DNA from: Marinitoga sp. 1197 | GTDB taxonomy: Bacteria > Thermotogota > Thermotogae > Petrotogales > Petrotogaceae | Direction of reading: 5' to 3' | Assembly: GCF_001021165.1 (NCBI RefSeq) | Contig: NZ_AZAY01000016.1 | Span: 62,001 to 126,000 of the forward strand | DNA length: 64,000 bases | Shown: positions 1 through 64,000 of the stretch, piece after piece | How positions within the stretch are numbered: the first letter of the stretch is position 1 | Layout: the number at the start of each line of letters is the position of its first letter | Position numbers and translations under genes: made by a program | The notes under the pieces: generated by a model | The model's input: the letters and a program-made list of their open reading frames with translations, nothing else | Told to the model about the DNA's origin: nothing | Database searches by the model: none

Positions 1-49
1 CTAAATAACAATAAAATTAATATATAAAACATTCTATCACCTATTTCAA

Positions 50-76
50 AAAAGCGACAGATAATCTGTCGCTTTT
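50..76 (-). terminator. Rho-independent terminator after the OmpR-type regulator
   Basis: An 11-bp perfect stem (aaaagcgacag / ctgtcgctttt) with a 5-nt loop lies 5 bases past the stop of the minus-strand response regulator. A T-rich tract follows in the minus direction. It probably ends the tilS-ftsH-thioesterase-regulator transcript. Confidence 0.8.
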
Positions 77-80
77 ATTT

Positions 81-812
81 TTAGTAATCTAGCTTTTCTT
101 TTCCAGGATCTCTAAATTTATAACCTTTTCCTCTAACTGTTATAATGTACTTTGGATTTGATGGATCCTCTTCGATTTTGGTTCTTAATCTTCTAATATG
201 TACATCTACCGTTCTTGTATCTCCAAAGTAATCATATCCCCATAATTTATCGAGTAATACATCTCTGCTAAATACTTTACCTTCATTTTTTGCAAGGAAT
301 GTCAATAGCTCAAATTCCAAAGGAGTTAATTCTACTGGATTACCTCTGATTAAAACTTCATATCTCTCAGTATCTATCTCCAGATCCTTTGCTATAATCT
401 TTTTTGGGCCTTCTTCTTTAATTTGCATTGCTTGCTGTTGTCTTCTAAATATGGACTTTATTCTGGCAATTAATTCTCTTACATTAAATGGTTTAGTTAC
501 ATAATCATCACTTCCTAATTCTAAACCTGCAACTTTATCAGCTGGATCATCTTTAGCACTTAAAATTAATACTGGAGCACTTTTGAATTTTTCATTGCTC
601 TTAACAGTTCTAATGAAATCAAATCCATCCATAGAACCTGGTAACATAATATCAACAATAAAGAAATCCACCTCTTTTTCTTCAATCATTTTAACCGCCT
701 CATCTGCATCAGAAGCCAATACTACATCATAACCTTCTTTTGTTAGGTTAAAATTAAGCATTTCGGAAATAGCTGGATCATCTTCAATGATCATAATAAC
801 TTTTTTACCCAT
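81..812 (-). CDS. OmpR/PhoB-family response regulator
   Basis: A 243-residue two-component regulator: an N-terminal receiver domain followed by an OmpR-type winged-helix DNA-binding domain. The receiver has the acidic pocket (E10-D11-D12), the likely phospho-acceptor D54 (in VDIMLPG) and the conserved lysine in the TKPF motif. The C-terminal half carries the typical LTPLEFELL, RTVDVHIRRLR and RGKGYKF motifs. The start at 812 was chosen because GAAAGGAG lies just upstream; an ATG 27 nt further out has no such site and would add residues the family lacks. No histidine kinase is adjacent, so the partner and regulon cannot be read from this window. It is the last gene of the tilS-ftsH gene run. 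Confidence 0.93.
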   Translation of the reverse strand: MGKKVIMIIEDDPAISEMLNFNLTKEGYDVVLASDADEAVKMIEEKEVDFFIVDIMLPGSMDGFDFIRTVKSNEKFKSAPVLILSAKDDPADKVAGLELGSDDYVTKPFNVRELIARIKSIFRRQQQAMQIKEEGPKKIIAKDLEIDTERYEVLIRGNPVELTPLEFELLTFLAKNEGKVFSRDVLLDKLWGYDYFGDTRTVDVHIRRLRTKIEEDPSNPKYIITVRGKGYKFRDPGKEKLDY

Positions 813-838
813 TTTTGTTCCTCCTTTCAAAATATACA

Positions 839-1264
839 TTAAATTATTTTTGATGATTTCTCATTTGTTCTTCTCTTTAGAGCTATTCTATTTACTATAA
901 CCTTTTTAAATTCTGCTTCGGCAATCTTTTCCATTTCATCATATACTTCGGCGAAAAATTTGATCTTATTTTCTTTTACATAAATTACTTTTATTTTCAT
1001 AAAAACTTTAAATCCATACGGAGTTGGTGCTATATGATTTATTCTTGCCGAAGATACTACAGCCACATGATTTGGGATATATGGTTCTAATAATTCAGTT
1101 GATGCTCTAAACAATTCCTCAAGTAACGCTGTAGTAGATAATAAATTAAAATCTTTATAATCTTCTTTTTCCGACCATAAAAAACCTTCATCATTAACAC
1201 TAAAAGAATAGTTGAATTCTTTTCCTTCAAGTTCTTTAACTTTCCCCCAGCTCACCTCCATCAT
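839..1264 (-). CDS. Hotdog-fold thioesterase, FlK-like
   Basis: About 141 residues, resembling small hotdog thioesterases related to fluoroacetyl-CoA thioesterase FlK. The visible pattern is STTALLEEL, then RINHIAPTP, which supplies the Thr, Glu and His expected of the FlK-type catalytic triad (family knowledge, not tested). The substrate cannot be inferred. The start is one of two adjacent ATGs (1264 or 1261) placed 6-9 nt after TAAGGAGG at 1271-1278; both lie inside the 3' end of ftsH, so the two genes overlap by about 26-29 nt and are probably translationally coupled. A longer upstream ATG at 1294 has no ribosome binding site. Confidence 0.75.
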   Translation of the reverse strand: MMEVSWGKVKELEGKEFNYSFSVNDEGFLWSEKEDYKDFNLLSTTALLEELFRASTELLEPYIPNHVAVVSSARINHIAPTPYGFKVFMKIKVIYVKENKIKFFAEVYDEMEKIAEAEFKKVIVNRIALKRRTNEKSSKII

Positions 1265-3122
1265 TATTCGCCTCCTTAATTGAGGTATCTTCATTTTTTC
1301 CTAATAATTCATTTAATTCGTCACCACTTAAAGTTTCTTTTTCAAGTAGTACTTTTGCTATTGAATGTAATTTATCAATATTTTCTTCTAATATTCCTTT
1401 GGCTTTTTCATATGATTCAATTATAATTCTTTTTATTTCATTATCAATTTCATTTGCGGTTTCTTCACTATAATTTTTCATTTTAGCTAATTCTTTACCA
1501 AGAAATACTTCTTCCTCTTCTGCACCCCATGCAACTGGTCCTAATCTTTCACTCATACCAAATTTTAGTATCATAATTTTTGCATATTCTGTAGCTTTTT
1601 GTAAATCATTTGCTGCTCCACTTGTTATTTGATTAAATACCAGCTCTTCAGCTGCTCTTCCGCCTAAAATCCCAGTTATTCTATCAAGAATTTCTTCTTT
1701 TGTCATAAGATATTTATCTTCCAGTGGCAATTGAAGTGTAAATCCCAAAGCTTGATGCCCTCTTGGAACTATTGTAACTTTATGTACTGGATCTGCATTT
1801 GGTAATAAAGCCCCTACAATAGCATGTCCCAATTCATGATAAGCAATAATTTTTCTTGTTTTATCAGAAATAACCCTGCTTTTTCTTGCTGGACCGGCAA
1901 TTACCCTGTCTATAGCTTCTTCTAATTCATTCATATCTATAATAGTTTTGCCTTTTCTTGCAGCGAGCAAAGCGGCTTCATTTATTAAATTTTCAAGATC
2001 TGCCCCTGAAAAGCCTGGAGTCCTTCTTGCTAATACTTCAATATCAATATTTGGAGATATTGGTTTCCCACGCATATGTATTTTTAAAATTTGCTCTCGA
2101 CCTTTCACATCAGGCATATCCAGAATAACTTTCTTATCAAACCTTCCAGGTCTAAGTAATGCTTTATCTAAAATATCTGGTCTATTTGTTGCTGCCATTA
2201 TAACTATTCCAACTCGAGGATCAAAACCATCCATTTCAACAAGCAATTGATTTAATGTTTGTTCCCTTTCATCATGTCCTCCACCTAAACCTGCACCTCT
2301 TTGCCTTCCAACTGCATCAATTTCATCTATAAATATGATAGCTGGTGCATTTGCTTTAGCCTGTGCAAATAAATCTCTAACCCTTGCAGCACCAACACCC
2401 ACAAATAATTCTACAAAATCAGAACCACTAATATAGAAAAACGGAACCTTCGCTTCGCCTGCAACTGCTCTTGCTATTAAAGTTTTTCCTGTTCCCGGAG
2501 GACCAACTAACAAAATTCCCTTTGGCATTCTAGCACCCATTTTATTAAACGCCTGTGGATTTTTTAAAAATTTAACTATATCTTCCAGTTCTTCTTTCGC
2601 TTCATTCACACCAGCAACATCATTAAAGGTTATTCTTTCTTTTTCAGGATCATATTTTCTCGCAGGACTTTTTGTAAAATTCATTCCCTGCGGTCCTCGA
2701 CCGGTTAATGGTCTCAACATAATCATCCATAAAAAAATCAATATAATAAATGGAATCACATAACTTAAAATTCCATATAACCATCCAGACGTAACATCCT
2801 GCTTAAAATCCACTTCTATATTTTTTTCTATTAACTTATTAACAAGGTTTGAATCCCTTAATACAACAGGTGCAAACAATTCATATGTTTGTCCATCAAT
2901 AGTTTTTATGTTTATATTACCTGTATCTTTTACTAAAACTTTTGATACTCTACCTCGTTCTATTAAATCAATAAACTGCGTATAACTAATAGTCAAGCTT
3001 GTTGTATCTACTGTCATTCCTCTAATAATAAAAAATATTATAAGACCTATAACAAAATAAACAGCTATAATCCCAAGCAACCTTTTTCTATTATTACTAT
3101 TTGGTCCTTTATTTTCCGCCAA
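1236..3122 (-). CDS. ftsH: ATP-dependent zinc metalloprotease FtsH
   Basis: A 628-residue membrane AAA+ protease that degrades unassembled membrane proteins and regulatory substrates. Two transmembrane segments (about 15-34 and 117-137) flank a periplasmic domain. The AAA module has Walker A GPPGTGKT at 207-214, Walker B IFIDE near 263-267 and the second region of homology with the paired arginines LRPGRFD. The peptidase domain carries the zinc motif HELGH at 429-433. Length is normal for the family. The start is TTG at 3122, nine bases after GGAGG, and overlaps the end of tilS by 14 nt, which suggests coupling. The tilS-ftsH order is common in bacteria. Confidence 0.98.
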
Positions 3123-4059
3123 GAGATTTTACCTCCTTTAATATATAAAGCATATTCTTTTCTTTTTTTAATAATATATTATTAATTTTTCTTTTTCCTT
3201 TTGTTTTCATATATAATATTTTCTCAACTTCTTTTTTAGACGGGGGTAACTCATTTAAATCTAAGAAAATCATTCTTAATATCTCTTTATCTAGAAAATC
3301 ATTTTCTAATATAAACTTATACTCTTCGTTTTCTCTCTGAACGCGCTCTTTATAAATTTCGTTGAGAAAATATCTATATTCCCAGGTTATTTCTGCAAAT
3401 CTAAAAATTGCATCCTCATACTTTTCATTTATTTCCTTCATCTTAGGTAATATTTCATGCCTTATTTTATTTCTCGCATATTTTGTATCAAAATTGGATT
3501 CATCGATAACATATTTAACATTGTTAATTGTAACATATTTTTCCAGATTTTCAAAATTTAAACTTAATATCGGTCTTGTAACATTTTTGTATACAGGTAA
3601 TACACCTCCTATACCAAAAATACCTGTACCTTTGATCAATCTATACACTACAGTTTCTGACAAATCTTTTGAATAATGAGCAATGGCTATTTTGTTATAC
3701 ATTTTTGACTCTAATATTTCATTGAAAAATTCATATCTCAATTTCCTTGCTGCCTCTTCAATTCCAATTTTATTATCTTTCGCATAGTTTCCTACATCCA
3801 TTTTTTTAGAATAAAATGGCAGACTTCTTTTTCTACATTCTCTTTTTACAAATAATTCTTCGTCATCAGCATTTTTTCTCAAAGAATGATTAAAGTGGGC
3901 AACTCCGAGAGAAATATTTAAATTATCCTTTAATTTAAATAATATGTCCATCATCACCATTGAATCCCTACCACCAGAAACCCCTAATAAAACTCTATCT
4001 CCACTTTCATACATATTATATTTTCTTATAAACCTTAATACTTCATACTCCAATTTCAT
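3109..4059 (-). CDS. tilS: tRNA(Ile)-lysidine synthase, short form
   Basis: ATP-dependent ligase that puts lysine on C34 of the CAU-anticodon tRNA-Ile so that it reads AUA, a codon much used in this AT-rich genome. The PP-loop SGGRDS is at about 28-33, followed by HFNHSLR and the downstream motif with HY near 128. At about 316 residues it lacks most of the C-terminal region of the longer enterobacterial enzyme, resembling short TilS forms. The ATG at 4059 is preferred: it has GGGG at good spacing, whereas the in-frame GTG at 4065 abuts that site. It is first in the run that continues with ftsH. Confidence 0.93.
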   Translation of the reverse strand: MKLEYEVLRFIRKYNMYESGDRVLLGVSGGRDSMVMMDILFKLKDNLNISLGVAHFNHSLRKNADDEELFVKRECRKRSLPFYSKKMDVGNYAKDNKIGIEEAARKLRYEFFNEILESKMYNKIAIAHYSKDLSETVVYRLIKGTGIFGIGGVLPVYKNVTRPILSLNFENLEKYVTINNVKYVIDESNFDTKYARNKIRHEILPKMKEINEKYEDAIFRFAEITWEYRYFLNEIYKERVQRENEEYKFILENDFLDKEILRMIFLDLNELPPSKKEVEKILYMKTKGKRKINNILLKKEKNMLYILKEVKSLGGK

Positions 4060-4242
4060 TTTCACATCCCCAATCTTTTTCTTAAATAATTATAACATAT
4101 TTTTAAAATTTTTCCGAAGCAATATAGTTTAAAATGCCAAAAAGCCAAATAAACGAAAACACAAAAATTATATAAAAATATTGGCTTCCTAAATAAATAA
4201 AATATTGTTAAGTGTTTTAGGATTTAATCTTTAAAAATAAAA

Positions 4243-4266
4243 AAGATTCTCCGCATGGAGAATCTT
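4243..4266 (-). terminator. Rho-independent terminator after tRNA-Thr
   Basis: A 10-bp perfect stem (aagattctcc / ggagaatctt) with a GCAT loop lies directly downstream of the minus-strand tRNA and is followed by a T-rich run in that direction. The tRNA therefore appears to be a single-gene transcript. Confidence 0.85.
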
Positions 4267-4267
4267 C

Positions 4268-4342
4268 TGGAGCCGGTGAAGGGACTCGAACCCCCAACCT
4301 ACTCATTACGAATGAGCCGCTCTACCGTTGAGCTACACCGGC
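4268..4342 (-). tRNA. tRNA-Thr (anticodon CGT)
   Basis: On the minus strand a full cloverleaf can be folded: acceptor arm GCCGGTG / CACCGGC, D arm beginning GCTC, anticodon stem GCTCA / TGAGT enclosing loop TTCGTAA, and T arm GGGGG-TTCGAGT-CCCTT. The anticodon is CGT, decoding ACG (Thr). The 3' CCA is encoded. A near-consensus promoter lies just upstream and a terminator directly downstream. Confidence 0.97.
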
Positions 4343-4359
4343 AATTAATACCAGAGAAT

Positions 4360-4388
4360 ATTATATATTTTAATTTTAAAATTGTCAA
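4360..4388 (-). promoter_or_regulatory. Sigma-70-type promoter of tRNA-Thr
   Basis: On the minus strand TTGACA (4383-4388) and TATAAT (4360-4365) are separated by exactly 17 bases. The predicted transcription start falls about ten bases before the mature tRNA 5' end. Both hexamers match consensus perfectly. Confidence 0.9.
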
Positions 4389-4429
4389 GGGGGTTTTTTT
4401 AAAATATTATGATATAATTTAATATACTA

Positions 4430-4619
4430 GACTATCTAAAAAGCCTCAAATGAAACGAAGACTCGAAGATTGCCCTTAAAATTATGAATGGATGCCGTCA
4501 AAATTACATGGATGTAATGCCGCGAAACAATACACGATGTATTGTTTGAGCGACGGCTGAGAATAAATAATTTTAAGGATAATCGCTGTCTGAGTGAATT
4601 TGACTTTTTAGACATCGTA
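4430..4619. repeat. Nested palindromic element (MITE-like or structured RNA)
   Basis: About 190 bp folding into a branched palindrome. Outer arms TCTAAAAAG (4435-4443) and CTTTTTAGA (4604-4612) are perfect inverses. Next come tcaaat/atttga, then a perfect 12-bp pair CCTTAAAATTAT (4474-4485) with ATAATTTTAAGG (4567-4578), then GCCGTC (4494-4499) with GACGGC (4552-4557). Inside are two hairpins: attacat/atgtaat (4503-4518) and a 10-bp stem aaacaataca/tgtattgttt with CGA loop (4525-4547). The 11-bp direct repeat TTAATATACTA flanks it at 4419-4429 and 4620-4630, as a target-site duplication would. No ORF is evident inside it. It lies between tRNA-Thr and the HD-GYP gene and accounts for most of that gap; the rest is plain AT-rich sequence. 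Confidence 0.75.
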
Positions 4620-4713
4620 TTAATATACTATATTCAAAATAAAAAAAATATATATTATAAATTTTAAAGCAAAATAGCAAATCAAAAAGATTTTTATGGA
4701 GGTGGAATTTTTT

Positions 4714-5604
4714 ATGCCATTTGAAAAATATAAGATTTTTGATTCTACAAATTTATCAAAAGGTTTATTAAATATTTTTTCTTTTGATTATATGGAAAAT
4801 AAAGACAATGCAGAAATTATAATATCAAATAAAAAAGAAAAAATTGAAAAACCTTATATTTTATTGGATAATGAACAATTAAGTTTAATTGAAAATGGTA
4901 AAATCATTTCAATATTCGATTTTTCAATTGAAAATTTTCAAATTTTATTATTAAAATTACTATCAAAGATTTTTAAAGAAGAACCATTTAATCTTTTATA
5001 TTTATTAGAAGAAAAGAGGAAAGAAATCGCTGAATTCATCAAAAATTTAATAGTTCTATTTGAAGTCGAAGATAAGAAAAGTAGTATGAGTCATACTCAA
5101 AGAGTTGCATTTTATTCTAAAAAATTTGCTGAATATTTGGGTAAAACAGAAGAAGAGATCAATCTTATTTATGATTTAGCCATGCTTCATGATGTTGGAA
5201 GAATAGGAATAGAACAATTAATGCTTTTTTCAAAAACACGTGTATTCGATCTTGAAGAATGGGACCTCGAACATACTGTTGCTGGTTCTGTATTTCTGGC
5301 AAATAGAAGAGAATTATGGTATGCTATGGATGTTGTTAGATCACATCATGAACACTGGGATGGAACGGGTTATCCTGATCATTTAAAAGGAGAAAAAATT
5401 CCATATTTTGCAAGATTTATAGGCATTATTGACTGGTTTGATTGGGCTACACATACCGCTACTTCCGAACATTTTGGCATATTATCACCAGATGAAGCTA
5501 TTGATTATATAATTTTTAATTTAGGAAAAAAATTTGATCCCATTCTTGGAAAGGAGTTTGCTAACTTCTTAAAGGACTTTTTATCAAAAGAAAAATTTAT
5601 ATAA
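4714..5604 (+). CDS. HD-GYP domain protein, probable cyclic-di-GMP phosphodiesterase
   Basis: About 296 residues. The C-terminal two thirds is an HD-GYP domain: first His in SHTQR (about 127), the HD pair in MLHDVGRIG (about 159-160), then HHEHWDGTGYP (about 211-221), which contains the GYP signature. Family members hydrolyse c-di-GMP with a di- or tri-metal centre. The first 95 residues have no domain I recognise and no membrane segment, so the protein looks cytoplasmic. The start at 4714 follows GGAGGTGG at suitable spacing; the upstream ATG at 4696 overlaps that site. It is a single-gene unit ended by the hairpin at 5617-5653. The palindromic element sits directly upstream and may affect its expression. 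Confidence 0.88.
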   Translation: MPFEKYKIFDSTNLSKGLLNIFSFDYMENKDNAEIIISNKKEKIEKPYILLDNEQLSLIENGKIISIFDFSIENFQILLLKLLSKIFKEEPFNLLYLLEEKRKEIAEFIKNLIVLFEVEDKKSSMSHTQRVAFYSKKFAEYLGKTEEEINLIYDLAMLHDVGRIGIEQLMLFSKTRVFDLEEWDLEHTVAGSVFLANRRELWYAMDVVRSHHEHWDGTGYPDHLKGEKIPYFARFIGIIDWFDWATHTATSEHFGILSPDEAIDYIIFNLGKKFDPILGKEFANFLKDFLSKEKFI

Positions 5605-5616
5605 TCGACTATATAT

Positions 5617-5653
5617 AATATATAAAAGACCGCATAGCGGTCTTTTATATATT
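5617..5653. terminator. Bidirectional terminator between the HD-GYP gene and miaB
   Basis: A 17-bp perfect stem (aatatataaaagaccgc and its inverse) with a 3-nt loop at 5634-5636. It has A-rich and T-rich flanks on both sides and serves the converging HD-GYP and miaB genes; the miaB stop codon lies within its right arm. Confidence 0.88.
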
Positions 5654-7001
5654 ATATGTAGTATTTTATAGTGTTAAAATCACTGTCTTTTTCAGTTGCT
5701 ATAATTTCTCCATATAATGGGCCTGCTGATATTTTATTAATTTTTATTTTAACAAATTTCCCAATCATATTTTCATCACTTTTAAATATCACCACTTTAT
5801 TATTTATTGTCCTTCCCAAATATGCTCCTGATTTTATTTTATTTTCCTGAATCACCATTACTGTTTTATTTAAATATTTCTCATTTTCTTCATGATTTAT
5901 TTGTTTCTGTATATTCATAAGATATTGAAATCTCTTATTTTTAATTTTTTTAGGTATATCATCTTCGTAATATTTTGCTGATATTGTGCCTTCACGTGGC
6001 GAATATTCTGCTATATTCAATCTTTCATATCTAACTTTTTTTATCAAATCCACTGTTTCCATAAAATCCTCATCTGTTTCACCGGGAAATCCTACAATAA
6101 TATCTCCTGATATTGTTACATTTGGAACTCTACTTTTTATATCCTTTATTAATTCCAGATAAAATTCTTTTGTATATCTTCTATTCATCTTTTTTAGAAT
6201 ATTATCACTACCAGCTTGAACGGGTAAATGAAAATTTTTAGCTGCTTTTTCATTATTTGCTACCTCATTTATTAATCTATCTGTTATATCTGTAGGGTAT
6301 GACGTTAAAAACCATATTCTTTTTATCGAATCAAATTTTGAAGCCTCTTTAATTAATATATCTAACTTCGGTTTTCCGTCTCCAAAATCTTTACCATAAG
6401 AATCAACATTTTGTCCTAAAAATGTAATTTCTCTATAATTTTTATCATTATAATATTCTACTTCTTTTATAATATCTTCTATAGGTCTACTCTTTTCAAG
6501 ATGCCTTGTATATGGAACTATACAGTATGTACAATATTTATTGCACCCATATATAATATTTATCCAACCATGATGTTTACTATATGGATGTTTTGGCAAA
6601 TCTGCTCTTATCTCTTCAAATTTATCACTAAAATCTGCAAATCTTTTTCCATTTTTTGCCCTTAAATATAATTCCTTTATTTCCATATAATTTCTTGTTC
6701 CAAAAACAAAATCCACACCATGGAATCTTTTTAAAATTTCTGACCTCTCTTTTTCTGCAACACATCCACCTACACCAATAATAAGATTTTTATTTTTTCT
6801 CTTTATTTTTTCATAGTGACCAATAGCTCCATAAAGCTTATGTTCGGCCTTTTCCCTAACGGCACAACTATTTAATATTATAAAATCTGCTTCTTGTGGA
6901 TTTTCTGTCCATTCGAAGCCTTCTTTTTCTAAAATACCTGTCATAATTTCTGATTCATTCACATTCATCTGACATCCGAATGTTTTTATGTAAAATTTCA
7001 C
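5652..7001 (-). CDS. miaB: tRNA-2-methylthio-N6-dimethylallyladenosine synthase MiaB
   Basis: A 449-residue radical SAM methylthiotransferase acting on i6A37 of tRNAs that read UNN codons. The N-terminal UPF0004 domain starts FYIKTFGCQMN and holds three cluster cysteines (in FGCQMN, NSCAVRE and GGCVAE). The radical SAM motif is CNKYCTYC, followed by IVPYTRHLEKSRP. A C-terminal TRAM domain runs from about residue 375. Length is typical. The start is GTG at 7001, preceded by TTTGGAGGTG. The neighbouring rpsB terminator suggests it is transcribed separately from the long operon upstream. Confidence 0.96.
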   Translation of the reverse strand: MKFYIKTFGCQMNVNESEIMTGILEKEGFEWTENPQEADFIILNSCAVREKAEHKLYGAIGHYEKIKRKNKNLIIGVGGCVAEKERSEILKRFHGVDFVFGTRNYMEIKELYLRAKNGKRFADFSDKFEEIRADLPKHPYSKHHGWINIIYGCNKYCTYCIVPYTRHLEKSRPIEDIIKEVEYYNDKNYREITFLGQNVDSYGKDFGDGKPKLDILIKEASKFDSIKRIWFLTSYPTDITDRLINEVANNEKAAKNFHLPVQAGSDNILKKMNRRYTKEFYLELIKDIKSRVPNVTISGDIIVGFPGETDEDFMETVDLIKKVRYERLNIAEYSPREGTISAKYYEDDIPKKIKNKRFQYLMNIQKQINHEENEKYLNKTVMVIQENKIKSGAYLGRTINNKVVIFKSDENMIGKFVKIKINKISAGPLYGEIIATEKDSDFNTIKYYI

Positions 7002-7042
7002 TTTTACACCTCCAAATAAACTTATGTTTTATTTTTTAAACT

Positions 7043-7078
7043 ATTAATAAATCCCGGATTACTCCGGGATTTATTAAT
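7043..7078 (-). terminator. Rho-independent terminator after rpsB
   Basis: A 16-bp perfect stem built around aatcccgga / tccgggatt with loop TTAC, ten bases past the rpsB stop. It probably ends the long minus-strand transcript that runs from about 18146. Confidence 0.88.
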
Positions 7079-7087
7079 AATGAATTA

Positions 7088-7894
7088 TTATTCTTCTTCT
7101 TCAACTACTTCACCATATTTTTCTTCAGCTTCTACTTTAGCTTTTGTTACTTCTTCAACTGCATCTATTACTTCTTCATCTTCTATTTCTGGTGTTTCGT
7201 CATTTCCCATCAGACCTTCTCTACCTTCTATATAAGCATCTGCAATTTTAGATGTTATTAACTTTATAGCTCTAATTGCATCATCGTTACCCGGTATTAC
7301 AATATCGATTGGATCAGGATCACAGTTTGTATCCACCAAAGCTATAACAGGAAGTCCTAACATGTTTGCTTCTGCAACAGCTATTTGTTCTTTTCTTGGA
7401 TCAATTAAGAATAATAAATCTGGAATTTTCTTCATTCCTCTTAATCCACCAAGGTTTTTATCCAGTTTTTCATATACTTTTTTGATTTTACTCTGTTCTT
7501 TTTTAGGTAGACTTTCAAATTCTTCCGAATTTACAAATTCATCTAATTCTTCTAATTTTTTAATTCTCTTTTTTATTGTTGGGAAATTTGTTAATAATCC
7601 ACCTAACCATCTGTTATTTACATAATAAGCTCCAGCTCTTTTTGCTTCTTCAGCAATAATTTGTTGAGCCTGTTTTTTTGTTCCAACAAATAAAATTACT
7701 TTACCTTCTGCTGATTGTTCTCTAACAAATTCATATGCTTCTTCTACTGCCTTTAATGATTTTTGTAAATCAATAATGTAAATACCCTTTCTTTCTGTAA
7801 AAATATACGGTTTCATTTTTGGATTCCATCTTCTTGTTCTGTGTCCAAAATGTACTCCTGCTTCTAACAATTGTTTCATACTAATAACCGACAT
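7088..7894 (-). CDS. rpsB: 30S ribosomal protein S2
   Basis: A 268-residue S2, starting [18 protein letters not shown] with the expected [14 protein letters not shown] and [12 protein letters not shown] segments and an acidic C-terminal tail. S2 joins the 30S head-platform junction late in assembly. The ATG at 7894 has GGAGGTG upstream. In most bacteria rpsB is followed by tsf; here tsf lies about 25 kb away with pyrH and eno, so the classic rpsB-tsf-pyrH operon is split. It follows rsfS, a ribosome silencing factor, and is separated from it by a structured leader. Confidence 0.98.
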
Positions 7895-7920
7895 GCCAAC
7901 ACCTCCATATTTTGGTTTTT

Positions 7921-7986
7921 ACCTCCACCGCATTACGTTTCCGACCCTAACGGGCACCGAGGAAACTACATAACGGTGTGTGAGGT
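7921..7986 (-). promoter_or_regulatory. Structured RNA leader of rpsB
   Basis: The gap between rsfS and rpsB folds on the minus strand into an extended imperfect hairpin: ACCTC (7986-7982) with GAGGT (7925-7921), CACCG with CGGTG, an internal loop, GTTTCC (7966-7961) with GGAAAC (7942-7937), then an apical CCC-GTTA-GGG. No U-tract follows, so it is unlikely to be a terminator. Ribosomal protein mRNAs often carry such leaders for feedback control by their own product; control by S2 is an inference. I do not recognise an Rfam family. Confidence 0.6.
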
Positions 7987-8345
7987 TAATTGATTTTTAT
8001 TCTTTCTACTTCGCTCCATAAATTTTCTAAATCATAAAACTCTCTTGCATTTTTCGTAAAAATATGAACAATTATGCTTCCACCATCAACTATAAGCCAT
8101 TCATAACCTTTATCTTTATCATAATACAATAATTCATGTTTTTTCTCTTTAAATTTCTCTACTACTGCATCTCTTAATGCGTTTAAGTGTGTTTCAGAAT
8201 TTCCTGTCACTATAACAAAATAATCAACAAGTAAAGGAGAATTTTTCATATTTAAAACTTTTATATTTATTCCATCTTTTTCATCTAATATTTTAACTAT
8301 TTCTTTAGTAATTTCAAATATTTCCTCCTCTGATTTTATATCCAC
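7986..8345 (-). CDS. rsfS: Ribosomal silencing factor RsfS (Iojap family)
   Basis: A 119-residue member of the RsfS/DUF143 family, which binds L14 and blocks subunit joining when nutrients are scarce. Diagnostic segments are the DYFVIVTGNSETHLNALRD stretch and YEWLIVDGGSIIVHIF. Length is typical. The start is GTG at 8345 with GGAGGTG upstream. It lies between glmS and rpsB in the same direction. Confidence 0.95.
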   Translation of the reverse strand: MDIKSEEEIFEITKEIVKILDEKDGINIKVLNMKNSPLLVDYFVIVTGNSETHLNALRDAVVEKFKEKKHELLYYDKDKGYEWLIVDGGSIIVHIFTKNAREFYDLENLWSEVERIKIN

Positions 8346-8360
8346 TAATTTTCACCTCCA

Positions 8361-10187
8361 TTACTCTACTGTAACACTTTTCGCCAAATTTCTGGGTTTA
8401 TCTGGATCTAACTTTCTTAATACCGCAACATTATAAGCAAACAATTGGATAACAGGAGCCATAACCAGAGGATATAATGCTTCATGTGTTTTTGGAACCA
8501 ATATATATTCATCTGTTAAATGCTTAATCTCATCGTTTCCTTCTGTACTAATAGCTATTATATTAGCATTCCTTGCTTTTGATTCCATTAAATTTGATTT
8601 CATTTTTTCATAAAGTGAATCCTTCGGAATTATTGCAAACACAGGGAACTGTTCATCTAACAATGCTATAGGACCATGCTTTAACTCTCCTGCCTGATAG
8701 CCGGCAGCATGTATATAGCTTATTTCTTTCAATTTCAAAGCTCCTTCTAAAGCTGTAGGATATCCAAATCCTCTACCAATATACATCATATGCTGATAAT
8801 TCGAATATTCTCTGGCTAATCCCTTTATTTTCTCATTTAACTTTAACACCTTTTTGTATATTTCCGGCATCTCTTCTATGCCTTTTAATATTGATTCTAT
8901 TTCATCATTCAACCCATCAGTTAATTCTATTATTTTAGCTCCCAAAGCGTACAATATAGCTATTTGTGCTGTGTATGTTTTAGTAGCTGCTACTCCAATT
9001 TCAGGACCTGTATTCATATATATAGCGCCATGAGATTCTCTTGGTATTGTCGATCCAAAAACATTACTTATTGTTATTACTTTTGCTCCTTTTTCTTTAG
9101 CTATTCTTATACCTTCCAATGTATCTATTGTTTCACCTGACTGAGATATTGCCAATACCAATGTATTTTGATCTACATGAGGATTCATATATCTGAATTC
9201 AGAAGCTACTTCTATATCTACACTTATTCTGGAATATTTATTCATAAAATATTTAAATGTCATTCCCGCATGATAGCTTGTACCACATGCAACTATAAAT
9301 ATTTTTTCTAAATCATTTTTTATAAATTTCTTAAGATTATTTATCTCTGAGATTATAGGTTTTCCATTCTTTATTCTTCCAGTTATCGCTGATTTTAATG
9401 CTTCTGGTTGCTCATTCATTTCTTTTAGCATAAAATGCTCGTATCCGCTTTTTTCCGCTGCCTGTTCATCCCAATCTATATGTGTTGGACTCTTTTCTAT
9501 TTTTTCGCCATCTATATTATAAAATTCAATTTTTCCAGCTTCCAATAAAGCTATTTCATTATCATTCATAAAATATACATCTTTAGTATATTTTATCAAT
9601 GGAGTTATATCAGAGGCTAATAATGCATAATCTTCATTATATGCTACAACAAGTGGACTTCCTTTCCTTACAGATACAATTTTTTTCTCATCTGTATGAA
9701 TTACTCCTATCGCATAAGCACCATCTAATCTTTTTATAGCCGATAATACAGATTTAAACAGATCTCCATCATAATACTCCTCTATTAGATGAGCAATTAC
9801 TTCTGTATCTGTTTCGGATTTAAACTTATGCCCTTTTTCTATTAATTCTTTTCTTAATTCTTGAAAATTTTCAATTATCCCGTTGTGAACCAATGCTATT
9901 TTTCCAGTACAGTCAGTATGAGGGTGCGCATTCAAATCTGTAACTCCACCATGTGTTGCCCACCTTGTATGTGCTATACCAATGTGAATATTCGTATTCA
10001 TTCTATCATTGAGTTCATCCTTTAAATTCGAAATTTTTCCTGTTGCTTTTATTAATTCTATATGTTCATTTTTTGAGAAAGCAATTCCCGCTGAATCATA
10101 CCCTCTATATTCTAATTTTTGCAATCCAGAAATAATATCCTTTACCTTAACATCTTTTTTCCCGACCAATCCCACAATTCCACACAT
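8361..10187 (-). CDS. glmS: Glutamine-fructose-6-phosphate aminotransferase (isomerizing)
   Basis: A 608-residue enzyme making glucosamine-6-phosphate, the first step to UDP-GlcNAc for peptidoglycan. The N-terminal glutaminase begins MCGIVGLVG with catalytic Cys2. Two SIS domains follow, with VACGTSYHAG and AISQSGETIDT, and the C-terminus ends RNLAKSVTVE as in the family. TAGGAGG precedes the ATG. Only 12 bases separate it from plsX, so there is no space for a glmS ribozyme. Confidence 0.98.
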   Translation of the reverse strand: MCGIVGLVGKKDVKVKDIISGLQKLEYRGYDSAGIAFSKNEHIELIKATGKISNLKDELNDRMNTNIHIGIAHTRWATHGGVTDLNAHPHTDCTGKIALVHNGIIENFQELRKELIEKGHKFKSETDTEVIAHLIEEYYDGDLFKSVLSAIKRLDGAYAIGVIHTDEKKIVSVRKGSPLVVAYNEDYALLASDITPLIKYTKDVYFMNDNEIALLEAGKIEFYNIDGEKIEKSPTHIDWDEQAAEKSGYEHFMLKEMNEQPEALKSAITGRIKNGKPIISEINNLKKFIKNDLEKIFIVACGTSYHAGMTFKYFMNKYSRISVDIEVASEFRYMNPHVDQNTLVLAISQSGETIDTLEGIRIAKEKGAKVITISNVFGSTIPRESHGAIYMNTGPEIGVAATKTYTAQIAILYALGAKIIELTDGLNDEIESILKGIEEMPEIYKKVLKLNEKIKGLAREYSNYQHMMYIGRGFGYPTALEGALKLKEISYIHAAGYQAGELKHGPIALLDEQFPVFAIIPKDSLYEKMKSNLMESKARNANIIAISTEGNDEIKHLTDEYILVPKTHEALYPLVMAPVIQLFAYNVAVLRKLDPDKPRNLAKSVTVE

Positions 10188-10199
10188 TGTTTTTTCCTC

Positions 10200-11189
10200 C
10201 TATAACATATCTTTAATCTTATCTATTATTTTATCTTTAACAGCTTTATTCGCTACAAAAAGCGCATTAGAAATGGCCTCAGAATCTGAGGAACCATGAG
10301 CTTTAACTAAAATACCGTTTATTCCCAGAAAAAAGGTTCCACCATATTGTCTATAATCAAGGCTTTTTTTTAATCCTTTTAAGGAATTTTTCATTAACAT
10401 TGCTCCTATTTTGGTGAATATTCCTCCATTTGAAACCTCTCTTTTCAATTCCGATAGGATATAATAAGCAGTTCCTTCAATTGTTTTTAATATATTATTG
10501 CCTGTAAACCCATCAGTTACTATAACATCCACATTTTCATCAAATATATTTCTTCCTTCAATAAATCCTGCATAATTTATCTTATCATCTTTTTTCAAAA
10601 ACTCTGCAGCATCTTTTACTATCTTTGTCCCCTTTGTTTCTTCAGTACCTATATTCAATATATGAACTTTAGGATTTTTTTTACCCAAAAATTTAGCAAA
10701 AGCTATTCCCTCTTTTGCAAGAGATATGTAATGTGCCGGTTTAAGCTCTGCATTAGCTCCGCCATCCACAAGAACTCTCGGACCATTTTTACCAGGCAAT
10801 GGTATAACCAGAGCAGGTCTATCAATTCCTTCAATACGTCCTGTGACAAACGTTCCTGCTGCAAGCAATGCCCCAGTATTTCCTGCACTTACAAAAGCAT
10901 CCAATTGCCCTTTTTTCATCATTTCATTTCCTATATAAATCGAACTGTTTTTTAATTTTAATACCTCTGTGGGTTTTGTATGATTATCGACTGAATTTTC
11001 AGCTTTTATAAATTTTATTTTATTATGCAAATTTTCTGGAATCTTATTTCTAAGATTTTCTTCTCCCCCAATTAAATGCACTTCATCTATTAAATTATTT
11101 TTTAAAGCAAAAATCGCGCCCTCTAAATTAGACATGGGCGCGTTATCTCCACCAAATAAATCTAAGCCTATCCTGGCCTTTTCTGGCAT
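10200..11189 (-). CDS. plsX: Phosphate acyltransferase PlsX
   Basis: A 329-residue enzyme converting acyl-ACP to acyl-phosphate for phospholipid synthesis. The N-terminus ARIGLDLFGGDNAP is a variant of the usual DAMGGD-type motif. Further on are SAGNTGALLAAG and DGFTGNNILKTIEG, both diagnostic. It starts 2 nt after the rpmF stop, the usual rpmF-plsX arrangement. Confidence 0.95.
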   Translation of the reverse strand: MPEKARIGLDLFGGDNAPMSNLEGAIFALKNNLIDEVHLIGGEENLRNKIPENLHNKIKFIKAENSVDNHTKPTEVLKLKNSSIYIGNEMMKKGQLDAFVSAGNTGALLAAGTFVTGRIEGIDRPALVIPLPGKNGPRVLVDGGANAELKPAHYISLAKEGIAFAKFLGKKNPKVHILNIGTEETKGTKIVKDAAEFLKKDDKINYAGFIEGRNIFDENVDVIVTDGFTGNNILKTIEGTAYYILSELKREVSNGGIFTKIGAMLMKNSLKGLKKSLDYRQYGGTFFLGINGILVKAHGSSDSEAISNALFVANKAVKDKIIDKIKDML

Positions 11190-11191
11190 TC

Positions 11192-11377
11192 TTATTCTCC
11201 TATTTCCAATATCTGTTTTCCATTATAATATCCACAGTTTAAACATACTCTATGGGGGAGTTTTGGTTCACCACAATTTGGACATTTTGAAACATTTACT
11301 TTAATTGCTCTGTATAAGTTTGCTGCTCTTCTTCTATGTGTTCTTGCTCTTGAAGTTTTTTGCTTTGGTACAGCCAT
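11192..11377 (-). CDS. rpmF: 50S ribosomal protein L32
   Basis: A 61-residue L32, starting MAVPKQKTSRARTHRRRA with a four-cysteine zinc ribbon (CPNC ... CLNC). It lies between the yceD-like gene and plsX, an order conserved in many bacteria. Confidence 0.97.
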   Translation of the reverse strand: MAVPKQKTSRARTHRRRAANLYRAIKVNVSKCPNCGEPKLPHRVCLNCGYYNGKQILEIGE

Positions 11378-11399
11378 TTATAATCCCTCCTAAAAGTTA

Positions 11400-11954
11400 T
11401 TATTTTTCTTCTTTAAATAAGTTCAATAATTTTTCAAATCTTGGATCTATATATTCTTCGTCATGCTTATGATCTGGATTTTCATTTAAATCTACTCCAC
11501 AAATAGGACATAATCCTTTACAATCAACCTTACATAATGGTTTTTCTGGAATCTCCATTAATATTGACTCGATAATTCTATCTGTTATATCTATTTTTTC
11601 TTCAGAGAAAAAAATGATATTATCCAGCGTTTCCAGCCTTTCACTTTTTATGTATAAACTCTCCATAGATTTAGAAATATAAAAAGCTTCTATTTCACCT
11701 TTAATTTGTTGCTCAAATTCTTTTAAACATCTGGAACATTGTAATTTGACTTTTGTCATTGCACTACCTTTTAATAAGAAACCTTCTGAATTCTTTTCAA
11801 TATAAAAATCTAAATTTATTGGTGAAGTTATATCAACTATTCCTTCAGGTGTATCAATTTTTTTCCAATTTAATTCAAAAATAAAATTTTCTTTTTCTTC
11901 TATTTTATCAAGATCATATATTAATTTTTGATCTCTTAAATTATCATTCAACAT
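11400..11954 (-). CDS. YceD/DUF177-family protein
   Basis: About 184 residues. It has the DUF177 pattern of a central CSRCLKEF and a C-terminal CKGLCPICGVDLN. In E. coli YceD affects 23S rRNA accumulation, and the gene is usually just before rpmF, as here. The start at 11954 follows GAGGTG; the longer reading to 12005 has no ribosome binding site and no family similarity. Confidence 0.88.
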   Translation of the reverse strand: MLNDNLRDQKLIYDLDKIEEKENFIFELNWKKIDTPEGIVDITSPINLDFYIEKNSEGFLLKGSAMTKVKLQCSRCLKEFEQQIKGEIEAFYISKSMESLYIKSERLETLDNIIFFSEEKIDITDRIIESILMEIPEKPLCKVDCKGLCPICGVDLNENPDHKHDEEYIDPRFEKLLNLFKEEK

Positions 11955-12043
11955 AAAAAACACCTCGCGCTTTATTTTACGACAATATCTTTTAATATAT
12001 AACAAGAGTATGTTAATTTTCTGTTATTTTTTCAAAAAAGATT

Positions 12044-12958
12044 TCATTCATCCGATAACTTCTTTAATGCTTCTTTAAAATCATGTGGAATAGGCGCTAT
12101 AAATTCCATCCATTTATCTGTTCTTGGATGAAATACTCCCAGTTTCAATGCATGAAGCATCTGTCTATTTATGCCATGTTTTAAATCTACGCTTCCATAT
12201 ACTTCATCACCAAGCAACGGATGTCCAATATGTTTAAAATGTACCCTAATTTGATGTGTCCTTCCGGTTTTCAAATTTACCCAGGCAAGCGATGCATCTT
12301 TGAATTCCTTTATTATCTTATATATTGTAATAGAATCTTTCCCTCCTGGAACAACAGCCATTTTTATACGAATTTGTGGATGTCTTGCAATTGGAGCATT
12401 TATTTCTCCATATTTTTGTTTTAGAATCCCTTTTACCAAAGCTATGTATGTTTTTTTGGTTTTTCTATCTTTAAATTGAGAACTTAAAGATTGCTGAGCA
12501 AGGTCATTCTTGGCTACAATTATTACTCCAGATGTATTTTTATCCAATCTATGTACGATTCCCGGGCGAACTTCTCCACCAATTCCCTGCAAATCTTTAC
12601 AATGATATAGTAATGCATTTACCAATGTTCCGCTTACTTTATTAAAAACAGGATGAACTATCATATCTGGAGGTTTATTAATAACTATAATATCTTTATC
12701 TTCATATATTACATTTAGCGGTATTTTTTCTGGCATTACCTCTATTATAGGAGGTTTATCCGGCACTTCAATTGATACAATCTCTCCAGATTTTATTTTA
12801 TAAGCAGGCTTTTTTAATTCACCATTTACTATTATTTGTCCTTGTTTTATCGCTTTTTGAACATAATTTCTCGATATCCAGTCTGGAACCTTCTCAACTA
12901 CAAATTTATCCAATCTCCAGCCATTTTCTCTATTCGTTACTAAAAAGTTTTCTTCCAC
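12044..12958 (-). CDS. rluD: RluA-family 23S rRNA pseudouridine synthase (RluD-like)
   Basis: A 304-residue enzyme with an N-terminal S4 RNA-binding domain (WRLDKFVVEKVPDWISR) and the catalytic motif HRLDKNTSG with its aspartate near residue 137. TGRTHQIRVH follows. RluD modifies helix 69 of 23S rRNA; the exact target cannot be assigned by eye within RluA/C/D. The start is GTG at 12958, overlapping lspA by 19 nt. The lspA-rluD pairing is common. Confidence 0.93.
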   Translation of the reverse strand: MEENFLVTNRENGWRLDKFVVEKVPDWISRNYVQKAIKQGQIIVNGELKKPAYKIKSGEIVSIEVPDKPPIIEVMPEKIPLNVIYEDKDIIVINKPPDMIVHPVFNKVSGTLVNALLYHCKDLQGIGGEVRPGIVHRLDKNTSGVIIVAKNDLAQQSLSSQFKDRKTKKTYIALVKGILKQKYGEINAPIARHPQIRIKMAVVPGGKDSITIYKIIKEFKDASLAWVNLKTGRTHQIRVHFKHIGHPLLGDEVYGSVDLKHGINRQMLHALKLGVFHPRTDKWMEFIAPIPHDFKEALKKLSDE

Positions 12959-13401
12959 GAATTCTTACTCCTTCGCCAATAATATATAGCTAATAAAACT
13001 CCTCCAATTGTTACAAAAGAATCTGCAACATTAAAAACAGAAAAATATTTAACATTAAACATATCTACAACATATCCAATTCTAACTCTATCATAAATAT
13101 TCCCCAATGCTCCACCTATGATAAAAGTGATTGAAATATCAAATAGCATAGATTTATTTTTCTCCAGATGTTTTTTTCTATAAATATAAATGAAAGTCAC
13201 GACAAACGTTGCTAATATTCCATGCAAAAAAGCATAACCCCGAAATATTCCAAAAGCTATACCTGTATTGGTTACATAAGATAAAGTTAAAAAATCTCCT
13301 ATAATATGAATCGTCTTTCCTTTTAAAAAATCCTGTGCTAATCTTTTAGAAATTTGGTCTATTATCAATATAATTGGAATTAACCAATCCAAATTAATCA
13401 C
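12940..13401 (-). CDS. lspA: Lipoprotein signal peptidase (signal peptidase II)
   Basis: A 153-residue inner-membrane aspartyl protease that removes signal peptides from prolipoproteins. Four transmembrane segments are visible. The catalytic aspartates lie in the GNIYDRVR...YVVDMF and FNVADS motifs. Start GTG at 13401, overlapping the end of cheR by 8 nt. A substrate candidate in this window is the LysM/3D lipoprotein at 27757. Confidence 0.96.
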   Translation of the reverse strand: MINLDWLIPIILIIDQISKRLAQDFLKGKTIHIIGDFLTLSYVTNTGIAFGIFRGYAFLHGILATFVVTFIYIYRKKHLEKNKSMLFDISITFIIGGALGNIYDRVRIGYVVDMFNVKYFSVFNVADSFVTIGGVLLAIYYWRRSKNSWKKTF

Positions 13402-14212
13402 TCACTTTTTGATAGAAAAATGGTTCTATTACTTCCAATCCTAAAGATTTATAATTAAATATTCTTTCTGTAGAACCGACGAATAATACTCCGCCTTTTC
13501 TTAAAGAATTTGCAAAATTCTTATATAATTTATTTTTTGCATCCATATCAAAGTAAATAACCACATTCCTACAGGAAATAATATCTATATCTTTTTCAAA
13601 TTTATCCATTAAAAGATTATGCTGTTTAAATATCACTCTGCTTTTTATTAATGGTAAAACTTCGTATGTATTATTATCCAATTTTTTAAAATACTTTTTT
13701 CTTATATCTTCAGGAACATTTACCATGGACCTATCTGAATATATACCTTTTTTCGCCTTTTGAATAACAAATCTATCAAGATCTGTCGCCAAAACTTTTA
13801 TATTTTTAGGAGCTTTTAATTCTTCAAGTATTATTGCATGCGTATAGGGCTCTTCACCTGTTGAACAACCAGCACTCCATATTTTAGTTTTTGTTCCTCT
13901 TTCTTTCAATACCTTTGGAAGAATATTTTTTTTCAGATAATTCCATTTTTCTGGATTTCTAAAAAATTCTGTAACGTTTATCGTTAATTTATCAAGAAAC
14001 TCATCCCATAATTTTGGATTGTTTTTCAAATCTTCAAAGTATTTCTTATAACTATTATATGTATATTTTCTCATTATCATATCTATTCTTCTTCTTACTC
14101 TATGTTGTTTATAACCTCTCAAATCAAGCTGAAAGTGACTTGCAATATTATCCAATAACCACATATACTCTTTATCATCATACGGTGATGAGTACAAACT
14201 TTTTTCATCCAT
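13394..14212 (-). CDS. cheR: Chemotaxis protein methyltransferase CheR
   Basis: A 272-residue SAM-dependent enzyme methylating glutamates of chemoreceptors. The N-terminal helical domain contains HRVRRRIDMIMRK. The methyltransferase domain has the FFRNPEKW motif, IWSAGCSTGEEPYT as the SAM-binding loop, and ISCRNVVIYFD. Start at 14212 after AGGAGG. No other chemotaxis structural genes are adjacent, though a CheY-like regulator lies 3 kb upstream in the same gene run. Confidence 0.95.
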   Translation of the reverse strand: MDEKSLYSSPYDDKEYMWLLDNIASHFQLDLRGYKQHRVRRRIDMIMRKYTYNSYKKYFEDLKNNPKLWDEFLDKLTINVTEFFRNPEKWNYLKKNILPKVLKERGTKTKIWSAGCSTGEEPYTHAIILEELKAPKNIKVLATDLDRFVIQKAKKGIYSDRSMVNVPEDIRKKYFKKLDNNTYEVLPLIKSRVIFKQHNLLMDKFEKDIDIISCRNVVIYFDMDAKNKLYKNFANSLRKGGVLFVGSTERIFNYKSLGLEVIEPFFYQKVSD

Positions 14213-14223
14213 AATAACTCCTC

Positions 14224-14997
14224 CTAAAATTTTAGATTAAATTTTATCCCTATAGTTTTTTTCGAATTTATTATAACATATATATTATCCCTTATTATCG
14301 GTATATTAAATTCAAAATTATTTTCTCTTTTTCTAAATATATTACTTCTAACTATATTTTTATTACTTTTAAATTCAAAATAAATATTTACATTTTTATC
14401 TAATATTATAAAGTACACTTTTTTCTTTGATATTGTTATTATACTATTAAATATAGACAGGAATGTACCATAATCATATTCTTTATTTAATGTATCAATA
14501 AAAAAACCTATTTTTATCTTATCCCCAAAATAATAACCCATTGCCGTTTGGGAAAAATCGTATATATTTATCCAGTAAAAATATTTATTCGATTCCTTTT
14601 TTAAAGTTATTCCAGCCATACCATTTGAAACTACATAAGATACAGGATAATCAAAATATGCTTTTTCAAAAGATATTATAAACGAATCATTTGACCATGT
14701 GAAATAATATGGATCATAAAAAAAATTATTTTTATATTTGTAATTTATACTAAATCCAGGTTGATAAAATCTTAAATAATTTAATATTTCTTCTAAACTA
14801 GAAACATTTATAGAATTAGTACTCAATGGAGTTAAATTTACAAAAAACGAAATACTTGCAACATATAAATTCGTTGCCTCAAAATCAAAATTATAATCTA
14901 CTTTTATATCTCCATTATTCATATAAGATACATTTATATTATTTGAAAAAGTAATAGTACTTAAAAATATCCATAATATTAATAAGTTTTTTTTCAT
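14224..14997 (-). CDS. Putative secreted protein of unknown function
   Basis: About 257 residues beginning with a clear signal peptide (MKKNLLILWIFLSTITFS, cleavage likely soon after). The rest is rich in alternating aromatic and polar residues (Tyr, Phe, Asn), suggesting beta structure, with no further transmembrane segment. I recognise no domain. The start at 14997 was chosen for AAGGTGA upstream and because it begins the signal peptide. It lies between yebC and cheR in the same direction. Confidence 0.7.
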   Translation of the reverse strand: MKKNLLILWIFLSTITFSNNINVSYMNNGDIKVDYNFDFEATNLYVASISFFVNLTPLSTNSINVSSLEEILNYLRFYQPGFSINYKYKNNFFYDPYYFTWSNDSFIISFEKAYFDYPVSYVVSNGMAGITLKKESNKYFYWINIYDFSQTAMGYYFGDKIKIGFFIDTLNKEYDYGTFLSIFNSIITISKKKVYFIILDKNVNIYFEFKSNKNIVRSNIFRKRENNFEFNIPIIRDNIYVIINSKKTIGIKFNLKF

Positions 14998-15040
14998 CAA
15001 CTCACCTTTAAAAACAAGGGGCATATATAGCCCCTATTAA

Positions 15041-15793
15041 TTAAATATTTTGTGCTAATCTTTCCATTTCTGCATCATCAATTTCAAAATTTGCAAATAC
15101 CTCTTGAATATCATCACTGTCTTCCAATGCATCGAGCAATTTTAATAATTTTTCCGCATCTGATCCGGCAACTTTAACTGTTGTTTTTGGAATATATGTC
15201 AAATTCGATTTCACAGAATATCCCATATCTTTTAAAGCATCTCTAACCTGAACCATATCATCTGGAGAAGCTATAACCTGAATATTTTCATCTTCTATAA
15301 CGTCTTCTGCACCAGCATCCAATGCTGCCATCATAAATTCATCCAAATCTGCCACTTCTTCTTTAGGAACTACAATCATAGCTTTTCTTTCAAAATTCCA
15401 AGCAACAGCACCACTTTCAGCTAAACTTCCACCATGTTTTGAAAGAATATGTCTTACCTCCTGAGCTGCTCTATTTTTATTATCTGTTAATGCTCTCATT
15501 ATAATAGCAACACCTGCTGGCCCATAACCTTCATACATTATTTCAACATATGAATCAGCATCTGTACCTCCTGCACCTTTTTTTATAGCTGCCTCAATTT
15601 TATCTTTTGGCATATTAGCTTCTTTTGCTTTTTCTATGGCTGTTCTTAATCTTGGATTTGATTCTGGATCTGCACCACCTTCTTTAGCAGCAACCGTTAA
15701 CTCTCTGATTAACTTTGTAAATATTTTTGACCTTTTTGCGTCTTGAGCTGCTTTCCTATGTTTTATATTTGCCCACTTGTTATGACCTGACAT
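15041..15793 (-). CDS. yebC: YebC/PmpR-family protein
   Basis: A 250-residue member of the YebC/TACO1 family, starting [20 protein letters not shown], with [17 protein letters not shown]-like and [14 protein letters not shown] segments. Long annotated as transcriptional regulators; YebC-type proteins have more recently been linked to translation of difficult proline stretches. Length and motifs are normal. Confidence 0.95.
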
Positions 15794-15828
15794 AATAAAA
15801 TACCTCCTTTAAAAATCATTTTTTGAAA

Positions 15829-17229
15829 TTATTTTGATTTTATTATCATCAATGTTGTATCATCATGTTGAGACGCTTTTCCTACAAATTTATCTAATTT
15901 CTTTATTATTATATCAATAATTTCTTTTGAATTTTTGTCCTTATTTTTTTCAAATATATCAATTAATCTTTCAAGTTCAAATTCTTCGCTTTTTTCATTC
16001 CTAGCTTCAGTTATTCCATCTGTATATAATGCTACATATACTTTTTCATTATATGTTAAGTTTTGACTTTCAAAGACAAATCCTTCCATAATACCTATTG
16101 GCATATATTCTGCATCAAAAGTCAATAATTCTTCATCTTTCAATATTAGTGTAGGATTATGCCCACAATTTATCATTTCTATCTTTTTATTTTTATAATC
16201 CAACATCATAAAGATAGCTGTTACAAATCTATCTTGAGGAATTTCTCTGGAAATATAATTATTTAAATTAGAAACTATAGTTGCCAAATCCTTTTCTTTT
16301 TCCAATTCATGTCTTAAAATAGACCTAAATGATGTCATAATCAATGCTGCAGGAACACTTTTTCCTGAAACATCTGCCAATACAATAAATACTTTTTCTC
16401 CTAAATCTACTACATCATAATAGTCTCCACCTATATCATATGCCGGTCTATAAAACGCTTCAATATCAATTTCTTGAAATTCAGGAATTTTTTTCGGCAA
16501 TAGCGACTTTTGTATTTCAGATGCTATTCTCAGTTGTTCTCCCAATTTTTCCTGCTCTATTTTTTTATTTAAAAAATCTAAAGTATCATAACTAAACGCT
16601 ATTTGCTCTGCAATAGATTCCATAATTTTTCTATTTCCAGCGGTAAATATACCATTTTTAGAGCCATAAAAAAGAAAAAAACCCCATATTTTTATCCTTG
16701 ATTCTATTGGTATAAACATTATCGGTATCTCTTTGTGGGTTATTGGATGTTTTTCGAATATCATAGGCTTAATTTTTTTTTCCGCATTCAGATAATCAAT
16801 AAGCTCTACAGTTCCTTCAAAATCGAGTAAATTAAAGTCGGCATGCAAAATACTAAAATCTTTCCCTGGAGGATAATCAGAAAATTCTCCAACTATAATG
16901 TCGTCAAAAGAAATTATGTCTTTTATTCTATCCAATATTTTTTCCATTGATTTTTTAGGATCAAGCGTTTCATGAAGTATTTTTCCTATATCTAATACTG
17001 CTGTTAACTCTTCATATAATTTTGATAATTCTTCAACCTGAGCCTCTAATTGTAAAGAAAATTCCTCAAGTTGTATTCTATAATTTTCACTTTCTTCAAA
17101 CAATTGCTCTATTAAAATTTTTACACGGTTACTAATCTCTTCCAGAGTCTTAGGTTCATCAGAATAATAATTTACCCTATCATTTAACTCATGATAAATT
17201 TCTAATCCATGTTGTGTGGCTTTATCCAT
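15829..17229 (-). CDS. SpoIIE/RsbU-type serine phosphatase with GAF-like domain
   Basis: A 466-residue protein: an N-terminal coiled coil (about 30-85), a GAF-like domain (about 85-215) and a C-terminal PP2C-type SpoIIE phosphatase. Metal-binding motifs are [25 protein letters not shown] and [13 protein letters not shown]. Such enzymes usually dephosphorylate anti-anti-sigma or related STAS proteins. It overlaps the preceding CheY-like gene by 8 nt, so the pair probably forms a phosphorelay output. No STAS or RsbW gene is in the window. Confidence 0.9.
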
Positions 17230-17590
17230 TTCCAGCCACCACCTGTTTTATAATATCAACAATATTTTTAGGACTAAAAGGTTTTGTAGCCACTTTAAAT
17301 GCACCTAAAGCCAGCGCAAGTTTTTCATCTTCTTCTCCGCCTTTAGCTGTTAAAACCAATATTGGTAATTTTATTCCTTCTTCCTTCAATTTTTTTAATA
17401 CTGTAAACCCATCCATTTTGGGCATCATAATATCGAGACACACTGCATCAGGTATCAATTCTTTTATTTTTTGTAGCCCTTCTTCCCCATCTCTGGCTTC
17501 ATGAACCTCAAATCCTTCTTTTTTAAAATTAAAAGATAGTATTTTTCTCAATACATCAGAATCATCTACAATTAAGATTTTCTTTCCCAA
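17222..17590 (-). CDS. CheY-like single-domain response regulator
   Basis: A receiver domain of about 122 residues with acidic pair D9-D10, phospho-acceptor D53 (CLDIMMP) and the lysine of the TKPF motif near 103. The TTG start at 17590 was preferred because a GGGGGG site precedes it; the ATGs at 17614 and 17611 have no ribosome binding site and lie well inside the upstream gene. The overlap with the phosphatase gene suggests this receiver controls it. Confidence 0.85.
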
Positions 17591-17591
17591 T

Positions 17592-18146
17592 TTAATCCCC
17601 CCAAACAGCATCATAAACTATTGGATAAAATATAAAACTTTCTTTAACTTCACTAAAAATTTTCCATATATTGTATATCTTATTATACTTCTGTTTATAT
17701 TTTAACACATAAATTCCTTTTTTATTTCTATCAATATCAAGATTTATAAACTTATTTCTAATATTTTCATCATTCAGTAATACAAAATTGAATTTTTTAA
17801 ATAAATTTTCGGAAATATATATTTTAAACAAATAATATTCTATTTTCAATTTATAATTATCTTTTACTTCTTTATACTCTGTTAATTTAAATCCTTCGGA
17901 TACATAATCGTTAAAGTTTGAAAAGTTATATATTTTTTTTGTATTCAACACAACAAATAATGCTTTATTAATATATCCCAATGGCACAGCCTGAGATATA
18001 CTTAATTTGGGCTTAGAATGATATCCTTTTGTATATTCTAAATCTATTTTCGCACGTCTGAACATTCTTTCTATCTCTTCTAACGTATCGTTATGAGAAA
18101 TATACGCTGATTTTCCGAATTTTTTAAACCTTAAAAGGTATTTCAT
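17592..18146 (-). CDS. Radical SAM-linked protein, DUF2344 (TIGR03936-like)
   Basis: A 184-residue protein beginning [32 protein letters not shown], with [18 protein letters not shown], both typical of the DUF2344 family. These proteins usually lie beside or fused to a radical SAM enzyme; no radical SAM gene is adjacent here. The function is not established. It is the first gene of the minus-strand run that reaches rpsB. Confidence 0.82.
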
Positions 18147-18251
18147 ATACTCACTCCAATTATATGATATAATATTTTTGAGTTAATATTATTAAGCAAA
18201 AATTATTATATACTATTTTTATTAAAATCATTTTAAATGGAGGAATTTGCA

Positions 18252-20264
18252 TTGAAATATTTTTTATCTGGTATTTTTACTGTTTTAATCATAGCAATCG
18301 TACTATTTATCTATACTTTTAATATTTTTGCAAATAAATCTATTTTTTCTATTAATAATAATTATAATACATATGTATTTTCAAATGGAAATGAAATATT
18401 ACCTCCAAAATTTATATATACGAAATTATCAGAAGCTCCAATAAATCTACTTTTTATTTTGTTATGGTCAGAAGATAGGGATTTTTTTGGACATCCTGGA
18501 TTCAACTTAAAAGGAACACTTAGATCTATAATAACAAATATAAAAAGTGGTACAACTTATGGTGGAAGCACGATTACACAGCAGGTTGTAAAAAATGTTT
18601 ATTTATCTCAGAAAAAACGAATTTCAAGAAAAATCTTAGAAATTTTTTTATCATTCTGGGTTGAACATTATTATACAAAAAATGACATTTTAGAGGCATA
18701 TATAAATATAGCCTACCTTGGTAATGATATAAATGGATTCGGAGCTGCTGCAAAAAGATATTTTGGAAAAGATTTAAAAGATTTAAATTTAGCTGAAATA
18801 TCAATTTTAGTTGGTATTATAAATGCTCCAGAATATTATAACCCCTATAAATATCCATCAAGAGCTAAAGAACAGGGATTAATAATATTAAACTCATTAA
18901 AAAATAATAAATTATTATCCGACGATGAATACAAAATTTATACACAACAATTAAGCAATATTATATTTAAAAAGGTGTTTTTTGATAAAAATAATCTTCA
19001 ATTATTACTCGCAATAAAAAGTGAAGAATCAAAAATTAAATTACATGGTGGTGGTTATATTGTAAAATCCACTATAAATAGAGATTTATTTGAAACAATT
19101 AAAAATTCATGGCAATCTTCACAAAGCGCAATTATACTTGATAATAAAACAGGAAAAATTTTAAGCTTTTTTGGTTCTCAATATGATACTTTTTATTCAA
19201 ACAGGCAGATTGGTTCAACTATTAAACCATTCTATTATCTATTAGCTTTAAATAAAGGATATAATATCAATGATCTTTTAACTGACGAGCCATTGAAAAT
19301 TGGAAACTGGAGTCCGAAAAATTTTGATAAAAAATTTAGAGGTGAAGTTACATTTGAAAAGGCTTTAATTGATTCAATAAATATACCTTCAATTAATCTT
19401 TTTCGAAATTTAGAAAATACTACTCAAAAATCAATATTTGCCGTAACAGATTTTCTAAAAAAAATAGGTATAAATGGTTTTTATCCTGATGATATAACCC
19501 TGTCCCTTGGAACATTGGAAAGTAATGTATATAATATTGCAAGGGCATTTTCCATTTTTCCAAATTATGGAATAATACCAGATTTTTATATAATTGAAGA
19601 AATATATGATAAAAACGGAAATTTAATATACAAAAAAATACCTAAAATTGATAGAAAAATACAAAATATTAACAATAATTCATACAATACAATGAATAAA
19701 ATATTAAAAAAAGTAGTTTTAGAAGGAACTGCTAAAACTTTATTTTCAGTAAAAAAAGAGTTTTATGGGAAAACAGGAACTGCTGAATCATCTGTATGGT
19801 TTACAGGATATGATGGGAAAATTACTATTTCTGTAAGAAAAGATGGAAAATTTTTATTATCAACCACGCATGCAATTCCCTTAGCCAGAAAAATACTCAA
19901 TAATTACTACTCGTATAACTCTTTAGAAAAAGTTCCAATATTCAATTATTTTTTAATATCTTCTTCTAAAAATATTATTGATAATTTCATATCAGAATTT
20001 ACTACTAAAGACTATTTATCTATCAGTAAAAAAAATTATATTAAATTCATACAAAATATTGAATTGTTATTTCCAGATGAATTTATAAAAGAATATGAAA
20101 ATTTATCAGAAAATTTAAAAAATCTTTTTGAACTTGATACTTTAACTATTAAAAAATACATAAATTTAATGGATTTACAGGAACCATCTATTTATAATTA
20201 TTTTTTTAAAGAAAAACTATTTTTAGACTATTATTTCCCTGATCTTTATAATAAAATAAAATAA
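18252..20264 (+). CDS. Class A penicillin-binding protein (PBP1-like)
   Basis: About 670 residues. A signal-anchor segment comes first, then a GT51 glycosyltransferase: EDRDFFGHPGFN with the catalytic Glu, GGSTITQQVVKN and KILEIFLSFWVE. The transpeptidase domain has STIK (catalytic Ser) and KTGTAES. It polymerises and cross-links peptidoglycan. After KTG a roughly 150-residue C-terminal extension has no recognised domain. The TTG at 18252 was chosen because GGAGG lies 8 bases upstream; the in-frame ATG at 18237 precedes that site and has none of its own. Two overlapping cyclic-nucleotide-domain genes follow. Confidence 0.92.
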   Translation: MKYFLSGIFTVLIIAIVLFIYTFNIFANKSIFSINNNYNTYVFSNGNEILPPKFIYTKLSEAPINLLFILLWSEDRDFFGHPGFNLKGTLRSIITNIKSGTTYGGSTITQQVVKNVYLSQKKRISRKILEIFLSFWVEHYYTKNDILEAYINIAYLGNDINGFGAAAKRYFGKDLKDLNLAEISILVGIINAPEYYNPYKYPSRAKEQGLIILNSLKNNKLLSDDEYKIYTQQLSNIIFKKVFFDKNNLQLLLAIKSEESKIKLHGGGYIVKSTINRDLFETIKNSWQSSQSAIILDNKTGKILSFFGSQYDTFYSNRQIGSTIKPFYYLLALNKGYNINDLLTDEPLKIGNWSPKNFDKKFRGEVTFEKALIDSINIPSINLFRNLENTTQKSIFAVTDFLKKIGINGFYPDDITLSLGTLESNVYNIARAFSIFPNYGIIPDFYIIEEIYDKNGNLIYKKIPKIDRKIQNINNNSYNTMNKILKKVVLEGTAKTLFSVKKEFYGKTGTAESSVWFTGYDGKITISVRKDGKFLLSTTHAIPLARKILNNYYSYNSLEKVPIFNYFLISSSKNIIDNFISEFTTKDYLSISKKNYIKFIQNIELLFPDEFIKEYENLSENLKNLFELDTLTIKKYINLMDLQEPSIYNYFFKEKLFLDYYFPDLYNKIK

Positions 20265-20287
20265 AACTTTATTAAGAAGGTGTTTTT

Positions 20288-21136
20288 ATGAAAGAATTTT
20301 TTAATCCCGGCGAAGTATTATTAAAAGAAAACGAAATATACAATTTTTGCTATTATATAATATCTGGGAAAGTACATACTTCTCTTAGAAATCATGAATT
20401 AAGTTCTGGAGAATTTATAGGAACTATGAGTTTTATAACAGGAAAACCCTTATTGGAAAGTTATATTGCTAATACAAAGGTTGAAGTATTAAAACTTGAT
20501 AAAAATTCTATACAAAAAATACTTGAAGAAAAAGAATTTTCTTTATTTTTAGAGCACATATCAAAATTGTATATAAATTTATTTTTTAAAAGTTTATACA
20601 ATATAACTCCAAACATATATGAATTATTAATTTCAAAAGCACGAATATCTAATAGAAAAGACTTAATTGAAGATATGGAACTTGATGAGACAGATATATT
20701 ATTAGCAGAATTGGATCAAATTTTAAATGTTGGTGAAATTTTTGAATCTGAACTTCCAGAAGATCTAGAAACTGCCACAGAAAATTTTAAATCAATGTTT
20801 AATAAAGATAACTTAGATTTAGCTGGAATTATTGTTTTTACAACAAATTATATAAGAAAAAATAGCGATAATCCCCAACTCTGTGAAGATTTAATTTATG
20901 GTTTTGAAAAATCAATTGAAATCGAAGATAGAGCTTTAGTTAAATATTTCTTATATTTATCCTGTATTTATTGTAATGATAAAAATCAGGTAAAGAATAT
21001 TCTTGAAGAGTATTTAGAAATATTAAGATTCTGGGGAATTCCAGCATGGGGAGAAATGTTGATTAGAGTTGAAAATTATGAAATTTTTTCCAATATATTT
21101 GATGAAAAAAATGTTGGTGATAAAAATGAAATGTGA
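20288..21136 (+). CDS. Cyclic-nucleotide-binding-domain protein
   Basis: A 282-residue protein with an N-terminal cNMP-binding beta-barrel: FNPGEVLLKENE, YYIISGKVHTSL, LSSGEFIGTMSF. The second half (about 110-282) is helical, has no HTH I can identify and may be a TPR-like or interaction region. AGAAGGTG precedes the ATG. It follows the penicillin-binding protein by 23 nt and overlaps the next gene by 11 nt, so the three are probably co-transcribed. Ligand unknown. Confidence 0.78.
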   Translation: MKEFFNPGEVLLKENEIYNFCYYIISGKVHTSLRNHELSSGEFIGTMSFITGKPLLESYIANTKVEVLKLDKNSIQKILEEKEFSLFLEHISKLYINLFFKSLYNITPNIYELLISKARISNRKDLIEDMELDETDILLAELDQILNVGEIFESELPEDLETATENFKSMFNKDNLDLAGIIVFTTNYIRKNSDNPQLCEDLIYGFEKSIEIEDRALVKYFLYLSCIYCNDKNQVKNILEEYLEILRFWGIPAWGEMLIRVENYEIFSNIFDEKNVGDKNEM

Positions 21137-21620
21137 ATTAATACAAAATCTTTCTAAAGATATTCGAGAAATCGCATATATTCAAAATGGTATAGTTATT
21201 TCAATTTTAAAATATGAAGATAAAGAAAAACTTGGACAGGTTTTCTGTGATGGAGACTATTTTGGACTTGATTCTTTAGTATTCGGAATAAATATTATAG
21301 ATTATTATAAGGTAGGAAAAACGCGTTTCAAAAAAGAATCATATCAGTTATTTACTGAACTTTTAAAAGATAAAGATTATTACGATAAATTTTTCTTAAA
21401 TCTAAAAATAACGTTTTTAGAAATCGCCTCATTTATGCAAAAAAAAGAAGACGAAATTTTATTGTTAAACTTAAGAAAAATATATAATAGAAGCAGCAAA
21501 ATCAAAGGACTACCAAAAGCTTTTATACTTAATTATATAGATAAAGACAGAATATACAAATTAGTTGAGAAAGAACTAATTAAAGAAGATGATGAATTTT
21601 TTTATTATAATCCTGAGTAA
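21126..21620 (+). CDS. Crp-like effector-domain protein, diverged
   Basis: About 164 residues. The first 60 resemble a shortened cNMP barrel (IREIAYIQNGIVISIL and LGQVFCDGDYFGLDSL), and the last 50 could form a winged-helix-like region. Similarity is weak and the nucleotide-binding signature is not visible. The ATG at 21126 overlaps the preceding stop region by 11 nt; a longer reading from 21069 has no ribosome binding site. Confidence 0.6.
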   Translation: MKCELIQNLSKDIREIAYIQNGIVISILKYEDKEKLGQVFCDGDYFGLDSLVFGINIIDYYKVGKTRFKKESYQLFTELLKDKDYYDKFFLNLKITFLEIASFMQKKEDEILLLNLRKIYNRSSKIKGLPKAFILNYIDKDRIYKLVEKELIKEDDEFFYYNPE

Positions 21621-21722
21621 ATTGAATATATTTTAATATTATTGTCCCATAATATCTGTAATAGAGAATAATCTGAAAAAAATGACATTGAAATTTTTTT
21701 CATTTTTGAGTTAAACTATTAC

Positions 21723-21750
21723 TGAATACAAAATATTGAATACAAAATAA
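21723..21750 (+). repeat. 14-bp tandem repeat upstream of tdh
   Basis: Two adjacent copies of tgaatacaaaatat / tgaatacaaaataa (13 of 14 identical), ending just before the ribosome binding site of tdh. It could be an operator for the tdh-kbl operon or chance in AT-rich sequence. Confidence 0.45.
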
Positions 21751-21765
21751 GGATGGTGAAAAATT

Positions 21766-22812
21766 TTGAATACTATGAAAGCCATTATAAAAAAAGAACC
21801 AGGAAAAGGCTTTGTATTAGATGAAGTTGAAATTCCGAAAATCAAAAATCCAGATGATGTAAAAATTAAAGTTTTAAATGCATCTATTTGTGGAACAGAT
21901 TTACATATATGGAAATGGGATGAATGGTCTCAGAAAAGGATTAAAACTCCTCAAATTGACGGACATGAATTTGTTGGTGAAGTTGTTGAAGTTGGTTCGA
22001 TGGTTAAAGGTGTAAAACCTGGAGATATTGTAGCAGCAGAAACTCATATTCCATGCGGTGTTTGTAAACAATGTAAAACTGGAAATATGCATGTGTGTAA
22101 AAACATGAAAATACTGGGTGTAGATAGAGATGGAGTTTTCGCTGAATATGTTGTTGTTCCAGAAATAGTATTATGGAAATTGGATCCTTCCATTCCAAAG
22201 GAATTTGCATCTGTCATGGAACCTTTAGGAAATGCCATACATACTGTAACTTCCGTGGACTTAAGAGGAAAATCTGTTTTAATAACAGGTGCTGGTCCCA
22301 TTGGTGCTATCGCAATTCAAATCGCAAAGATTTCTGGCGCTGCAACTGTAATAGTTAGTGAAATTTCTGAATATAGAATTAATATGGCAAAAGAAATGGG
22401 TGCTGATTATATAATAAATCCTCTGGAAAAAGATTTAGTTAAAGAAGTTATGAATTTAACAAACAATGATGGTGTTGATGTATTACTGGAAATGTCTGGA
22501 AATCCTGATGCTTTGAATAAGGGAATAGAATCTTTAACAAACGCTGGAGAAGTCGCTATTTTAGGTGTTTTCCCTACAAATCCTGTTCCGTTTGTTATGA
22601 ATACTGCTGTATTCAAAGGAATTAAAATACATTGTATTACAGGAAGAAAAATGTTCGAAACATGGCAAATCGCTTCAGAATGGTTGAGAACAAAAAGAGT
22701 AGATCTTTCAAAATTAATCACTCATATTTTGCCAATAGAAGATTTTGAAAAAGGTTTTGAACTTATGAATTCCAAAAAAAGTGGAAAAATCATATTAAAA
22801 ATTTCAGAATAA
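21766..22812 (+). CDS. tdh: L-threonine 3-dehydrogenase
   Basis: A 348-residue zinc-dependent medium-chain dehydrogenase oxidising threonine to 2-amino-3-ketobutyrate with NAD. Catalytic zinc ligands appear in [14 protein letters not shown] and DGHEFVGEV. The structural zinc cysteines are in the [15 protein letters not shown] stretch, and the nucleotide fold has [17 protein letters not shown] at 21766 was kept as start because GGATGGTG lies about 7 bases before it; the ATG at 21775 is too far. kbl follows 11 nt later, giving the complete threonine-to-glycine pathway. Confidence 0.94.
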
Positions 22813-22823
22813 GGGGGAATTTT

Positions 22824-24008
22824 ATGAATTTTTATGATCAATTAAATAATGAAATGAAAGATTTAAAAGAAAATGGTCTTTTTGTAACTATTAGAACTCT
22901 AAATAGTGCTCAAGGATCTTGGTTTGAGGTTGATGGCAAAAAAGTTTTAAACCTTTGTTCAAATAATTACCTTGGATTTGCAAACAATGACAGGCTAAAA
23001 AAAGCGGCCATTGCTGCGGTTGAAAAGTATGGTGTTGGCCCTGGTGCAGTAAGAACTATCGCAGGTACAATGGATATACATCATCAATTAGAAAAAGAGT
23101 TAGCAGAATTTAAAAAAGCAGAAGCAACATTAGTAGTACAATCTGGTTTTAATGCCAATCAAGCTGTTATTCCAGCAATAACTACAGCAGAAGATGCAAT
23201 TTTATCAGATGAACTAAACCATGCAAGCATTATAGACGGCGTTAGACTTTCAAAAGCAAAAAAATATGTATGGAAACATAAGGATGTTAAAGATCTTGAA
23301 GCAAAATTAAAAGAAGCTAAAGAAAATGGTGCAAGAAGACTTTTAATTATAACTGATGGGGTTTTCAGCATGGATGGAGATTTAGCTCCATTACCGGAAA
23401 TAGTTGAAGTTGCAGAAAAATATGAAGCAATTGTTATGGTTGATGATGCTCATGGTGAAGGTGTTCTTGGTGAAAACGGTAGAGGAATTGTTGATCACTT
23501 CCATTTACACTCTCGAGTCGATATAGAAGTTGGAACATTATCAAAAGCATTTGGTGTTGTTGGTGGCTTTATTGCAGGTAAAAAGGTCTTAATAGATTAT
23601 CTAAAACAGAAAGCGCGACCATTTTTATTCAGCAGTTCTCTTTCTCCAGCTGAAGCTGGTGCAGCTTTAGAAGCTGTAAGAATATTGGTTGAAAGCGGCG
23701 AAGTGGTTGAAAAATTATGGGATAATGCTAAATATTTTAATGATAAATTAAATGCTCTTGGATTTGATACATGGCACAGTGAGACTCCAATAACTCCTGT
23801 GATGCTTTATGATGCCAAAATTGCAAAAAACTTTAGTTTAAGGTTATTTGAAGAAGGAATTTTCGCTCAATCAATAGGATATCCTACTGTCCCTAAAGGA
23901 TTAGCAAGAATCAGGGTAATGATCAGCGCTGCACATACAAAAGAAGATCTTGATTTTGCAGTTGAAAAATTTGAAAAAATAGGAAAAGAATTAAATATAA
24001 TAAAATAA
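22824..24008 (+). CDS. kbl: Glycine C-acetyltransferase (2-amino-3-ketobutyrate CoA ligase)
   Basis: A 394-residue PLP enzyme of the alpha-oxoamine synthase family. It cleaves 2-amino-3-ketobutyrate with CoA to glycine and acetyl-CoA. The [32 protein letters not shown] and [12 protein letters not shown] motifs are present, the last with the PLP lysine. Directly downstream of tdh in the classical pair. GGGGG precedes the ATG. Confidence 0.95.
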
Positions 24009-24032
24009 AATCGCAGTTTTCACTGCGATTTT
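24007..24032. terminator. Bidirectional terminator between kbl and the ABC-2 permease
   Basis: An 11-bp perfect stem aaaatcgcagt / actgcgatttt with loop TTTC between converging genes. Confidence 0.87.
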
Positions 24033-24047
24033 ATTTTGTGGAAAAAC

Positions 24048-25223
24048 TTATTTTTTCTCAATATATGAGAGAAATATATGGCTAATTATAAATGATAATA
24101 CTGTAAATAAAATTATTACAAAGATATCTCCTGATACCATAGAAAGATTATAATTCAATAATGCAACTTTTCTAAATGAATCTATAGAATATTTTATAGG
24201 AAGAATATAAGACCATTTATACCAGATAGAATCCTTTGGTATCGAAATCAAAACATCTCCAAATAATATCATTGTTCCTATAAAAACAGCTAATATAAAT
24301 GTTGTTGTTTTAGTTGTTTTGGATATTGCCGAAATTAATAACCCCAATGTAGCAAACATTAAGACATTTAAGATTATCAAAATTATCATTGATATTTCTC
24401 CACCAACAAAATTACTTCCAAAATATTGAAAAACATAATAGGTTATAATACTCGACACTAATCCCAGAATAATATATGTAAACAATTTATATAATGAAAA
24501 CTCCCATATTTTTAACCCATTTGCTCTATATATATTTAACAATCCGTTTTCTCTTGTTTGAGATACAGAAATACCAATTCCTCCCATTGAAAAAATCAAG
24601 ATTAGTACCAATATAGCAGACGGGGCTAACATATCCTGAAAATCAAGAGACGCATTTTTTATATTTGTTAAACTGCCATCTTTTATATTCGGAATTTGTA
24701 TTTCAATCTCTGGTGGGTTTCTATCTTTATCCACCGATATTCCGCCTTTTAATAAAAATTGAGTTGTTGAACCAACAGAAATCTCCGGAATACCAGATAA
24801 TTCATTAAATAATGCCTTTACAACTGTATAAATTGCAACACTACTATCAAGGTCATTGGGATTAGGTACTAAAATAAGTTTCGTTTCTTTATAATTTTTT
24901 AAATCACTCATAAATCCTTTAGGTATTATCAGTATGGAATCATATTCATTACTTTTTATAGCTTCAATTAATTCTGATTTTGTCGTTATTTGAACAGCAT
25001 CTTTCCATTTAAAAAATTGACTTAAAAAAAGAAATCCAAATTTCCCCAAAAAACTATTATCTTCATTATATACAGCTATTTTATAGTCTGACAACATATT
25101 CTCTGGAAATAGATTCGATCCTAAATAAGATAACAAAAATGGGACTAAAATCAATGTCACTAAAAAACCTTTATTTCTAAAAATTTTAATGAGTTCATAT
25201 TTCATCAACGACAATATTTTCAT
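24048..25223 (-). CDS. ABC-2-type transporter permease, orphan
   Basis: A 391-residue membrane protein of the ABC-2 fold (NatB/YhaP-like). There is one N-terminal transmembrane helix (about 18-38), a large extracytoplasmic loop (about 40-205) and a C-terminal group of about five helices (210-390). No ATPase gene lies beside it; flanking genes face other ways. The partner must be encoded elsewhere. The substrate is unknown. GAGGTGA precedes the ATG. Confidence 0.85.
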   Translation of the reverse strand: MKILSLMKYELIKIFRNKGFLVTLILVPFLLSYLGSNLFPENMLSDYKIAVYNEDNSFLGKFGFLFLSQFFKWKDAVQITTKSELIEAIKSNEYDSILIIPKGFMSDLKNYKETKLILVPNPNDLDSSVAIYTVVKALFNELSGIPEISVGSTTQFLLKGGISVDKDRNPPEIEIQIPNIKDGSLTNIKNASLDFQDMLAPSAILVLILIFSMGGIGISVSQTRENGLLNIYRANGLKIWEFSLYKLFTYIILGLVSSIITYYVFQYFGSNFVGGEISMIILIILNVLMFATLGLLISAISKTTKTTTFILAVFIGTMILFGDVLISIPKDSIWYKWSYILPIKYSIDSFRKVALLNYNLSMVSGDIFVIILFTVLSFIISHIFLSYIEKK

Positions 25224-25294
25224 TAAATCACCTCGTTTTTTCCTAAATCTTTATATATTCTATCAAAAAATTTAAATTGTTCCAAGTATTTTTA

Positions 25295-25969
<675 letters not shown>

Positions 25970-25971
<2 letters not shown>

Positions 25972-25990
25972 CCGATGCAATGCATCGGTT
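25970..25990. terminator. Bidirectional terminator between upp and ftsY
   Basis: Stem aaccgatg / catcggtt with a 5-nt loop between converging genes; T-rich on the plus side, and A-rich before it for the minus direction. Confidence 0.8.
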
Positions 25991-25993
25991 ATT

Positions 25994-26899
25994 TTATTCT
26001 TTTATACCTAATAATGCGTTACAATAGCTTTCAGGATCAAAAAGCTGCAGATCATCTTCTTTCTCACCAACTCCAATCAGCTTAATTGGTATATTCAACT
26101 CTTTATTAATTGCAAAGGCTATTCCACCTTTTGCGGTACCATCTAACTTTGTGATTACTATTCCGCTTAAATCAATTGCTTCTTTAAATATCTGTGCCTG
26201 TATTATACCATTTTGCCCTGTTGTTCCATCTAATACTAAAAGCGTTTCATGTGGTGCATCTGGAATCACTTTTTGAATTACTCTCTTTATTTTTTTCAGT
26301 TCTTCCATTAAATTGCTTTTTGTATGCAGCCTTCCTGCAGTATCAATTATAACTACATCTTTATTCTTTGATAACGCATGATTCAATGCATCATATGCAA
26401 CTGCTGCAGCATCTGAACCATGAGAATGTGCAATTACATTTATATTCAGTCTCTTTCCCCATTCTTTTAATTGCTCAATTGCTGCTGCCCTGAATGTATC
26501 TCCTGCAGCAAATACTACATCATTACCATTTTCTTTAAAAATCTTCCCAAGTTTTGCTATGGTTGTTGTTTTACCAGTTCCATTTACTCCAACTACCAGA
26601 ATAACATATGGTTTCTTTTCTGGAGATAAATTAATTGGTTTATTATCGAGATGTTCTATCATAATATCTCTTAATAAAATTAACGGATCTTCACTCTTTT
26701 CTTTTTTATATCTTTCCTTTAATTTCTCAATAATATCTTTTGTGCTTTCAACACCAACATCTGATAAAATCATTATTTCTTCTAATTCTTCCAAAACTTC
26801 TTCATCTAATTTTCTACCGGAAAATAATGTTTTAATATTTCCAAAAAATTTATCTCTTGTTTTTTTTAATCCCTGAGCTATCTTATTAAAAAATCCCAT
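25994..26899 (-). CDS. ftsY: Signal recognition particle receptor FtsY
   Basis: A 301-residue SRP receptor GTPase. The N domain is followed by a G domain with GVNGTGKTTTIAKLG (P-loop), DTFRAAAIEQL, DTAGRLHTKSNLM and TKLDGTAKGG. It has only a short N-terminal extension. The start at 26899 follows CAGGAGG; the longer ORF to 26974 includes the promoter region and is not credible. Confidence 0.97.
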   Translation of the reverse strand: MGFFNKIAQGLKKTRDKFFGNIKTLFSGRKLDEEVLEELEEIMILSDVGVESTKDIIEKLKERYKKEKSEDPLILLRDIMIEHLDNKPINLSPEKKPYVILVVGVNGTGKTTTIAKLGKIFKENGNDVVFAAGDTFRAAAIEQLKEWGKRLNINVIAHSHGSDAAAVAYDALNHALSKNKDVVIIDTAGRLHTKSNLMEELKKIKRVIQKVIPDAPHETLLVLDGTTGQNGIIQAQIFKEAIDLSGIVITKLDGTAKGGIAFAINKELNIPIKLIGVGEKEDDLQLFDPESYCNALLGIKE

Positions 26900-26936
26900 A
26901 ATCAACCTCCTGATTATAATTTTATATCTAGAATAT

Positions 26937-26964
26937 ATTTTATCATTAATTTTTCTTATTTCAA
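26937..26964 (-). promoter_or_regulatory. Probable promoter of ftsY
   Basis: On the minus strand TTGAAA (26959-26964) and TAAAAT (26937-26942) are separated by 16 bases, about 40 bases before the ftsY start. Confidence 0.6.
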
Positions 26965-27103
26965 AACATATCATAAAAAATTAATACTTAATTATCAGGA
27001 ACAATCTAATAAATAACTAAATATTAATTTATTATATTTGGAATTTTTGCAATGAAATGGTAAAATATTTTTAGTATTATATGATAAGAATGAGGTGTAT
27101 AAA

Positions 27104-27760
27104 ATGGGAGATTTCTGGGAAGATTCTACTACCTGCCCCCTTTGTGGGAAAGCTTTTAATTTTACTAAAATTAAATATGATAGTATAAGAATTGAAAAAT
27201 ACGAAGATGATTTAAAACCTATATTTAAGGGGCCAAATCCTCTTAATTTTTCTATCTTAACCTGTCCAAAGTGCGGATTTACATATTTTTCTGAAGATTC
27301 TGATGTTTTAAGAAAAACTTCTAAAGAGACAAAAAAAGAACTAAAAAATTATTTAAAAAGAACTCGAGACAAACTTGGAAAAATCAGCAATTCCAAAGAT
27401 AAGTCGATTGATTTCTTGAAAAAACAATATGCGCTTGCAGGAATTGTTTATCGCATTTTAAATCGTCCAGGAAATGTTGCAAAAAGTCTTATCAGACTTG
27501 CATGGGTTTTCAGGGATGAAAACAAAACCATGGAAGAATTAAAATTATTAATTTCTGCTGTAAATATTCTTGAAGATAATTTTAAAGACCTAAATTCTGA
27601 CGAAGAACTTATATTATATTATTTTTTTAAAGGTTATACAAATTTGCGTATAGGGAAAAAAAAGGAAGCCAAAGAATTTTTCAACAAACTTATTGGAAGA
27701 TATAAAAAATCAAGAAATCCTTATGTAAAAAAAGCTGAATTTTTGAAAGGTGATATATGA
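27104..27760 (+). CDS. DUF2225-family protein with zinc-ribbon cysteines
   Basis: A 218-residue protein. Two CxxC pairs, TCPLCGKAF and CPKCGFTYF, frame an N-terminal zinc-binding region as in DUF2225. The C-terminal part (about 110-218) is helical and TPR-like. Function not known. The ATG at 27104 follows GAGGTG. It overlaps the following lipoprotein gene by 4 nt. Confidence 0.8.
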   Translation: MGDFWEDSTTCPLCGKAFNFTKIKYDSIRIEKYEDDLKPIFKGPNPLNFSILTCPKCGFTYFSEDSDVLRKTSKETKKELKNYLKRTRDKLGKISNSKDKSIDFLKKQYALAGIVYRILNRPGNVAKSLIRLAWVFRDENKTMEELKLLISAVNILEDNFKDLNSDEELILYYFFKGYTNLRIGKKKEAKEFFNKLIGRYKKSRNPYVKKAEFLKGDI

Positions 27761-29946
27761 TGAAAAGATATATATTTATTTTGATAATTGTAATTTTGCT
27801 TTTTAACTCATGTTCCTTATTTCAACAAACAAAAAACAATTCAGAAGACAGATTAAAAAATATTGAAAATGAAATAGCACTTTTAAAACTCTCTATAAAT
27901 AACTATGAGAATTCTTTAAAACGAATCAACGAAAATATTACCGTTTTTAATGAAAAAGTAGATAGCCTCTCTGATACTATTATTTTATTGAAAAAAAACA
28001 TAAATAGTATATATTCTACAATGGATGCTTCAAATACAAATATTCAAAAAATTTTGAAAAAATATGATTCCGAATTAAATACCCTGCATAACTCACTGAA
28101 AAATCTAAAAACAGATATTTCAAATTTTTCCAATATAAAAGATGAAACATATTATAATGAAATTATAACGGCTTTAGATAATAGACTTCAAGAAATTTCG
28201 AATAAATTAAATGACTTAAATAAAAATACAATAAAAAAGAATGAATTTGATACTTTAATCAAAAAATATATAACTAAAGATTCAACTATATTTGAAAATG
28301 ATAAAATTTATGTGGATTCAAAATTTAATTTGTTAAATAAACAATTTGAAGATACTATAAAATCTTTAAACAAAGATATAACTACTCTAAATTCAAGCAT
28401 AACAAATATTAATATTTCCATGTTTAGCAAATATACCGAACTATTAAACTATATAAATCACAATAAAAATAATTTTTCATCTGTAGAAAAAAATATTAAT
28501 AATTTAGATAAGCGTCTTACTTACTTAGACAAAATTAGTAAACATTTAGATAATAAGTTGTCCGATTTAGAGAAAAACATTTATAATATTACACTTAGTT
28601 CCACAGAAATTAAAAAATCTATTGATATTTCTGTGAAAGAAAATATTGATAACCTATTAAAAACTGTAAATTCACTGGATAAAATATGGCAAATAAATTT
28701 TGAAACACTTGAAAAAGATTTAGATTCCTTAAAAAACGATTATTCAACATTTAAAAATAAAACAGATGATTTAATAAATGAAGAAAACTTAAAAAAATAT
28801 GTTTATTCTTCTGTTGAAGCTGAAACTCAAAGAGAAGTAGCTAAACTATTTTATAAAACTAAAAGTGAAGAATTACTTAAAATAAAAAATCTGGAAGAAA
28901 AATTTGCAGTTTTAGATAACACTATTGAAGATTTACAAAATTCATTTGAATTATTATCTTCAAGACCTTTAAATACTTTTGATGAAAAGTTTAAAACAAA
29001 ATTAGATGAATTAGAACGTGAATTGACAAATGCTTTGATTTCATTTTCTAACGCTGAGATAAAAGAACTTTTTGGAAGTAATGATCAGATAATTTATAAA
29101 ATAAAATCTGGTGATACATTAAGCCAAATTGCTTTAGCATTCGGATTGGGATATAATGGTGTAGATTTAATAAAAGTAGTTAATAATATTGATGATCCAA
29201 GAACTATTAGAGTTGGACAAAAAATTATTATCCCTGTAAAAAATATAGAGAAATTTTTGACCTGGCCATTAAGTTATACTTTACCTTCAAATTATGAACG
29301 TATTGTTATAAGATTTGGTGACAGAATATCTACTGGAGTATCTATAGGCCTTGGAATACTGCCGTTAAAAGATGAATATATTAAACCAGCTTTGCCTGGG
29401 AAAATAGTAGATACTGGAAAAATGAAGAATAATTCATATTATATTAAAATAGATCATGGTAATGGTGTTTTAACTGTTTATTCAAATCTCCTTTCCATAA
29501 AAATTAAAAATGGACAATGGGTTGATAATAGCACAATAATCGGAACAGTAAAAAAAGATAAATTATTTAATTTTGAAATATGGAAAAATGGTGAGCCTAA
29601 AGATCCTATGAGATTATTTTTCAAGTATATTGGTGATTTTAAAGCTACATTTTATACAGAATGGGATGATAAAATCATATACTACCCGGCATTTAGATTA
29701 ACAAAGTCACAAAAGGTCCCAAGACCCTGGGTAACCGTAGCAGCTGATCCAGATTTTTTACCCTTAGGTACTGTTATATATATTCCAGAATTCAGAAATT
29801 CACCTAATTATGGCTTTTTTGAAATTGAAGATATAGGTTCAAAAATAATTGGAAATAAATTGGACATATATATTAATGACGTCAGATTTGCTCAAAATAC
29901 TAAAAATGTAAATGTATATGTTGTTGGCAAAAAAAGCAGGAGGTAA
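27757..29946 (+). CDS. Lipoprotein with coiled coil, LysM, degenerate M23 and 3D domains
   Basis: A 729-residue envelope protein. An N-terminal lipoprotein signal ends at about Cys19 (LLFNSC; the -3 residue is Phe, slightly unusual). Residues about 25-430 are a long coiled coil. A LysM domain follows (IKSGDTLSQIALAFGLGYNG ... VGQKIIIPV, about 447-495), then an M23-like beta domain with IKIDHGNGVLTVYSNL. The usual HxH of M23 is replaced in LFNFEIW, so this domain is probably inactive. The C-terminus is a 3D domain with conserved Asp residues in AADPDFLPLG, IEDIG and NKLDIY, a fold related to lytic transglycosylase MltA. It is likely a peptidoglycan-binding or remodelling factor. Confidence 0.85.
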   Translation: MMKRYIFILIIVILLFNSCSLFQQTKNNSEDRLKNIENEIALLKLSINNYENSLKRINENITVFNEKVDSLSDTIILLKKNINSIYSTMDASNTNIQKILKKYDSELNTLHNSLKNLKTDISNFSNIKDETYYNEIITALDNRLQEISNKLNDLNKNTIKKNEFDTLIKKYITKDSTIFENDKIYVDSKFNLLNKQFEDTIKSLNKDITTLNSSITNINISMFSKYTELLNYINHNKNNFSSVEKNINNLDKRLTYLDKISKHLDNKLSDLEKNIYNITLSSTEIKKSIDISVKENIDNLLKTVNSLDKIWQINFETLEKDLDSLKNDYSTFKNKTDDLINEENLKKYVYSSVEAETQREVAKLFYKTKSEELLKIKNLEEKFAVLDNTIEDLQNSFELLSSRPLNTFDEKFKTKLDELERELTNALISFSNAEIKELFGSNDQIIYKIKSGDTLSQIALAFGLGYNGVDLIKVVNNIDDPRTIRVGQKIIIPVKNIEKFLTWPLSYTLPSNYERIVIRFGDRISTGVSIGLGILPLKDEYIKPALPGKIVDTGKMKNNSYYIKIDHGNGVLTVYSNLLSIKIKNGQWVDNSTIIGTVKKDKLFNFEIWKNGEPKDPMRLFFKYIGDFKATFYTEWDDKIIYYPAFRLTKSQKVPRPWVTVAADPDFLPLGTVIYIPEFRNSPNYGFFEIEDIGSKIIGNKLDIYINDVRFAQNTKNVNVYVVGKKSRR

Positions 29947-29950
29947 AATT

Positions 29951-30430
29951 ATGGGATTGACAGTTAAAAGCAGTTATGCTTTAAGAGCGTTATATGAATT
30001 AGCTATATTTCATAAAAGCGGCATAAAAAGAGTTTCTATAAACGAATTATCTTCTAAACAAAAAATACCAAAAGATTTTTTGGAAAAAATTTTTAGTGAA
30101 TTAAGAGAATATGGCATCGTTGATTCTGTAAGAGGTCGATATGGTGGCTACGCTTTAAGTAAAGAACCTCAAGATTTAAAATTAAGCGAAGTAATTTATA
30201 TACTCGACAAACCCTTCCAGTCATATGAATGTGTTGTAACGGGAAAATGTGAAACTCTTGGTTCCGAGTGTGCTGTAGGATACATATGGAAAAAAATAAA
30301 TACTATTTTAATGCAGGAACTTTCTAAAATAACTCTTGCTGATTTAGTTAATTTAGGAGAAAAAATTGAATTAATGGGAGGAAACACTGTTGAAGAAAAA
30401 ATTAATAATGTTGATGAGCGGGGGAGTTGA
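29951..30430 (+). CDS. Rrf2-family regulator, IscR-like
   Basis: A 159-residue winged-helix regulator starting LTVKSSYALRALYELA, with SVRGRYGGYALSK in the wing. Three cysteines (C94, C100, C107) match the spacing that holds a [2Fe-2S] cluster in IscR, so it probably senses iron-sulfur status. The ATG at 29951 follows AGGAGG. Its 3' end overlaps mnmA by about 41 nt, which ties the regulator to tRNA thiolation. The usual iscS/iscU genes are not adjacent. Confidence 0.88.
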   Translation: MGLTVKSSYALRALYELAIFHKSGIKRVSINELSSKQKIPKDFLEKIFSELREYGIVDSVRGRYGGYALSKEPQDLKLSEVIYILDKPFQSYECVVTGKCETLGSECAVGYIWKKINTILMQELSKITLADLVNLGEKIELMGGNTVEEKINNVDERGS

Positions 30431-31475
30431 TAGCTCCGTTGCGGCTTTTTTAGCAAAGCAAAATGGATATGATATTATAGGCGTTCATTTCAAAACAATG
30501 CCTGATGATATATTTATCAAAATTCCTGAAAAGAAAAAAATTTGCTGTAGTCCTTCTGATACATATGACGCAATGAGAATAGCTGATAAACTTGGCTTTG
30601 AATTAAAAATTATTAAAATTTATGAAGAGTTCAGAGAAAAAATTATCGATTATTTTATAAATGATTATAAAAATGGGGTTACTCCAAATCCATGTATATT
30701 ATGTAATAAATATTTCAAGTTTGGTCTTGCTATTGATTTATTAAAAGAATACAATGCAGATTATGTTGCTTCCGGACATTATGCAATAAGAGAATTTTCA
30801 GAAAAATACAATACATATGTAATTAAAAAAGGCGTTGATAAATCAAAAGATCAATCATATTTTCTTGCATATATTGATAAAAAAGCAATTCCGAAAATCT
30901 TTTTCCCTAATGGTTATTATACCAAAGACGAAATAAGAAAAATTGCAAAGCAGTTAGATATAAATATAGCTAAAAAGGTTGATAGTCAAGAGTTGTGTTT
31001 TATACCTGATAATGATTATAGAAGATTTCTAAAAGAAAATAAAGTTATTATTTCAAAAGGCGAAGTACTGGATTTATATGGAAATGTTATAGGCGAACAT
31101 AGCGGATATACTAATTACACTATTGGGCAAAGAACAGGAATTAAATATTTCAAAAATCCAAATATAAAAATGCATGTTTATAAGATAATACCTGAAACTA
31201 ATCAAATCATTGTTGCTCCTACTGAGAAAGTTTATTTTAAAGGTTTAATTGCAGAAGATTTTAATTTTATTGTAGATTTTGAAAAAATTGAGGCAAAATG
31301 CAGAATTAGAAAGAGAAATGAAGAAAAGGATGCCTACATAAAGAAAATAGATTCTGATAAAATAGAAGTAATTTTCAAAGAACCTATTTTTGCAGTTACT
31401 CCAGGTCAGTTTGCCGTTGTTTATGATAATGATGGAGTTATATTAGGGTCTGGGAAAATTAAAACATACTTATAA
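30390..31475 (+). CDS. mnmA: tRNA 2-thiouridylase MnmA
   Basis: A 361-residue enzyme installing s2U34 in Lys, Glu and Gln tRNAs. The PP-loop SGGVDSSVAA is at the N-terminus. The catalytic cysteines appear in NPCILCN and in SQELCFIP. C-terminal beta domains follow. The start is TTG at 30390, 8 bases after GGGAGG and inside the Rrf2 gene. Confidence 0.93.
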   Translation: MKKKLIMLMSGGVDSSVAAFLAKQNGYDIIGVHFKTMPDDIFIKIPEKKKICCSPSDTYDAMRIADKLGFELKIIKIYEEFREKIIDYFINDYKNGVTPNPCILCNKYFKFGLAIDLLKEYNADYVASGHYAIREFSEKYNTYVIKKGVDKSKDQSYFLAYIDKKAIPKIFFPNGYYTKDEIRKIAKQLDINIAKKVDSQELCFIPDNDYRRFLKENKVIISKGEVLDLYGNVIGEHSGYTNYTIGQRTGIKYFKNPNIKMHVYKIIPETNQIIVAPTEKVYFKGLIAEDFNFIVDFEKIEAKCRIRKRNEEKDAYIKKIDSDKIEVIFKEPIFAVTPGQFAVVYDNDGVILGSGKIKTYL

Positions 31476-31493
31476 TACTTACGGAGGTTTGAA

Positions 31494-31982
31494 ATGACAA
31501 GAGCTATATATCCTGGTAGTTTTGATCCTATAACCTTTGGTCACTTGAATATAATTAACCGTGCTTCTAAAATATTTGATGAATTATATGTTGTGGTTTT
31601 GCATAATGTTAATAAAAGATATTTTTTTACAAAAGAAGAAAGAATTAAAATTACAAAAGATTCATTAAAAGATTTTCCAAATATACATGTTGAAAGCTAT
31701 GAAGGGTTACTAGTAGATTATGCAAAAGAAAAAAAAATAAATGTTGTTATAAGAGGATTAAGAGCTGTTTCTGATTTTGAATACGAACTTCAACTTGCCA
31801 ATGCAAATAGATCGTTAAATAAAAATGTGGAAATTTTATTTCTGATGACGGATACAGAATTTTCTTTTATTTCGTCCACAATAGTAAAAGAGGTAGCAAA
31901 GTTTGGCGGGAATATTTCTCAATGGGTTCCAGAAAATGTGGAGAAAGCGATAATTAAAAAAATTAGTAATAACACTGTTTAG
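31494..31982 (+). CDS. coaD: Phosphopantetheine adenylyltransferase
   Basis: A 162-residue enzyme of CoA synthesis. The nucleotidyl-transferase motif YPGSFDPITFGHLNII and the later EFSFISSTIVKEVA are diagnostic. GGAGG precedes the ATG. Another CoA-pathway gene, coaX, is at 62020. Confidence 0.97.
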   Translation: MTRAIYPGSFDPITFGHLNIINRASKIFDELYVVVLHNVNKRYFFTKEERIKITKDSLKDFPNIHVESYEGLLVDYAKEKKINVVIRGLRAVSDFEYELQLANANRSLNKNVEILFLMTDTEFSFISSTIVKEVAKFGGNISQWVPENVEKAIIKKISNNTV

Positions 31983-31999
31983 AAAAAGAAAAGTAATTA

Positions 32000-32008
32000 T
32001 GTTAAAAT
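32000..32008 (+). promoter_or_regulatory. Possible extended -10 element upstream of tsf
   Basis: TGTTAAAAT lies about 39 bases before the tsf start. No clear -35 is seen. Confidence 0.35.
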
Positions 32009-32046
32009 ATTTATGAATTTAAAGAAATTATTAGGAGGGAATTGAA

Positions 32047-32646
32047 ATGGCTATAACTGCTGCAGATGTTAAAAAGTTAAGAGATGCTACCGGTGCTGGA
32101 ATGATGGATTGTAAAAAAGCTTTAATAGAAGCTGAAGGTGATTTCGACAAAGCGGTCGAAATTTTAAGAATAAAGGGAGCTGCTAAAGCTGCTAAAAAAG
32201 CAAGCAGGAGCACTGGTGAAGGTATTATTTATTCATATATTCACCATAATGAAAAGATTGGTGTTTTATTAGAATTAAATTGTGAAACAGATTTTGTTGC
32301 AAGAACTGAAGAATTCCATGAATTGGCAAAACAAATTTCTTTACAAATAGCTTCAATGAGACCAAAATGGATAAAGAGGGAAGATGTTCCGGAAGAAGTT
32401 ATTGCTAAAGAAAGAGAAATATATAAAGAAGAAATGAAAGAATCTGGAAAACCAGAACATATTATCGAAAAAATAGTTGAAAATAAAGTTAACAAATTTT
32501 ATGAAGATAACTGTTTATTAGAACAGGAATTTGTGTTTGCAGAAGAAAAAGGCCAAAAAATTAAGGATCTTATTACAAACGCAATTGCTAAAATAGGAGA
32601 AAATATTCAGGTTTCAAGATTTTCAAGATTTGAAATAGGTGAATAG
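32047..32646 (+). CDS. tsf: Elongation factor Ts
   Basis: A 199-residue EF-Ts, the nucleotide exchange factor for EF-Tu. It has [17 protein letters not shown] and the [10 protein letters not shown] core. It is short compared with the 280-290 residues of E. coli, which matches the compact Thermotogota form. GGAGGG precedes the ATG. It is separated from rpsB, but next to pyrH. Confidence 0.96.
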
Positions 32647-32672
32647 GGTGGTCTTTGTCCACCCTTTTTTTT
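32645..32672 (+). terminator. Terminator or attenuator between tsf and pyrH
   Basis: Stem agggtgg / ccaccct with a 7-nt loop directly after the tsf stop, then an eight-T run. pyrH begins only about 20 nt later, so complete termination would silence it; partial read-through would tune the tsf to pyrH ratio. Confidence 0.75.
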
Positions 32673-32693
32673 AAGGAAAAAGGGGGAGAGTTT

Positions 32694-34698
<2,005 letters not shown>

Positions 34699-34701
34699 AT
34701 A

Positions 34702-34735
34702 AAAGTTAAAAGGCGCTAAAGCGCCTTTTAACTTT
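34702..34735. terminator. Bidirectional terminator between eno and the receptor-like gene
   Basis: A 15-bp perfect stem (aaagttaaaaggcgc and its inverse) with loop TAAA between converging genes. Confidence 0.9.
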
Positions 34736-36428
34736 ACCAGTATGAACTTTCTACATTTTCCCATTTCATATCTAATATCTTTTCTATTTCTCTCAATAGT
34801 TTCTTTCTTTTACTACTATATTTGGGTATTTGAAAGTTTATAAATTTAACATGTTTATTTTCAAACTCACTTAATACCTCAATATATTCAATAATTTCCT
34901 GATTTAAATTATATCGAAACGTATTTAAAAAAATTAAATTATTTTTGTATTTAAAAACATTGCTCTTATATATATCTATATTTTTTAATGAAATCGTACT
35001 TTCGGTAAACTTGGCTATTAAAACATTCTTAAACTTTTTCTCAAAAAACATTTTTTTAAATTCATCTATATCTCTAATATTATTTATTTTTATGTATAAG
35101 TTGTTTAACATATATTTTACACCATTAAAAAAAAGGTCTTTTTCTAAATCACTAAATTTTTCTTCTTTTATAAGTAAAAAACCATCAAAGTCCAAAATTC
35201 TTTTTCCAAACGAATATATATAAAATTCTTTTGTTGTCTTTAATATTTCTAAATATTCTTTTGTTATATTGTAATTTTCAGAAACATATATATTATATGA
35301 AAAATAATCTATTTCGTTAATTCTTTTTTTGTAAAAAGATATATAAATAATATCTTCATAAACTCTTATTGCATCGATTATATTATTTTCTATATCTTCA
35401 AATGTTTCTACATCACGGAAAATAACTTTATTTATATGCTTCAGTTTTTTTATACTTGTTTTTATTAAGTTCTTATCTTCTATTCCAAGATTATAAGAAA
35501 TCCTGAATAATTCTTTAGAAATATTATTTTCATGCTTAAAATATCTTCTCATCCAGAAAATTAATATTCCGGAAAAAAAGAATGTTATCATAGAAAAAAA
35601 TACTATTGAAAATTTCGATAGATTTTTACTTTCAAAAATAGAAAGAACATAAACACTATCTCCAAAATCTGCTTTATTAATTGTATATAATTTCCCATTA
35701 AAATAAAATTTTTTTATTTTTTCTTTAGATAAAAATATTTTAGAATATATAAAATAAGGTAAAGATACTTTGGGCCAGATTAATTTCGTTCTATTATCCA
35801 CTATATAAAATTTAATATCATCCGTTGAAAAACTTTTTAAATGATCAAATTTCACTTTTATTTCAAAAGAAATATAAGCTATTGGTATCTGGTCAATATC
35901 AAAAATAAATGTAGTCAAATAAAAATAGTTTTCATTATTAAATGAAAAAACAGGAGAACTTTTTATTAAATTTGTGCTGTTTTCCAATTCTTTCAAATTA
36001 TTTTCAAATATCGTATAATTTAAAAAATTAATTTTTTTCGGATATATAATATTTCCACTAAAATCACTTATAATTATTTTTCCATTGAATAACACAACAT
36101 CTTTTTTTTCATTAATATATTCATCTAATCTATTATATGTATTATTAAAAATTATGTTATTTGATACGTGATTCCCGGAAGAAAATATAATAAGTGATTT
36201 TACATATGAATTAATTCTAATATCGTTGCTAAAAATTTGAGAAAAATTAATATATCTCGCATTATAGTCATTAATTATATTAACAACAGAAACAGAAGAA
36301 CGGTCTACTATTTCTTCAACCGTTCTTTCAACATACATCATATTTACAATAATCAAAATTAAATATAATAATATAAATATAACTAAACTAAAAACAAAAA
36401 AATCTTTAAAAACTTCATGTTTTTTCAT
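34734..36428 (-). CDS. Two-TM receptor-like membrane protein of unknown function
   Basis: A 564-residue protein: transmembrane helix at about 11-31, an extracytoplasmic domain of about 240 residues that looks like a sensor (Cache-like layout, not proven), a second helix near 273-293, and a cytoplasmic half of about 270 residues. I see no histidine kinase, GGDEF, EAL or methyl-accepting motif in the cytoplasmic part; it may be a strongly diverged signalling domain. It lies 11 nt downstream of the third M42 gene and is probably co-transcribed with it. Confidence 0.7.
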   Translation of the reverse strand: MKKHEVFKDFFVFSLVIFILLYLILIIVNMMYVERTVEEIVDRSSVSVVNIINDYNARYINFSQIFSNDIRINSYVKSLIIFSSGNHVSNNIIFNNTYNRLDEYINEKKDVVLFNGKIIISDFSGNIIYPKKINFLNYTIFENNLKELENSTNLIKSSPVFSFNNENYFYLTTFIFDIDQIPIAYISFEIKVKFDHLKSFSTDDIKFYIVDNRTKLIWPKVSLPYFIYSKIFLSKEKIKKFYFNGKLYTINKADFGDSVYVLSIFESKNLSKFSIVFFSMITFFFSGILIFWMRRYFKHENNISKELFRISYNLGIEDKNLIKTSIKKLKHINKVIFRDVETFEDIENNIIDAIRVYEDIIYISFYKKRINEIDYFSYNIYVSENYNITKEYLEILKTTKEFYIYSFGKRILDFDGFLLIKEEKFSDLEKDLFFNGVKYMLNNLYIKINNIRDIDEFKKMFFEKKFKNVLIAKFTESTISLKNIDIYKSNVFKYKNNLIFLNTFRYNLNQEIIEYIEVLSEFENKHVKFINFQIPKYSSKRKKLLREIEKILDMKWENVESSYW

Positions 36429-36439
36429 TTCATCACCAA

Positions 36440-37438
36440 TTAATTATTTGATAATGCCACCACAAATTTTACAGTTTCTTCAACATCTGCTATTGAAACC
36501 ATTTCATGAGGCGTATGTATATATCTTGTAGGTATTGATATTGTTCCTGAAGGTATTCCTGACTTTGTCGTCTGATATCCTCCCGCATTAGTTCCGCCAA
36601 ATAATAAAACTTCCATCTGATATTTTATATTATTTTTTTCAGCTACTTCTTTTAATGTATCTACAACAAATTTATCACTTACAGTATATCCATCTTTTAT
36701 CTTTATACACGGGCCCTCATTTAATTTCATAGACATCCTTTTAAAAGCCTTTGGAGTATCTGCAGAAGCCGTAACATCAAGCGCTATTGCCATATCTATG
36801 TCATAATTATAACCAGCTACCGATGCACCTATTAATCCTACTTCTTCCTGAACAGTAAAAGCGAAAATGATTGTATTTTTAGGCGTGTCTATTCTCTTTA
36901 TTGCCTCAATCATAATAGCACAACCTATTCTATCATCGAGTGCTTTTGAGATAACTTTATCTCCTAAATCATTAAATTGTGCATAGTAGGTTCCAAATGT
37001 CCCTATAGGTGCTATCTTTTCTGCTTCTTCTTTTGAAGAAACTCCTATATCAACAAATAATACATCAAAACTTAAATTATTCATGTTTTTAGAATATTCT
37101 TCCATGGTTTCGCCTTCAAACCCAATTACACCAATATGCCCATTAAATTGAACCTTAGCCCCTATTAAAACCTTTGGGTTAACACCACCAACAGGCTCTA
37201 CTCTTAAAAAGCCACTATCTGTGATATGTGTAACTACAAGTCCTATTTCATCCATGTGTGCATCAAACAATATCGTCTTTTCTCCTGAACCCTTTTTTAT
37301 AGCAATTAAATTCCCAAGCTTATCCACTTTATATTCATCAACATATTCCTTTATTTCGTCTATAATAATTTCTCTAATTTTCTTTTCTCTACCACTTGGA
37401 GAATTGATTTCTGTTAATTTTTTTATTAAATCTTTCAT
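36440..37438 (-). CDS. M42-family aminopeptidase (third of three)
   Basis: A 332-residue metallopeptidase of the M42/TET family. Metal and catalytic motifs: DAHMDEIGLVV, ALDDRIGC, VQEEVGLIGAS, DVTASADTP and RYIHTPHEMVS. M42 enzymes assemble into dodecameric cages that trim peptides from the proteasome or Lon-type proteases. The start codon overlaps the stop of the preceding paralogue (TAATG), so the two are coupled. Confidence 0.93.
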   Translation of the reverse strand: MKDLIKKLTEINSPSGREKKIREIIIDEIKEYVDEYKVDKLGNLIAIKKGSGEKTILFDAHMDEIGLVVTHITDSGFLRVEPVGGVNPKVLIGAKVQFNGHIGVIGFEGETMEEYSKNMNNLSFDVLFVDIGVSSKEEAEKIAPIGTFGTYYAQFNDLGDKVISKALDDRIGCAIMIEAIKRIDTPKNTIIFAFTVQEEVGLIGASVAGYNYDIDMAIALDVTASADTPKAFKRMSMKLNEGPCIKIKDGYTVSDKFVVDTLKEVAEKNNIKYQMEVLLFGGTNAGGYQTTKSGIPSGTISIPTRYIHTPHEMVSIADVEETVKFVVALSNN

Positions 37439-38478
37439 TATTTTAATATCCTCCCTTCAAGAACTAATAATTCTAATAATTTATATCCGTTGATATAATC
37501 ATTAATGTCTATAATTGTATTAGGTGAATGAATATAACGTGATGGCACTGCCAATATTCCAGATGGAATACCATCTAATGTTGTTGCAAGCCTTCTGGCA
37601 TCTGTTCCTCCTGCAGTTCTCATTTTAAACTGCAATTTTATGTTATTTTCCTTTGCCACTGATATAATTTTATCAAAAATTTCTTTTGATAATACCACAC
37701 CTGAATGCATAAAAAATGTAGCAGGTCCATTACCAAGATGTGTTGCCCATTTATCTTTATCCAATAAAGGATAATCTCCTGCTGTAGTTCCCTCTAAAAC
37801 CAGAGCTACATCAGGTTTAATATAATGCGCAGCTACACCACTTCCACGCAATCCAACCTCTTCCTGTACAACAAAAGCAAAATAAGTATCATATTCTGGC
37901 TTATACCCTTCCTGAATTTTATCAATTAAATTCATCATCCACGAACAACCTGCTCTGTCATCGAACGCTTTTGAAACTGCTCTATCACCACTCATATAAA
38001 ATTTTGTATCAAATGTTACCATATCTCCCAATTTTATTTTTTTCTTTAATTCTGTTTTTTCATAACCTGTATAAACTTTAAAAGATGTATAATCCGGTTT
38101 TGATTTTCTTTCATTAGTATTTAATAAGTGTATGGGTTTAATTTGTACTATAGATAAAATTTCTCCTTTAACTTTAAGCCTTTGAGCAAAAACCACACGA
38201 GGATCAACTCCACCTACTGGAGAAATATGAAAGGTTCCATCATCATTTACTTTAGTCACCATAAACCCTACTTCATCCATATGTGCAAGCAACATGACCT
38301 TTTTTGATGAATCTTTCCCTTTTATTTTTGCTATTAAATTTCCCATAACATCTACATGATATTCATCCACTTTATTTTTTATTTTTTCAAGAATATATTC
38401 TCTAACCTTTTCTTCTTTACCAGAAATTCCAGGTAACTCTGTAAGTTCTGGCAAATATTTTAAAAGCTCATTCATCAT
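37438..38478 (-). CDS. M42-family aminopeptidase (second of three)
   Basis: About 346 residues. Motifs: LLAHMDEVGFMVT, AFDDRAGCSW, VVQEEVGLRGSG, EGTTAGDYP and RYIHSPNTII. The VTASADTP-type ligand loop of its neighbour is EGTTAGDYP here, suggesting different substrate preference. The start is one of two adjacent ATGs (38478 or 38475) after AAGGTGA, overlapping the upstream gene by about 11 nt. The GTG at 38484 lies within the ribosome binding site. Confidence 0.92.
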   Translation of the reverse strand: MMNELLKYLPELTELPGISGKEEKVREYILEKIKNKVDEYHVDVMGNLIAKIKGKDSSKKVMLLAHMDEVGFMVTKVNDDGTFHISPVGGVDPRVVFAQRLKVKGEILSIVQIKPIHLLNTNERKSKPDYTSFKVYTGYEKTELKKKIKLGDMVTFDTKFYMSGDRAVSKAFDDRAGCSWMMNLIDKIQEGYKPEYDTYFAFVVQEEVGLRGSGVAAHYIKPDVALVLEGTTAGDYPLLDKDKWATHLGNGPATFFMHSGVVLSKEIFDKIISVAKENNIKLQFKMRTAGGTDARRLATTLDGIPSGILAVPSRYIHSPNTIIDINDYINGYKLLELLVLEGRILK

Positions 38479-39502
38479 TTTCACCTTCTTTGTTATAATC
38501 TACAATAAATTGCGCTATTAATCTTGCTGTATTGTCTACATCAGAAGGATCAACAACTTCTACAGAAGAATGCATATTTAAAATTGGTATAGATATACCT
38601 ATTGTTTTAATACCTTCTCTAACTATCTGAACAATGTCTGCTTCAGTTCCGCTTCTTATAGGTAATGGCTCAATTTGATGCTTTATATTATATTCTTCTG
38701 CTATTTTTATTATTTTTTCTGTTACTTCATTATTCATAGTTGGTCCTATCGCTATTGCCGGCCCTTTTCCCATTTCTATTTTTTCAAAATGTGGTGGTGT
38801 ATCACTCCCAAAAGTGACATCTACAATTATTCCGATTTCTGGATTTACCTCATAACTAGTTCTTTTTGCACCTTTTAATCCTATTTCTTCACCCTGGTTA
38901 AATAAAAAATAAATGCTTTTATCTTCAATTTTATATTTCTCTAAATATTCGAGAGTTTTTAATAAAACTGCACATCCTGCTCTATCATCAAGAGCTTTAC
39001 CTGTTATTTTATTATTCAATTCTTCTGATTTTACATCTACAACGCCAATATCACCAACTTCAATATCTTCTGTTCCACCATCAATAGAAAAATCCACATA
39101 TAGGTTATCGAAATCTGGTGCAGTATTTCTATGTTCCTGCTTTTGAAGATGTGGTGCGAGCATTCCTACAATTCCTAATTTAAATCCCTGTTTCGTTTTA
39201 AACTTAACCCTTTTTGAAATCAATGTTCTTGGATCAACCCCGCCTATAGTATGAACCATTGCAAATTGTTCATCAATTATTTTTGAAATAACTAACCCTA
39301 TTTCATCCATATGAGCAAACAGTCCTATTTTATTACTTCCATTCCCATATTTTATTCCTAAAGATCCTTTTCCTGCATCAAAAATCTCTATATTATTTGA
39401 AATTTTAATCACCAGATCTTTAATTGTCTCTTTCACTTCATTTTCATACATTGAAACACCTATAGCATCGCTTAATTTTTTTAGAATTTCTGTTGTTTTC
39501 AT
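38468..39502 (-). CDS. M42-family aminopeptidase (first of three)
   Basis: A 344-residue paralogue with FAHMDEIGLVIS, ALDDRAGCAV, FNQGEEIGLKGA, DVTFGSDTP and NMHSSVEVVD. Heads the three-peptidase series and starts 13 nt after minC. Adjacent M42 genes are known in Thermotogales; combined TET particles have been described in archaea, so hetero-oligomers are possible here (inference). Confidence 0.92.
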   Translation of the reverse strand: MKTTEILKKLSDAIGVSMYENEVKETIKDLVIKISNNIEIFDAGKGSLGIKYGNGSNKIGLFAHMDEIGLVISKIIDEQFAMVHTIGGVDPRTLISKRVKFKTKQGFKLGIVGMLAPHLQKQEHRNTAPDFDNLYVDFSIDGGTEDIEVGDIGVVDVKSEELNNKITGKALDDRAGCAVLLKTLEYLEKYKIEDKSIYFLFNQGEEIGLKGAKRTSYEVNPEIGIIVDVTFGSDTPPHFEKIEMGKGPAIAIGPTMNNEVTEKIIKIAEEYNIKHQIEPLPIRSGTEADIVQIVREGIKTIGISIPILNMHSSVEVVDPSDVDNTARLIAQFIVDYNKEGENDE

Positions 39503-39515
39503 CTTATAACCTCCA

Positions 39516-40127
39516 TCATAATTCTATAGGTTCAACATTTATCTGATCATTATCATAATGTATTGATACTGGCCCTTTTGGCCATGCGTAATTATTTAAG
39601 ACTATTCCGCATATTTCCACAAGAGGTGATTCCATTTCTGCTGCTACTATAAATGTATTTTTATGCTGCGTCATTCCAACTCTAACTGTACCCTTTATTT
39701 TACCAAATACTATCACACTCCCTCCAGCTCTTATTTCTGAACCCTGATTCACATTACCAAAAATAATTATATCTCCTGGATTATCAAGTATCTGACCAGA
39801 GCGCACATGTTTCTTATATATATTAGTACCACTTAATCTAAATTCTTTCTTCTTTTTTTTGATTTCTGGAAGATCTTCAAAATATGCTCCTGATAAATAT
39901 AATTTTTTCTCCTTTGCCAGCTTTCCTATTTTGGGTACAATTGAATACATTTCTGGATTTTTTATCAAAACATAGAACCCATCACCTTCTGAAAAAAAGT
40001 TATTCAGCTTATCTAAATTTTCAGAAAGTTTTTCCAAAAGTTGCTTTTGTGTAACGTTTTTCTCAAGAAAAAAAATGATGTCTCCATCAATAAATTTAGG
40101 ATATACAATATCTTTTTCCGAAGCCAT
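39516..40127 (-). CDS. minC: Septum site-determining protein MinC
   Basis: A 203-residue inhibitor of FtsZ assembly. The N-terminal part (about 1-95) is the FtsZ-inhibiting domain. The C-terminal beta-helix has VRSGQILDNPGDIIIFGNVN and GAEIRAGGSVIVFGKIKG-like repeats that bind MinD. No minD or minE is adjacent. AGGAGG precedes the ATG. The gene heads the M42 gene run. Confidence 0.93.
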   Translation of the reverse strand: MASEKDIVYPKFIDGDIIFFLEKNVTQKQLLEKLSENLDKLNNFFSEGDGFYVLIKNPEMYSIVPKIGKLAKEKKLYLSGAYFEDLPEIKKKKKEFRLSGTNIYKKHVRSGQILDNPGDIIIFGNVNQGSEIRAGGSVIVFGKIKGTVRVGMTQHKNTFIVAAEMESPLVEICGIVLNNYAWPKGPVSIHYDNDQINVEPIEL

Positions 40128-40300
40128 ACAAAAAACCTCCTGTAATTTTCAATTAATATCTATATAATATAATAGCATATAATTATCGTTAATACCAATT
40201 TATTATTCTTATCATATCTAAGATAATCCTTAATTATCAGCTGAAATTATCTTTTATTGCAGATTTTTTCATTAGCAAAAAAGAAAAAAATATTGTAAAA

Positions 40301-40306
40301 TATAAT
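40301..40306 (+). promoter_or_regulatory. Possible -10 element for the methylmalonyl-CoA operon
   Basis: A consensus TATAAT lies 54 bases before the mutase start. I see no convincing -35. The rest of the 232-base gap upstream holds nothing else I can identify, including no obvious cobalamin riboswitch. Confidence 0.35.
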
Positions 40307-40359
40307 CGTGTCGTGAAATATTTAACCCAAAAAAATCCAGAAATCTGCGGAGGTGCTTT

Positions 40360-42039
40360 ATGTATCAGGATAAAAAATTAATTGAAATTTCAGAGAAGAA
40401 GAAAAAATGGGAAGAAACAACCTTAAAAAAGACACTCGAAAGATTTCCAGAAAGAAAAAAACATTTTAAAACTACTTATAATGAAGAGGTAAAGCGTTTA
40501 TACACACCTGAAGACATTAAAAATATTGATTATTTAGAAGATATAGGATTTCCAGGGGAATATCCTTTTACTCGTGGCGTTCAACCTACAATGTATAGAG
40601 GAAGATTCTGGACAATGAGACAATATGCGGGTTTTGCTTCTGCTGAAGAATCCAATAAACGATATAAATATTTATTAGAACAGGGACAAACAGGTCTTTC
40701 AGTTGCTTTTGATTTACCTACTCAAATAGGATATGATTCAGATCATTCAATGTCAGAAGGTGAAGTGGGAAAAGTAGGCGTTGCTATAGACTCTTTAAAA
40801 GATATGGAAATACTTTTTGATGGTATACCTCTTGATAAAGTAAGTGTTTCTATGACTATTAATTCTACAGCTTCAATATTGCTCTCAATGTTAATAGCTG
40901 TTGCTGAAAAACAAGGGGTAGAACAAGAAAAGTTGAGAGGAACTATACAAAACGATATATTAAAAGAATATATAGCAAGAGGCACATATGTATTTCCTCC
41001 AGAACCTTCGATGAAAGTAATTGTAGATATATTTGAATATGGTTCCAAAAATCTCCCTAAATTTAATTTAATAAGTATAAGTGGATATCATATAAGAGAA
41101 GCTGGCGCAAATGCCGTTCAAGAAGTCGCATTTACATTAGCTGACGGATTGGCATATGTTGAAGCTGCTGTTAAAGCAGGGTTAGATCCAAATATATTTG
41201 GAAAAAATTTATCCTTTTTCTTCAATGCCCATAACAATTTTATTGAAGAAATTGCAAAATTCAGAGCTGCAAGAAAATTATGGGCTAAACTAATGAAAAA
41301 TAAATTTAATGTCACAAACCCTGCTGCATTAAGATTAAAATTTCACACTCAAACTGCAGGTTCCACATTAACTGCTCAACAACCTTTAAACAATATAATA
41401 AGAGTTACCTTGCAGGCTTTAGCCGCTGTTTTAGGTGGAACTCAATCACTGCATACGAATTCTTATGACGAAGCTCTTGGATTGCCTACGGAGTTATCTG
41501 CTACAATTGCTTTAAGAACACAACAAATAATAGCATATGAATCAGGGGTTACTGAAACAATAGATCCTTTTGCAGGATCATATGTTATAGAATCTTTAAC
41601 AAAAGACATTGAGGAAAAAGCTATGAAATATATAGAAAAAATTGAAGAAATGGGAGGAATGGTAAGAGCAATTGAAAATGGTTATGTTCAAAAAGAGATA
41701 TTAAATTCTGCTTATGAAACACAACTATCTATAGAAAATTCCGAACAGATTATTGTAGGATTAAATAAATTTACAGTAGAAGAAGAACATAACGGAACCA
41801 TTTTAAAAGTGGATCCTATCGTTGAAGAAAAACAAAAAGAAAAATTAAAAAATCTAAGAAAAGAAAGAAATAACGACGAAGTAAAGAAAAATCTGTTAAA
41901 ATTGGAAAATGCTGCAAAAAACAATGAAAATATTATGCCATATATTTTAGACGCAGTGAAATCATATGCTACATTGGGTGAAATCACAAATGTTTTAAGA
42001 GACGTCTTCGGCGAATACCACGAAGCTGTAATATTATAA
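40360..42039 (+). CDS. mcmA1: Methylmalonyl-CoA mutase, large (catalytic) subunit
   Basis: A 559-residue B12-dependent mutase interconverting succinyl-CoA and methylmalonyl-CoA. It has the TIM-barrel motifs [54 protein letters not shown] and [20 protein letters not shown]. It lacks the B12-binding domain, which is encoded separately just downstream, as in archaeal and Thermotogota types. GGAGG precedes the ATG. Five or six further genes of the same pathway follow. Confidence 0.96.
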
Positions 42040-42055
42040 CAAGGGAGGATTAAGG

Positions 42056-42454
42056 ATGAATAAAATAAGGGTATTGGTAGGAAAACCCGGTTTAGATGGT
42101 CATGATAGAGGAGCTAAGGTCGTTGCAAGAGCATTAAGAGACGCTGGAATGGAAGTTATATATACTGGAATAAGGCAAACTCCAGAAGATATTGTAAATA
42201 CAGCTTTAGAAGAAGATGTAAATATCATAGGATTATCAATACTATCAGGAGCACATATGAAATTATGCGAAAAAGTGTTGAAATTATTAAAAGAAAAAGA
42301 TGCAGATATTCCCGTATTTTTAGGTGGAATTATACCAGAAGATGACATACCAACTTTAAAAGAAATTGGGATTGTAGAAGTCTTTGGTCCTGGAACTCCA
42401 CTTGAAACAATAATCAGCAAGGTGAAAGAAATTGTATATTCAAAAAAAGCTTGA
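42056..42454 (+). CDS. mcmA2: Methylmalonyl-CoA mutase, cobalamin-binding subunit
   Basis: A 132-residue B12-binding domain. The DxHxxG motif appears as LDGHDRG near residue 15 (its His is the lower axial ligand), with GLSILSG and GGIIPEDD following. It is translated separately and must pair with the catalytic subunit upstream. GGGAGG precedes the ATG. It overlaps meaB by about 23 nt. Confidence 0.95.
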
Positions 42455-43364
42455 AAATATAATAGAAAAGTTCAAAAATGGTGAAAAATATGCTTTAGCA
42501 CAGGTAATATCCCTTGTAGAAAACAATATAAATTATGCCTGGGATATAATAAAACAACTTCCAAACCCCGAAAAAGATACACAAATAATAGGAATAACCG
42601 GAAGTCCTGGTGCTGGAAAAAGTACATTTTTATCAAAAGCTGTTAATGAATGGAGCAAAAATAATTTAAAAATAGGTATTATAGCTGTTGACCCATCAAG
42701 CCCATTTTCCGGTGGCGCTTTTCTTGGAGATAGAATACGTATGAGAAATTTGTCCGGTAAAAACAATGTTTACATAAGAAGTATAGCTTCTCGAGGCAGC
42801 GTTGGTGGTTTATGCGATTCAATATATGATATTGTAGATGTTATGAAATCATTTGGATTTGATAAAATAATTATAGAAACTGTTGGTGCAGGACAATCTG
42901 AAATAGAAGTAATATTTGTTGCAGATACTGTGCTCCTTGTTTTATCTCCAAATACCGGTGATGAAATACAGATGTTTAAAGCTGGAATAATGGAAATAGC
43001 TGATGCCTATATAATAAACAAAATGGATTTACCAGAAGCTGATAAATTTATTTTACAATTGAAAAACACATTATCTCTGGAAAATGAATATAAATCAAAA
43101 ATCATATTACCTGTTAGCGCTATACAAAACAAAGGTATTATAGAAAGCATAAATTGGATTGATACACATTTTAATGAATTAAAAAATTCAGGCGAATATG
43201 AATATAGAAAAAAAAGAAGAATAAAAAGAAGAGTTAGAAGCTCTATTATAAGAAATATAGATAATATAATAGATGACTCAAATATAGAATTTGAAAATAT
43301 AAAAGATTACAAAGAAAAAATAATGAAATATATATGTGAGGAGGAAAAAAATGAAAAAGATTGA
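42432..43364 (+). CDS. meaB: MeaB/ArgK-type GTPase, methylmalonyl-CoA mutase chaperone
   Basis: A 310-residue G3E GTPase that guards and reloads cobalamin in the mutase. The P-loop [39 protein letters not shown] and [10 protein letters not shown] motifs are present. The TTG start at 42432 lies inside mcmA2 and follows AAGGTG at proper spacing. Confidence 0.94.
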
Positions 43365-43749
43365 TCATATTGGAATTGCAGTAAAATCCATTGATAAAGC
43401 TTTAAATTTATATAAAAATTTATTAAATTTAGAAATAACAGGAGAAGAAATTCTTGAAAATAGAGGATTAAAGGTCGTTTTTATAAAAGCTGGTGATACA
43501 AGAATAGAATTATTAGAGCCTTTGCATGAAAATTCTGAAATTTCTGGATTTTTAAATAAAAAAGGCGAAGGAATACATCATATAGCATACGAAGTGGAAA
43601 ATGCCAGTGAAATGATAAAGAAATCAAAAGAATTGGGAATAAAACCTTTAAGTGACGAACCAAAAGATGGTGCTCATAACACAAAAGTTGTTTTTTTACA
43701 TCCAAAAACAACAAATGGCGTATTAGTTGAATTAGTTGAACATAAATAG
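43351..43749 (+). CDS. mce: Methylmalonyl-CoA epimerase
   Basis: A 132-residue vicinal-oxygen-chelate protein interconverting the R and S forms of methylmalonyl-CoA. Metal ligands are in [22 protein letters not shown] and LVELVEH. The ATG at 43351 follows GAGGAGG; it starts inside the end of meaB. Confidence 0.94.
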   Translation: MKKIDHIGIAVKSIDKALNLYKNLLNLEITGEEILENRGLKVVFIKAGDTRIELLEPLHENSEISGFLNKKGEGIHHIAYEVENASEMIKKSKELGIKPLSDEPKDGAHNTKVVFLHPKTTNGVLVELVEHK

Positions 43750-43786
43750 TATAATAAATATAATACTCTTGAAGGGAGTGTAATAA

Positions 43787-45340
43787 ATGGATGAGAAGTT
43801 TCAAGAAATATACGAAGAATTCTTAAAAAGAAAAGAAAAGTTATATGAAGGTGGCGGAGAAACAAAAATAGAAAAACAACACAAACTCGGCAAGTTAACT
43901 GCAAGGGAAAGAATCGAATTATTGGTGGATAAAGGGTCATTTGTTGAAACGGATTTATTTGTAAAACACAGAAGCACAAACTTTGGTCTTGACAAAAAAA
44001 TATTTCCATATGATGGAGTAATAACAGGCATCGGAACAATTAATGGTCAGAAAATTGCAATATATTCTCAGGATTTTACCGTTCAAGGTGGTTCTCTTGG
44101 AGAGATGCATGCAAAAAAAATTATGAAAATTCAGGATATGGCTATGAAATATGGAATTCCAATTATTGGAATTAATGATTCTGGAGGTGCAAGAATACAG
44201 GAAGGCGTCGACTCACTATACGGATATGGTGGAATATTTTATAGAAACACCTTAGCATCTGGAGTTATTCCACAAATCACAATAATTGCAGGACCTTGTG
44301 CTGGTGGTGCTGTATATTCTCCAGCAATCACCGATTTTATTATAATGGTCGACAATACATCGCAAATGTTCATAACTGGACCTCAGGTAATAAAAGCTGT
44401 TACAGGTGAAAATGTTGATAAAAACCAACTTGGCGGCGCTATGGCTCATAATGCAAAAAGCGGTGTTGCTCATTTTATTGCAGAATCAGATGAGGATGCT
44501 ATGAATATAGCCAAAAAACTCTTATCATACATTCCTTCTAACAATTTAGAGACTCCAGAAGATTTTGATTTTGATAATAATTTTGATTTACCTGAAAAGA
44601 TTTATGAAATAGTATCTCCAAATCCAAAAAAAGGATATGATATTAGAGATATTTTAAATCTGGTGTTAGATAAAAATTCTTTCTTTGAAGTGCATAAATA
44701 CTATGCCACAAATATAGTTGTGGGATTTGGTAGATTAGGAGGAAAAAGTGTTGGAATAATTGCTAACCAACCAAAGGTATTAGCTGGAGCTTTAGACATA
44801 AATTCTTCAGATAAAGCTGCAAGATTTATAAGATTCTGTGATGCGTTTAATATTCCTATTATTACATTTGTGGATACTCCGGGATTCTTACCAGGTGTTG
44901 GTCAGGAACATGGAGGAATAATCAGACATGGAGCTAAATTATTATATTCATATAGTGAAGCAACTGTACCAAAATTGACCGTGATTTTAAGAAAAGCTTA
45001 CGGGGGCGCTTATATAGCCATGGCATCTCAACATATAGGGTCTGATTTTGTATTTGCATGGCCAACTGCAGAAATTGCTGTTATGGGATCAGAAGGAGCA
45101 GCGAATATTATATTCAGAAAAGATATACAAAATTCGGAAAATCCAGAAAAAACAAGAATGGAAAAAATTGAAGAATATAAAAAAGAATTTGCAAATCCTT
45201 ATGTTGCAGCTGGAAGAGGTTATATAGAAGATGTTATAGATCCAAAAGAAACCAGAAAAGTTTTAATTCAAACATTATATATATCTGAATCAAAAGCTGA
45301 ACCAAGACCAAATAAAAAACATGGAAATATTCCATTATAA
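43787..45340 (+). CDS. mmdA: Methylmalonyl-CoA decarboxylase alpha / propionyl-CoA carboxylase beta-type carboxyltransferase
   Basis: A 517-residue carboxyltransferase with crotonase-fold halves. The GINDSGGARIQEGVDSL, IAGPCAGGAVYSPAITDF and VDTPGFLPGVGQEHGGIIRHGAK motifs are diagnostic. It moves a carboxyl group between methylmalonyl-CoA and biotin. With a delta/gamma membrane subunit and biotin carrier following, a Na+-pumping decarboxylase is likely; the same protein family also serves in biotin-dependent carboxylases. GAGTG-type site upstream. Confidence 0.92.
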   Translation: MDEKFQEIYEEFLKRKEKLYEGGGETKIEKQHKLGKLTARERIELLVDKGSFVETDLFVKHRSTNFGLDKKIFPYDGVITGIGTINGQKIAIYSQDFTVQGGSLGEMHAKKIMKIQDMAMKYGIPIIGINDSGGARIQEGVDSLYGYGGIFYRNTLASGVIPQITIIAGPCAGGAVYSPAITDFIIMVDNTSQMFITGPQVIKAVTGENVDKNQLGGAMAHNAKSGVAHFIAESDEDAMNIAKKLLSYIPSNNLETPEDFDFDNNFDLPEKIYEIVSPNPKKGYDIRDILNLVLDKNSFFEVHKYYATNIVVGFGRLGGKSVGIIANQPKVLAGALDINSSDKAARFIRFCDAFNIPIITFVDTPGFLPGVGQEHGGIIRHGAKLLYSYSEATVPKLTVILRKAYGGAYIAMASQHIGSDFVFAWPTAEIAVMGSEGAANIIFRKDIQNSENPEKTRMEKIEEYKKEFANPYVAAGRGYIEDVIDPKETRKVLIQTLYISESKAEPRPNKKHGNIPL

Positions 45341-45354
45341 ATGGTGGTGTTATT

Positions 45355-45723
45355 ATGAATAATGTTTTGTCAATTACTCTTGTTGGAATAGTTATAGTTT
45401 TTCTTGTATTGTTTATATTAAGTATGTTTTTTATATTTTTCAAATTTTTATCTCCATCAAATGAAAGAAAAGTAAAAAAGGAAATAAACATGCCTCATAC
45501 AAACCCAAAACCTGTTGAAGATAAAAATATTATCAACATTAATGATGATGAAGAAATAGTTGCTGCTATAATGGGAGCAATATCGATGATTATGGAAAAC
45601 AAAAAATTTAAGATAAAAAGCATTCAAGAAACTACATTATCACAAAGAAAAAATAAAAGCATGTGGGGAGTATTACCATCTGCTATTACCTGGAGAGCAA
45701 AAAGATTAGGAGGGAGAAAATGA
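45355..45723 (+). CDS. mmdD: OadG/MmdD-type small membrane subunit
   Basis: A 122-residue protein with one N-terminal transmembrane helix (about 6-32), a charged linker and a conserved C-terminus ending SMWGVLPSAITWRAKRLGG, in keeping with the gamma/delta subunit of sodium-pumping decarboxylases. It helps assemble the membrane pump. It overlaps the carrier gene by 4 nt (ATGA). Confidence 0.85.
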   Translation: MNNVLSITLVGIVIVFLVLFILSMFFIFFKFLSPSNERKVKKEINMPHTNPKPVEDKNIININDDEEIVAAIMGAISMIMENKKFKIKSIQETTLSQRKNKSMWGVLPSAITWRAKRLGGRK

Positions 45724-46133
45724 TAAGAAAGTTTAATGTTAAGGTAAATGGAAAAAATTATGCAGTGGAAGTAGAAGAATTAGAAAATAACAGTACCGCA
45801 TCTCAACCTGCACCACAACCTGTTGCTCAGCCACCTGTACAATCTGCACCAATATCAAGGCCAGCACCAGAGCCTACACCTGTTATGCAAAAACAAAAAC
45901 ATACATCTGTATCTGACGGAAAAAATGTTGTAAAAGCTCCATTACCTGGTGTTGTCGTAGATATAAATATTGCTGAAGGTAATAGAGTATCAAAAGGGCA
46001 AAAACTATTGGTAATAGAAGCTATGAAAATGGAAAACGAAATATTAAGTGATTATGATGGCGTTGTTGAAAAAATACTTGTTAAGAAAGGTGACAGTATA
46101 GAAGGGGATCAAGATTTAATTATAATTTCATAA
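45720..46133 (+). CDS. mmdC: Biotin carboxyl carrier protein
   Basis: A 137-residue carrier: N-terminal region of about 25 residues, a Pro/Ala/Gln-rich flexible linker, and a C-terminal biotinyl domain with EAMKMEN (biotinylated Lys). The ATG at 45720 follows AGGAGGGAG. Last gene of the cluster before a strong terminator. Confidence 0.94.
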   Translation: MIRKFNVKVNGKNYAVEVEELENNSTASQPAPQPVAQPPVQSAPISRPAPEPTPVMQKQKHTSVSDGKNVVKAPLPGVVVDINIAEGNRVSKGQKLLVIEAMKMENEILSDYDGVVEKILVKKGDSIEGDQDLIIIS

Positions 46134-46150
46134 TAAATCAGAATGTTACC

Positions 46151-46194
46151 ACAAATAATAAAAAGGAGAATTTATTCTCCTTTTTATTATTTGT
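46151..46194 (+). terminator. Strong terminator after the methylmalonyl-CoA operon
   Basis: A 20-bp perfect inverted repeat around aaaggagaa / ttctccttt with loop TTTA. It ends the plus-strand operon. The following 145 bases up to the last bacteriocin-cluster gene hold nothing else I can support. Confidence 0.88.
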
Positions 46195-46339
46195 GTACCT
46201 TTCTAAAAAGTCCTAAGATTTTAAGAATAGTTTTATCTAAAAATTTATTTTTTCTATCAAATGAGTATTTTTGCTAATTTTTTTGTATCCAAGTTCCATA
46301 TTTTTTATTATTTTAAAAAGCTTATAGTTGCTTTAGATA

Positions 46340-46834
46340 TTAAATTAAAAAACGAATGAAAATATTTATACTATATATTAAGCTAAAAATTATAACGTAA
46401 TACAATTTTTTATTCTTTAATTCGTCAGAAAATAAAAAGACCATAACCACTATTCCAACAAAATTGGTAACCAAAAACAATAAATAAGAATTTATTTTAA
46501 TACCTAAAAATAAAATTCCAATTAGCAAAGACATAATATAGCTTATCAATATTCCAATTGATAATTTTAATTCATTTATGCTTATACTCAAAAATTTAAA
46601 AATTATTTTATTTAAAAATATTCCGATTATAAACGAAAGAAAAAACACAAATAATGCAAGAAATATAATCAAGATATTTAAAAACGAAATATTTATATCT
46701 ATACTTTTAGATAAGTCGACAATAATTTTTTTTATTGAGATGTTTTTCTGAAAATATTCAAAAACAAAAGATACAAAAATATATGACGCACCTATATAAG
46801 TTATTAAAAAGTATATATGTTCTTTTTTAATCAT
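46340..46834 (-). CDS. Small membrane protein of the circular-bacteriocin cluster
   Basis: A 164-residue, very hydrophobic protein with about four transmembrane segments and basic short loops. I recognise no family by eye; it may correspond to a SpoIIM/DUF95-like component or to the immunity protein of circular-bacteriocin clusters, both of which are membrane proteins of similar type. AAGGAAGGG lies upstream of the ATG, and it overlaps the ATPase gene by 8 nt. It is the last gene of the cluster. Confidence 0.7.
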   Translation of the reverse strand: MIKKEHIYFLITYIGASYIFVSFVFEYFQKNISIKKIIVDLSKSIDINISFLNILIIFLALFVFFLSFIIGIFLNKIIFKFLSISINELKLSIGILISYIMSLLIGILFLGIKINSYLLFLVTNFVGIVVMVFLFSDELKNKKLYYVIIFSLIYSINIFIRFLI

Positions 46835-47420
46835 AAAACATCCCTTCCTTTTTTAAAGTTAATTCAATAAAATTATAGCTATTTAAATTCCCATGATAAG
46901 TAAATATTACTATAGTTCTTTCTGAACTTCTTTGGTTTAACTCGGCAAATAAAATATTCTGTGTTTTTAAATCCAGATGAGAAATCGCCTCATCAATAAT
47001 AATCATGTCCCACATATTTGGTATAAAAATAAGAGAAAAAATTGTTTTTAAATTTGTTCCAACTGATGCTTTATATGGAAATATGGAGGCATCTTCTATA
47101 TTCAACTTTTTTAAAACTTTTTCAATAAAATCTTTCCTAATATTTATACTATGATAAAACATAAATAATTCAATATTTTCTTTTAATGTTAACCAATTCT
47201 CATTTAATGAAAATTCTGGAATATACAATATTCTTTTTAAGTTATTTTTATATATTCCTCCACTAAATTTTTCAATGTTCGAAATACATCTAAGAAACAC
47301 ACTTTTCCCAATTCCATTTTCTCCTTTTAACCAGTATATGTTATTATAAAAAACATAAGAGATATTTTCAAAAATTATTTTTTCTCCATATTTTTTATAA
47401 CAATTTTTAAGTTCAAGCAT
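46827..47420 (-). CDS. ABC transporter ATPase of the circular-bacteriocin cluster
   Basis: A 197-residue nucleotide-binding subunit. Walker A is GENGIGKS (33-40), Walker B MIIIDE (139-144), D-loop SHLD and H-loop His in TYHG (about 176). The LSGGQ signature is absent: its place holds SVGTNLK (about 119-125). It is slightly short for an ABC ATPase. The start at 47420 is preferred over 47441 for its GGAGG and family N-terminus. Circular bacteriocin clusters regularly carry such an ATPase for export and self-protection. Confidence 0.88.
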   Translation of the reverse strand: MLELKNCYKKYGEKIIFENISYVFYNNIYWLKGENGIGKSVFLRCISNIEKFSGGIYKNNLKRILYIPEFSLNENWLTLKENIELFMFYHSINIRKDFIEKVLKKLNIEDASIFPYKASVGTNLKTIFSLIFIPNMWDMIIIDEAISHLDLKTQNILFAELNQRSSERTIVIFTYHGNLNSYNFIELTLKKEGMFYD

Positions 47421-47445
47421 TCTATCTGATCCTCCTAGCATATAC

Positions 47446-48015
47446 TCACCTTTTTCTTAATTTAAGCACATAAAAAGATATTAATTTGTGAATGTTGAAT
47501 ATATATAAAAATACCAGAAATGCAAGTTTAAAAAATTCACCATATATTTTATTATAAAAAGATATTTTCAAAAAAATATTATTATACATATCTGGAATCA
47601 AAAAGATTATTATTACATATATTACAAAAATAATCAGAAAAAAATGATTTATTTTTTTTCTAAACTCAAAAGATTTATAATGAATGAAAATATAAATTTT
47701 AATTATATACCATACAAGTAAAATTAGATTTATAAAAAATAATAGAATGTAGATACTTAAATCTTTAGAAATTAATACAAAAATAAAAAATAAAAATATA
47801 ATAGCAGTAAAAAAAAGCCCTATTTTAAATTCATACGAATTTAAAATCCAGTATTTATATGGATACTTTGTGGTTTTGAAAAATGCATATTTGCTATATA
47901 AAACCTCAAAGTTTAACTGTTTTTCTTCTAAAATTAATTCTAATTCAGCCATCAAAAAAATCATTAAAAAATATTCAGCAATATACATATTAAAGAAATA
48001 ATATGTTATAATCAT
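47446..48015 (-). CDS. Membrane protein of the circular-bacteriocin cluster (possible second half of a split gene)
   Basis: A 189-residue protein with about five transmembrane helices, no recognised domain. The ATG at 48015 overlaps the preceding stop (ATGA) and has no ribosome binding site. A run of seven T lies just before it on the coding strand, so it may be joined to the upstream ORF by frameshifting or be a broken half of one gene. The fused length of roughly 420-440 residues would fit the large membrane proteins of such clusters. Confidence 0.65.
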   Translation of the reverse strand: MIITYYFFNMYIAEYFLMIFLMAELELILEEKQLNFEVLYSKYAFFKTTKYPYKYWILNSYEFKIGLFFTAIIFLFFIFVLISKDLSIYILLFFINLILLVWYIIKIYIFIHYKSFEFRKKINHFFLIIFVIYVIIIFLIPDMYNNIFLKISFYNKIYGEFFKLAFLVFLYIFNIHKLISFYVLKLRKR

Positions 48016-48710
48016 ACCAAAAAAACAAATATAAATTCAACATATTCACTTATTGGATATCTTTCAAAAAAAAGCCTTAAAGAAATCAATGGATTCATTT
48101 CCTTTTTTAGATAAAAATCTTTTTCAGAATACTTTTTATTATTAATAATAATTTCTTTAAATTGCGAAAACCATGTTTGATATAAAAATAAAATATTGAT
48201 GATAATAACAGGGATTAAGAATAATATTTTTATCTTCAATATATATACTAAAACATATATAAAAAGAAGTGAAAACAAGATATATTTTATTTTTTTAGTA
48301 TATACTTTTATAAAAAGATATGTAATCTGAAATAAAAAATTAATTGCTAAAAATACTATCTTTTCATATTGATGTAAATATAATAAAAATAATATTATAT
48401 TCGAAATTATATATACACTAATAAAAGGATTCATTCTTAAAAATGTGAAAACAATAAATTTGACTGCCGTTTTTTTAGAGGTTAAGTAGTGTAAATTTCT
48501 GTATTGTTTGAAATAAGTTATAATATTGGGATAGTTGTAATGAACCAATAAAAACGAAAAAAATAAAACACTTATAAATGAATTTCTATTAAAAAAGAAA
48601 ACATATATAAATAAAGAACCTATAATCATAAATATATATATATAACAATAAATAAAAGAATTTATAAATACATCTTTAACTATCTTAAAATTATCAATCC
48701 AGTATTTCAT
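48012..48710 (-). CDS. Membrane protein of the circular-bacteriocin cluster (first of two)
   Basis: About 232 residues with around six transmembrane segments; the C-terminus has KKEMNPLISLRLFFERYP, a pattern that recalls ABC-2-type export permeases (weak). No family is recognised with certainty. The start is uncertain: AAGGAGGAG at 48729-48737 is 18 bases before the ATG at 48710, longer than usual, while an ATG at 48764 lies inside the terminator hairpin with no ribosome site. A non-AUG start between them cannot be excluded. Confidence 0.65.
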   Translation of the reverse strand: MKYWIDNFKIVKDVFINSFIYCYIYIFMIIGSLFIYVFFFNRNSFISVLFFSFLLVHYNYPNIITYFKQYRNLHYLTSKKTAVKFIVFTFLRMNPFISVYIISNIILFLLYLHQYEKIVFLAINFLFQITYLFIKVYTKKIKYILFSLLFIYVLVYILKIKILFLIPVIIINILFLYQTWFSQFKEIIINNKKYSEKDFYLKKEMNPLISLRLFFERYPISEYVEFIFVFLV

Positions 48711-48738
48711 AAGTAATTTGATATTTATCTCCTCCTTA

Positions 48739-48775
48739 AAAAAAGAAGAATGATTATTAATCATTCTTCTTTTTT
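48739..48775 (-). terminator. Terminator/attenuator after the bacteriocin structural gene
   Basis: A 17-bp perfect stem (aaaaaagaagaatgatt and its inverse) with a 3-nt loop. On the minus strand it starts 17 bases past the bacteriocin stop and ends in six T, directly followed by the ribosome binding site of the next gene. It would let most transcripts stop after the bacteriocin gene while some continue into the transporter genes. Confidence 0.82.
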
Positions 48776-48791
48776 GATTACAAAAATCAAA

Positions 48792-49064
48792 TTACCACAT
48801 GGTTGCGTATTTTTTCCCATACTTTTTAATCATTTTTTTTGCAACTGCTACTATTCCAGCTGTAATAGCCTCCGTTCCAATAATTGCTGTGACTATTGAA
48901 ATAATAGTTGCGATAGTTGAAAATGTATCAATAATATCTATAACTTTTTTTGCTGCATATGTTGAAATTCCAAGCATGGAAGCCAAATTCAGAGGTGAAA
49001 AAACAAAAAATACAATAAAATTAAAAGCTATAATACTTACTGCAAGAAATACAATTTTTTTCAC
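48792..49064 (-). CDS. Circular bacteriocin precursor, uberolysin/AS-48-like
   Basis: A 90-residue peptide: a hydrophobic leader (about 1-26, MKKIVFLAVS ... SPLN) and a mature part of about 64 residues starting LASMLGIS at Leu27 and ending YATMW at Trp90. Residues 38-46 (AKKVIDIID) and the IISIVTAIIG stretch match the known uberolysin sequence as I remember it, and Leu-first/Trp-last is the same head-to-tail ligation pair. The mature part is helical, with basic residues clustered near the end (KKMIKKYGKK; about +5 net), as in AS-48. The start is GTG at 49064 after GGAGGG. Export and immunity-type genes follow. Antimicrobial activity is inferred. Confidence 0.88.
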   Translation of the reverse strand: MKKIVFLAVSIIAFNFIVFFVFSPLNLASMLGISTYAAKKVIDIIDTFSTIATIISIVTAIIGTEAITAGIVAVAKKMIKKYGKKYATMW

Positions 49065-49109
49065 AAAATCCCTCCCTTTTGATAAATTTACATACTTTGA
49101 AATAATAAT

Positions 49110-49138
49110 TTTATATAATTCCGATTTGATGTTATCAA
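49110..49138 (-). promoter_or_regulatory. Promoter of the circular-bacteriocin cluster
   Basis: On the minus strand TTGATA (49133-49138) and TATAAA (49110-49115) are separated by 17 bases, with a long T run just upstream of the -35. An 18-bp AT palindrome at 49199-49216 lies further upstream and could be an operator or chance. Confidence 0.65.
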
Positions 49139-49283
49139 AAAAAAAAAAAAATCAATACTATAGAGTAAAATTTAAGTAAAATTATAATTAATTTTTCTTT
49201 TATTAAATTTAATAAATTTACATAATTATATTATCACCTAATATGTTTTTATAGTTAAGTTTTTGTTTATTATCAAAGATATT

Positions 49284-50390
49284 CTAATTAAAATGATGAT
49301 GAATTAAATATTTTAACCATCTATTATATAATTCTTCTGAATCCATTTTATCATTTAAATACATTATAAAATCAGTACTGAAAAATTTAAATAATATATA
49401 ATCTGTTTTTTTATCAATTTTTATTGCTGTTTTCAATTGTTTTGCAACTATATCTTCTTTTTTATCTAATTCTTCTAAAAATTTTTCATCTGGCATAATC
49501 GTATTATTATATTTATAAAATTTTTTAGCCACTTCTGTTTTTGATAAATATTCCATTACTTTTTCAGCTTCACTTGATTTATTTAACAACACCCATTGTT
49601 GACCACCCATTGGAGAAAAACTCCCATCAATTCCAGAAGGGATAATTGAAACTCCAAAATCAAAACCTTTTTCCTTGTATGTAGAAAAACTCCATGGGCC
49701 ATTGAATATTATATCCACTTCCCCACGGACAAACATATTTATCATATCATCATAAAAATTTTCTGTAATTTTTGGAATTAAATTATTCTTATATAAAAAT
49801 TTTATTTTTTCCGCTATATTAATAAATCTTTTCTTATTGACATTTGAAGTTAAAAAATTTTTATCTTCACTTAAAAAGATAGCGCTCATCCACCATCCTG
49901 AATTATATGGCATATAAAATACATAGTCTTCAATTTTATTTTTATCAAATGTTGGAGAATTAATATTATTTCCATATATATCTTTTGTATTATTTTCTAT
50001 ATAATCCCATAATTCGTTTAATGTTTGTGGTGGTTTTTTTATATGTTTTTTATTATATAACATAACAAGGCAATCTACTGATTGTAATATTGGTTTATCT
50101 TTTATATATGATTCAAACCATTCAGGTGTTTTTATATCTACTCTTGCAATATCAATTTTACGATTTAAATCAAGCAGTTGCTTTATCCTTGAAAAATGTC
50201 CCGAAAATGGGATTCTCTCAATGTTAAACTTGACCATATGAAATAATTTGTATGAGTTTAAAATTTTTTCCAATCCTTTTGTTTCACTTTCAGACATTTG
50301 TGTTACTATATTTATATTTTTTCTGGGAAATATAGCATATATGCTGATTAAAACTACAATGAAAATTATCAGCACTACTTTAAATTTCAT
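49284..50390 (-). CDS. Extracellular solute-binding protein, family 1-like
   Basis: A 368-residue protein with an N-terminal hydrophobic segment (about 5-23) and no lipobox Cys, so either a cleaved signal or a membrane anchor. The rest fits ABC sugar-binding proteins: an early lobe with INIVTQMSESETKGLEKIL, then VDIIFNGPWSFSTYKEKGFDFGVSIIPSG and GGQQWVLLNKSSEAEKVMEYL. No transporter permeases are beside it; its start overlaps the HD-GYP gene by 4 nt (ATGA). It may therefore supply a ligand signal to that sensor instead of transport (inference). Confidence 0.85.
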   Translation of the reverse strand: MKFKVVLIIFIVVLISIYAIFPRKNINIVTQMSESETKGLEKILNSYKLFHMVKFNIERIPFSGHFSRIKQLLDLNRKIDIARVDIKTPEWFESYIKDKPILQSVDCLVMLYNKKHIKKPPQTLNELWDYIENNTKDIYGNNINSPTFDKNKIEDYVFYMPYNSGWWMSAIFLSEDKNFLTSNVNKKRFINIAEKIKFLYKNNLIPKITENFYDDMINMFVRGEVDIIFNGPWSFSTYKEKGFDFGVSIIPSGIDGSFSPMGGQQWVLLNKSSEAEKVMEYLSKTEVAKKFYKYNNTIMPDEKFLEELDKKEDIVAKQLKTAIKIDKKTDYILFKFFSTDFIMYLNDKMDSEELYNRWLKYLIHHHFN

Positions 50391-51211
50391 TTTTTCATCT
50401 CCCTATATATCCCTTTTATTTCTTCTATATTTTCCAGAAAAATTTCTACAATTTCTGGATCAAAATGTTTCCCTTTCTCTTCTATTATTATTTCTATAGA
50501 TTTTTCAATGGAAAATGCTTTTTTATAAGGTCTTTCTGAAACAAGAGCATCAAAAACATCACATATCGCTACTATTCTTCCCTCTATAGGAATTTCTTTA
50601 CCTTTTAATCCATATGGATATCCACTTCCATCATATTTTTCATGATGATATAAGGCTATCCTTGAAGCGAGATCAAAAAAACCATCATCTATTTTTTTTA
50701 GAATTTTATAACCTATTTCCGCATGTTTTTTCATATATTTATATTCTTCATCAGTTAATTTTTCTGGTTTTAATAGAATTGAATCAGGTATTCCTATTTT
50801 TCCAATATCATGCATTTGCGCTGCATAATAGTAATCCTCAATTAAATTTTTGTCTTTTAATATTTTTGAAGCTATTATTTTTGATATTTTACCAACTCTA
50901 ATTATATGATTTCCCGTTATTTCATCTCTAAATTCTGAAATATTACCAAGAAGACTTATTATTTCTTGTATCAACCTTTTATTTTTAGATATATAATCTA
51001 TATTATTTTTAAACATTTTATCCAGAGTTTTTCCTATTCGATCTATCTCTTTTATATAAGTTTTAGAAATATGATAATCAATTTTTTCTCCATTTAAAAT
51101 ATTCTCTCCTATACTTTCAACTTCACTGGAAAAATCTTCTATTGCATATTGTATTCTTAAATAAAATTTTTTATCTATAATATAAGAAATTAGAAATATT
51201 AAAATTATCAA
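50387..51211 (-). CDS. HD-GYP phosphodiesterase domain, C-terminal part of an interrupted sensor
   Basis: A 274-residue reading beginning TTG at 51211: a transmembrane helix, a HAMP-like linker (about 15-70) and a full HD-GYP domain with GNHIIRVGKIS, AQMHDIGKIGIPD, HHEKYDGSGYP and AICDVFDALVSERPYKKA. The domain looks intact, so c-di-GMP hydrolysis is plausible. The frame is the same as that of the upstream ORF, from which it is separated by a single TGA at 51218-51220. No ribosome binding site precedes the TTG, so translation depends on read-through or re-initiation. See the combined entry. Confidence 0.82.
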   Translation of the reverse strand: MIILIFLISYIIDKKFYLRIQYAIEDFSSEVESIGENILNGEKIDYHISKTYIKEIDRIGKTLDKMFKNNIDYISKNKRLIQEIISLLGNISEFRDEITGNHIIRVGKISKIIASKILKDKNLIEDYYYAAQMHDIGKIGIPDSILLKPEKLTDEEYKYMKKHAEIGYKILKKIDDGFFDLASRIALYHHEKYDGSGYPYGLKGKEIPIEGRIVAICDVFDALVSERPYKKAFSIEKSIEIIIEEKGKHFDPEIVEIFLENIEEIKGIYREMKK

Positions 51212-51217
51212 TACAGA

Positions 51218-51838
51218 TCATTGAATTGATTCATTTAACATATAGCTCTTTAAATCCATACTAATATCAAATAGAACGTATATTGGATATACCCCGTAAG
51301 TGCTATCGTTAAATCTTACATAATAATATTTTCTTCCTATTTTTATAATATTATTATTAATCAATTTTATTTCCTTTATATTTTCTTCTACTTTCACATT
51401 TGATACTATTATATTTCTATTAAATCCCATTACAATATAATTACTATCCAGATTAATTTTTCTAATTGTATTTTTTACAATTGGTGGAAGATATATTATC
51501 CTTAAATATAATTTATTTTTTTTATAATAATAATTATATAATTCTTTATTTTCAATGACTGAATATCCATTAAATGCTCCAACCTCTTTTAAAGCATTTA
51601 ATACTTTCTCCGAAGCCTTTATTATATTATAACTTTTTGCTTTTTCTAATTCATTGTCTATTTCCTTTGTTAATTCTGAAAAGAATATATTGGTAATTTT
51701 ATTAAACATTCCTTTTTTATACTTTATTTCTTCCTTTATATCAAAATATATTGTTGTCGGAAACAAAAAAATAAATATTAAAATAAGCAAAAGAAAACTT
51801 TGCTTATTAAATATTTTTTTTATTGAATATTCTTTCAT
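51218..51838 (-). CDS. Membrane sensor domain, N-terminal part of an interrupted HD-GYP protein
   Basis: About 206 residues: one transmembrane helix (about 15-33) and an extracytoplasmic domain of about 165 residues with no catalytic motifs. It ends with NESIQ just before the TGA. The ATG at 51838 follows AAAGGTGATA; the longer ORF to 51889 overlaps the upstream gene without a ribosome site. It normally would feed into the HD-GYP domain that follows in frame. Confidence 0.75.
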   Translation of the reverse strand: MKEYSIKKIFNKQSFLLLILIFIFLFPTTIYFDIKEEIKYKKGMFNKITNIFFSELTKEIDNELEKAKSYNIIKASEKVLNALKEVGAFNGYSVIENKELYNYYYKKNKLYLRIIYLPPIVKNTIRKINLDSNYIVMGFNRNIIVSNVKVEENIKEIKLINNNIIKIGRKYYYVRFNDSTYGVYPIYVLFDISMDLKSYMLNESIQ

Positions 51839-51848
51839 TTTATCACCT

Positions 51849-52958
51849 TTAGCTTTTATATTCATAAATATATAATATTTGTTTTCCATTTATAATCTTT
51901 TTTTTCTTATTAGCTTTCTTTCCAAAAAATGCTTCAAAATTTTCATGTGAAGTTATAATAGAATAGTTGAAATATGGAAATGTTTTCCTCAGATATCTCA
52001 TTTGTTCGTAAATTTTTTCTGCATGAGCCTTATCCTTCAACCTTTCACCATATGGAGGATTTGTTATTATATATCCTTCACTATAATCTAATTTTATGCT
52101 CTCCATATTTCTTTTTTCAAAACGTATAAATTTATTTAGTTTAAATATCTCAGCATTTTTTCGTGCTATCTCTATCATCTTAAAATTTTTATCAAAACCA
52201 AAAAGTTTAAGCTCCCCATATTTAATAATTTCCAGAGATTCTTTTTTATATTCTACAAACTTTTTTTCATCAAAATTAGACCACGTTTCAAATGAAAATC
52301 TCCTATATATTCCAGGATCCATATTTATTCCATACATTGCTGCCTCTATTGGAATGGTTCCTGAACCACAAAAAGGATCTATCAATACATGTTTTCTTTT
52401 CCAGCCTGCTTTCAAAACCATTGCCGCTGCAATAGTTTCGCGAAGAGGTGCTTCGCTTACGAGTTTTCTATACCCACGCCTATGTAATCCTTCGCCAGTT
52501 GTATCCAATGTTAAAGTTACTATGTTATTCTTTATATATACACGCAATTTGTATATTCCGGTTTCTTCATTATATACATTTATTTTATATTCTTTTTTTA
52601 ATTTTTCTATTATAGCTTTCTTTACAATTGATTGAATTACTGATTGATTATATAAAATAGATTTTGAAGTTCTTACCTTATCAACTATTATTTTACCATT
52701 TTTAGGAAAATAATATGACAAATCCAAATTCATTATACCATCATATAAATCATCAAAACTTTCCACATTAAATTCTGCAATTTTTATAAAAATCCTTTCT
52801 GCTGTTCTCAATTTTAAATTTAACTTATAATAATCATAAGCTTTACCAGAAAATTCTACCATACCATTATTTGCATTTTCTATTTTGTAATTCAGCTTTT
52901 TTAATTCATTTGACAATATTTTTTCTAAACCTATTGAACATAATGCTATATAATTCAA
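51849..52958 (-). CDS. THUMP-domain rRNA guanine-N2 methyltransferase, RlmL-like
   Basis: About 369 residues: N-terminal ferredoxin-like/THUMP region, then a Rossmann methyltransferase with LIDPFCGSGTIPIEAAM and the catalytic NPPYGERL. It matches the RlmL/YpsC group, which methylates G2445 (E. coli numbering) in 23S rRNA. The TTG at 52958 is preferred: GGGAG lies 8 bases upstream, while the TTG at 52973 has none. Confidence 0.92.
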   Translation of the reverse strand: MNYIALCSIGLEKILSNELKKLNYKIENANNGMVEFSGKAYDYYKLNLKLRTAERIFIKIAEFNVESFDDLYDGIMNLDLSYYFPKNGKIIVDKVRTSKSILYNQSVIQSIVKKAIIEKLKKEYKINVYNEETGIYKLRVYIKNNIVTLTLDTTGEGLHRRGYRKLVSEAPLRETIAAAMVLKAGWKRKHVLIDPFCGSGTIPIEAAMYGINMDPGIYRRFSFETWSNFDEKKFVEYKKESLEIIKYGELKLFGFDKNFKMIEIARKNAEIFKLNKFIRFEKRNMESIKLDYSEGYIITNPPYGERLKDKAHAEKIYEQMRYLRKTFPYFNYSIITSHENFEAFFGKKANKKKKIINGKQILYIYEYKS

Positions 52959-52994
52959 CTTCCTCACTCCCAATATTTAAATATTCTTATTTTA

Positions 52995-53003
52995 ATTATA
53001 CCA
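52995..53003 (-). promoter_or_regulatory. Extended -10 element upstream of the rlmL-like gene
   Basis: TGGTATAAT on the minus strand about 37 bases before the TTG start. It probably drives the methyltransferase, sensor and binding-protein genes together. Confidence 0.6.
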
Positions 53004-53035
53004 CCTATTTTTTAACATAATATTTTATTTTCAAA

Positions 53036-53065
53036 TTGATAAAAAAGCTAATTTTATGTTATAAT
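53036..53065 (+). promoter_or_regulatory. Promoter of malF-malG
   Basis: TTGATA (53036-53041) and TATAAT (53060-53065) are separated by 18 bases, with the malF start about 65 bases downstream. Divergent from the rlmL-like promoter. Confidence 0.75.
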
Positions 53066-53129
53066 ATTTGAGTATTACTGTTTATAGTAAAAAATCAAAA
53101 TTTTTCATACATTTTAAGGGAGGGACACC

Positions 53130-54911
53130 ATGAAAACTCTTGGCAAATTTGTACTGTACTCTATAATCGCTCTCATGAATGCCGGATTAATATGGTCTAT
53201 ATTTATATTATCCGGTCTTGGAAATTACGGACTTTCAGTTGTTATCGGCGCATTTGTAATACTTGCTAATATCGCTATTTTTTCGAAAAAAGGATATCCA
53301 TATAGATACACCTTGCCCGCAATGTTCTTTCTTTTTATTTTAACTGTATATCCAATATATTACACTGTTAAGACAGCTTTTACAAATTATGGAACAGGAC
53401 ATTTATTTACAAGAGACCAGGCTATTCAGATTTTGCTTAATGATCCAAATTATTTATATGAACCCGAAAACGGAAATAGCTATAATTTTAAGATTTTCAT
53501 AAAACTTAAAAATTTCAAACCAACTGAAGATTTTATTATAGTCTTATATAATGATAAGGAGATATTATTATCAGAAAAACCACATGAAATTACTTATAAT
53601 TCAAAAGGCAATCCTAAAAATGCTTTTTCTGAATTAAAACCAATAAATGAAGATTATATGAATATTACAATTAATGGTAAAACTTACTCTGCCTTTTTAA
53701 AAAGAAAATTAGATGATACATTTAGGGCTCTTTCTATTAATGAAAAAATGAATACTGTTCTTGGTTTTGAAGATAATAAAGGTACGAAGTATGTTTATTT
53801 TTATTCTCCAACTGACCCAGGAACATTTAAAAATGCCTCATTTTATAACTCAGTATTAAGAAAAAAATATCTGGGTGTTCTAGAACTTAAAAATTATGAT
53901 GGAAAACGTTATAGACTTTCTTCCAAATTTATATACAAAAAATTCTCTGAAGCATATAGAATATATGAATTAAGAGTAAAACCTGTTTTCGTAAACAATA
54001 AAAAAACTTATAAAACTATAATTTTTAACACAAGAACAAATAAAGAACTAATTGACAGAGATAGTGCATTTTGGGATTATAACGAAAATGGTGATTTAAT
54101 CAGATTAATAGGGTATTCATCTTTTGTAGGAACTTATCAATTTGACAGAATTAGAAAAGACCCTAAAATATCCGGACCTTTTTTCAAAATTTTTACATGG
54201 ACATTTACATATGCCGCTCTAAGTGTTTTATTTAGTTTTATTATTGGTATGATTTTAGCTCTTATGCTCAATGATAAGTTTATGAAAGGTAGAATATTAT
54301 ACAGAACTCTACTTATTATTCCATGGGCTGTTCCTGCATTCATTTCTGTTTTAATATGGAGAAATGGTTTTTTCAATGAAACTTATGGTATTATTAATAG
54401 ATTTATTATTACAAATTTAGGATTAGAACCAATAAAATGGTTAAATGATCCTTTTTGGGCAAAAGTTGCTGTTTTAATGGTAAATACATGGCTTGGCTTC
54501 CCATACATGATGACAATTACATTAGGAGCATTACAAAGTATTCCTGACGAACTATATGAGGCTTCTTCAATTGATGGAGCTACGCGATGGACTCAGTTTA
54601 GAAAAATTACACTACCATTATTGATGGTATCATTAACCCCCCTTCTTGTTAGCAGTTTTGCATTTAATTTCAATAATTTCGTGAATATCTATTTATTAAC
54701 TGGAGGCGGACCTGCTATGCCCGGTGCTACAACACCTGCAGGTTCAACAGATATTTTAATTTCATATACTTATAAATTAGCTTTTGAGGGTTCTCGTGGT
54801 CAAGATTTTGGTTTTGCAAGCGCAATTTCCATATTGATCTTTGCAATTGTATCTGGTATTAGTTATTTCAACTTTAAATTATCAGGAGCTTTTGAAGAGG
54901 TGAGCAGATAA
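53130..54911 (+). CDS. malF: Maltose-type ABC transporter permease MalF
   Basis: A 593-residue permease. Several N-terminal transmembrane helices (first at about 7-30) come before a large extracytoplasmic P2-like loop (about 90-345). The C-terminal permease core has the EAA loop EASSIDGATRWTQFRKITLPL that docks the ATPase, and GGGPAMPGATTPAGSTDIL. It imports maltose/maltodextrin-type sugars (family inference). It overlaps malG by 1 nt. No MalE or MalK gene is beside the pair. GGGAGGG precedes the ATG. Confidence 0.93.
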   Translation: MKTLGKFVLYSIIALMNAGLIWSIFILSGLGNYGLSVVIGAFVILANIAIFSKKGYPYRYTLPAMFFLFILTVYPIYYTVKTAFTNYGTGHLFTRDQAIQILLNDPNYLYEPENGNSYNFKIFIKLKNFKPTEDFIIVLYNDKEILLSEKPHEITYNSKGNPKNAFSELKPINEDYMNITINGKTYSAFLKRKLDDTFRALSINEKMNTVLGFEDNKGTKYVYFYSPTDPGTFKNASFYNSVLRKKYLGVLELKNYDGKRYRLSSKFIYKKFSEAYRIYELRVKPVFVNNKKTYKTIIFNTRTNKELIDRDSAFWDYNENGDLIRLIGYSSFVGTYQFDRIRKDPKISGPFFKIFTWTFTYAALSVLFSFIIGMILALMLNDKFMKGRILYRTLLIIPWAVPAFISVLIWRNGFFNETYGIINRFIITNLGLEPIKWLNDPFWAKVAVLMVNTWLGFPYMMTITLGALQSIPDELYEASSIDGATRWTQFRKITLPLLMVSLTPLLVSSFAFNFNNFVNIYLLTGGGPAMPGATTPAGSTDILISYTYKLAFEGSRGQDFGFASAISILIFAIVSGISYFNFKLSGAFEEVSR

Positions 54912-57517
54912 TGATGATTCAGAAAAAAAATTATATATTAAGACATATTTTTTTGATAATAGTTATAATTCTCGTACTTTTTCCTCTTGTCTGGGTCGTT
55001 ACAACATCAATAAGAAGGGATAATGCTGCATTTTCACCTAAACTTTTTTCCTCAAGAATTACATTAAATTATTATAGGGATTTACTATTCCCAAAAGCCA
55101 CTGTCCCTGAATTAATAAAAGATATAAATGGAACAGCACATTTTATAGGTGAAAATTCCAAATTAACCCTTGATGAAGCAAACAAGAAACTCTTTAATGA
55201 ATTAAAAGATTTTGAAATATATATAGATGAAACTAATGAATATTTAAATAATATTCAGAAAAGATTTATCGATATGCAAAAATCATTGTATGGTAAAGAT
55301 ATGGATAATATTATAGAAGATATTAATAAAGCCCGTATAAAAGAGTTTGAAAAGTTAGAAAAAATGGAGGATTTATTTTTAGAAGGTTCGTTTTTATCTG
55401 ATGCCAATTTAAAATCTATCAATTCTCAGAAAGAGGAACTAAATAATGCAATCACAAACTATTACTATCTAAGAACTGAAATATTAAATTTATTATCAGA
55501 TATTAAAAAAACCGATGATAATAGCAAATATTATGATAATACTATATACACCATTTTTTCAATAAAACCAAATTACACCTTATGGAAAATAAAAAATTAT
55601 AAAAAATGGGTAAAAATTGAAAATAATGAAAAATTATTAATATTAAATACCAAAATTAAAAATTTATCAAATGAATGGAAAAATATACTTTCAAAAGCAA
55701 AAAATATAGATAATTCAATGAATGCTTTGGAACAAAAATTTTTAGGAAAAGATTTAGAAAATATAAATAATTACAGCAGTGAAATAAAAAATATTCAAAA
55801 AGAACTGTCTAAAATAAAAAACAATATTTCAAAATCACAAAATATTGTATTGAAATATACAAGCGATCTAACTTCTCTTTTAGAATTATATGCACCAGAT
55901 AGTTTAAAAATAGAATCTGCCGTGAATATTTTAAAAAACTATAAAAAAGATAAAGTTAATTCTACTGAAGTTATAGCTTTATCTGAGAAAATTAATTTCA
56001 TTTCAAATACTTTTGAAATCATTAATAATAAAATTCAACAATTGTCAGATTTTGAAATATACAAAAATTCAATACAAAAATATTATGAATCATTCTTATG
56101 GTTAAAAAATAATTTAGAATATATAAATCCCGATCTAGAATACATTACTCCAGCATATAAAACTGTTTTTGAAATAATAGATAATATAGATTCAACATTA
56201 AATACTTTAAAAGCGCTAACAATAAATTTAACAGATAATCTCGCAATACTGGAAAAATACCAAAATTCCTATAATCAGTTGGATTCTAAGCTAAAAGCTT
56301 TTTCTACAAAATACGATGAATTATATAATAAAAATAAAACTGTATTAGACAATTTTAAAAAGTTAAAAAAATACGGGGAATTCCTTATAATAAAAAGCTT
56401 TTCTAACTTAGAAATAAAAAATTATTATGAATCGGAATTTTTTGCAGATTTATTGAATTCGAAACTATTTGAATTCTATAAACCTCTAAAAAGAGATTTA
56501 ATCGTATTTACATTGAGAAATAATATAGAAGAAGCTAAAAATAAATTTTATCTTAGTATGAGCTCTTTTGAAAAACTAATCTCTGAAATTAAACCCAATA
56601 TCGAAAAATTAAAAAGTAATGCTAATGATTATTTGAAAATTAATTATAATGGATACACAGCTGATATATTACCTATTCTTGAAATTTCTTCAATATATAA
56701 TTCTAAATTTGGTCCAGTAAAAGCAAATATTTCAAGGTCTTCAAGAATTGTTTCAGATCTTGCAGATTCAGTAAAATATAAATCATTAAAAACTGATTTG
56801 AGAAAAATTGATGCAGATATTTATGATTTACTTGATAAATGGAATCCAAAACAAAGAAAACCGTTTTTACGATGGTTGTTAAATTCTATAATTGTAGCTG
56901 GTGTTACATCAATATTAACAGTTTTAATGACCGCTGTTGCAGCTTATCCGTTTAGTAGAATGAGATTTTTTGGAAGAAAAGAAGGTCTTTTATATTTAAT
57001 GTTAATTCAGATGTTCCCTGCAATAATGTATATGGTAGCATTATATGGAATTTTAAAATTCATGGGGGATTATTTTGGGTTTATAGGACTTGATACACTT
57101 GCTGGATTGATTTTTGTATATCTTGGTGGAGTTTCATTTAATATGTGGTTAATTAAAGGATATTACGATACTATCCCAGATTCTCTTGAAGAATCTGCTA
57201 TGATAGATGGTGCCACAAGATTTCAAACATTCTGGCGTATTGTATTGCCATTGGCTTCACCAATTCTAGCTGTTGTTACAATATTATCTTTCATGGGAAC
57301 ATTTAATGAATTTGTTATGGCAAGAATTGTTTTATCCAGCGAACAAAATTACACCTATGCTGTAGGATTACAAACCTTTACGTCTGGCCCGTTTGAAACT
57401 GAATGGGGATTATTTACTGCTGCCGCTTTACTTGGTGCGGTCCCAATGGTATTATTATTCCTGTCTATGCAAAAATATCTTGTTGGTGGTTTAACCCAGG
57501 GATCTGTAAAAGGATAA
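54911..57517 (+). CDS. malG: Maltose-type ABC transporter permease MalG with a giant insert
   Basis: An 868-residue permease where typical MalG has about 280-300. The first helix is at about 12-32; the rest of the permease core starts near residue 655 with LNSIIVAGVTSILTVLMT and continues to the EAA loop EESAMIDGATRFQTFWRIVLPL. Between them is a roughly 580-residue Lys/Asn/Leu/Glu-rich helical insert, mostly coiled coil. By topology it sits on the outer face of the membrane. Long MalG forms occur in Thermotogales. Confidence 0.92.
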   Translation: MMIQKKNYILRHIFLIIVIILVLFPLVWVVTTSIRRDNAAFSPKLFSSRITLNYYRDLLFPKATVPELIKDINGTAHFIGENSKLTLDEANKKLFNELKDFEIYIDETNEYLNNIQKRFIDMQKSLYGKDMDNIIEDINKARIKEFEKLEKMEDLFLEGSFLSDANLKSINSQKEELNNAITNYYYLRTEILNLLSDIKKTDDNSKYYDNTIYTIFSIKPNYTLWKIKNYKKWVKIENNEKLLILNTKIKNLSNEWKNILSKAKNIDNSMNALEQKFLGKDLENINNYSSEIKNIQKELSKIKNNISKSQNIVLKYTSDLTSLLELYAPDSLKIESAVNILKNYKKDKVNSTEVIALSEKINFISNTFEIINNKIQQLSDFEIYKNSIQKYYESFLWLKNNLEYINPDLEYITPAYKTVFEIIDNIDSTLNTLKALTINLTDNLAILEKYQNSYNQLDSKLKAFSTKYDELYNKNKTVLDNFKKLKKYGEFLIIKSFSNLEIKNYYESEFFADLLNSKLFEFYKPLKRDLIVFTLRNNIEEAKNKFYLSMSSFEKLISEIKPNIEKLKSNANDYLKINYNGYTADILPILEISSIYNSKFGPVKANISRSSRIVSDLADSVKYKSLKTDLRKIDADIYDLLDKWNPKQRKPFLRWLLNSIIVAGVTSILTVLMTAVAAYPFSRMRFFGRKEGLLYLMLIQMFPAIMYMVALYGILKFMGDYFGFIGLDTLAGLIFVYLGGVSFNMWLIKGYYDTIPDSLEESAMIDGATRFQTFWRIVLPLASPILAVVTILSFMGTFNEFVMARIVLSSEQNYTYAVGLQTFTSGPFETEWGLFTAAALLGAVPMVLLFLSMQKYLVGGLTQGSVKG

Positions 57518-57548
57518 AAAACGGCTCCGAATCGGAGCTGTTTTTTTT
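57516..57548. terminator. Bidirectional terminator after malG and yigZ
   Basis: Stem cggctcc / ggagctg (one G-T pair) with a 5-nt loop, A-rich on the left and a ten-T run on the right. Overlaps the last base pairs of the malG stop region and lies 15 bases past the yigZ-like gene on the other strand. Confidence 0.85.
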
Positions 57549-57562
57549 ATCCTTATTGAAAA

Positions 57563-58180
57563 TTATATTTTTATTCCTATTTCTTGTGTTCTTAAATATT
57601 TAATTTTACCTTTACTTTTCAAAATTCCTAATATATTGCTTTCTTCATTTTCTTCAATAGCTATTTCAAATCTTACATCAGCCATAAATTCCTGATTTGT
57701 AATTTTCCAGCCATTAACTCTTTTTAATAACCTTTCAATTTCTGCATACCTGGAATAATCAGTTTTAACTTCATATATTTTTAAATCTATATATTTTCCT
57801 ATTTTTGAATTTAATACTGTTTCTTCCGCACAACTGGAATAAGCATCTATTAATCCTCTTACACCTAATTTAATCCCACCAAAATAACGCGTAACTACAA
57901 CTACTATGTTAATCAAATTATGTTTTTCAATAATACCAAAAATTGGCTTTCCAGCTGTTCCAGAAGGCTCTCCATCATCGGAATAATTAAACTTATTTTC
58001 TTTAACTTTATACGCCCAACAATTATGAGTGGAATTTCTATATTTAGATGAAATTTCTTTTATAAATTCTTTTGCTTCTTTTTCTGTATTTACTTTCTTT
58101 ACATTGCCAATAAATTCAGAACGTTTTATTTTTATCTTTGTTTCAACTGGACTTAATATTGAAAAATATATTTTGATCAC
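57563..58180 (-). CDS. YigZ/IMPACT-family protein
   Basis: A 205-residue protein of the UPF0029/IMPACT family: RSEFIGNVKKV, HNCWAYKV, SDDGEPSGTAGKPI and VVTRYFGGIKLGVRGL are typical. The cellular role is not settled. The start is unclear: the GTG at 58180 lies within the GAGGTG site itself, so an unusual codon a few bases further may be used. Confidence 0.9.
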   Translation of the reverse strand: MIKIYFSILSPVETKIKIKRSEFIGNVKKVNTEKEAKEFIKEISSKYRNSTHNCWAYKVKENKFNYSDDGEPSGTAGKPIFGIIEKHNLINIVVVVTRYFGGIKLGVRGLIDAYSSCAEETVLNSKIGKYIDLKIYEVKTDYSRYAEIERLLKRVNGWKITNQEFMADVRFEIAIEENEESNILGILKSKGKIKYLRTQEIGIKI

Positions 58181-58199
58181 CTCTTTTTTTATAATATAA

Positions 58200-58224
58200 A
58201 AACTCTCAGCTAAGCTGAGAGTTT
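58200..58224 (-). terminator. Rho-independent terminator after fba
   Basis: An 11-bp perfect stem aaactctcagc / gctgagagttt with a 3-nt loop, then a T-rich run on the minus strand. Confidence 0.85.
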
Positions 58225-58238
58225 AGACTTATTTTTTA

Positions 58239-59186
58239 TTAAAATAATTCTGCTTTTCCATTAGAACCAAGAACTTCCATTCTATCTGTTATTACTTTTA
58301 TAGTATATTCTCTTGCCAATTTAAAATATTTCCTTGGATCAAATTCTTTTGGATTTGCATTTAAAAATTCTCTTAAACCAGCAACAAAGGCTATTCTTAA
58401 ATCCGTATCTGTATTTACCTTATTAATTCCATATTTTACGGCTTCTCTCAATATTTCAGATGGAACTCCTTTAGCACCTCCAAAATCTGCTCCGTGTTTT
58501 TCTGCTATTTCCACAAATTCTGGAACTACCGAAGATGCTCCATGTAATACAAGAGGTCTTTTAACATATTCTTTTACTTTTTTTATTCTATCATAATCTA
58601 TTTTAGCTTTACCTTTAAATTTGAAAGCTCCATGTGATGTTCCAACTGCTGGCGCTAAGAAATCAACATCTGTTTCTTCAACAAAGATTTTTGCTTCTTC
58701 AGGATTTACTAAAACATTTTCTTCTGCTACTGCTTCATCTTCCACACCTGCTAATTGACCTAATTCTGCTTCTACTGAAACGCCTGCTGCATGAGCTATT
58801 TTTACTATTTCTTTTGTTATTCTTAAATTTTCTTCAAAAGGATGTTCTGAAGCATCTATCATAACTGATGAATAACCAGCTTTTATTGCTGCAACTATAT
58901 ATTCAAAACTTTTCCCATGATCAAGATGCAAAGAAACTGGTATATCTACCTGCTCTGCAAATGTTTTTACCATTTTAACAAATATTTCTGCACCTTTCCT
59001 GAAATCTCCATTTCCGGCATATTTCATTGCTCCTTGACTTGTTTCAATAATAACTGGTGAATTCATTTTCACTCCAGCTTCAATGATATAATGTAAAAAT
59101 TCAAGATTATTAATATTTAAAGCTGGAACTCCATATCCATGTTTATCTGCATTTTCTAAAATAACTTTAGTATCTACATAAGGCAT
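58239..59186 (-). CDS. fba: Class II fructose-bisphosphate aldolase
   Basis: A 315-residue zinc aldolase of glycolysis and gluconeogenesis. GYGVPALNINN starts the barrel. Zinc ligands are visible in LHLDHGKSFE and LHGASSVVPEF, the active-site Asp in SVMIDASEHPFEENL and the catalytic GTSHGAFKFKG. The ATG at 59186 follows GGGAGGGG. It has its own extended -10 promoter and terminator. Confidence 0.96.
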   Translation of the reverse strand: MPYVDTKVILENADKHGYGVPALNINNLEFLHYIIEAGVKMNSPVIIETSQGAMKYAGNGDFRKGAEIFVKMVKTFAEQVDIPVSLHLDHGKSFEYIVAAIKAGYSSVMIDASEHPFEENLRITKEIVKIAHAAGVSVEAELGQLAGVEDEAVAEENVLVNPEEAKIFVEETDVDFLAPAVGTSHGAFKFKGKAKIDYDRIKKVKEYVKRPLVLHGASSVVPEFVEIAEKHGADFGGAKGVPSEILREAVKYGINKVNTDTDLRIAFVAGLREFLNANPKEFDPRKYFKLAREYTIKVITDRMEVLGSNGKAELF

Positions 59187-59224
59187 TTTAACCCCTCCCA
59201 ACAATAAATTTAATGTTCAAAACT

Positions 59225-59233
59225 ATTATATCA
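59225..59233 (-). promoter_or_regulatory. Extended -10 promoter element of fba
   Basis: TGATATAAT on the minus strand, about 38 bases before the fba start and just past the MoxR stop. No clear -35. Confidence 0.6.
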
Positions 59234-59241
59234 TAATACTG

Positions 59242-60330
59242 TTAAATCTCTTCTAACCAATTTACATTATCCAAAACAATTGCCAACTCTTCGAATAACT
59301 TTTCAAAAAATGCTTTTTTCAATCCTTTTGTCTTAGATGCATAATGATCTATATTCCTTAAAATTGAATATGCAGAATCTTTTGAAATTATATTTGATAA
59401 TTCTTTTATATTTTCAGCCATTATTTTATACTCATAATTATCCAGTATTTTTATAATATCATCTTCTTCAAGATTTTCGATGTATTTATTTATTCTTAAT
59501 ATCATTGTATTTTTTTCTGATATATTCATTTTTTTTATCTTATTTAGGATATTATTATCAAGTTCAAAAAGAATTTTTTCTGGTATTGGATAGTCTTCGC
59601 TATTTTCAAGAAAATTAACAAACGTTCTTGCAGCCTCTGGACCTACTATACCGGATGCCAATATATAACCATATTCCTTAATTTCATCTTCAGTCATATT
59701 TTTTAAAACTCTATCTAATTTATACCAACTTCTGGGACTTGGTTTTAAATCTAAATGTAAAGAGACATTTTTTCCGTTTGAAATAAACTCAGGATATTTT
59801 TTTATAAAATCTATAATTTCTTTTGATATTTTCATTTCACTTGCCCATTGTACCCATTCCTCCGCATCTGCATTTAAATTAATATGAAAAAAACGGGACA
59901 TAAATGCTGGATCTGTTATTAAATCTATCTGGTCATAATCTTCATCTGGTGGATTTGCAGCTGCTACTATCCATGTGCCTTCTGGCAATACGTGGTTGTG
60001 AATTCTTCTATCAAGCAATAATTGCATAATCGCATTTCTTATTGAACGATGAGCCCTGTTTATTTCATCTATCATTATAATACTATTATCTTTCTCTGGC
60101 AACCAATCTGGTTTTAAAAAAACTGTTTTGTTATTATCTCTTGATGGTAATCCTATTAAATCTCCTGGTTCCATTTGAGATATAACCAGTATTATCAATT
60201 CTCTATTACTTTCTTTTGCAATTTCTCTTATTATATCTGTTTTTCCTACACCAAAATGCCCCCATATTAAAGGTATTTCACCTGACTCCATTATTTTTTT
60301 AGATAAAAATTTTATATCTTTTGGTTTCAT
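59242..60330 (-). CDS. MoxR-like AAA+ ATPase
   Basis: A 362-residue AAA_5-type ATPase. Walker A is GHFGVGKT (about 24-31), Walker B IIMIDEINRAH, sensor 1 in VAAANPPDED and an arginine in DPAFMSRFFHI. MoxR ATPases usually act as chaperones with a VWA-domain partner; none is in the window. GTAGGTGA precedes the ATG, and the small coiled-coil gene lies 8 nt upstream. Confidence 0.9.
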   Translation of the reverse strand: MKPKDIKFLSKKIMESGEIPLIWGHFGVGKTDIIREIAKESNRELIILVISQMEPGDLIGLPSRDNNKTVFLKPDWLPEKDNSIIMIDEINRAHRSIRNAIMQLLLDRRIHNHVLPEGTWIVAAANPPDEDYDQIDLITDPAFMSRFFHINLNADAEEWVQWASEMKISKEIIDFIKKYPEFISNGKNVSLHLDLKPSPRSWYKLDRVLKNMTEDEIKEYGYILASGIVGPEAARTFVNFLENSEDYPIPEKILFELDNNILNKIKKMNISEKNTMILRINKYIENLEEDDIIKILDNYEYKIMAENIKELSNIISKDSAYSILRNIDHYASKTKGLKKAFFEKLFEELAIVLDNVNWLEEI

Positions 60331-60338
60331 AAAGTCAC

Positions 60339-60686
60339 CTACCCATTTGAATTGAATTTTCTTTTTGTAATTTCTTCCTGAATTTTCATATACCCATTCT
60401 TTATTGCTAATTTTCCTTTATTCGTGGTTTTAAGCTGTTTTTTTATTTTCTCCATCTCTGGTTTTATTTTATCCATTCTTTTTTTATCATCTTCCAATAG
60501 TTTCTTTACTCTATTTATTATCAAATCTGAAGTAGAAAATCTTTCCATCTTTTGTAGCACTGTTTTTCTTTGCTCAAGAATTCTTGGAAGAACTTCATAA
60601 TCTTCATTTAATATTATTCTATCAATTAATTTTTCAAGATTATCAAGATTTTCAATTAATTCTTTTATTTCTTTAATATTTTCCAT
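60339..60686 (-). CDS. Small coiled-coil protein, possibly FliT-like
   Basis: A 115-residue, highly charged helical protein. The pattern LIDRIILNEDYEVLPRILEQ recalls the FliT/FlgN export-chaperone type (a helix with one residue run setting two arms), but the match is weak and no flagellar genes are near. It lies between the radical SAM gene (1 nt away) and MoxR (8 nt). Confidence 0.55.
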   Translation of the reverse strand: MENIKEIKELIENLDNLEKLIDRIILNEDYEVLPRILEQRKTVLQKMERFSTSDLIINRVKKLLEDDKKRMDKIKPEMEKIKKQLKTTNKGKLAIKNGYMKIQEEITKRKFNSNG

Positions 60687-60687
60687 T

Positions 60688-62019
60688 TTAAATCCCTCTT
60701 TTTTGAGATTTTTTATCTCTTAAATAAGCCTTGATATATTCTATTTCTTCAACATTCATACCATAATCCCACCAATATGGCAAAATTGAATTATTCAAAA
60801 GTAGAGGATCTGTATCTATTTCAATCCATCCTTTTGATACTAATTCCATATATTGTGGAGTGTTTGGAATTGGTGTAAACTCATTAACAGATGGTATAAT
60901 ACCAAGTTCCATACAAAAATCTATTCCTTTTATTACATCATCAACCTTTTGTCCTGGTAAATTTGCCATTATATAAGCTGACGTTTCATTTAATCCTTCA
61001 TTTAATAAATAATTCGAAGCTCTAATTAAATCTTCGTTGCTTACCTTACCACCTGTTTTTTTCTGCATTTCTTCATCTGATGTTTCATAACCCAATTTTA
61101 TTACTTTAAAATTAGCTTTTGAAAAAAGTTTTGCTATTTTTCTATTGACTAATTTTGCATGAATACCATTTGGCAAATGATATCTAACTTTAAATTGAGA
61201 AAGCTTTTCTAATAGTTCTTCCTTTTGAGGATGTATCAAAAATGCATCATCAAAAAAAACTACATCTTCAACTTTCTTTTTTGATAAAACATTTTCTATT
61301 CCTTTTATTATTTTTTTCACACTTCTTATTTGATATTTCCACATACGTGGTGTTACGCAATATGTACATTTAAATGGACATCCTATTGAAGAAGTTATTA
61401 CTATATAAGGTACATCAGAATATAAATCATAGAAAGGATCAAGATCTTCAAACCAGTCTATATTTTTTATATTTATATTATAATAATCAAAAAGCTTTTT
61501 AATTGCAATATTTCCTGTTCCATTAATTACTTTAACATTCAATTTTTCAAATGTTTTTTTTGCATGAAGAGGCATAACATTTACATATATTCCACCTAAA
61601 AATATTGGTTTCTCTGGAAATACTTTTCTTATTATTTCTATAGTTTTATAAACTCCATAATACCAATAAGTCATTACAGACGTAACAATAATTCCATCTA
61701 CGTTTTTATATTCATTTAATTTTTTTATAAATACTTCTTCTGGCAACCCATATCTTTTAAATTTCCTTGGAATATCTTTAATAATTTCCGGTTTTTCCAC
61801 CTGTTCATAATAATATTTACCCGTTCCATAATATCTATCCTTAATAAAATTTATTTCTTTAAAATATTCATCGTATCTATTCATTAAATCTATTAAATTA
61901 ACTTCAAATCCATGATATTTTAATATACTTCCAACATATAATAAACCTAATGGTTTTTGCCAGAAATCATATGCTGCTGTATCATATACCCAGGGATTTA
62001 TAAGCAGAAAATGCTTCAT
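60688..62019 (-). CDS. B12-binding-domain radical SAM protein
   Basis: A 443-residue enzyme: an N-terminal Rossmann-like cobalamin-binding region (INPWVYDTAAYDFWQKPLGL, GGIYVNVMP) and a radical SAM core with the cluster motif CPFKCTYC (about 215-222). The family includes methyltransferases and ring-forming enzymes; substrate not deducible. It abuts coaX (0-nt gap). Confidence 0.87.
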   Translation of the reverse strand: MKHFLLINPWVYDTAAYDFWQKPLGLLYVGSILKYHGFEVNLIDLMNRYDEYFKEINFIKDRYYGTGKYYYEQVEKPEIIKDIPRKFKRYGLPEEVFIKKLNEYKNVDGIIVTSVMTYWYYGVYKTIEIIRKVFPEKPIFLGGIYVNVMPLHAKKTFEKLNVKVINGTGNIAIKKLFDYYNINIKNIDWFEDLDPFYDLYSDVPYIVITSSIGCPFKCTYCVTPRMWKYQIRSVKKIIKGIENVLSKKKVEDVVFFDDAFLIHPQKEELLEKLSQFKVRYHLPNGIHAKLVNRKIAKLFSKANFKVIKLGYETSDEEMQKKTGGKVSNEDLIRASNYLLNEGLNETSAYIMANLPGQKVDDVIKGIDFCMELGIIPSVNEFTPIPNTPQYMELVSKGWIEIDTDPLLLNNSILPYWWDYGMNVEEIEYIKAYLRDKKSQKRGI

Positions 62020-62787
62020 CTATTCTCTCCTTTCATACATTTCATAAAAAACATTCAATCCTTTAAGAGTTAAATATTGATCATATATATTAAATTCTGG
62101 AATAACCCCTTTTAAGGATTTTCCAATTCCTCCTGTTATAACAATTTTGAATTTAGTATCATATTCTTTTTCAATATCTTTCAATAATTGTTGGATTCCA
62201 TATACAACTGTTTTGATTATCCCTATTTGAATATTATCTATTGTATTTTTCCCTACTGAATAATTCAAAAATTTCAATTCCACCTGTGGTAATTTTGCAG
62301 TTTTAGAAAACAATGACATCATTTGGGTATTTATCCCAGGAATTATAGACCCCCCTATAAAATTTCCTTTATGTAATACATCTATTGTTATTGCCGTACC
62401 AAAATCTATTCCTATTGCATTATTTCCATAATATTTCTTTAAAGCTAATACATTTGCAACTCTATCTGCGCCAACCTCTTTTGGATAATCTACATCTAAT
62501 TTCATATTCTTTATCTTAATTCCACTTACAAATACAGCATCTACATTATAATATTTCTTTGCATATCTGCTCAAAATATAATTTACAGATGGAACTACAG
62601 AAGAAATAACAACAGCATTTATATCTTTTTCACCTATATTTATTCTATTCAGTAAAGGAAAAAGGTGAGAATACAATTCATCTTCTGTTTCAAATGATTG
62701 TGTCCCTATTCGCCAAACACTTAAAAATTGGTTTTCATATAATCCAACAACTATGTGTGTATTTCCTACGTCAAATAATAACCTCAT
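62020..62787 (-). CDS. coaX: Type III pantothenate kinase
   Basis: A 255-residue enzyme starting the CoA pathway. LLFDVGNTHIVVGLY holds the phosphate-binding Asp, VGADRVANVLALK and GIDFGTAITIDV follow, ending with ITGGIGKSL. Type III kinases lack feedback control by CoA. It follows the Sua5 gene by 1 nt. Confidence 0.95.
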   Translation of the reverse strand: MRLLFDVGNTHIVVGLYENQFLSVWRIGTQSFETEDELYSHLFPLLNRINIGEKDINAVVISSVVPSVNYILSRYAKKYYNVDAVFVSGIKIKNMKLDVDYPKEVGADRVANVLALKKYYGNNAIGIDFGTAITIDVLHKGNFIGGSIIPGINTQMMSLFSKTAKLPQVELKFLNYSVGKNTIDNIQIGIIKTVVYGIQQLLKDIEKEYDTKFKIVITGGIGKSLKGVIPEFNIYDQYLTLKGLNVFYEMYERRE

Positions 62788-62788
62788 A

Positions 62789-63817
62789 TTATTCCTCCCA
62801 GATTTCAGATGAAGCTTTTCTTAATCTATTCATTATAGAAATCCCAAGTCCTTCATCTTTTACCCCTTCTATTATTATTACATCATTATCCTTTCTGTCA
62901 GCATTTCTCAAAATATCAAATAAATTTACTGCAAATTTAAAATATTCATTTTTTCCTCCTGAAATTATTATATCATATGATTTGAAATGTTTTGTATCTT
63001 CTTCAAATAACACAAGCAATGGCTTTTTATATCTTTTTATTATTTCTTTTATTATATCTATCCTTCTATCTGAATATTCAACTAAAATAGTTTTTTTATC
63101 AGGCGCATAATGACGATATTTCATACCAGGTGCTTTTGCAATATCGACTTTACTTTTCCCATATATGAAATCCGGAATTATAATATCTCCAAAAATTTCT
63201 TTTAATTTTTCTGGAACTATCGGCCCTGGTCTTAATAAAGTTGGCTTTTTTTCAGTCAAATCTATTACTGTTGACTCAAGTCCAAAATCCACATCTCCAC
63301 CATCAATTATTATATTTACTCTGCCATACATATCTTCTATGACATGTTTTGCTATTGTAGGACTAGGTTTACCAGATAGATTTGCACTTGGAGCTGCAAT
63401 CGGCGTATTTGAAAGTTCTATAAGTTTTTTAGCTATTGGGTGTGCTGGAATTCTTACAGCTACTGTATCTCTGTTGGCAGATACTATATCAGGAACTTTA
63501 CTTTTCTTCTTTAATACAAAAGTTATTGGACCAGGTATCAAAACATTTATTTTTTCAAATAGCTCTTCAGATATATATGCTATATCATGTATTTTTTCCG
63601 GACTGCCTATGTGTAATATCAAAGGATTATCAGAAGGTCTTCCTTTTGCCTTATATATTTTTTTTACCGCCATATCATTTAATCCATCTGCTCCGAGACC
63701 ATATACTGTTTCTGTTGGAAAAACAACCAAATTTCCTTCTCTAATATTTTGCGCTGCTATTTTTATCTTTTCTTCTTCTATTTTCAATGGATTTATTTTT
63801 AATATTCTTGTTTTCAT
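62789..63817 (-). CDS. tsaC: L-threonylcarbamoyladenylate synthase, Sua5 type
   Basis: A 342-residue enzyme for t6A37 in ANN-decoding tRNAs. The YrdC domain has GNLVVFPTETVYGLGADG, KAKGRPSDNPLILHI, AVRIPAHP and APSANLSGKPSPT. A Sua5 C-terminal domain (about 225-342) follows, which the shorter TsaC lacks. AAAGGAG precedes the ATG. First gene of a five-gene run (with coaX, radical SAM, coiled coil, MoxR). Confidence 0.95.
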   Translation of the reverse strand: MKTRILKINPLKIEEEKIKIAAQNIREGNLVVFPTETVYGLGADGLNDMAVKKIYKAKGRPSDNPLILHIGSPEKIHDIAYISEELFEKINVLIPGPITFVLKKKSKVPDIVSANRDTVAVRIPAHPIAKKLIELSNTPIAAPSANLSGKPSPTIAKHVIEDMYGRVNIIIDGGDVDFGLESTVIDLTEKKPTLLRPGPIVPEKLKEIFGDIIIPDFIYGKSKVDIAKAPGMKYRHYAPDKKTILVEYSDRRIDIIKEIIKRYKKPLLVLFEEDTKHFKSYDIIISGGKNEYFKFAVNLFDILRNADRKDNDVIIIEGVKDEGLGISIMNRLRKASSEIWEE

Positions 63818-63866
63818 TATAATTCTCCTTTGAGGTATTAAAATTCTTTATAATTATATTTTTTTT

Positions 63867-63875
63867 ATTATATCA
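63867..63875 (-). promoter_or_regulatory. Extended -10 promoter element of the Sua5-coaX operon
   Basis: TGATATAAT on the minus strand about 50 bases before the Sua5 start. The outer 120 bases of the window show nothing else. Confidence 0.6.
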
Positions 63876-64000
63876 TAACATAGTTAAACTTTATATACTC
63901 TTTAGCCTGTTTAAAAAGTTAAAAAAATTAGAAATCTTTTTTAAAGAGAAATTATGAAAAAGCTTAAAAAGAACAATAAGGTTGAATAATAGTATTTCCA

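Follow-up and report, generated by a model that had tools for sequence, protein, structure and literature searches.

A palindromic element of 192 bp, inserted between a tRNA-Thr gene and an HD-domain gene of Marinitoga sp. 1197, is best explained as a non-autonomous transposon (MITE) moved in trans, with a TwoAYGGAY (RF01731) interior that offers CsrA sites as RNA. We put the probability of this whole explanation at about 0.62. Under it, the DDE_Tnp_1 transposase of a resident insertion sequence would recognize the MITE ends in trans, a step that is inferred, and would duplicate an AT-rich target of ~9 bp, for which both the ends and the duplications were demonstrated. The interior would not be a transposon remnant; its predicted fold combines a long stem and a three-way junction with two hairpins that have CANGGAYG loops. 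A transcript of the GGA strand would, by inference, most likely present a CsrA dimer with two sites ~29 nt apart.

The element and its copy family

In the window (the whole 64,000-nucleotide stretch analyzed), the MITE spans positions 4428 to 4619, with the plus strand taken as the one carrying the GGA loops. It is flanked by direct repeats of TTAATATAC, the 9-bp target-site duplications, at 4419 to 4427 on the left and 4620 to 4628 on the right, limits that come from a comparison of 41 copies. An earlier note on this DNA had described an element of ~190 bp between 11-bp direct repeats; those repeats exist (TTAATATACTA, 4419 to 4429 and 4620 to 4630), each comprising the 9-bp duplication and the adjacent TA. 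The terminal inverted repeats read TAGACTATCTAAAAAGCC on the left (4428 to 4445, plus strand) and, on the minus strand, TACGATGTCTAAAAAGTC on the right (4602 to 4619), against a family consensus of TAGnnTGTCTAAAAAGTC. The matched arms consist of the outer arms (TCTAAAAAG/CTTTTTAGA), a further paired arm joining 4468 to 4485 with 4567 to 4584 (16 of 18 positions paired), and a plus-strand three-way junction at 4494 to 4557, closed by GCCGTC (4494 to 4499) and GACGGC (4552 to 4557).

Both inner hairpins are also on the plus strand. Hairpin 1 (4503 to 4518, ATTAC-ATGGAT-GTAAT) carries the site CATGGATG at 4507 to 4514, which fits the RsmA/CsrA consensus CANGGAYG. The loop of hairpin 2 (4525 to 4547, AAACAATACA-CGA-TGTATTGTTT) reads CACGATG, short of one G of the GGA site, and the window copy would therefore probably retain a single CsrA-type site. 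All of the matched arms and inner hairpins listed in the earlier note were recovered where it had placed them, and its judgment that the pairing lies far beyond chance holds on either strand (folding energy of -60.5 kcal/mol versus -33.3 ± 3.6 in shuffled sequences, z of about -7.5). No open reading frame of 80 amino acids or more is present inside the 192 bp.

The note had suggested looking for further copies of the arms in this genome and in relatives. Searching the strain's own genome (2.27 Mb in 51 contigs) with the element produced 92 alignments at ~40 places, the top full-length copies being 87 to 94% identical. Together with 19 RF01731 matches at an E value of 0.01, which belong mostly to other MITE families, this makes ~60 related elements. 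Across 41 compared copies (38 from this genome and 3 from sister species), 22 had an exact duplication of 9 bp or more at their flanks, compared to 1.4% when flanks were paired across different copies, and most copies had the terminal repeat on both ends; where the target is A+T rich, the element limits can shift by one or two bases. At the orthologous site in two sister species (G003 and G004), the tRNA-Thr gene, promoter region, and HD-domain gene are joined directly, with neither the element nor a second duplication. The family thus combines terminal inverted repeats, target-site duplication, short length without a transposase gene, ends shared with an insertion sequence, and filled and empty sites, and we regard its identity as a MITE, one of the two possibilities raised in the earlier note, as nearly certain, although no transposition was observed. 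Mobility within the genus is well supported.

A search with the terminal repeats led to two contig ends (C1 and C50) bearing a DDE_Tnp_1 transposase gene (PF01609, E value of 4e-12) delimited by TAGCCTGTCCAAAAAGTCTAAAGTC or by a version differing at one base. The ends of this insertion sequence read TAGCCTGTCCAAAAAGTCTAAAG in the strain itself; a sister species has TAGCCTGTCTAAAAAGTCTAAAGG, there too beside a DDE_Tnp_1 transposase. One end of a second MITE family in the strain's genome, TGTCCAATTAGTAAAG, resembles the left end of a sister-species insertion sequence. Sister species share these ends, and in G001 both surround a 1,031-bp copy with a damaged gene and flanks lacking a clear duplication; G023 has a related element of 1,071 bp (37% protein identity) with 9-bp duplications in the copies compared. 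Against NCBIfam the transposase gave only subthreshold matches, to IS982, IS5, IS1182, and IS4 models. No insertion sequence assembled end to end was found in the strain's own genome, and when lone terminal repeats there were followed up in search of complete insertion sequences, solo ends, further MITEs, and unrelated genes made up most of the results. The MITE is not a simple internal deletion of the insertion sequence, because their interiors do not match. Since the insertion sequence shares the ends of the MITE around a different interior, mobilization in trans is likely; we hold with good confidence that this transposase group moves the family, with the trans step itself inferred.

Several copies show further layering. 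One member of the second MITE family sits inside a transposase gene fragment of the likely mobilizing insertion sequence (L156, 1153 to 1413). Eight loci (L047, 2499 to 2898; L052, 2598 to 2881; and L054, L055, L057, L069, L070, and L071) hold element copies with ~80 to 220 extra bases, always in the same internal position, following CCTTA. The added modules, which include ACACGCTACCGCGGGTA and CTTAGATTTTTTA...TAAAAAATCTAAG and have counterparts adjoining other element copies, are probably a second repeat family nested within the MITE family.

The TwoAYGGAY core and its inferred link to CsrA

Scanning against Rfam at curated thresholds returned only the tRNA. Below those thresholds, plus-strand positions 4461 to 4591 match RF01731 at 26.5 bits (E value of 0.044), short of the gathering cutoff of 43, whereas scores of up to 52 bits occur among the strain's other copies; the window copy has AYGGAY in loop 1 only, rather than in both loops. 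Other weak matches (snoR27 and folP) were treated as chance. Above the cutoff, RF01731 is multicopy in five of seven genomes of the genus (G000, G002, G003, G004, and G005). Its copies sit in families with different termini, such as TGTCCAATTAGTAAAG, CAGACTGTTGACAAAATAAAATA, AGATTGAAAAAAATAAAAG, and TTGGAATCAAAATAAAAC, the last three of which were read by eye, with no target duplications established for them. As a separate observation, elements with ends like CAGACTGTTGACAAAATAAAATA at L094, L095, L098, and L107 (in G003 and G004) have similar sequence on either side, a short hairpin or AT-rich and terminator-like, as if a target of ~14 to 20 bp had been duplicated.

Among 30 aligned cores, 27 of 41 pairs changed on both sides, and 95.6% of cells were paired, compared to 77% in shuffled alignments and 34 to 46% with slid partners. 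Kinship among copies inflates such counts, yet several entire stems have been swapped for other complementary sequence, while the loop 1 columns C-A-n-G-G-A-y-G are kept. The cores therefore meet the criterion of a covarying junction fold with two hairpins. On sequence evidence, the interior of the window element is a diverged form of the predicted TwoAYGGAY RNA fold, weakly matched in this copy. The second possibility in the earlier note, a structured RNA laid out as a three-way junction, thus stands alongside the first, without transcription having been demonstrated. The same note had named, as grounds for refutation, an element that was single copy, without covariation, and without transposon relatives; the opposite was found on all three counts.

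The consensus site of RsmA is CANGGAYG and that of Escherichia coli CsrA is RUACARGGAUGU (PMC7705225); the conserved loop 1 equals the former and lies near the latter. A CsrA-binding role for TwoAYGGAY has already been proposed from motif scanning (PMC4333381). Paired sites 28 to 31 nt apart occurred in 30 of 30 RF01731 hits from the genus and in 18 of 20 clostridial ones, against 0 to 0.1% in shuffled sequences, although these counts are partly circular, because the loops are part of the model by which the hits had been identified. In the window family, whose 39 copies were found by BLAST, both sites were kept in 16 copies and at least one in 34; a damaged second loop marks a large subfamily in the strain's genome, to which the window copy belongs. 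By the criterion of CANGGAYG in a hairpin loop, the window copy has one site.

The strain's csrA gene lies beside a fliW-like gene and flagellar genes. csrA is present in all seven members of the genus and in none of 17 sister-family genomes tested, and no RF01731 match at an E value of 0.01 was found in those 17, 2 of which have a related insertion sequence. This shared absence represents one or a few evolutionary events rather than 17. As an indicator of which strand works as RNA, mismatches on the GGA strand (G-U versus A-C) were counted; they numbered 12:9 in the genus, 55:13 in Pseudomonas, and 9:9 in Lachnospiraceae. Taken together, and as an inference made without transcription or binding data, we consider the chance that the core binds CsrA as RNA to be slightly better than even.

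The interior might instead be a passenger with functionless loops, its structure persisting only through a small number of source copies and the good transposition of palindromes. The well-supported mobility suits such an account, as does insertion into AT-rich, gene-free DNA, which accounts for the positions of the copies, and as does the amplification of the subfamily with a broken second loop. Nor does the GGA strand show a bias relative to neighboring genes. In the strain's own genome, with genes called by simple open reading frame rules, 28 upstream genes pointed away from the element and 11 toward it; for downstream genes the corresponding numbers were 22 and 17. Under the same gene calls, neighbor 3' ends face the element more often in the mostly Pseudomonas set. 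A mere passenger is nevertheless hard to reconcile with a core that, within the genus, keeps its loops and has changed yet pairing stems inside differing termini. The same holds for the core in Clostridia and Gammaproteobacteria, and descent of copies poorly explains a cross-phylum fold with RsmA consensus loops. We consider this account unlikely, but it is the one that survives best beside a MITE carrying CsrA sites.

A role for the hairpins at the DNA level is improbable. Hairpins are recognized as single-stranded DNA in IS200/IS605 elements and REPs, and here too they could be signals for a transposase or host factor: the fold is equally stable on both strands, the G-U and A-C counts outside Pseudomonas do not favor RNA, and strand-specific DNA recognition would also place both loops on one strand. 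The ends and 9-bp duplications, however, match a DDE insertion sequence that has no paired GGA hairpins in its own copies, so that the hairpins are dispensable for its transposition, and the loop consensus belongs to an RNA-binding protein.

The insertion site

The insertion separates a minus-strand tRNA-Thr gene (4268 to 4342) from a plus-strand HD-domain gene (listed from 4696, with a more likely start at 4714, and ending at 5604); the neighbors face outward, as the earlier note had reported. Other gene products of the window, assigned by eye from translations, include FtsH-, TilS-, and MiaB-like proteins. On its left, the insertion abuts a plus-strand -10-like box, TATAAT (4413 to 4418), and in the empty sites of the sister species the ribosome-binding site of the HD-domain gene follows only a few bases past this box, so that a transcript from that promoter would now start with the element. 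With the -10 box on one side and the ribosome-binding site on the other, the element would therefore be the 5' leader of the HD-domain gene, an inference from position. A promoter-like match (TTGACT, 18 bp, TATACT; 4600 to 4629) spans the right end: TTGACT, within the element, forms a promoter-like pair with the A+T-rich target, pointing outward into the HD-domain gene. This gene could be transcribed from the right-end match instead of from TATAAT, with neither promoter shown to be in use.

The least probable reading, that the element is a cis-regulatory RNA of its downstream gene, as the Rfam listing would have it, draws on this probable leader position and on start codons close to many copies in the strain's genome, but copies that lie before, after, or facing away from genes in all arrangements speak against it, as does a site that is empty in sister species.

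Occurrence outside the genus and relation to known systems

Scanning genome contigs for the loop pattern gave mostly Pseudomonas among the matches listed; of 18 loci checked from these with cmscan, 13 proved to contain RF01731. At an E value of 0.01, Pseudomonas kilonensis has at least 101 matches, three other Pseudomonas or Stutzerimonas genomes have 6 to 29 each, four Lachnospiraceae 6 to 36, Ruminiclostridium 7, and Pseudoalteromonas, Shewanella, and Nevskia 4 to 13. Viral contigs yielded 17 loci with a loop pattern, 16 of which were scanned without finding TwoAYGGAY. In clostridial copies the inverted arms are long and vary from genome to genome, and an automatic duplication search found no consistent target duplication for these copies. 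Wherever it was examined, RF01731 is a dispersed repeat; mobility by target duplication was shown in the genus of the window only. Outside that genus, csrA is present in 12 of 13 RF01731-positive genomes, the lone exception being a Nevskia metagenome-assembled genome in which it was not found. Its presence in four of four positive Lachnospiraceae genomes, compared to 80 of 150 genomes from the family to which one of the four belongs, is suggestive only.

In one Lachnospiraceae genome, extra CsrA-like genes were considered as possibly element borne, and this was rejected, as they adjoin flagellin and recombinase genes and not elements. In Lachnospiraceae, several flagellin genes (L369 to L376) stand by a CsrA-like gene of divergent sequence and by an open reading frame of ~192 amino acids that, judged by eye, resembles a tyrosine recombinase. 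The arrangement recurs several times in one genome and may be a cassette for flagellin switching that has a CsrA of its own.

More broadly, TwoAYGGAY may be the shared core of palindromic mobile repeats that cross phyla, carrying paired CsrA/RsmA sites and keeping the core while exchanging termini, with tens of copies per genome titrating CsrA or capturing neighbor transcripts. We offer this only tentatively. The findings themselves point, for an orphan Rfam family, to its likely nature as a mobile repeat and to a candidate partner, CsrA, and they suggest that selfish DNA can engage a global posttranscriptional regulator; scattered copies could buffer CsrA, or transposition could rewire its regulon. 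They are also a warning that an RNA family curated as cis-regulatory may in fact be a repeat.

Rfam lists TwoAYGGAY as an orphan motif of the cis-regulatory class with unknown function. The elements share its junction fold and two AYGGAY-loop hairpins, and members from the genus pass the curated score; canonical clostridial copies reach 138 bits, whereas the window copy stays under the cutoff. In the open-license literature searched, we found no account of TwoAYGGAY as a dispersed mobile repeat and no work tying these repeats to mobility or, apart from the proposal noted above, to CsrA, although such work may exist elsewhere. CsrB, RsmY, and RsmZ, the RNAs that sequester CsrA/RsmA, are single-locus small RNAs with several sites. 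Like theirs, the GGA loops here fit CANGGAYG, but they come two per element and are scattered among tens of mobile copies, without binding data. Pseudomonas REPINs and R families are likewise dispersed palindromic extragenic repeats with MITE-like relatives (PMC2718517, PMC3116915), and the passages searched in these two reports contained no link between such repeats and RsmA sites. With the MITEs of bacterial DDE insertion sequences, the window family shares inverted repeats in common with an insertion sequence, target duplication, the absence of a gene, many copies, and empty sites; it differs in that its interior is a conserved predicted RNA fold, found with several different termini.

Follow-up and report, generated by a model that had tools for sequence, protein, structure and literature searches.

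Marinitoga sp. 1197 carries, within the 64,000-nucleotide stretch of DNA analysed here (the window; contig NZ_AZAY01000016.1, positions 62,001 to 126,000), what we read, with a probability of about 0.8, as an acquired circular-bacteriocin gene cluster of the enterocin NKR-5-3B type (subgroup I, long-leader) in a member of the Thermotogota, recently disabled for maturation and export but probably retaining its immunity genes. The first-pass annotation of this DNA described the cluster as complete. It is not, because a frameshift at a T7 tract divides gene B in two and gene C, encoding a SpoIIM/DUF95 protein, has been deleted and is absent from the whole genome. The features of the locus are as follows.

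48792-49064, minus strand: gene A, circular-bacteriocin precursor of 90 aa with a GTG start (matches to PF09221, TIGR03651 and PDB 2mp8)
48795-48986, minus strand: part of gene A that encodes the predicted core peptide, residues Leu27-Trp90 (aligned without gaps to the NKR-5-3B core, which has the same terminal residues)
48739-48775, minus strand: 18-bp perfect hairpin ending in a T run, between A and B (inverted repeat; -18.5 kcal/mol, z -4.07)
48012-48764, minus strand: 5' half of gene B, 250 aa, ended early by the frameshift (aligned to residues 2-243 of the undivided B in congener G002 at 64% identity)
48019-48025, minus strand: T7 tract where the reading frame of B breaks (in the DNA alignment, one base different in length from both congeners)
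47446-48015, minus strand: 3' half of gene B, 189 aa, in the shifted frame (63% identity to residues 247-433 of the G002 B)
47420-47448, minus strand: deletion scar where gene C is missing (DNA alignment and junction comparison with congeners)
46827-47420, minus strand: gene D, ABC ATPase of 197 aa with Walker A and B motifs (PF00005, 1.2e-6)
46340-46834, minus strand: gene E, hydrophobic cationic membrane protein of 164 aa, probable immunity protein (position, pI 9.6, GRAVY 1.40)

The predicted product of gene A consists of a hydrophobic leader (residues 1-26) and a 64-residue core, Leu27-Trp90, with a net charge of +5 and a predicted circular mass of ~6791 Da. It matches Pfam PF09221 far beyond chance (E 4.6e-22, 78.4 bits; cut-off 23.6) and NCBIfam TIGR03651 (E 4.6e-16, 58.9 bits; curated cut-off 30.7), and its residues 28-90 align ungapped with enterocin NKR-5-3B (PDB 2mp8; E 4.5e-20). 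Core against core, 43 of 64 residues are identical (67%), again ungapped, and the terminal Leu and Trp agree with those of NKR-5-3B. Because two curated profiles and ungapped homology to a solved circular bacteriocin coincide, the 90-residue peptide is identified, on sequence grounds, as a circular-bacteriocin precursor, in agreement with the first-pass annotation, which had also placed the core at Leu27-Trp90. As for the likeness to uberolysin proposed at the same time, the AKKVIDIID segment is present and mostly conserved among relatives, and uberolysin and circularin A share the TIGR03651 subfamily and PF09221 with the window precursor. However, the closest known peptide is NKR-5-3B, which among solved structures is nearer to the window precursor than either of these two, and the leaders of uberolysin and circularin A are very short (MDILLE and MFL, respectively; PMC10028692), unlike that of the window. 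The core of enterocin AS-48 also ends in Trp but resembles the window core only weakly in sequence (phmmer 0.0012 to 4rgd), has 70 residues and belongs to a larger gene cluster.

There is next to no chance that A is an unrelated hydrophobic membrane peptide that is bacteriocin-like by composition only. Hydrophobic helices encoded by AT-rich DNA can produce chance matches, and fold modeling, aimed at the saposin-like helix bundle proposed in the first-pass annotation, is uninformative: AlphaFold2 gave an all-helical precursor with a mean pLDDT of 55-56, from an input alignment of only six sequences, and a second run on the core alone likewise gave a pLDDT of ~55, neither having a usable PDB match. 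Against this stand the scores of both curated profiles, far above their cut-offs, the identity of the core to a solved circular bacteriocin, the 30 positions that are invariant in six aligned precursor sequences and the typical neighbor genes in five relatives. A composition-only resemblance was thus excluded at the sequence level.

A precursor search across 41 genomes found the gene in the window genome and in two congeners (G002 and G006), and, among 103 genomes of the phylum, a precursor profile turned up one further genus (G007), whose precursor is of a different type. The NKR-5-3B-type cluster occurs in three of the seven genomes of the genus Marinitoga. A scan of genome contigs identified further close relatives in Enterococcus thailandicus, a Clostridium and a Ruminococcus metagenome-assembled genome. 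A sub-threshold PF09221 match in G015 (18.8 bits, within a 401-codon open frame) was taken as chance. The five loci outside the window share the order A-B-C-D-E, in which A is the precursor, B a large membrane protein, C the SpoIIM/DUF95 protein, D an ABC ATPase and E a small cationic membrane protein; in all five, B (379-443 aa) and C (149-175 aa) are intact. The Pfam SpoIIM profile matches C of G006 (4.2e-5), Enterococcus (4.7e-4) and G002 (0.0023), none reaching the curated cut-off, and by hhalign the C proteins of the Thermotogota, Clostridium and Ruminococcus are related to that of Enterococcus with 99.5% probability. No periplasmic or outer-membrane component, such as might take the peptide across the outer sheath of Thermotogota, is obvious in any of these Thermotogota clusters. 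The G006 precursor (L008:11237-11440) has a four-residue core insertion, an IISI repeat, and would give a 68-residue ring if processed alike. The predicted ring masses are ~7164 Da for G006 and ~6735 Da for G002.

The NKR-5-3B locus of Enterococcus (enkB and B1-B4; L004) resembles the window in its 64-residue core of net charge +5, in its long, hydrophobic leader (23 aa, against 26 aa in the window) and in gene order, and the D proteins are homologous (28% identity to the Enterococcus D; hhalign 3.9e-36 for the family). The window B and E have no recognizable sequence similarity to the Enterococcus proteins; a further difference is that, in the window, B is split and the SpoIIM gene C is missing. 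The congeneric clusters (L007 in G002, L008 in G006) have the same order and a similarly low GC content, with identities to the window proteins of 71-77% for A, ~60-64% for B, 74-76% for D and 61-66% for E; they differ in having a whole B, a retained C and other flanking chromosomal genes.

In both congeners, B is a single ORF of ~430-440 aa. The window ORFs at 48012-48764 and 47446-48015, which overlap as ATGA, are, by their alignment to the intact gene, two halves of one gene B. The first-pass annotation had counted three membrane proteins and an ABC ATPase behind the precursor; the minus-strand ORFs and the ATPase stand, but the first two membrane proteins are the halves of B and the third is E. 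Gene C, of 161-165 aa in the congeners, sits there between B and D. In the window, ~0.5 kb of unique sequence has been deleted at this point, and the scar joins a relic of a start codon to the ribosome-binding site of D. No second copy was found: PF01944 (SpoIIM/DUF95), a profile that is weak for this branch of C, has no matches in the genome, and the congener C used as a protein query finds none on any contig, whereas the same query recovers the genes of G006 and G002.

Genes D and E of the window are intact open reading frames. Within the genus, E occurs solely in the three genomes that bear the cluster; it lacks a Pfam match and shows no detectable profile match to the Enterococcus E. Its position and properties make it a probable immunity protein. 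The hairpin between A and B is probably a partial terminator or attenuator, setting expression of the precursor above that of the other genes. Its stem recurs in G002 with paired changes, and the hairpin is missing in G006. A promoter scan gave a signal equal to that of shuffled controls.

The genes that flank the cluster in the window are ~3.1 kb apart; in G004 and G003, where the cluster is absent, the matches to these genes are convergent and separated by 88 and 70 bp, respectively. The clusters of G002 and G006 sit between other genes than in the window, and the GC content of the cluster, 20.1% against 27.8% for the window, is equally low in the congener clusters. The empty site in G003 and G004, the different congener neighbors and the low GC content together suggest that transfer brought clusters into separate sites. 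We recognized no mobile element at the cluster, and tblastn of the precursor against plasmid and phage collections returned nothing at E 1e-3, which speaks weakly against an origin from a plasmid or phage, as the query is short and low-complexity-filtered. On ORF reading, the adjoining region (40360-46133) appears to be an operon for methylmalonyl-CoA mutase, epimerase, decarboxylase and biotin carrier. The biotin-carrier gene beside the empty site in G003 (G003:C17:24392-24583) matches over residues 60-123 only and is perhaps truncated or affected by a sequencing fault.

In intact relatives, A would be synthesized with its hydrophobic leader and cut before the Leu that matches Leu27, after which this Leu would close the ring with the terminal Trp. 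B and D are assumed to act together as an ABC exporter, which would also confer partial immunity; C would be required for production or secretion, and E is taken as the immunity protein. A SpoIIM/DUF95 gene is present in every reported circular-bacteriocin cluster (PMC6131525, PMC8534725), and enkB and B1-B4 are indispensable for NKR-5-3B production and immunity (PMC6131525). Given this need for enkB, B1-B4 and DUF95 in the literature, we infer from the broken B and the deleted C that the window strain makes little or no mature secreted ring. Since the motifs of D are kept and E is open, and since immunity in relatives is determined by an ABC pair and a small cationic protein, the window strain may still be immune; D and E may have been kept as protection against the bacteriocin of neighboring strains.

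Selection on the cluster genes bears on this reading. Pairwise dN/dS on the window branch is ~0.2-0.3 for every gene, the two halves of B among them, which indicates purifying selection; the relaxed selection that would mark pseudogene decay is seen in no cluster gene. Either the lesions therefore arose recently or B, though split, has kept part of its function. These values count against a disabled cluster and favor one that is functional as it is, with B acting as two polypeptides or through slippage and C dispensable or replaced. The break itself leaves room for this, since the T7 tract lies within a heptamer permitting possible -1 slippage and the ATGA overlap would suit a B in two parts; moreover, a DUF95 knock-out of leucocyclicin Q still formed its ring, which was left inside the cell (PMC6131525), so circularization may not need C. 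However, although a -1 slip or a two-piece B is possible, neither restores C, and the presence of SpoIIM/DUF95 in all reported clusters, the intact B and C of all five related loci and the failure to find a second SpoIIM gene in the genome make a functional cluster unlikely. It is more doubtful still, and would be a very improbable outcome, that this diderm thermophile makes and releases a ring although it lacks any SpoIIM/DUF95 protein and its large membrane protein comes as two parts; if true, ring release without DUF95 would overturn the view of DUF95 as universal and needed.

Sequencing error could account for the frameshift, as the frame break lies in a homopolymer and the genome is a 51-contig draft, and the real cluster might then be complete, both lesions being assembly or sequencing artifacts. 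The deletion is harder to explain in this way: it removes unique sequence, its clean scar keeps the ribosome-binding site of D, and C lies on no other contig of a genome with a completeness of 99.98%. An artifact is thus quite improbable, and a recently disabled cluster remains our preferred reading, although the role of E in it is assigned from position and properties.

A parallel case occurs in G007, from another genus of the family, which contains a different and complete circular-bacteriocin cluster (L015:12348-16144) with a 74-aa precursor, a SpoIIM gene (E 7.6e-19) and an ATPase. Nine kilobases from it lies a decayed duplicate (L015:3088-4118), whose pieces are 97% identical; A is partly lost, B, C and D are mostly gone, and the two distal small ORFs are nearly intact. 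The family may thus repeatedly lose production genes while keeping distal genes, perhaps those for immunity, although two cases are too few to claim it.

A precursor from this phylum is no novelty, since Xin et al. 2020 had already listed one Thermotogae precursor (PMC8534725); circular-bacteriocin clusters had been described in 2014 from Caldicellulosiruptor, likewise an inhabitant of extreme environments (PMC4289311). The present analysis confirms circular bacteriocins of the NKR-5-3B type in the Thermotogota and adds a second type in another genus. Intact relatives, for example those of G002 and G006, are well suited as sources of rings that may be heat-stable. The window strain, in turn, which lacks DUF95 and has a broken B, is a natural mutant in which the role of DUF95 could be probed, and a candidate case of immunity retained after the loss of production.
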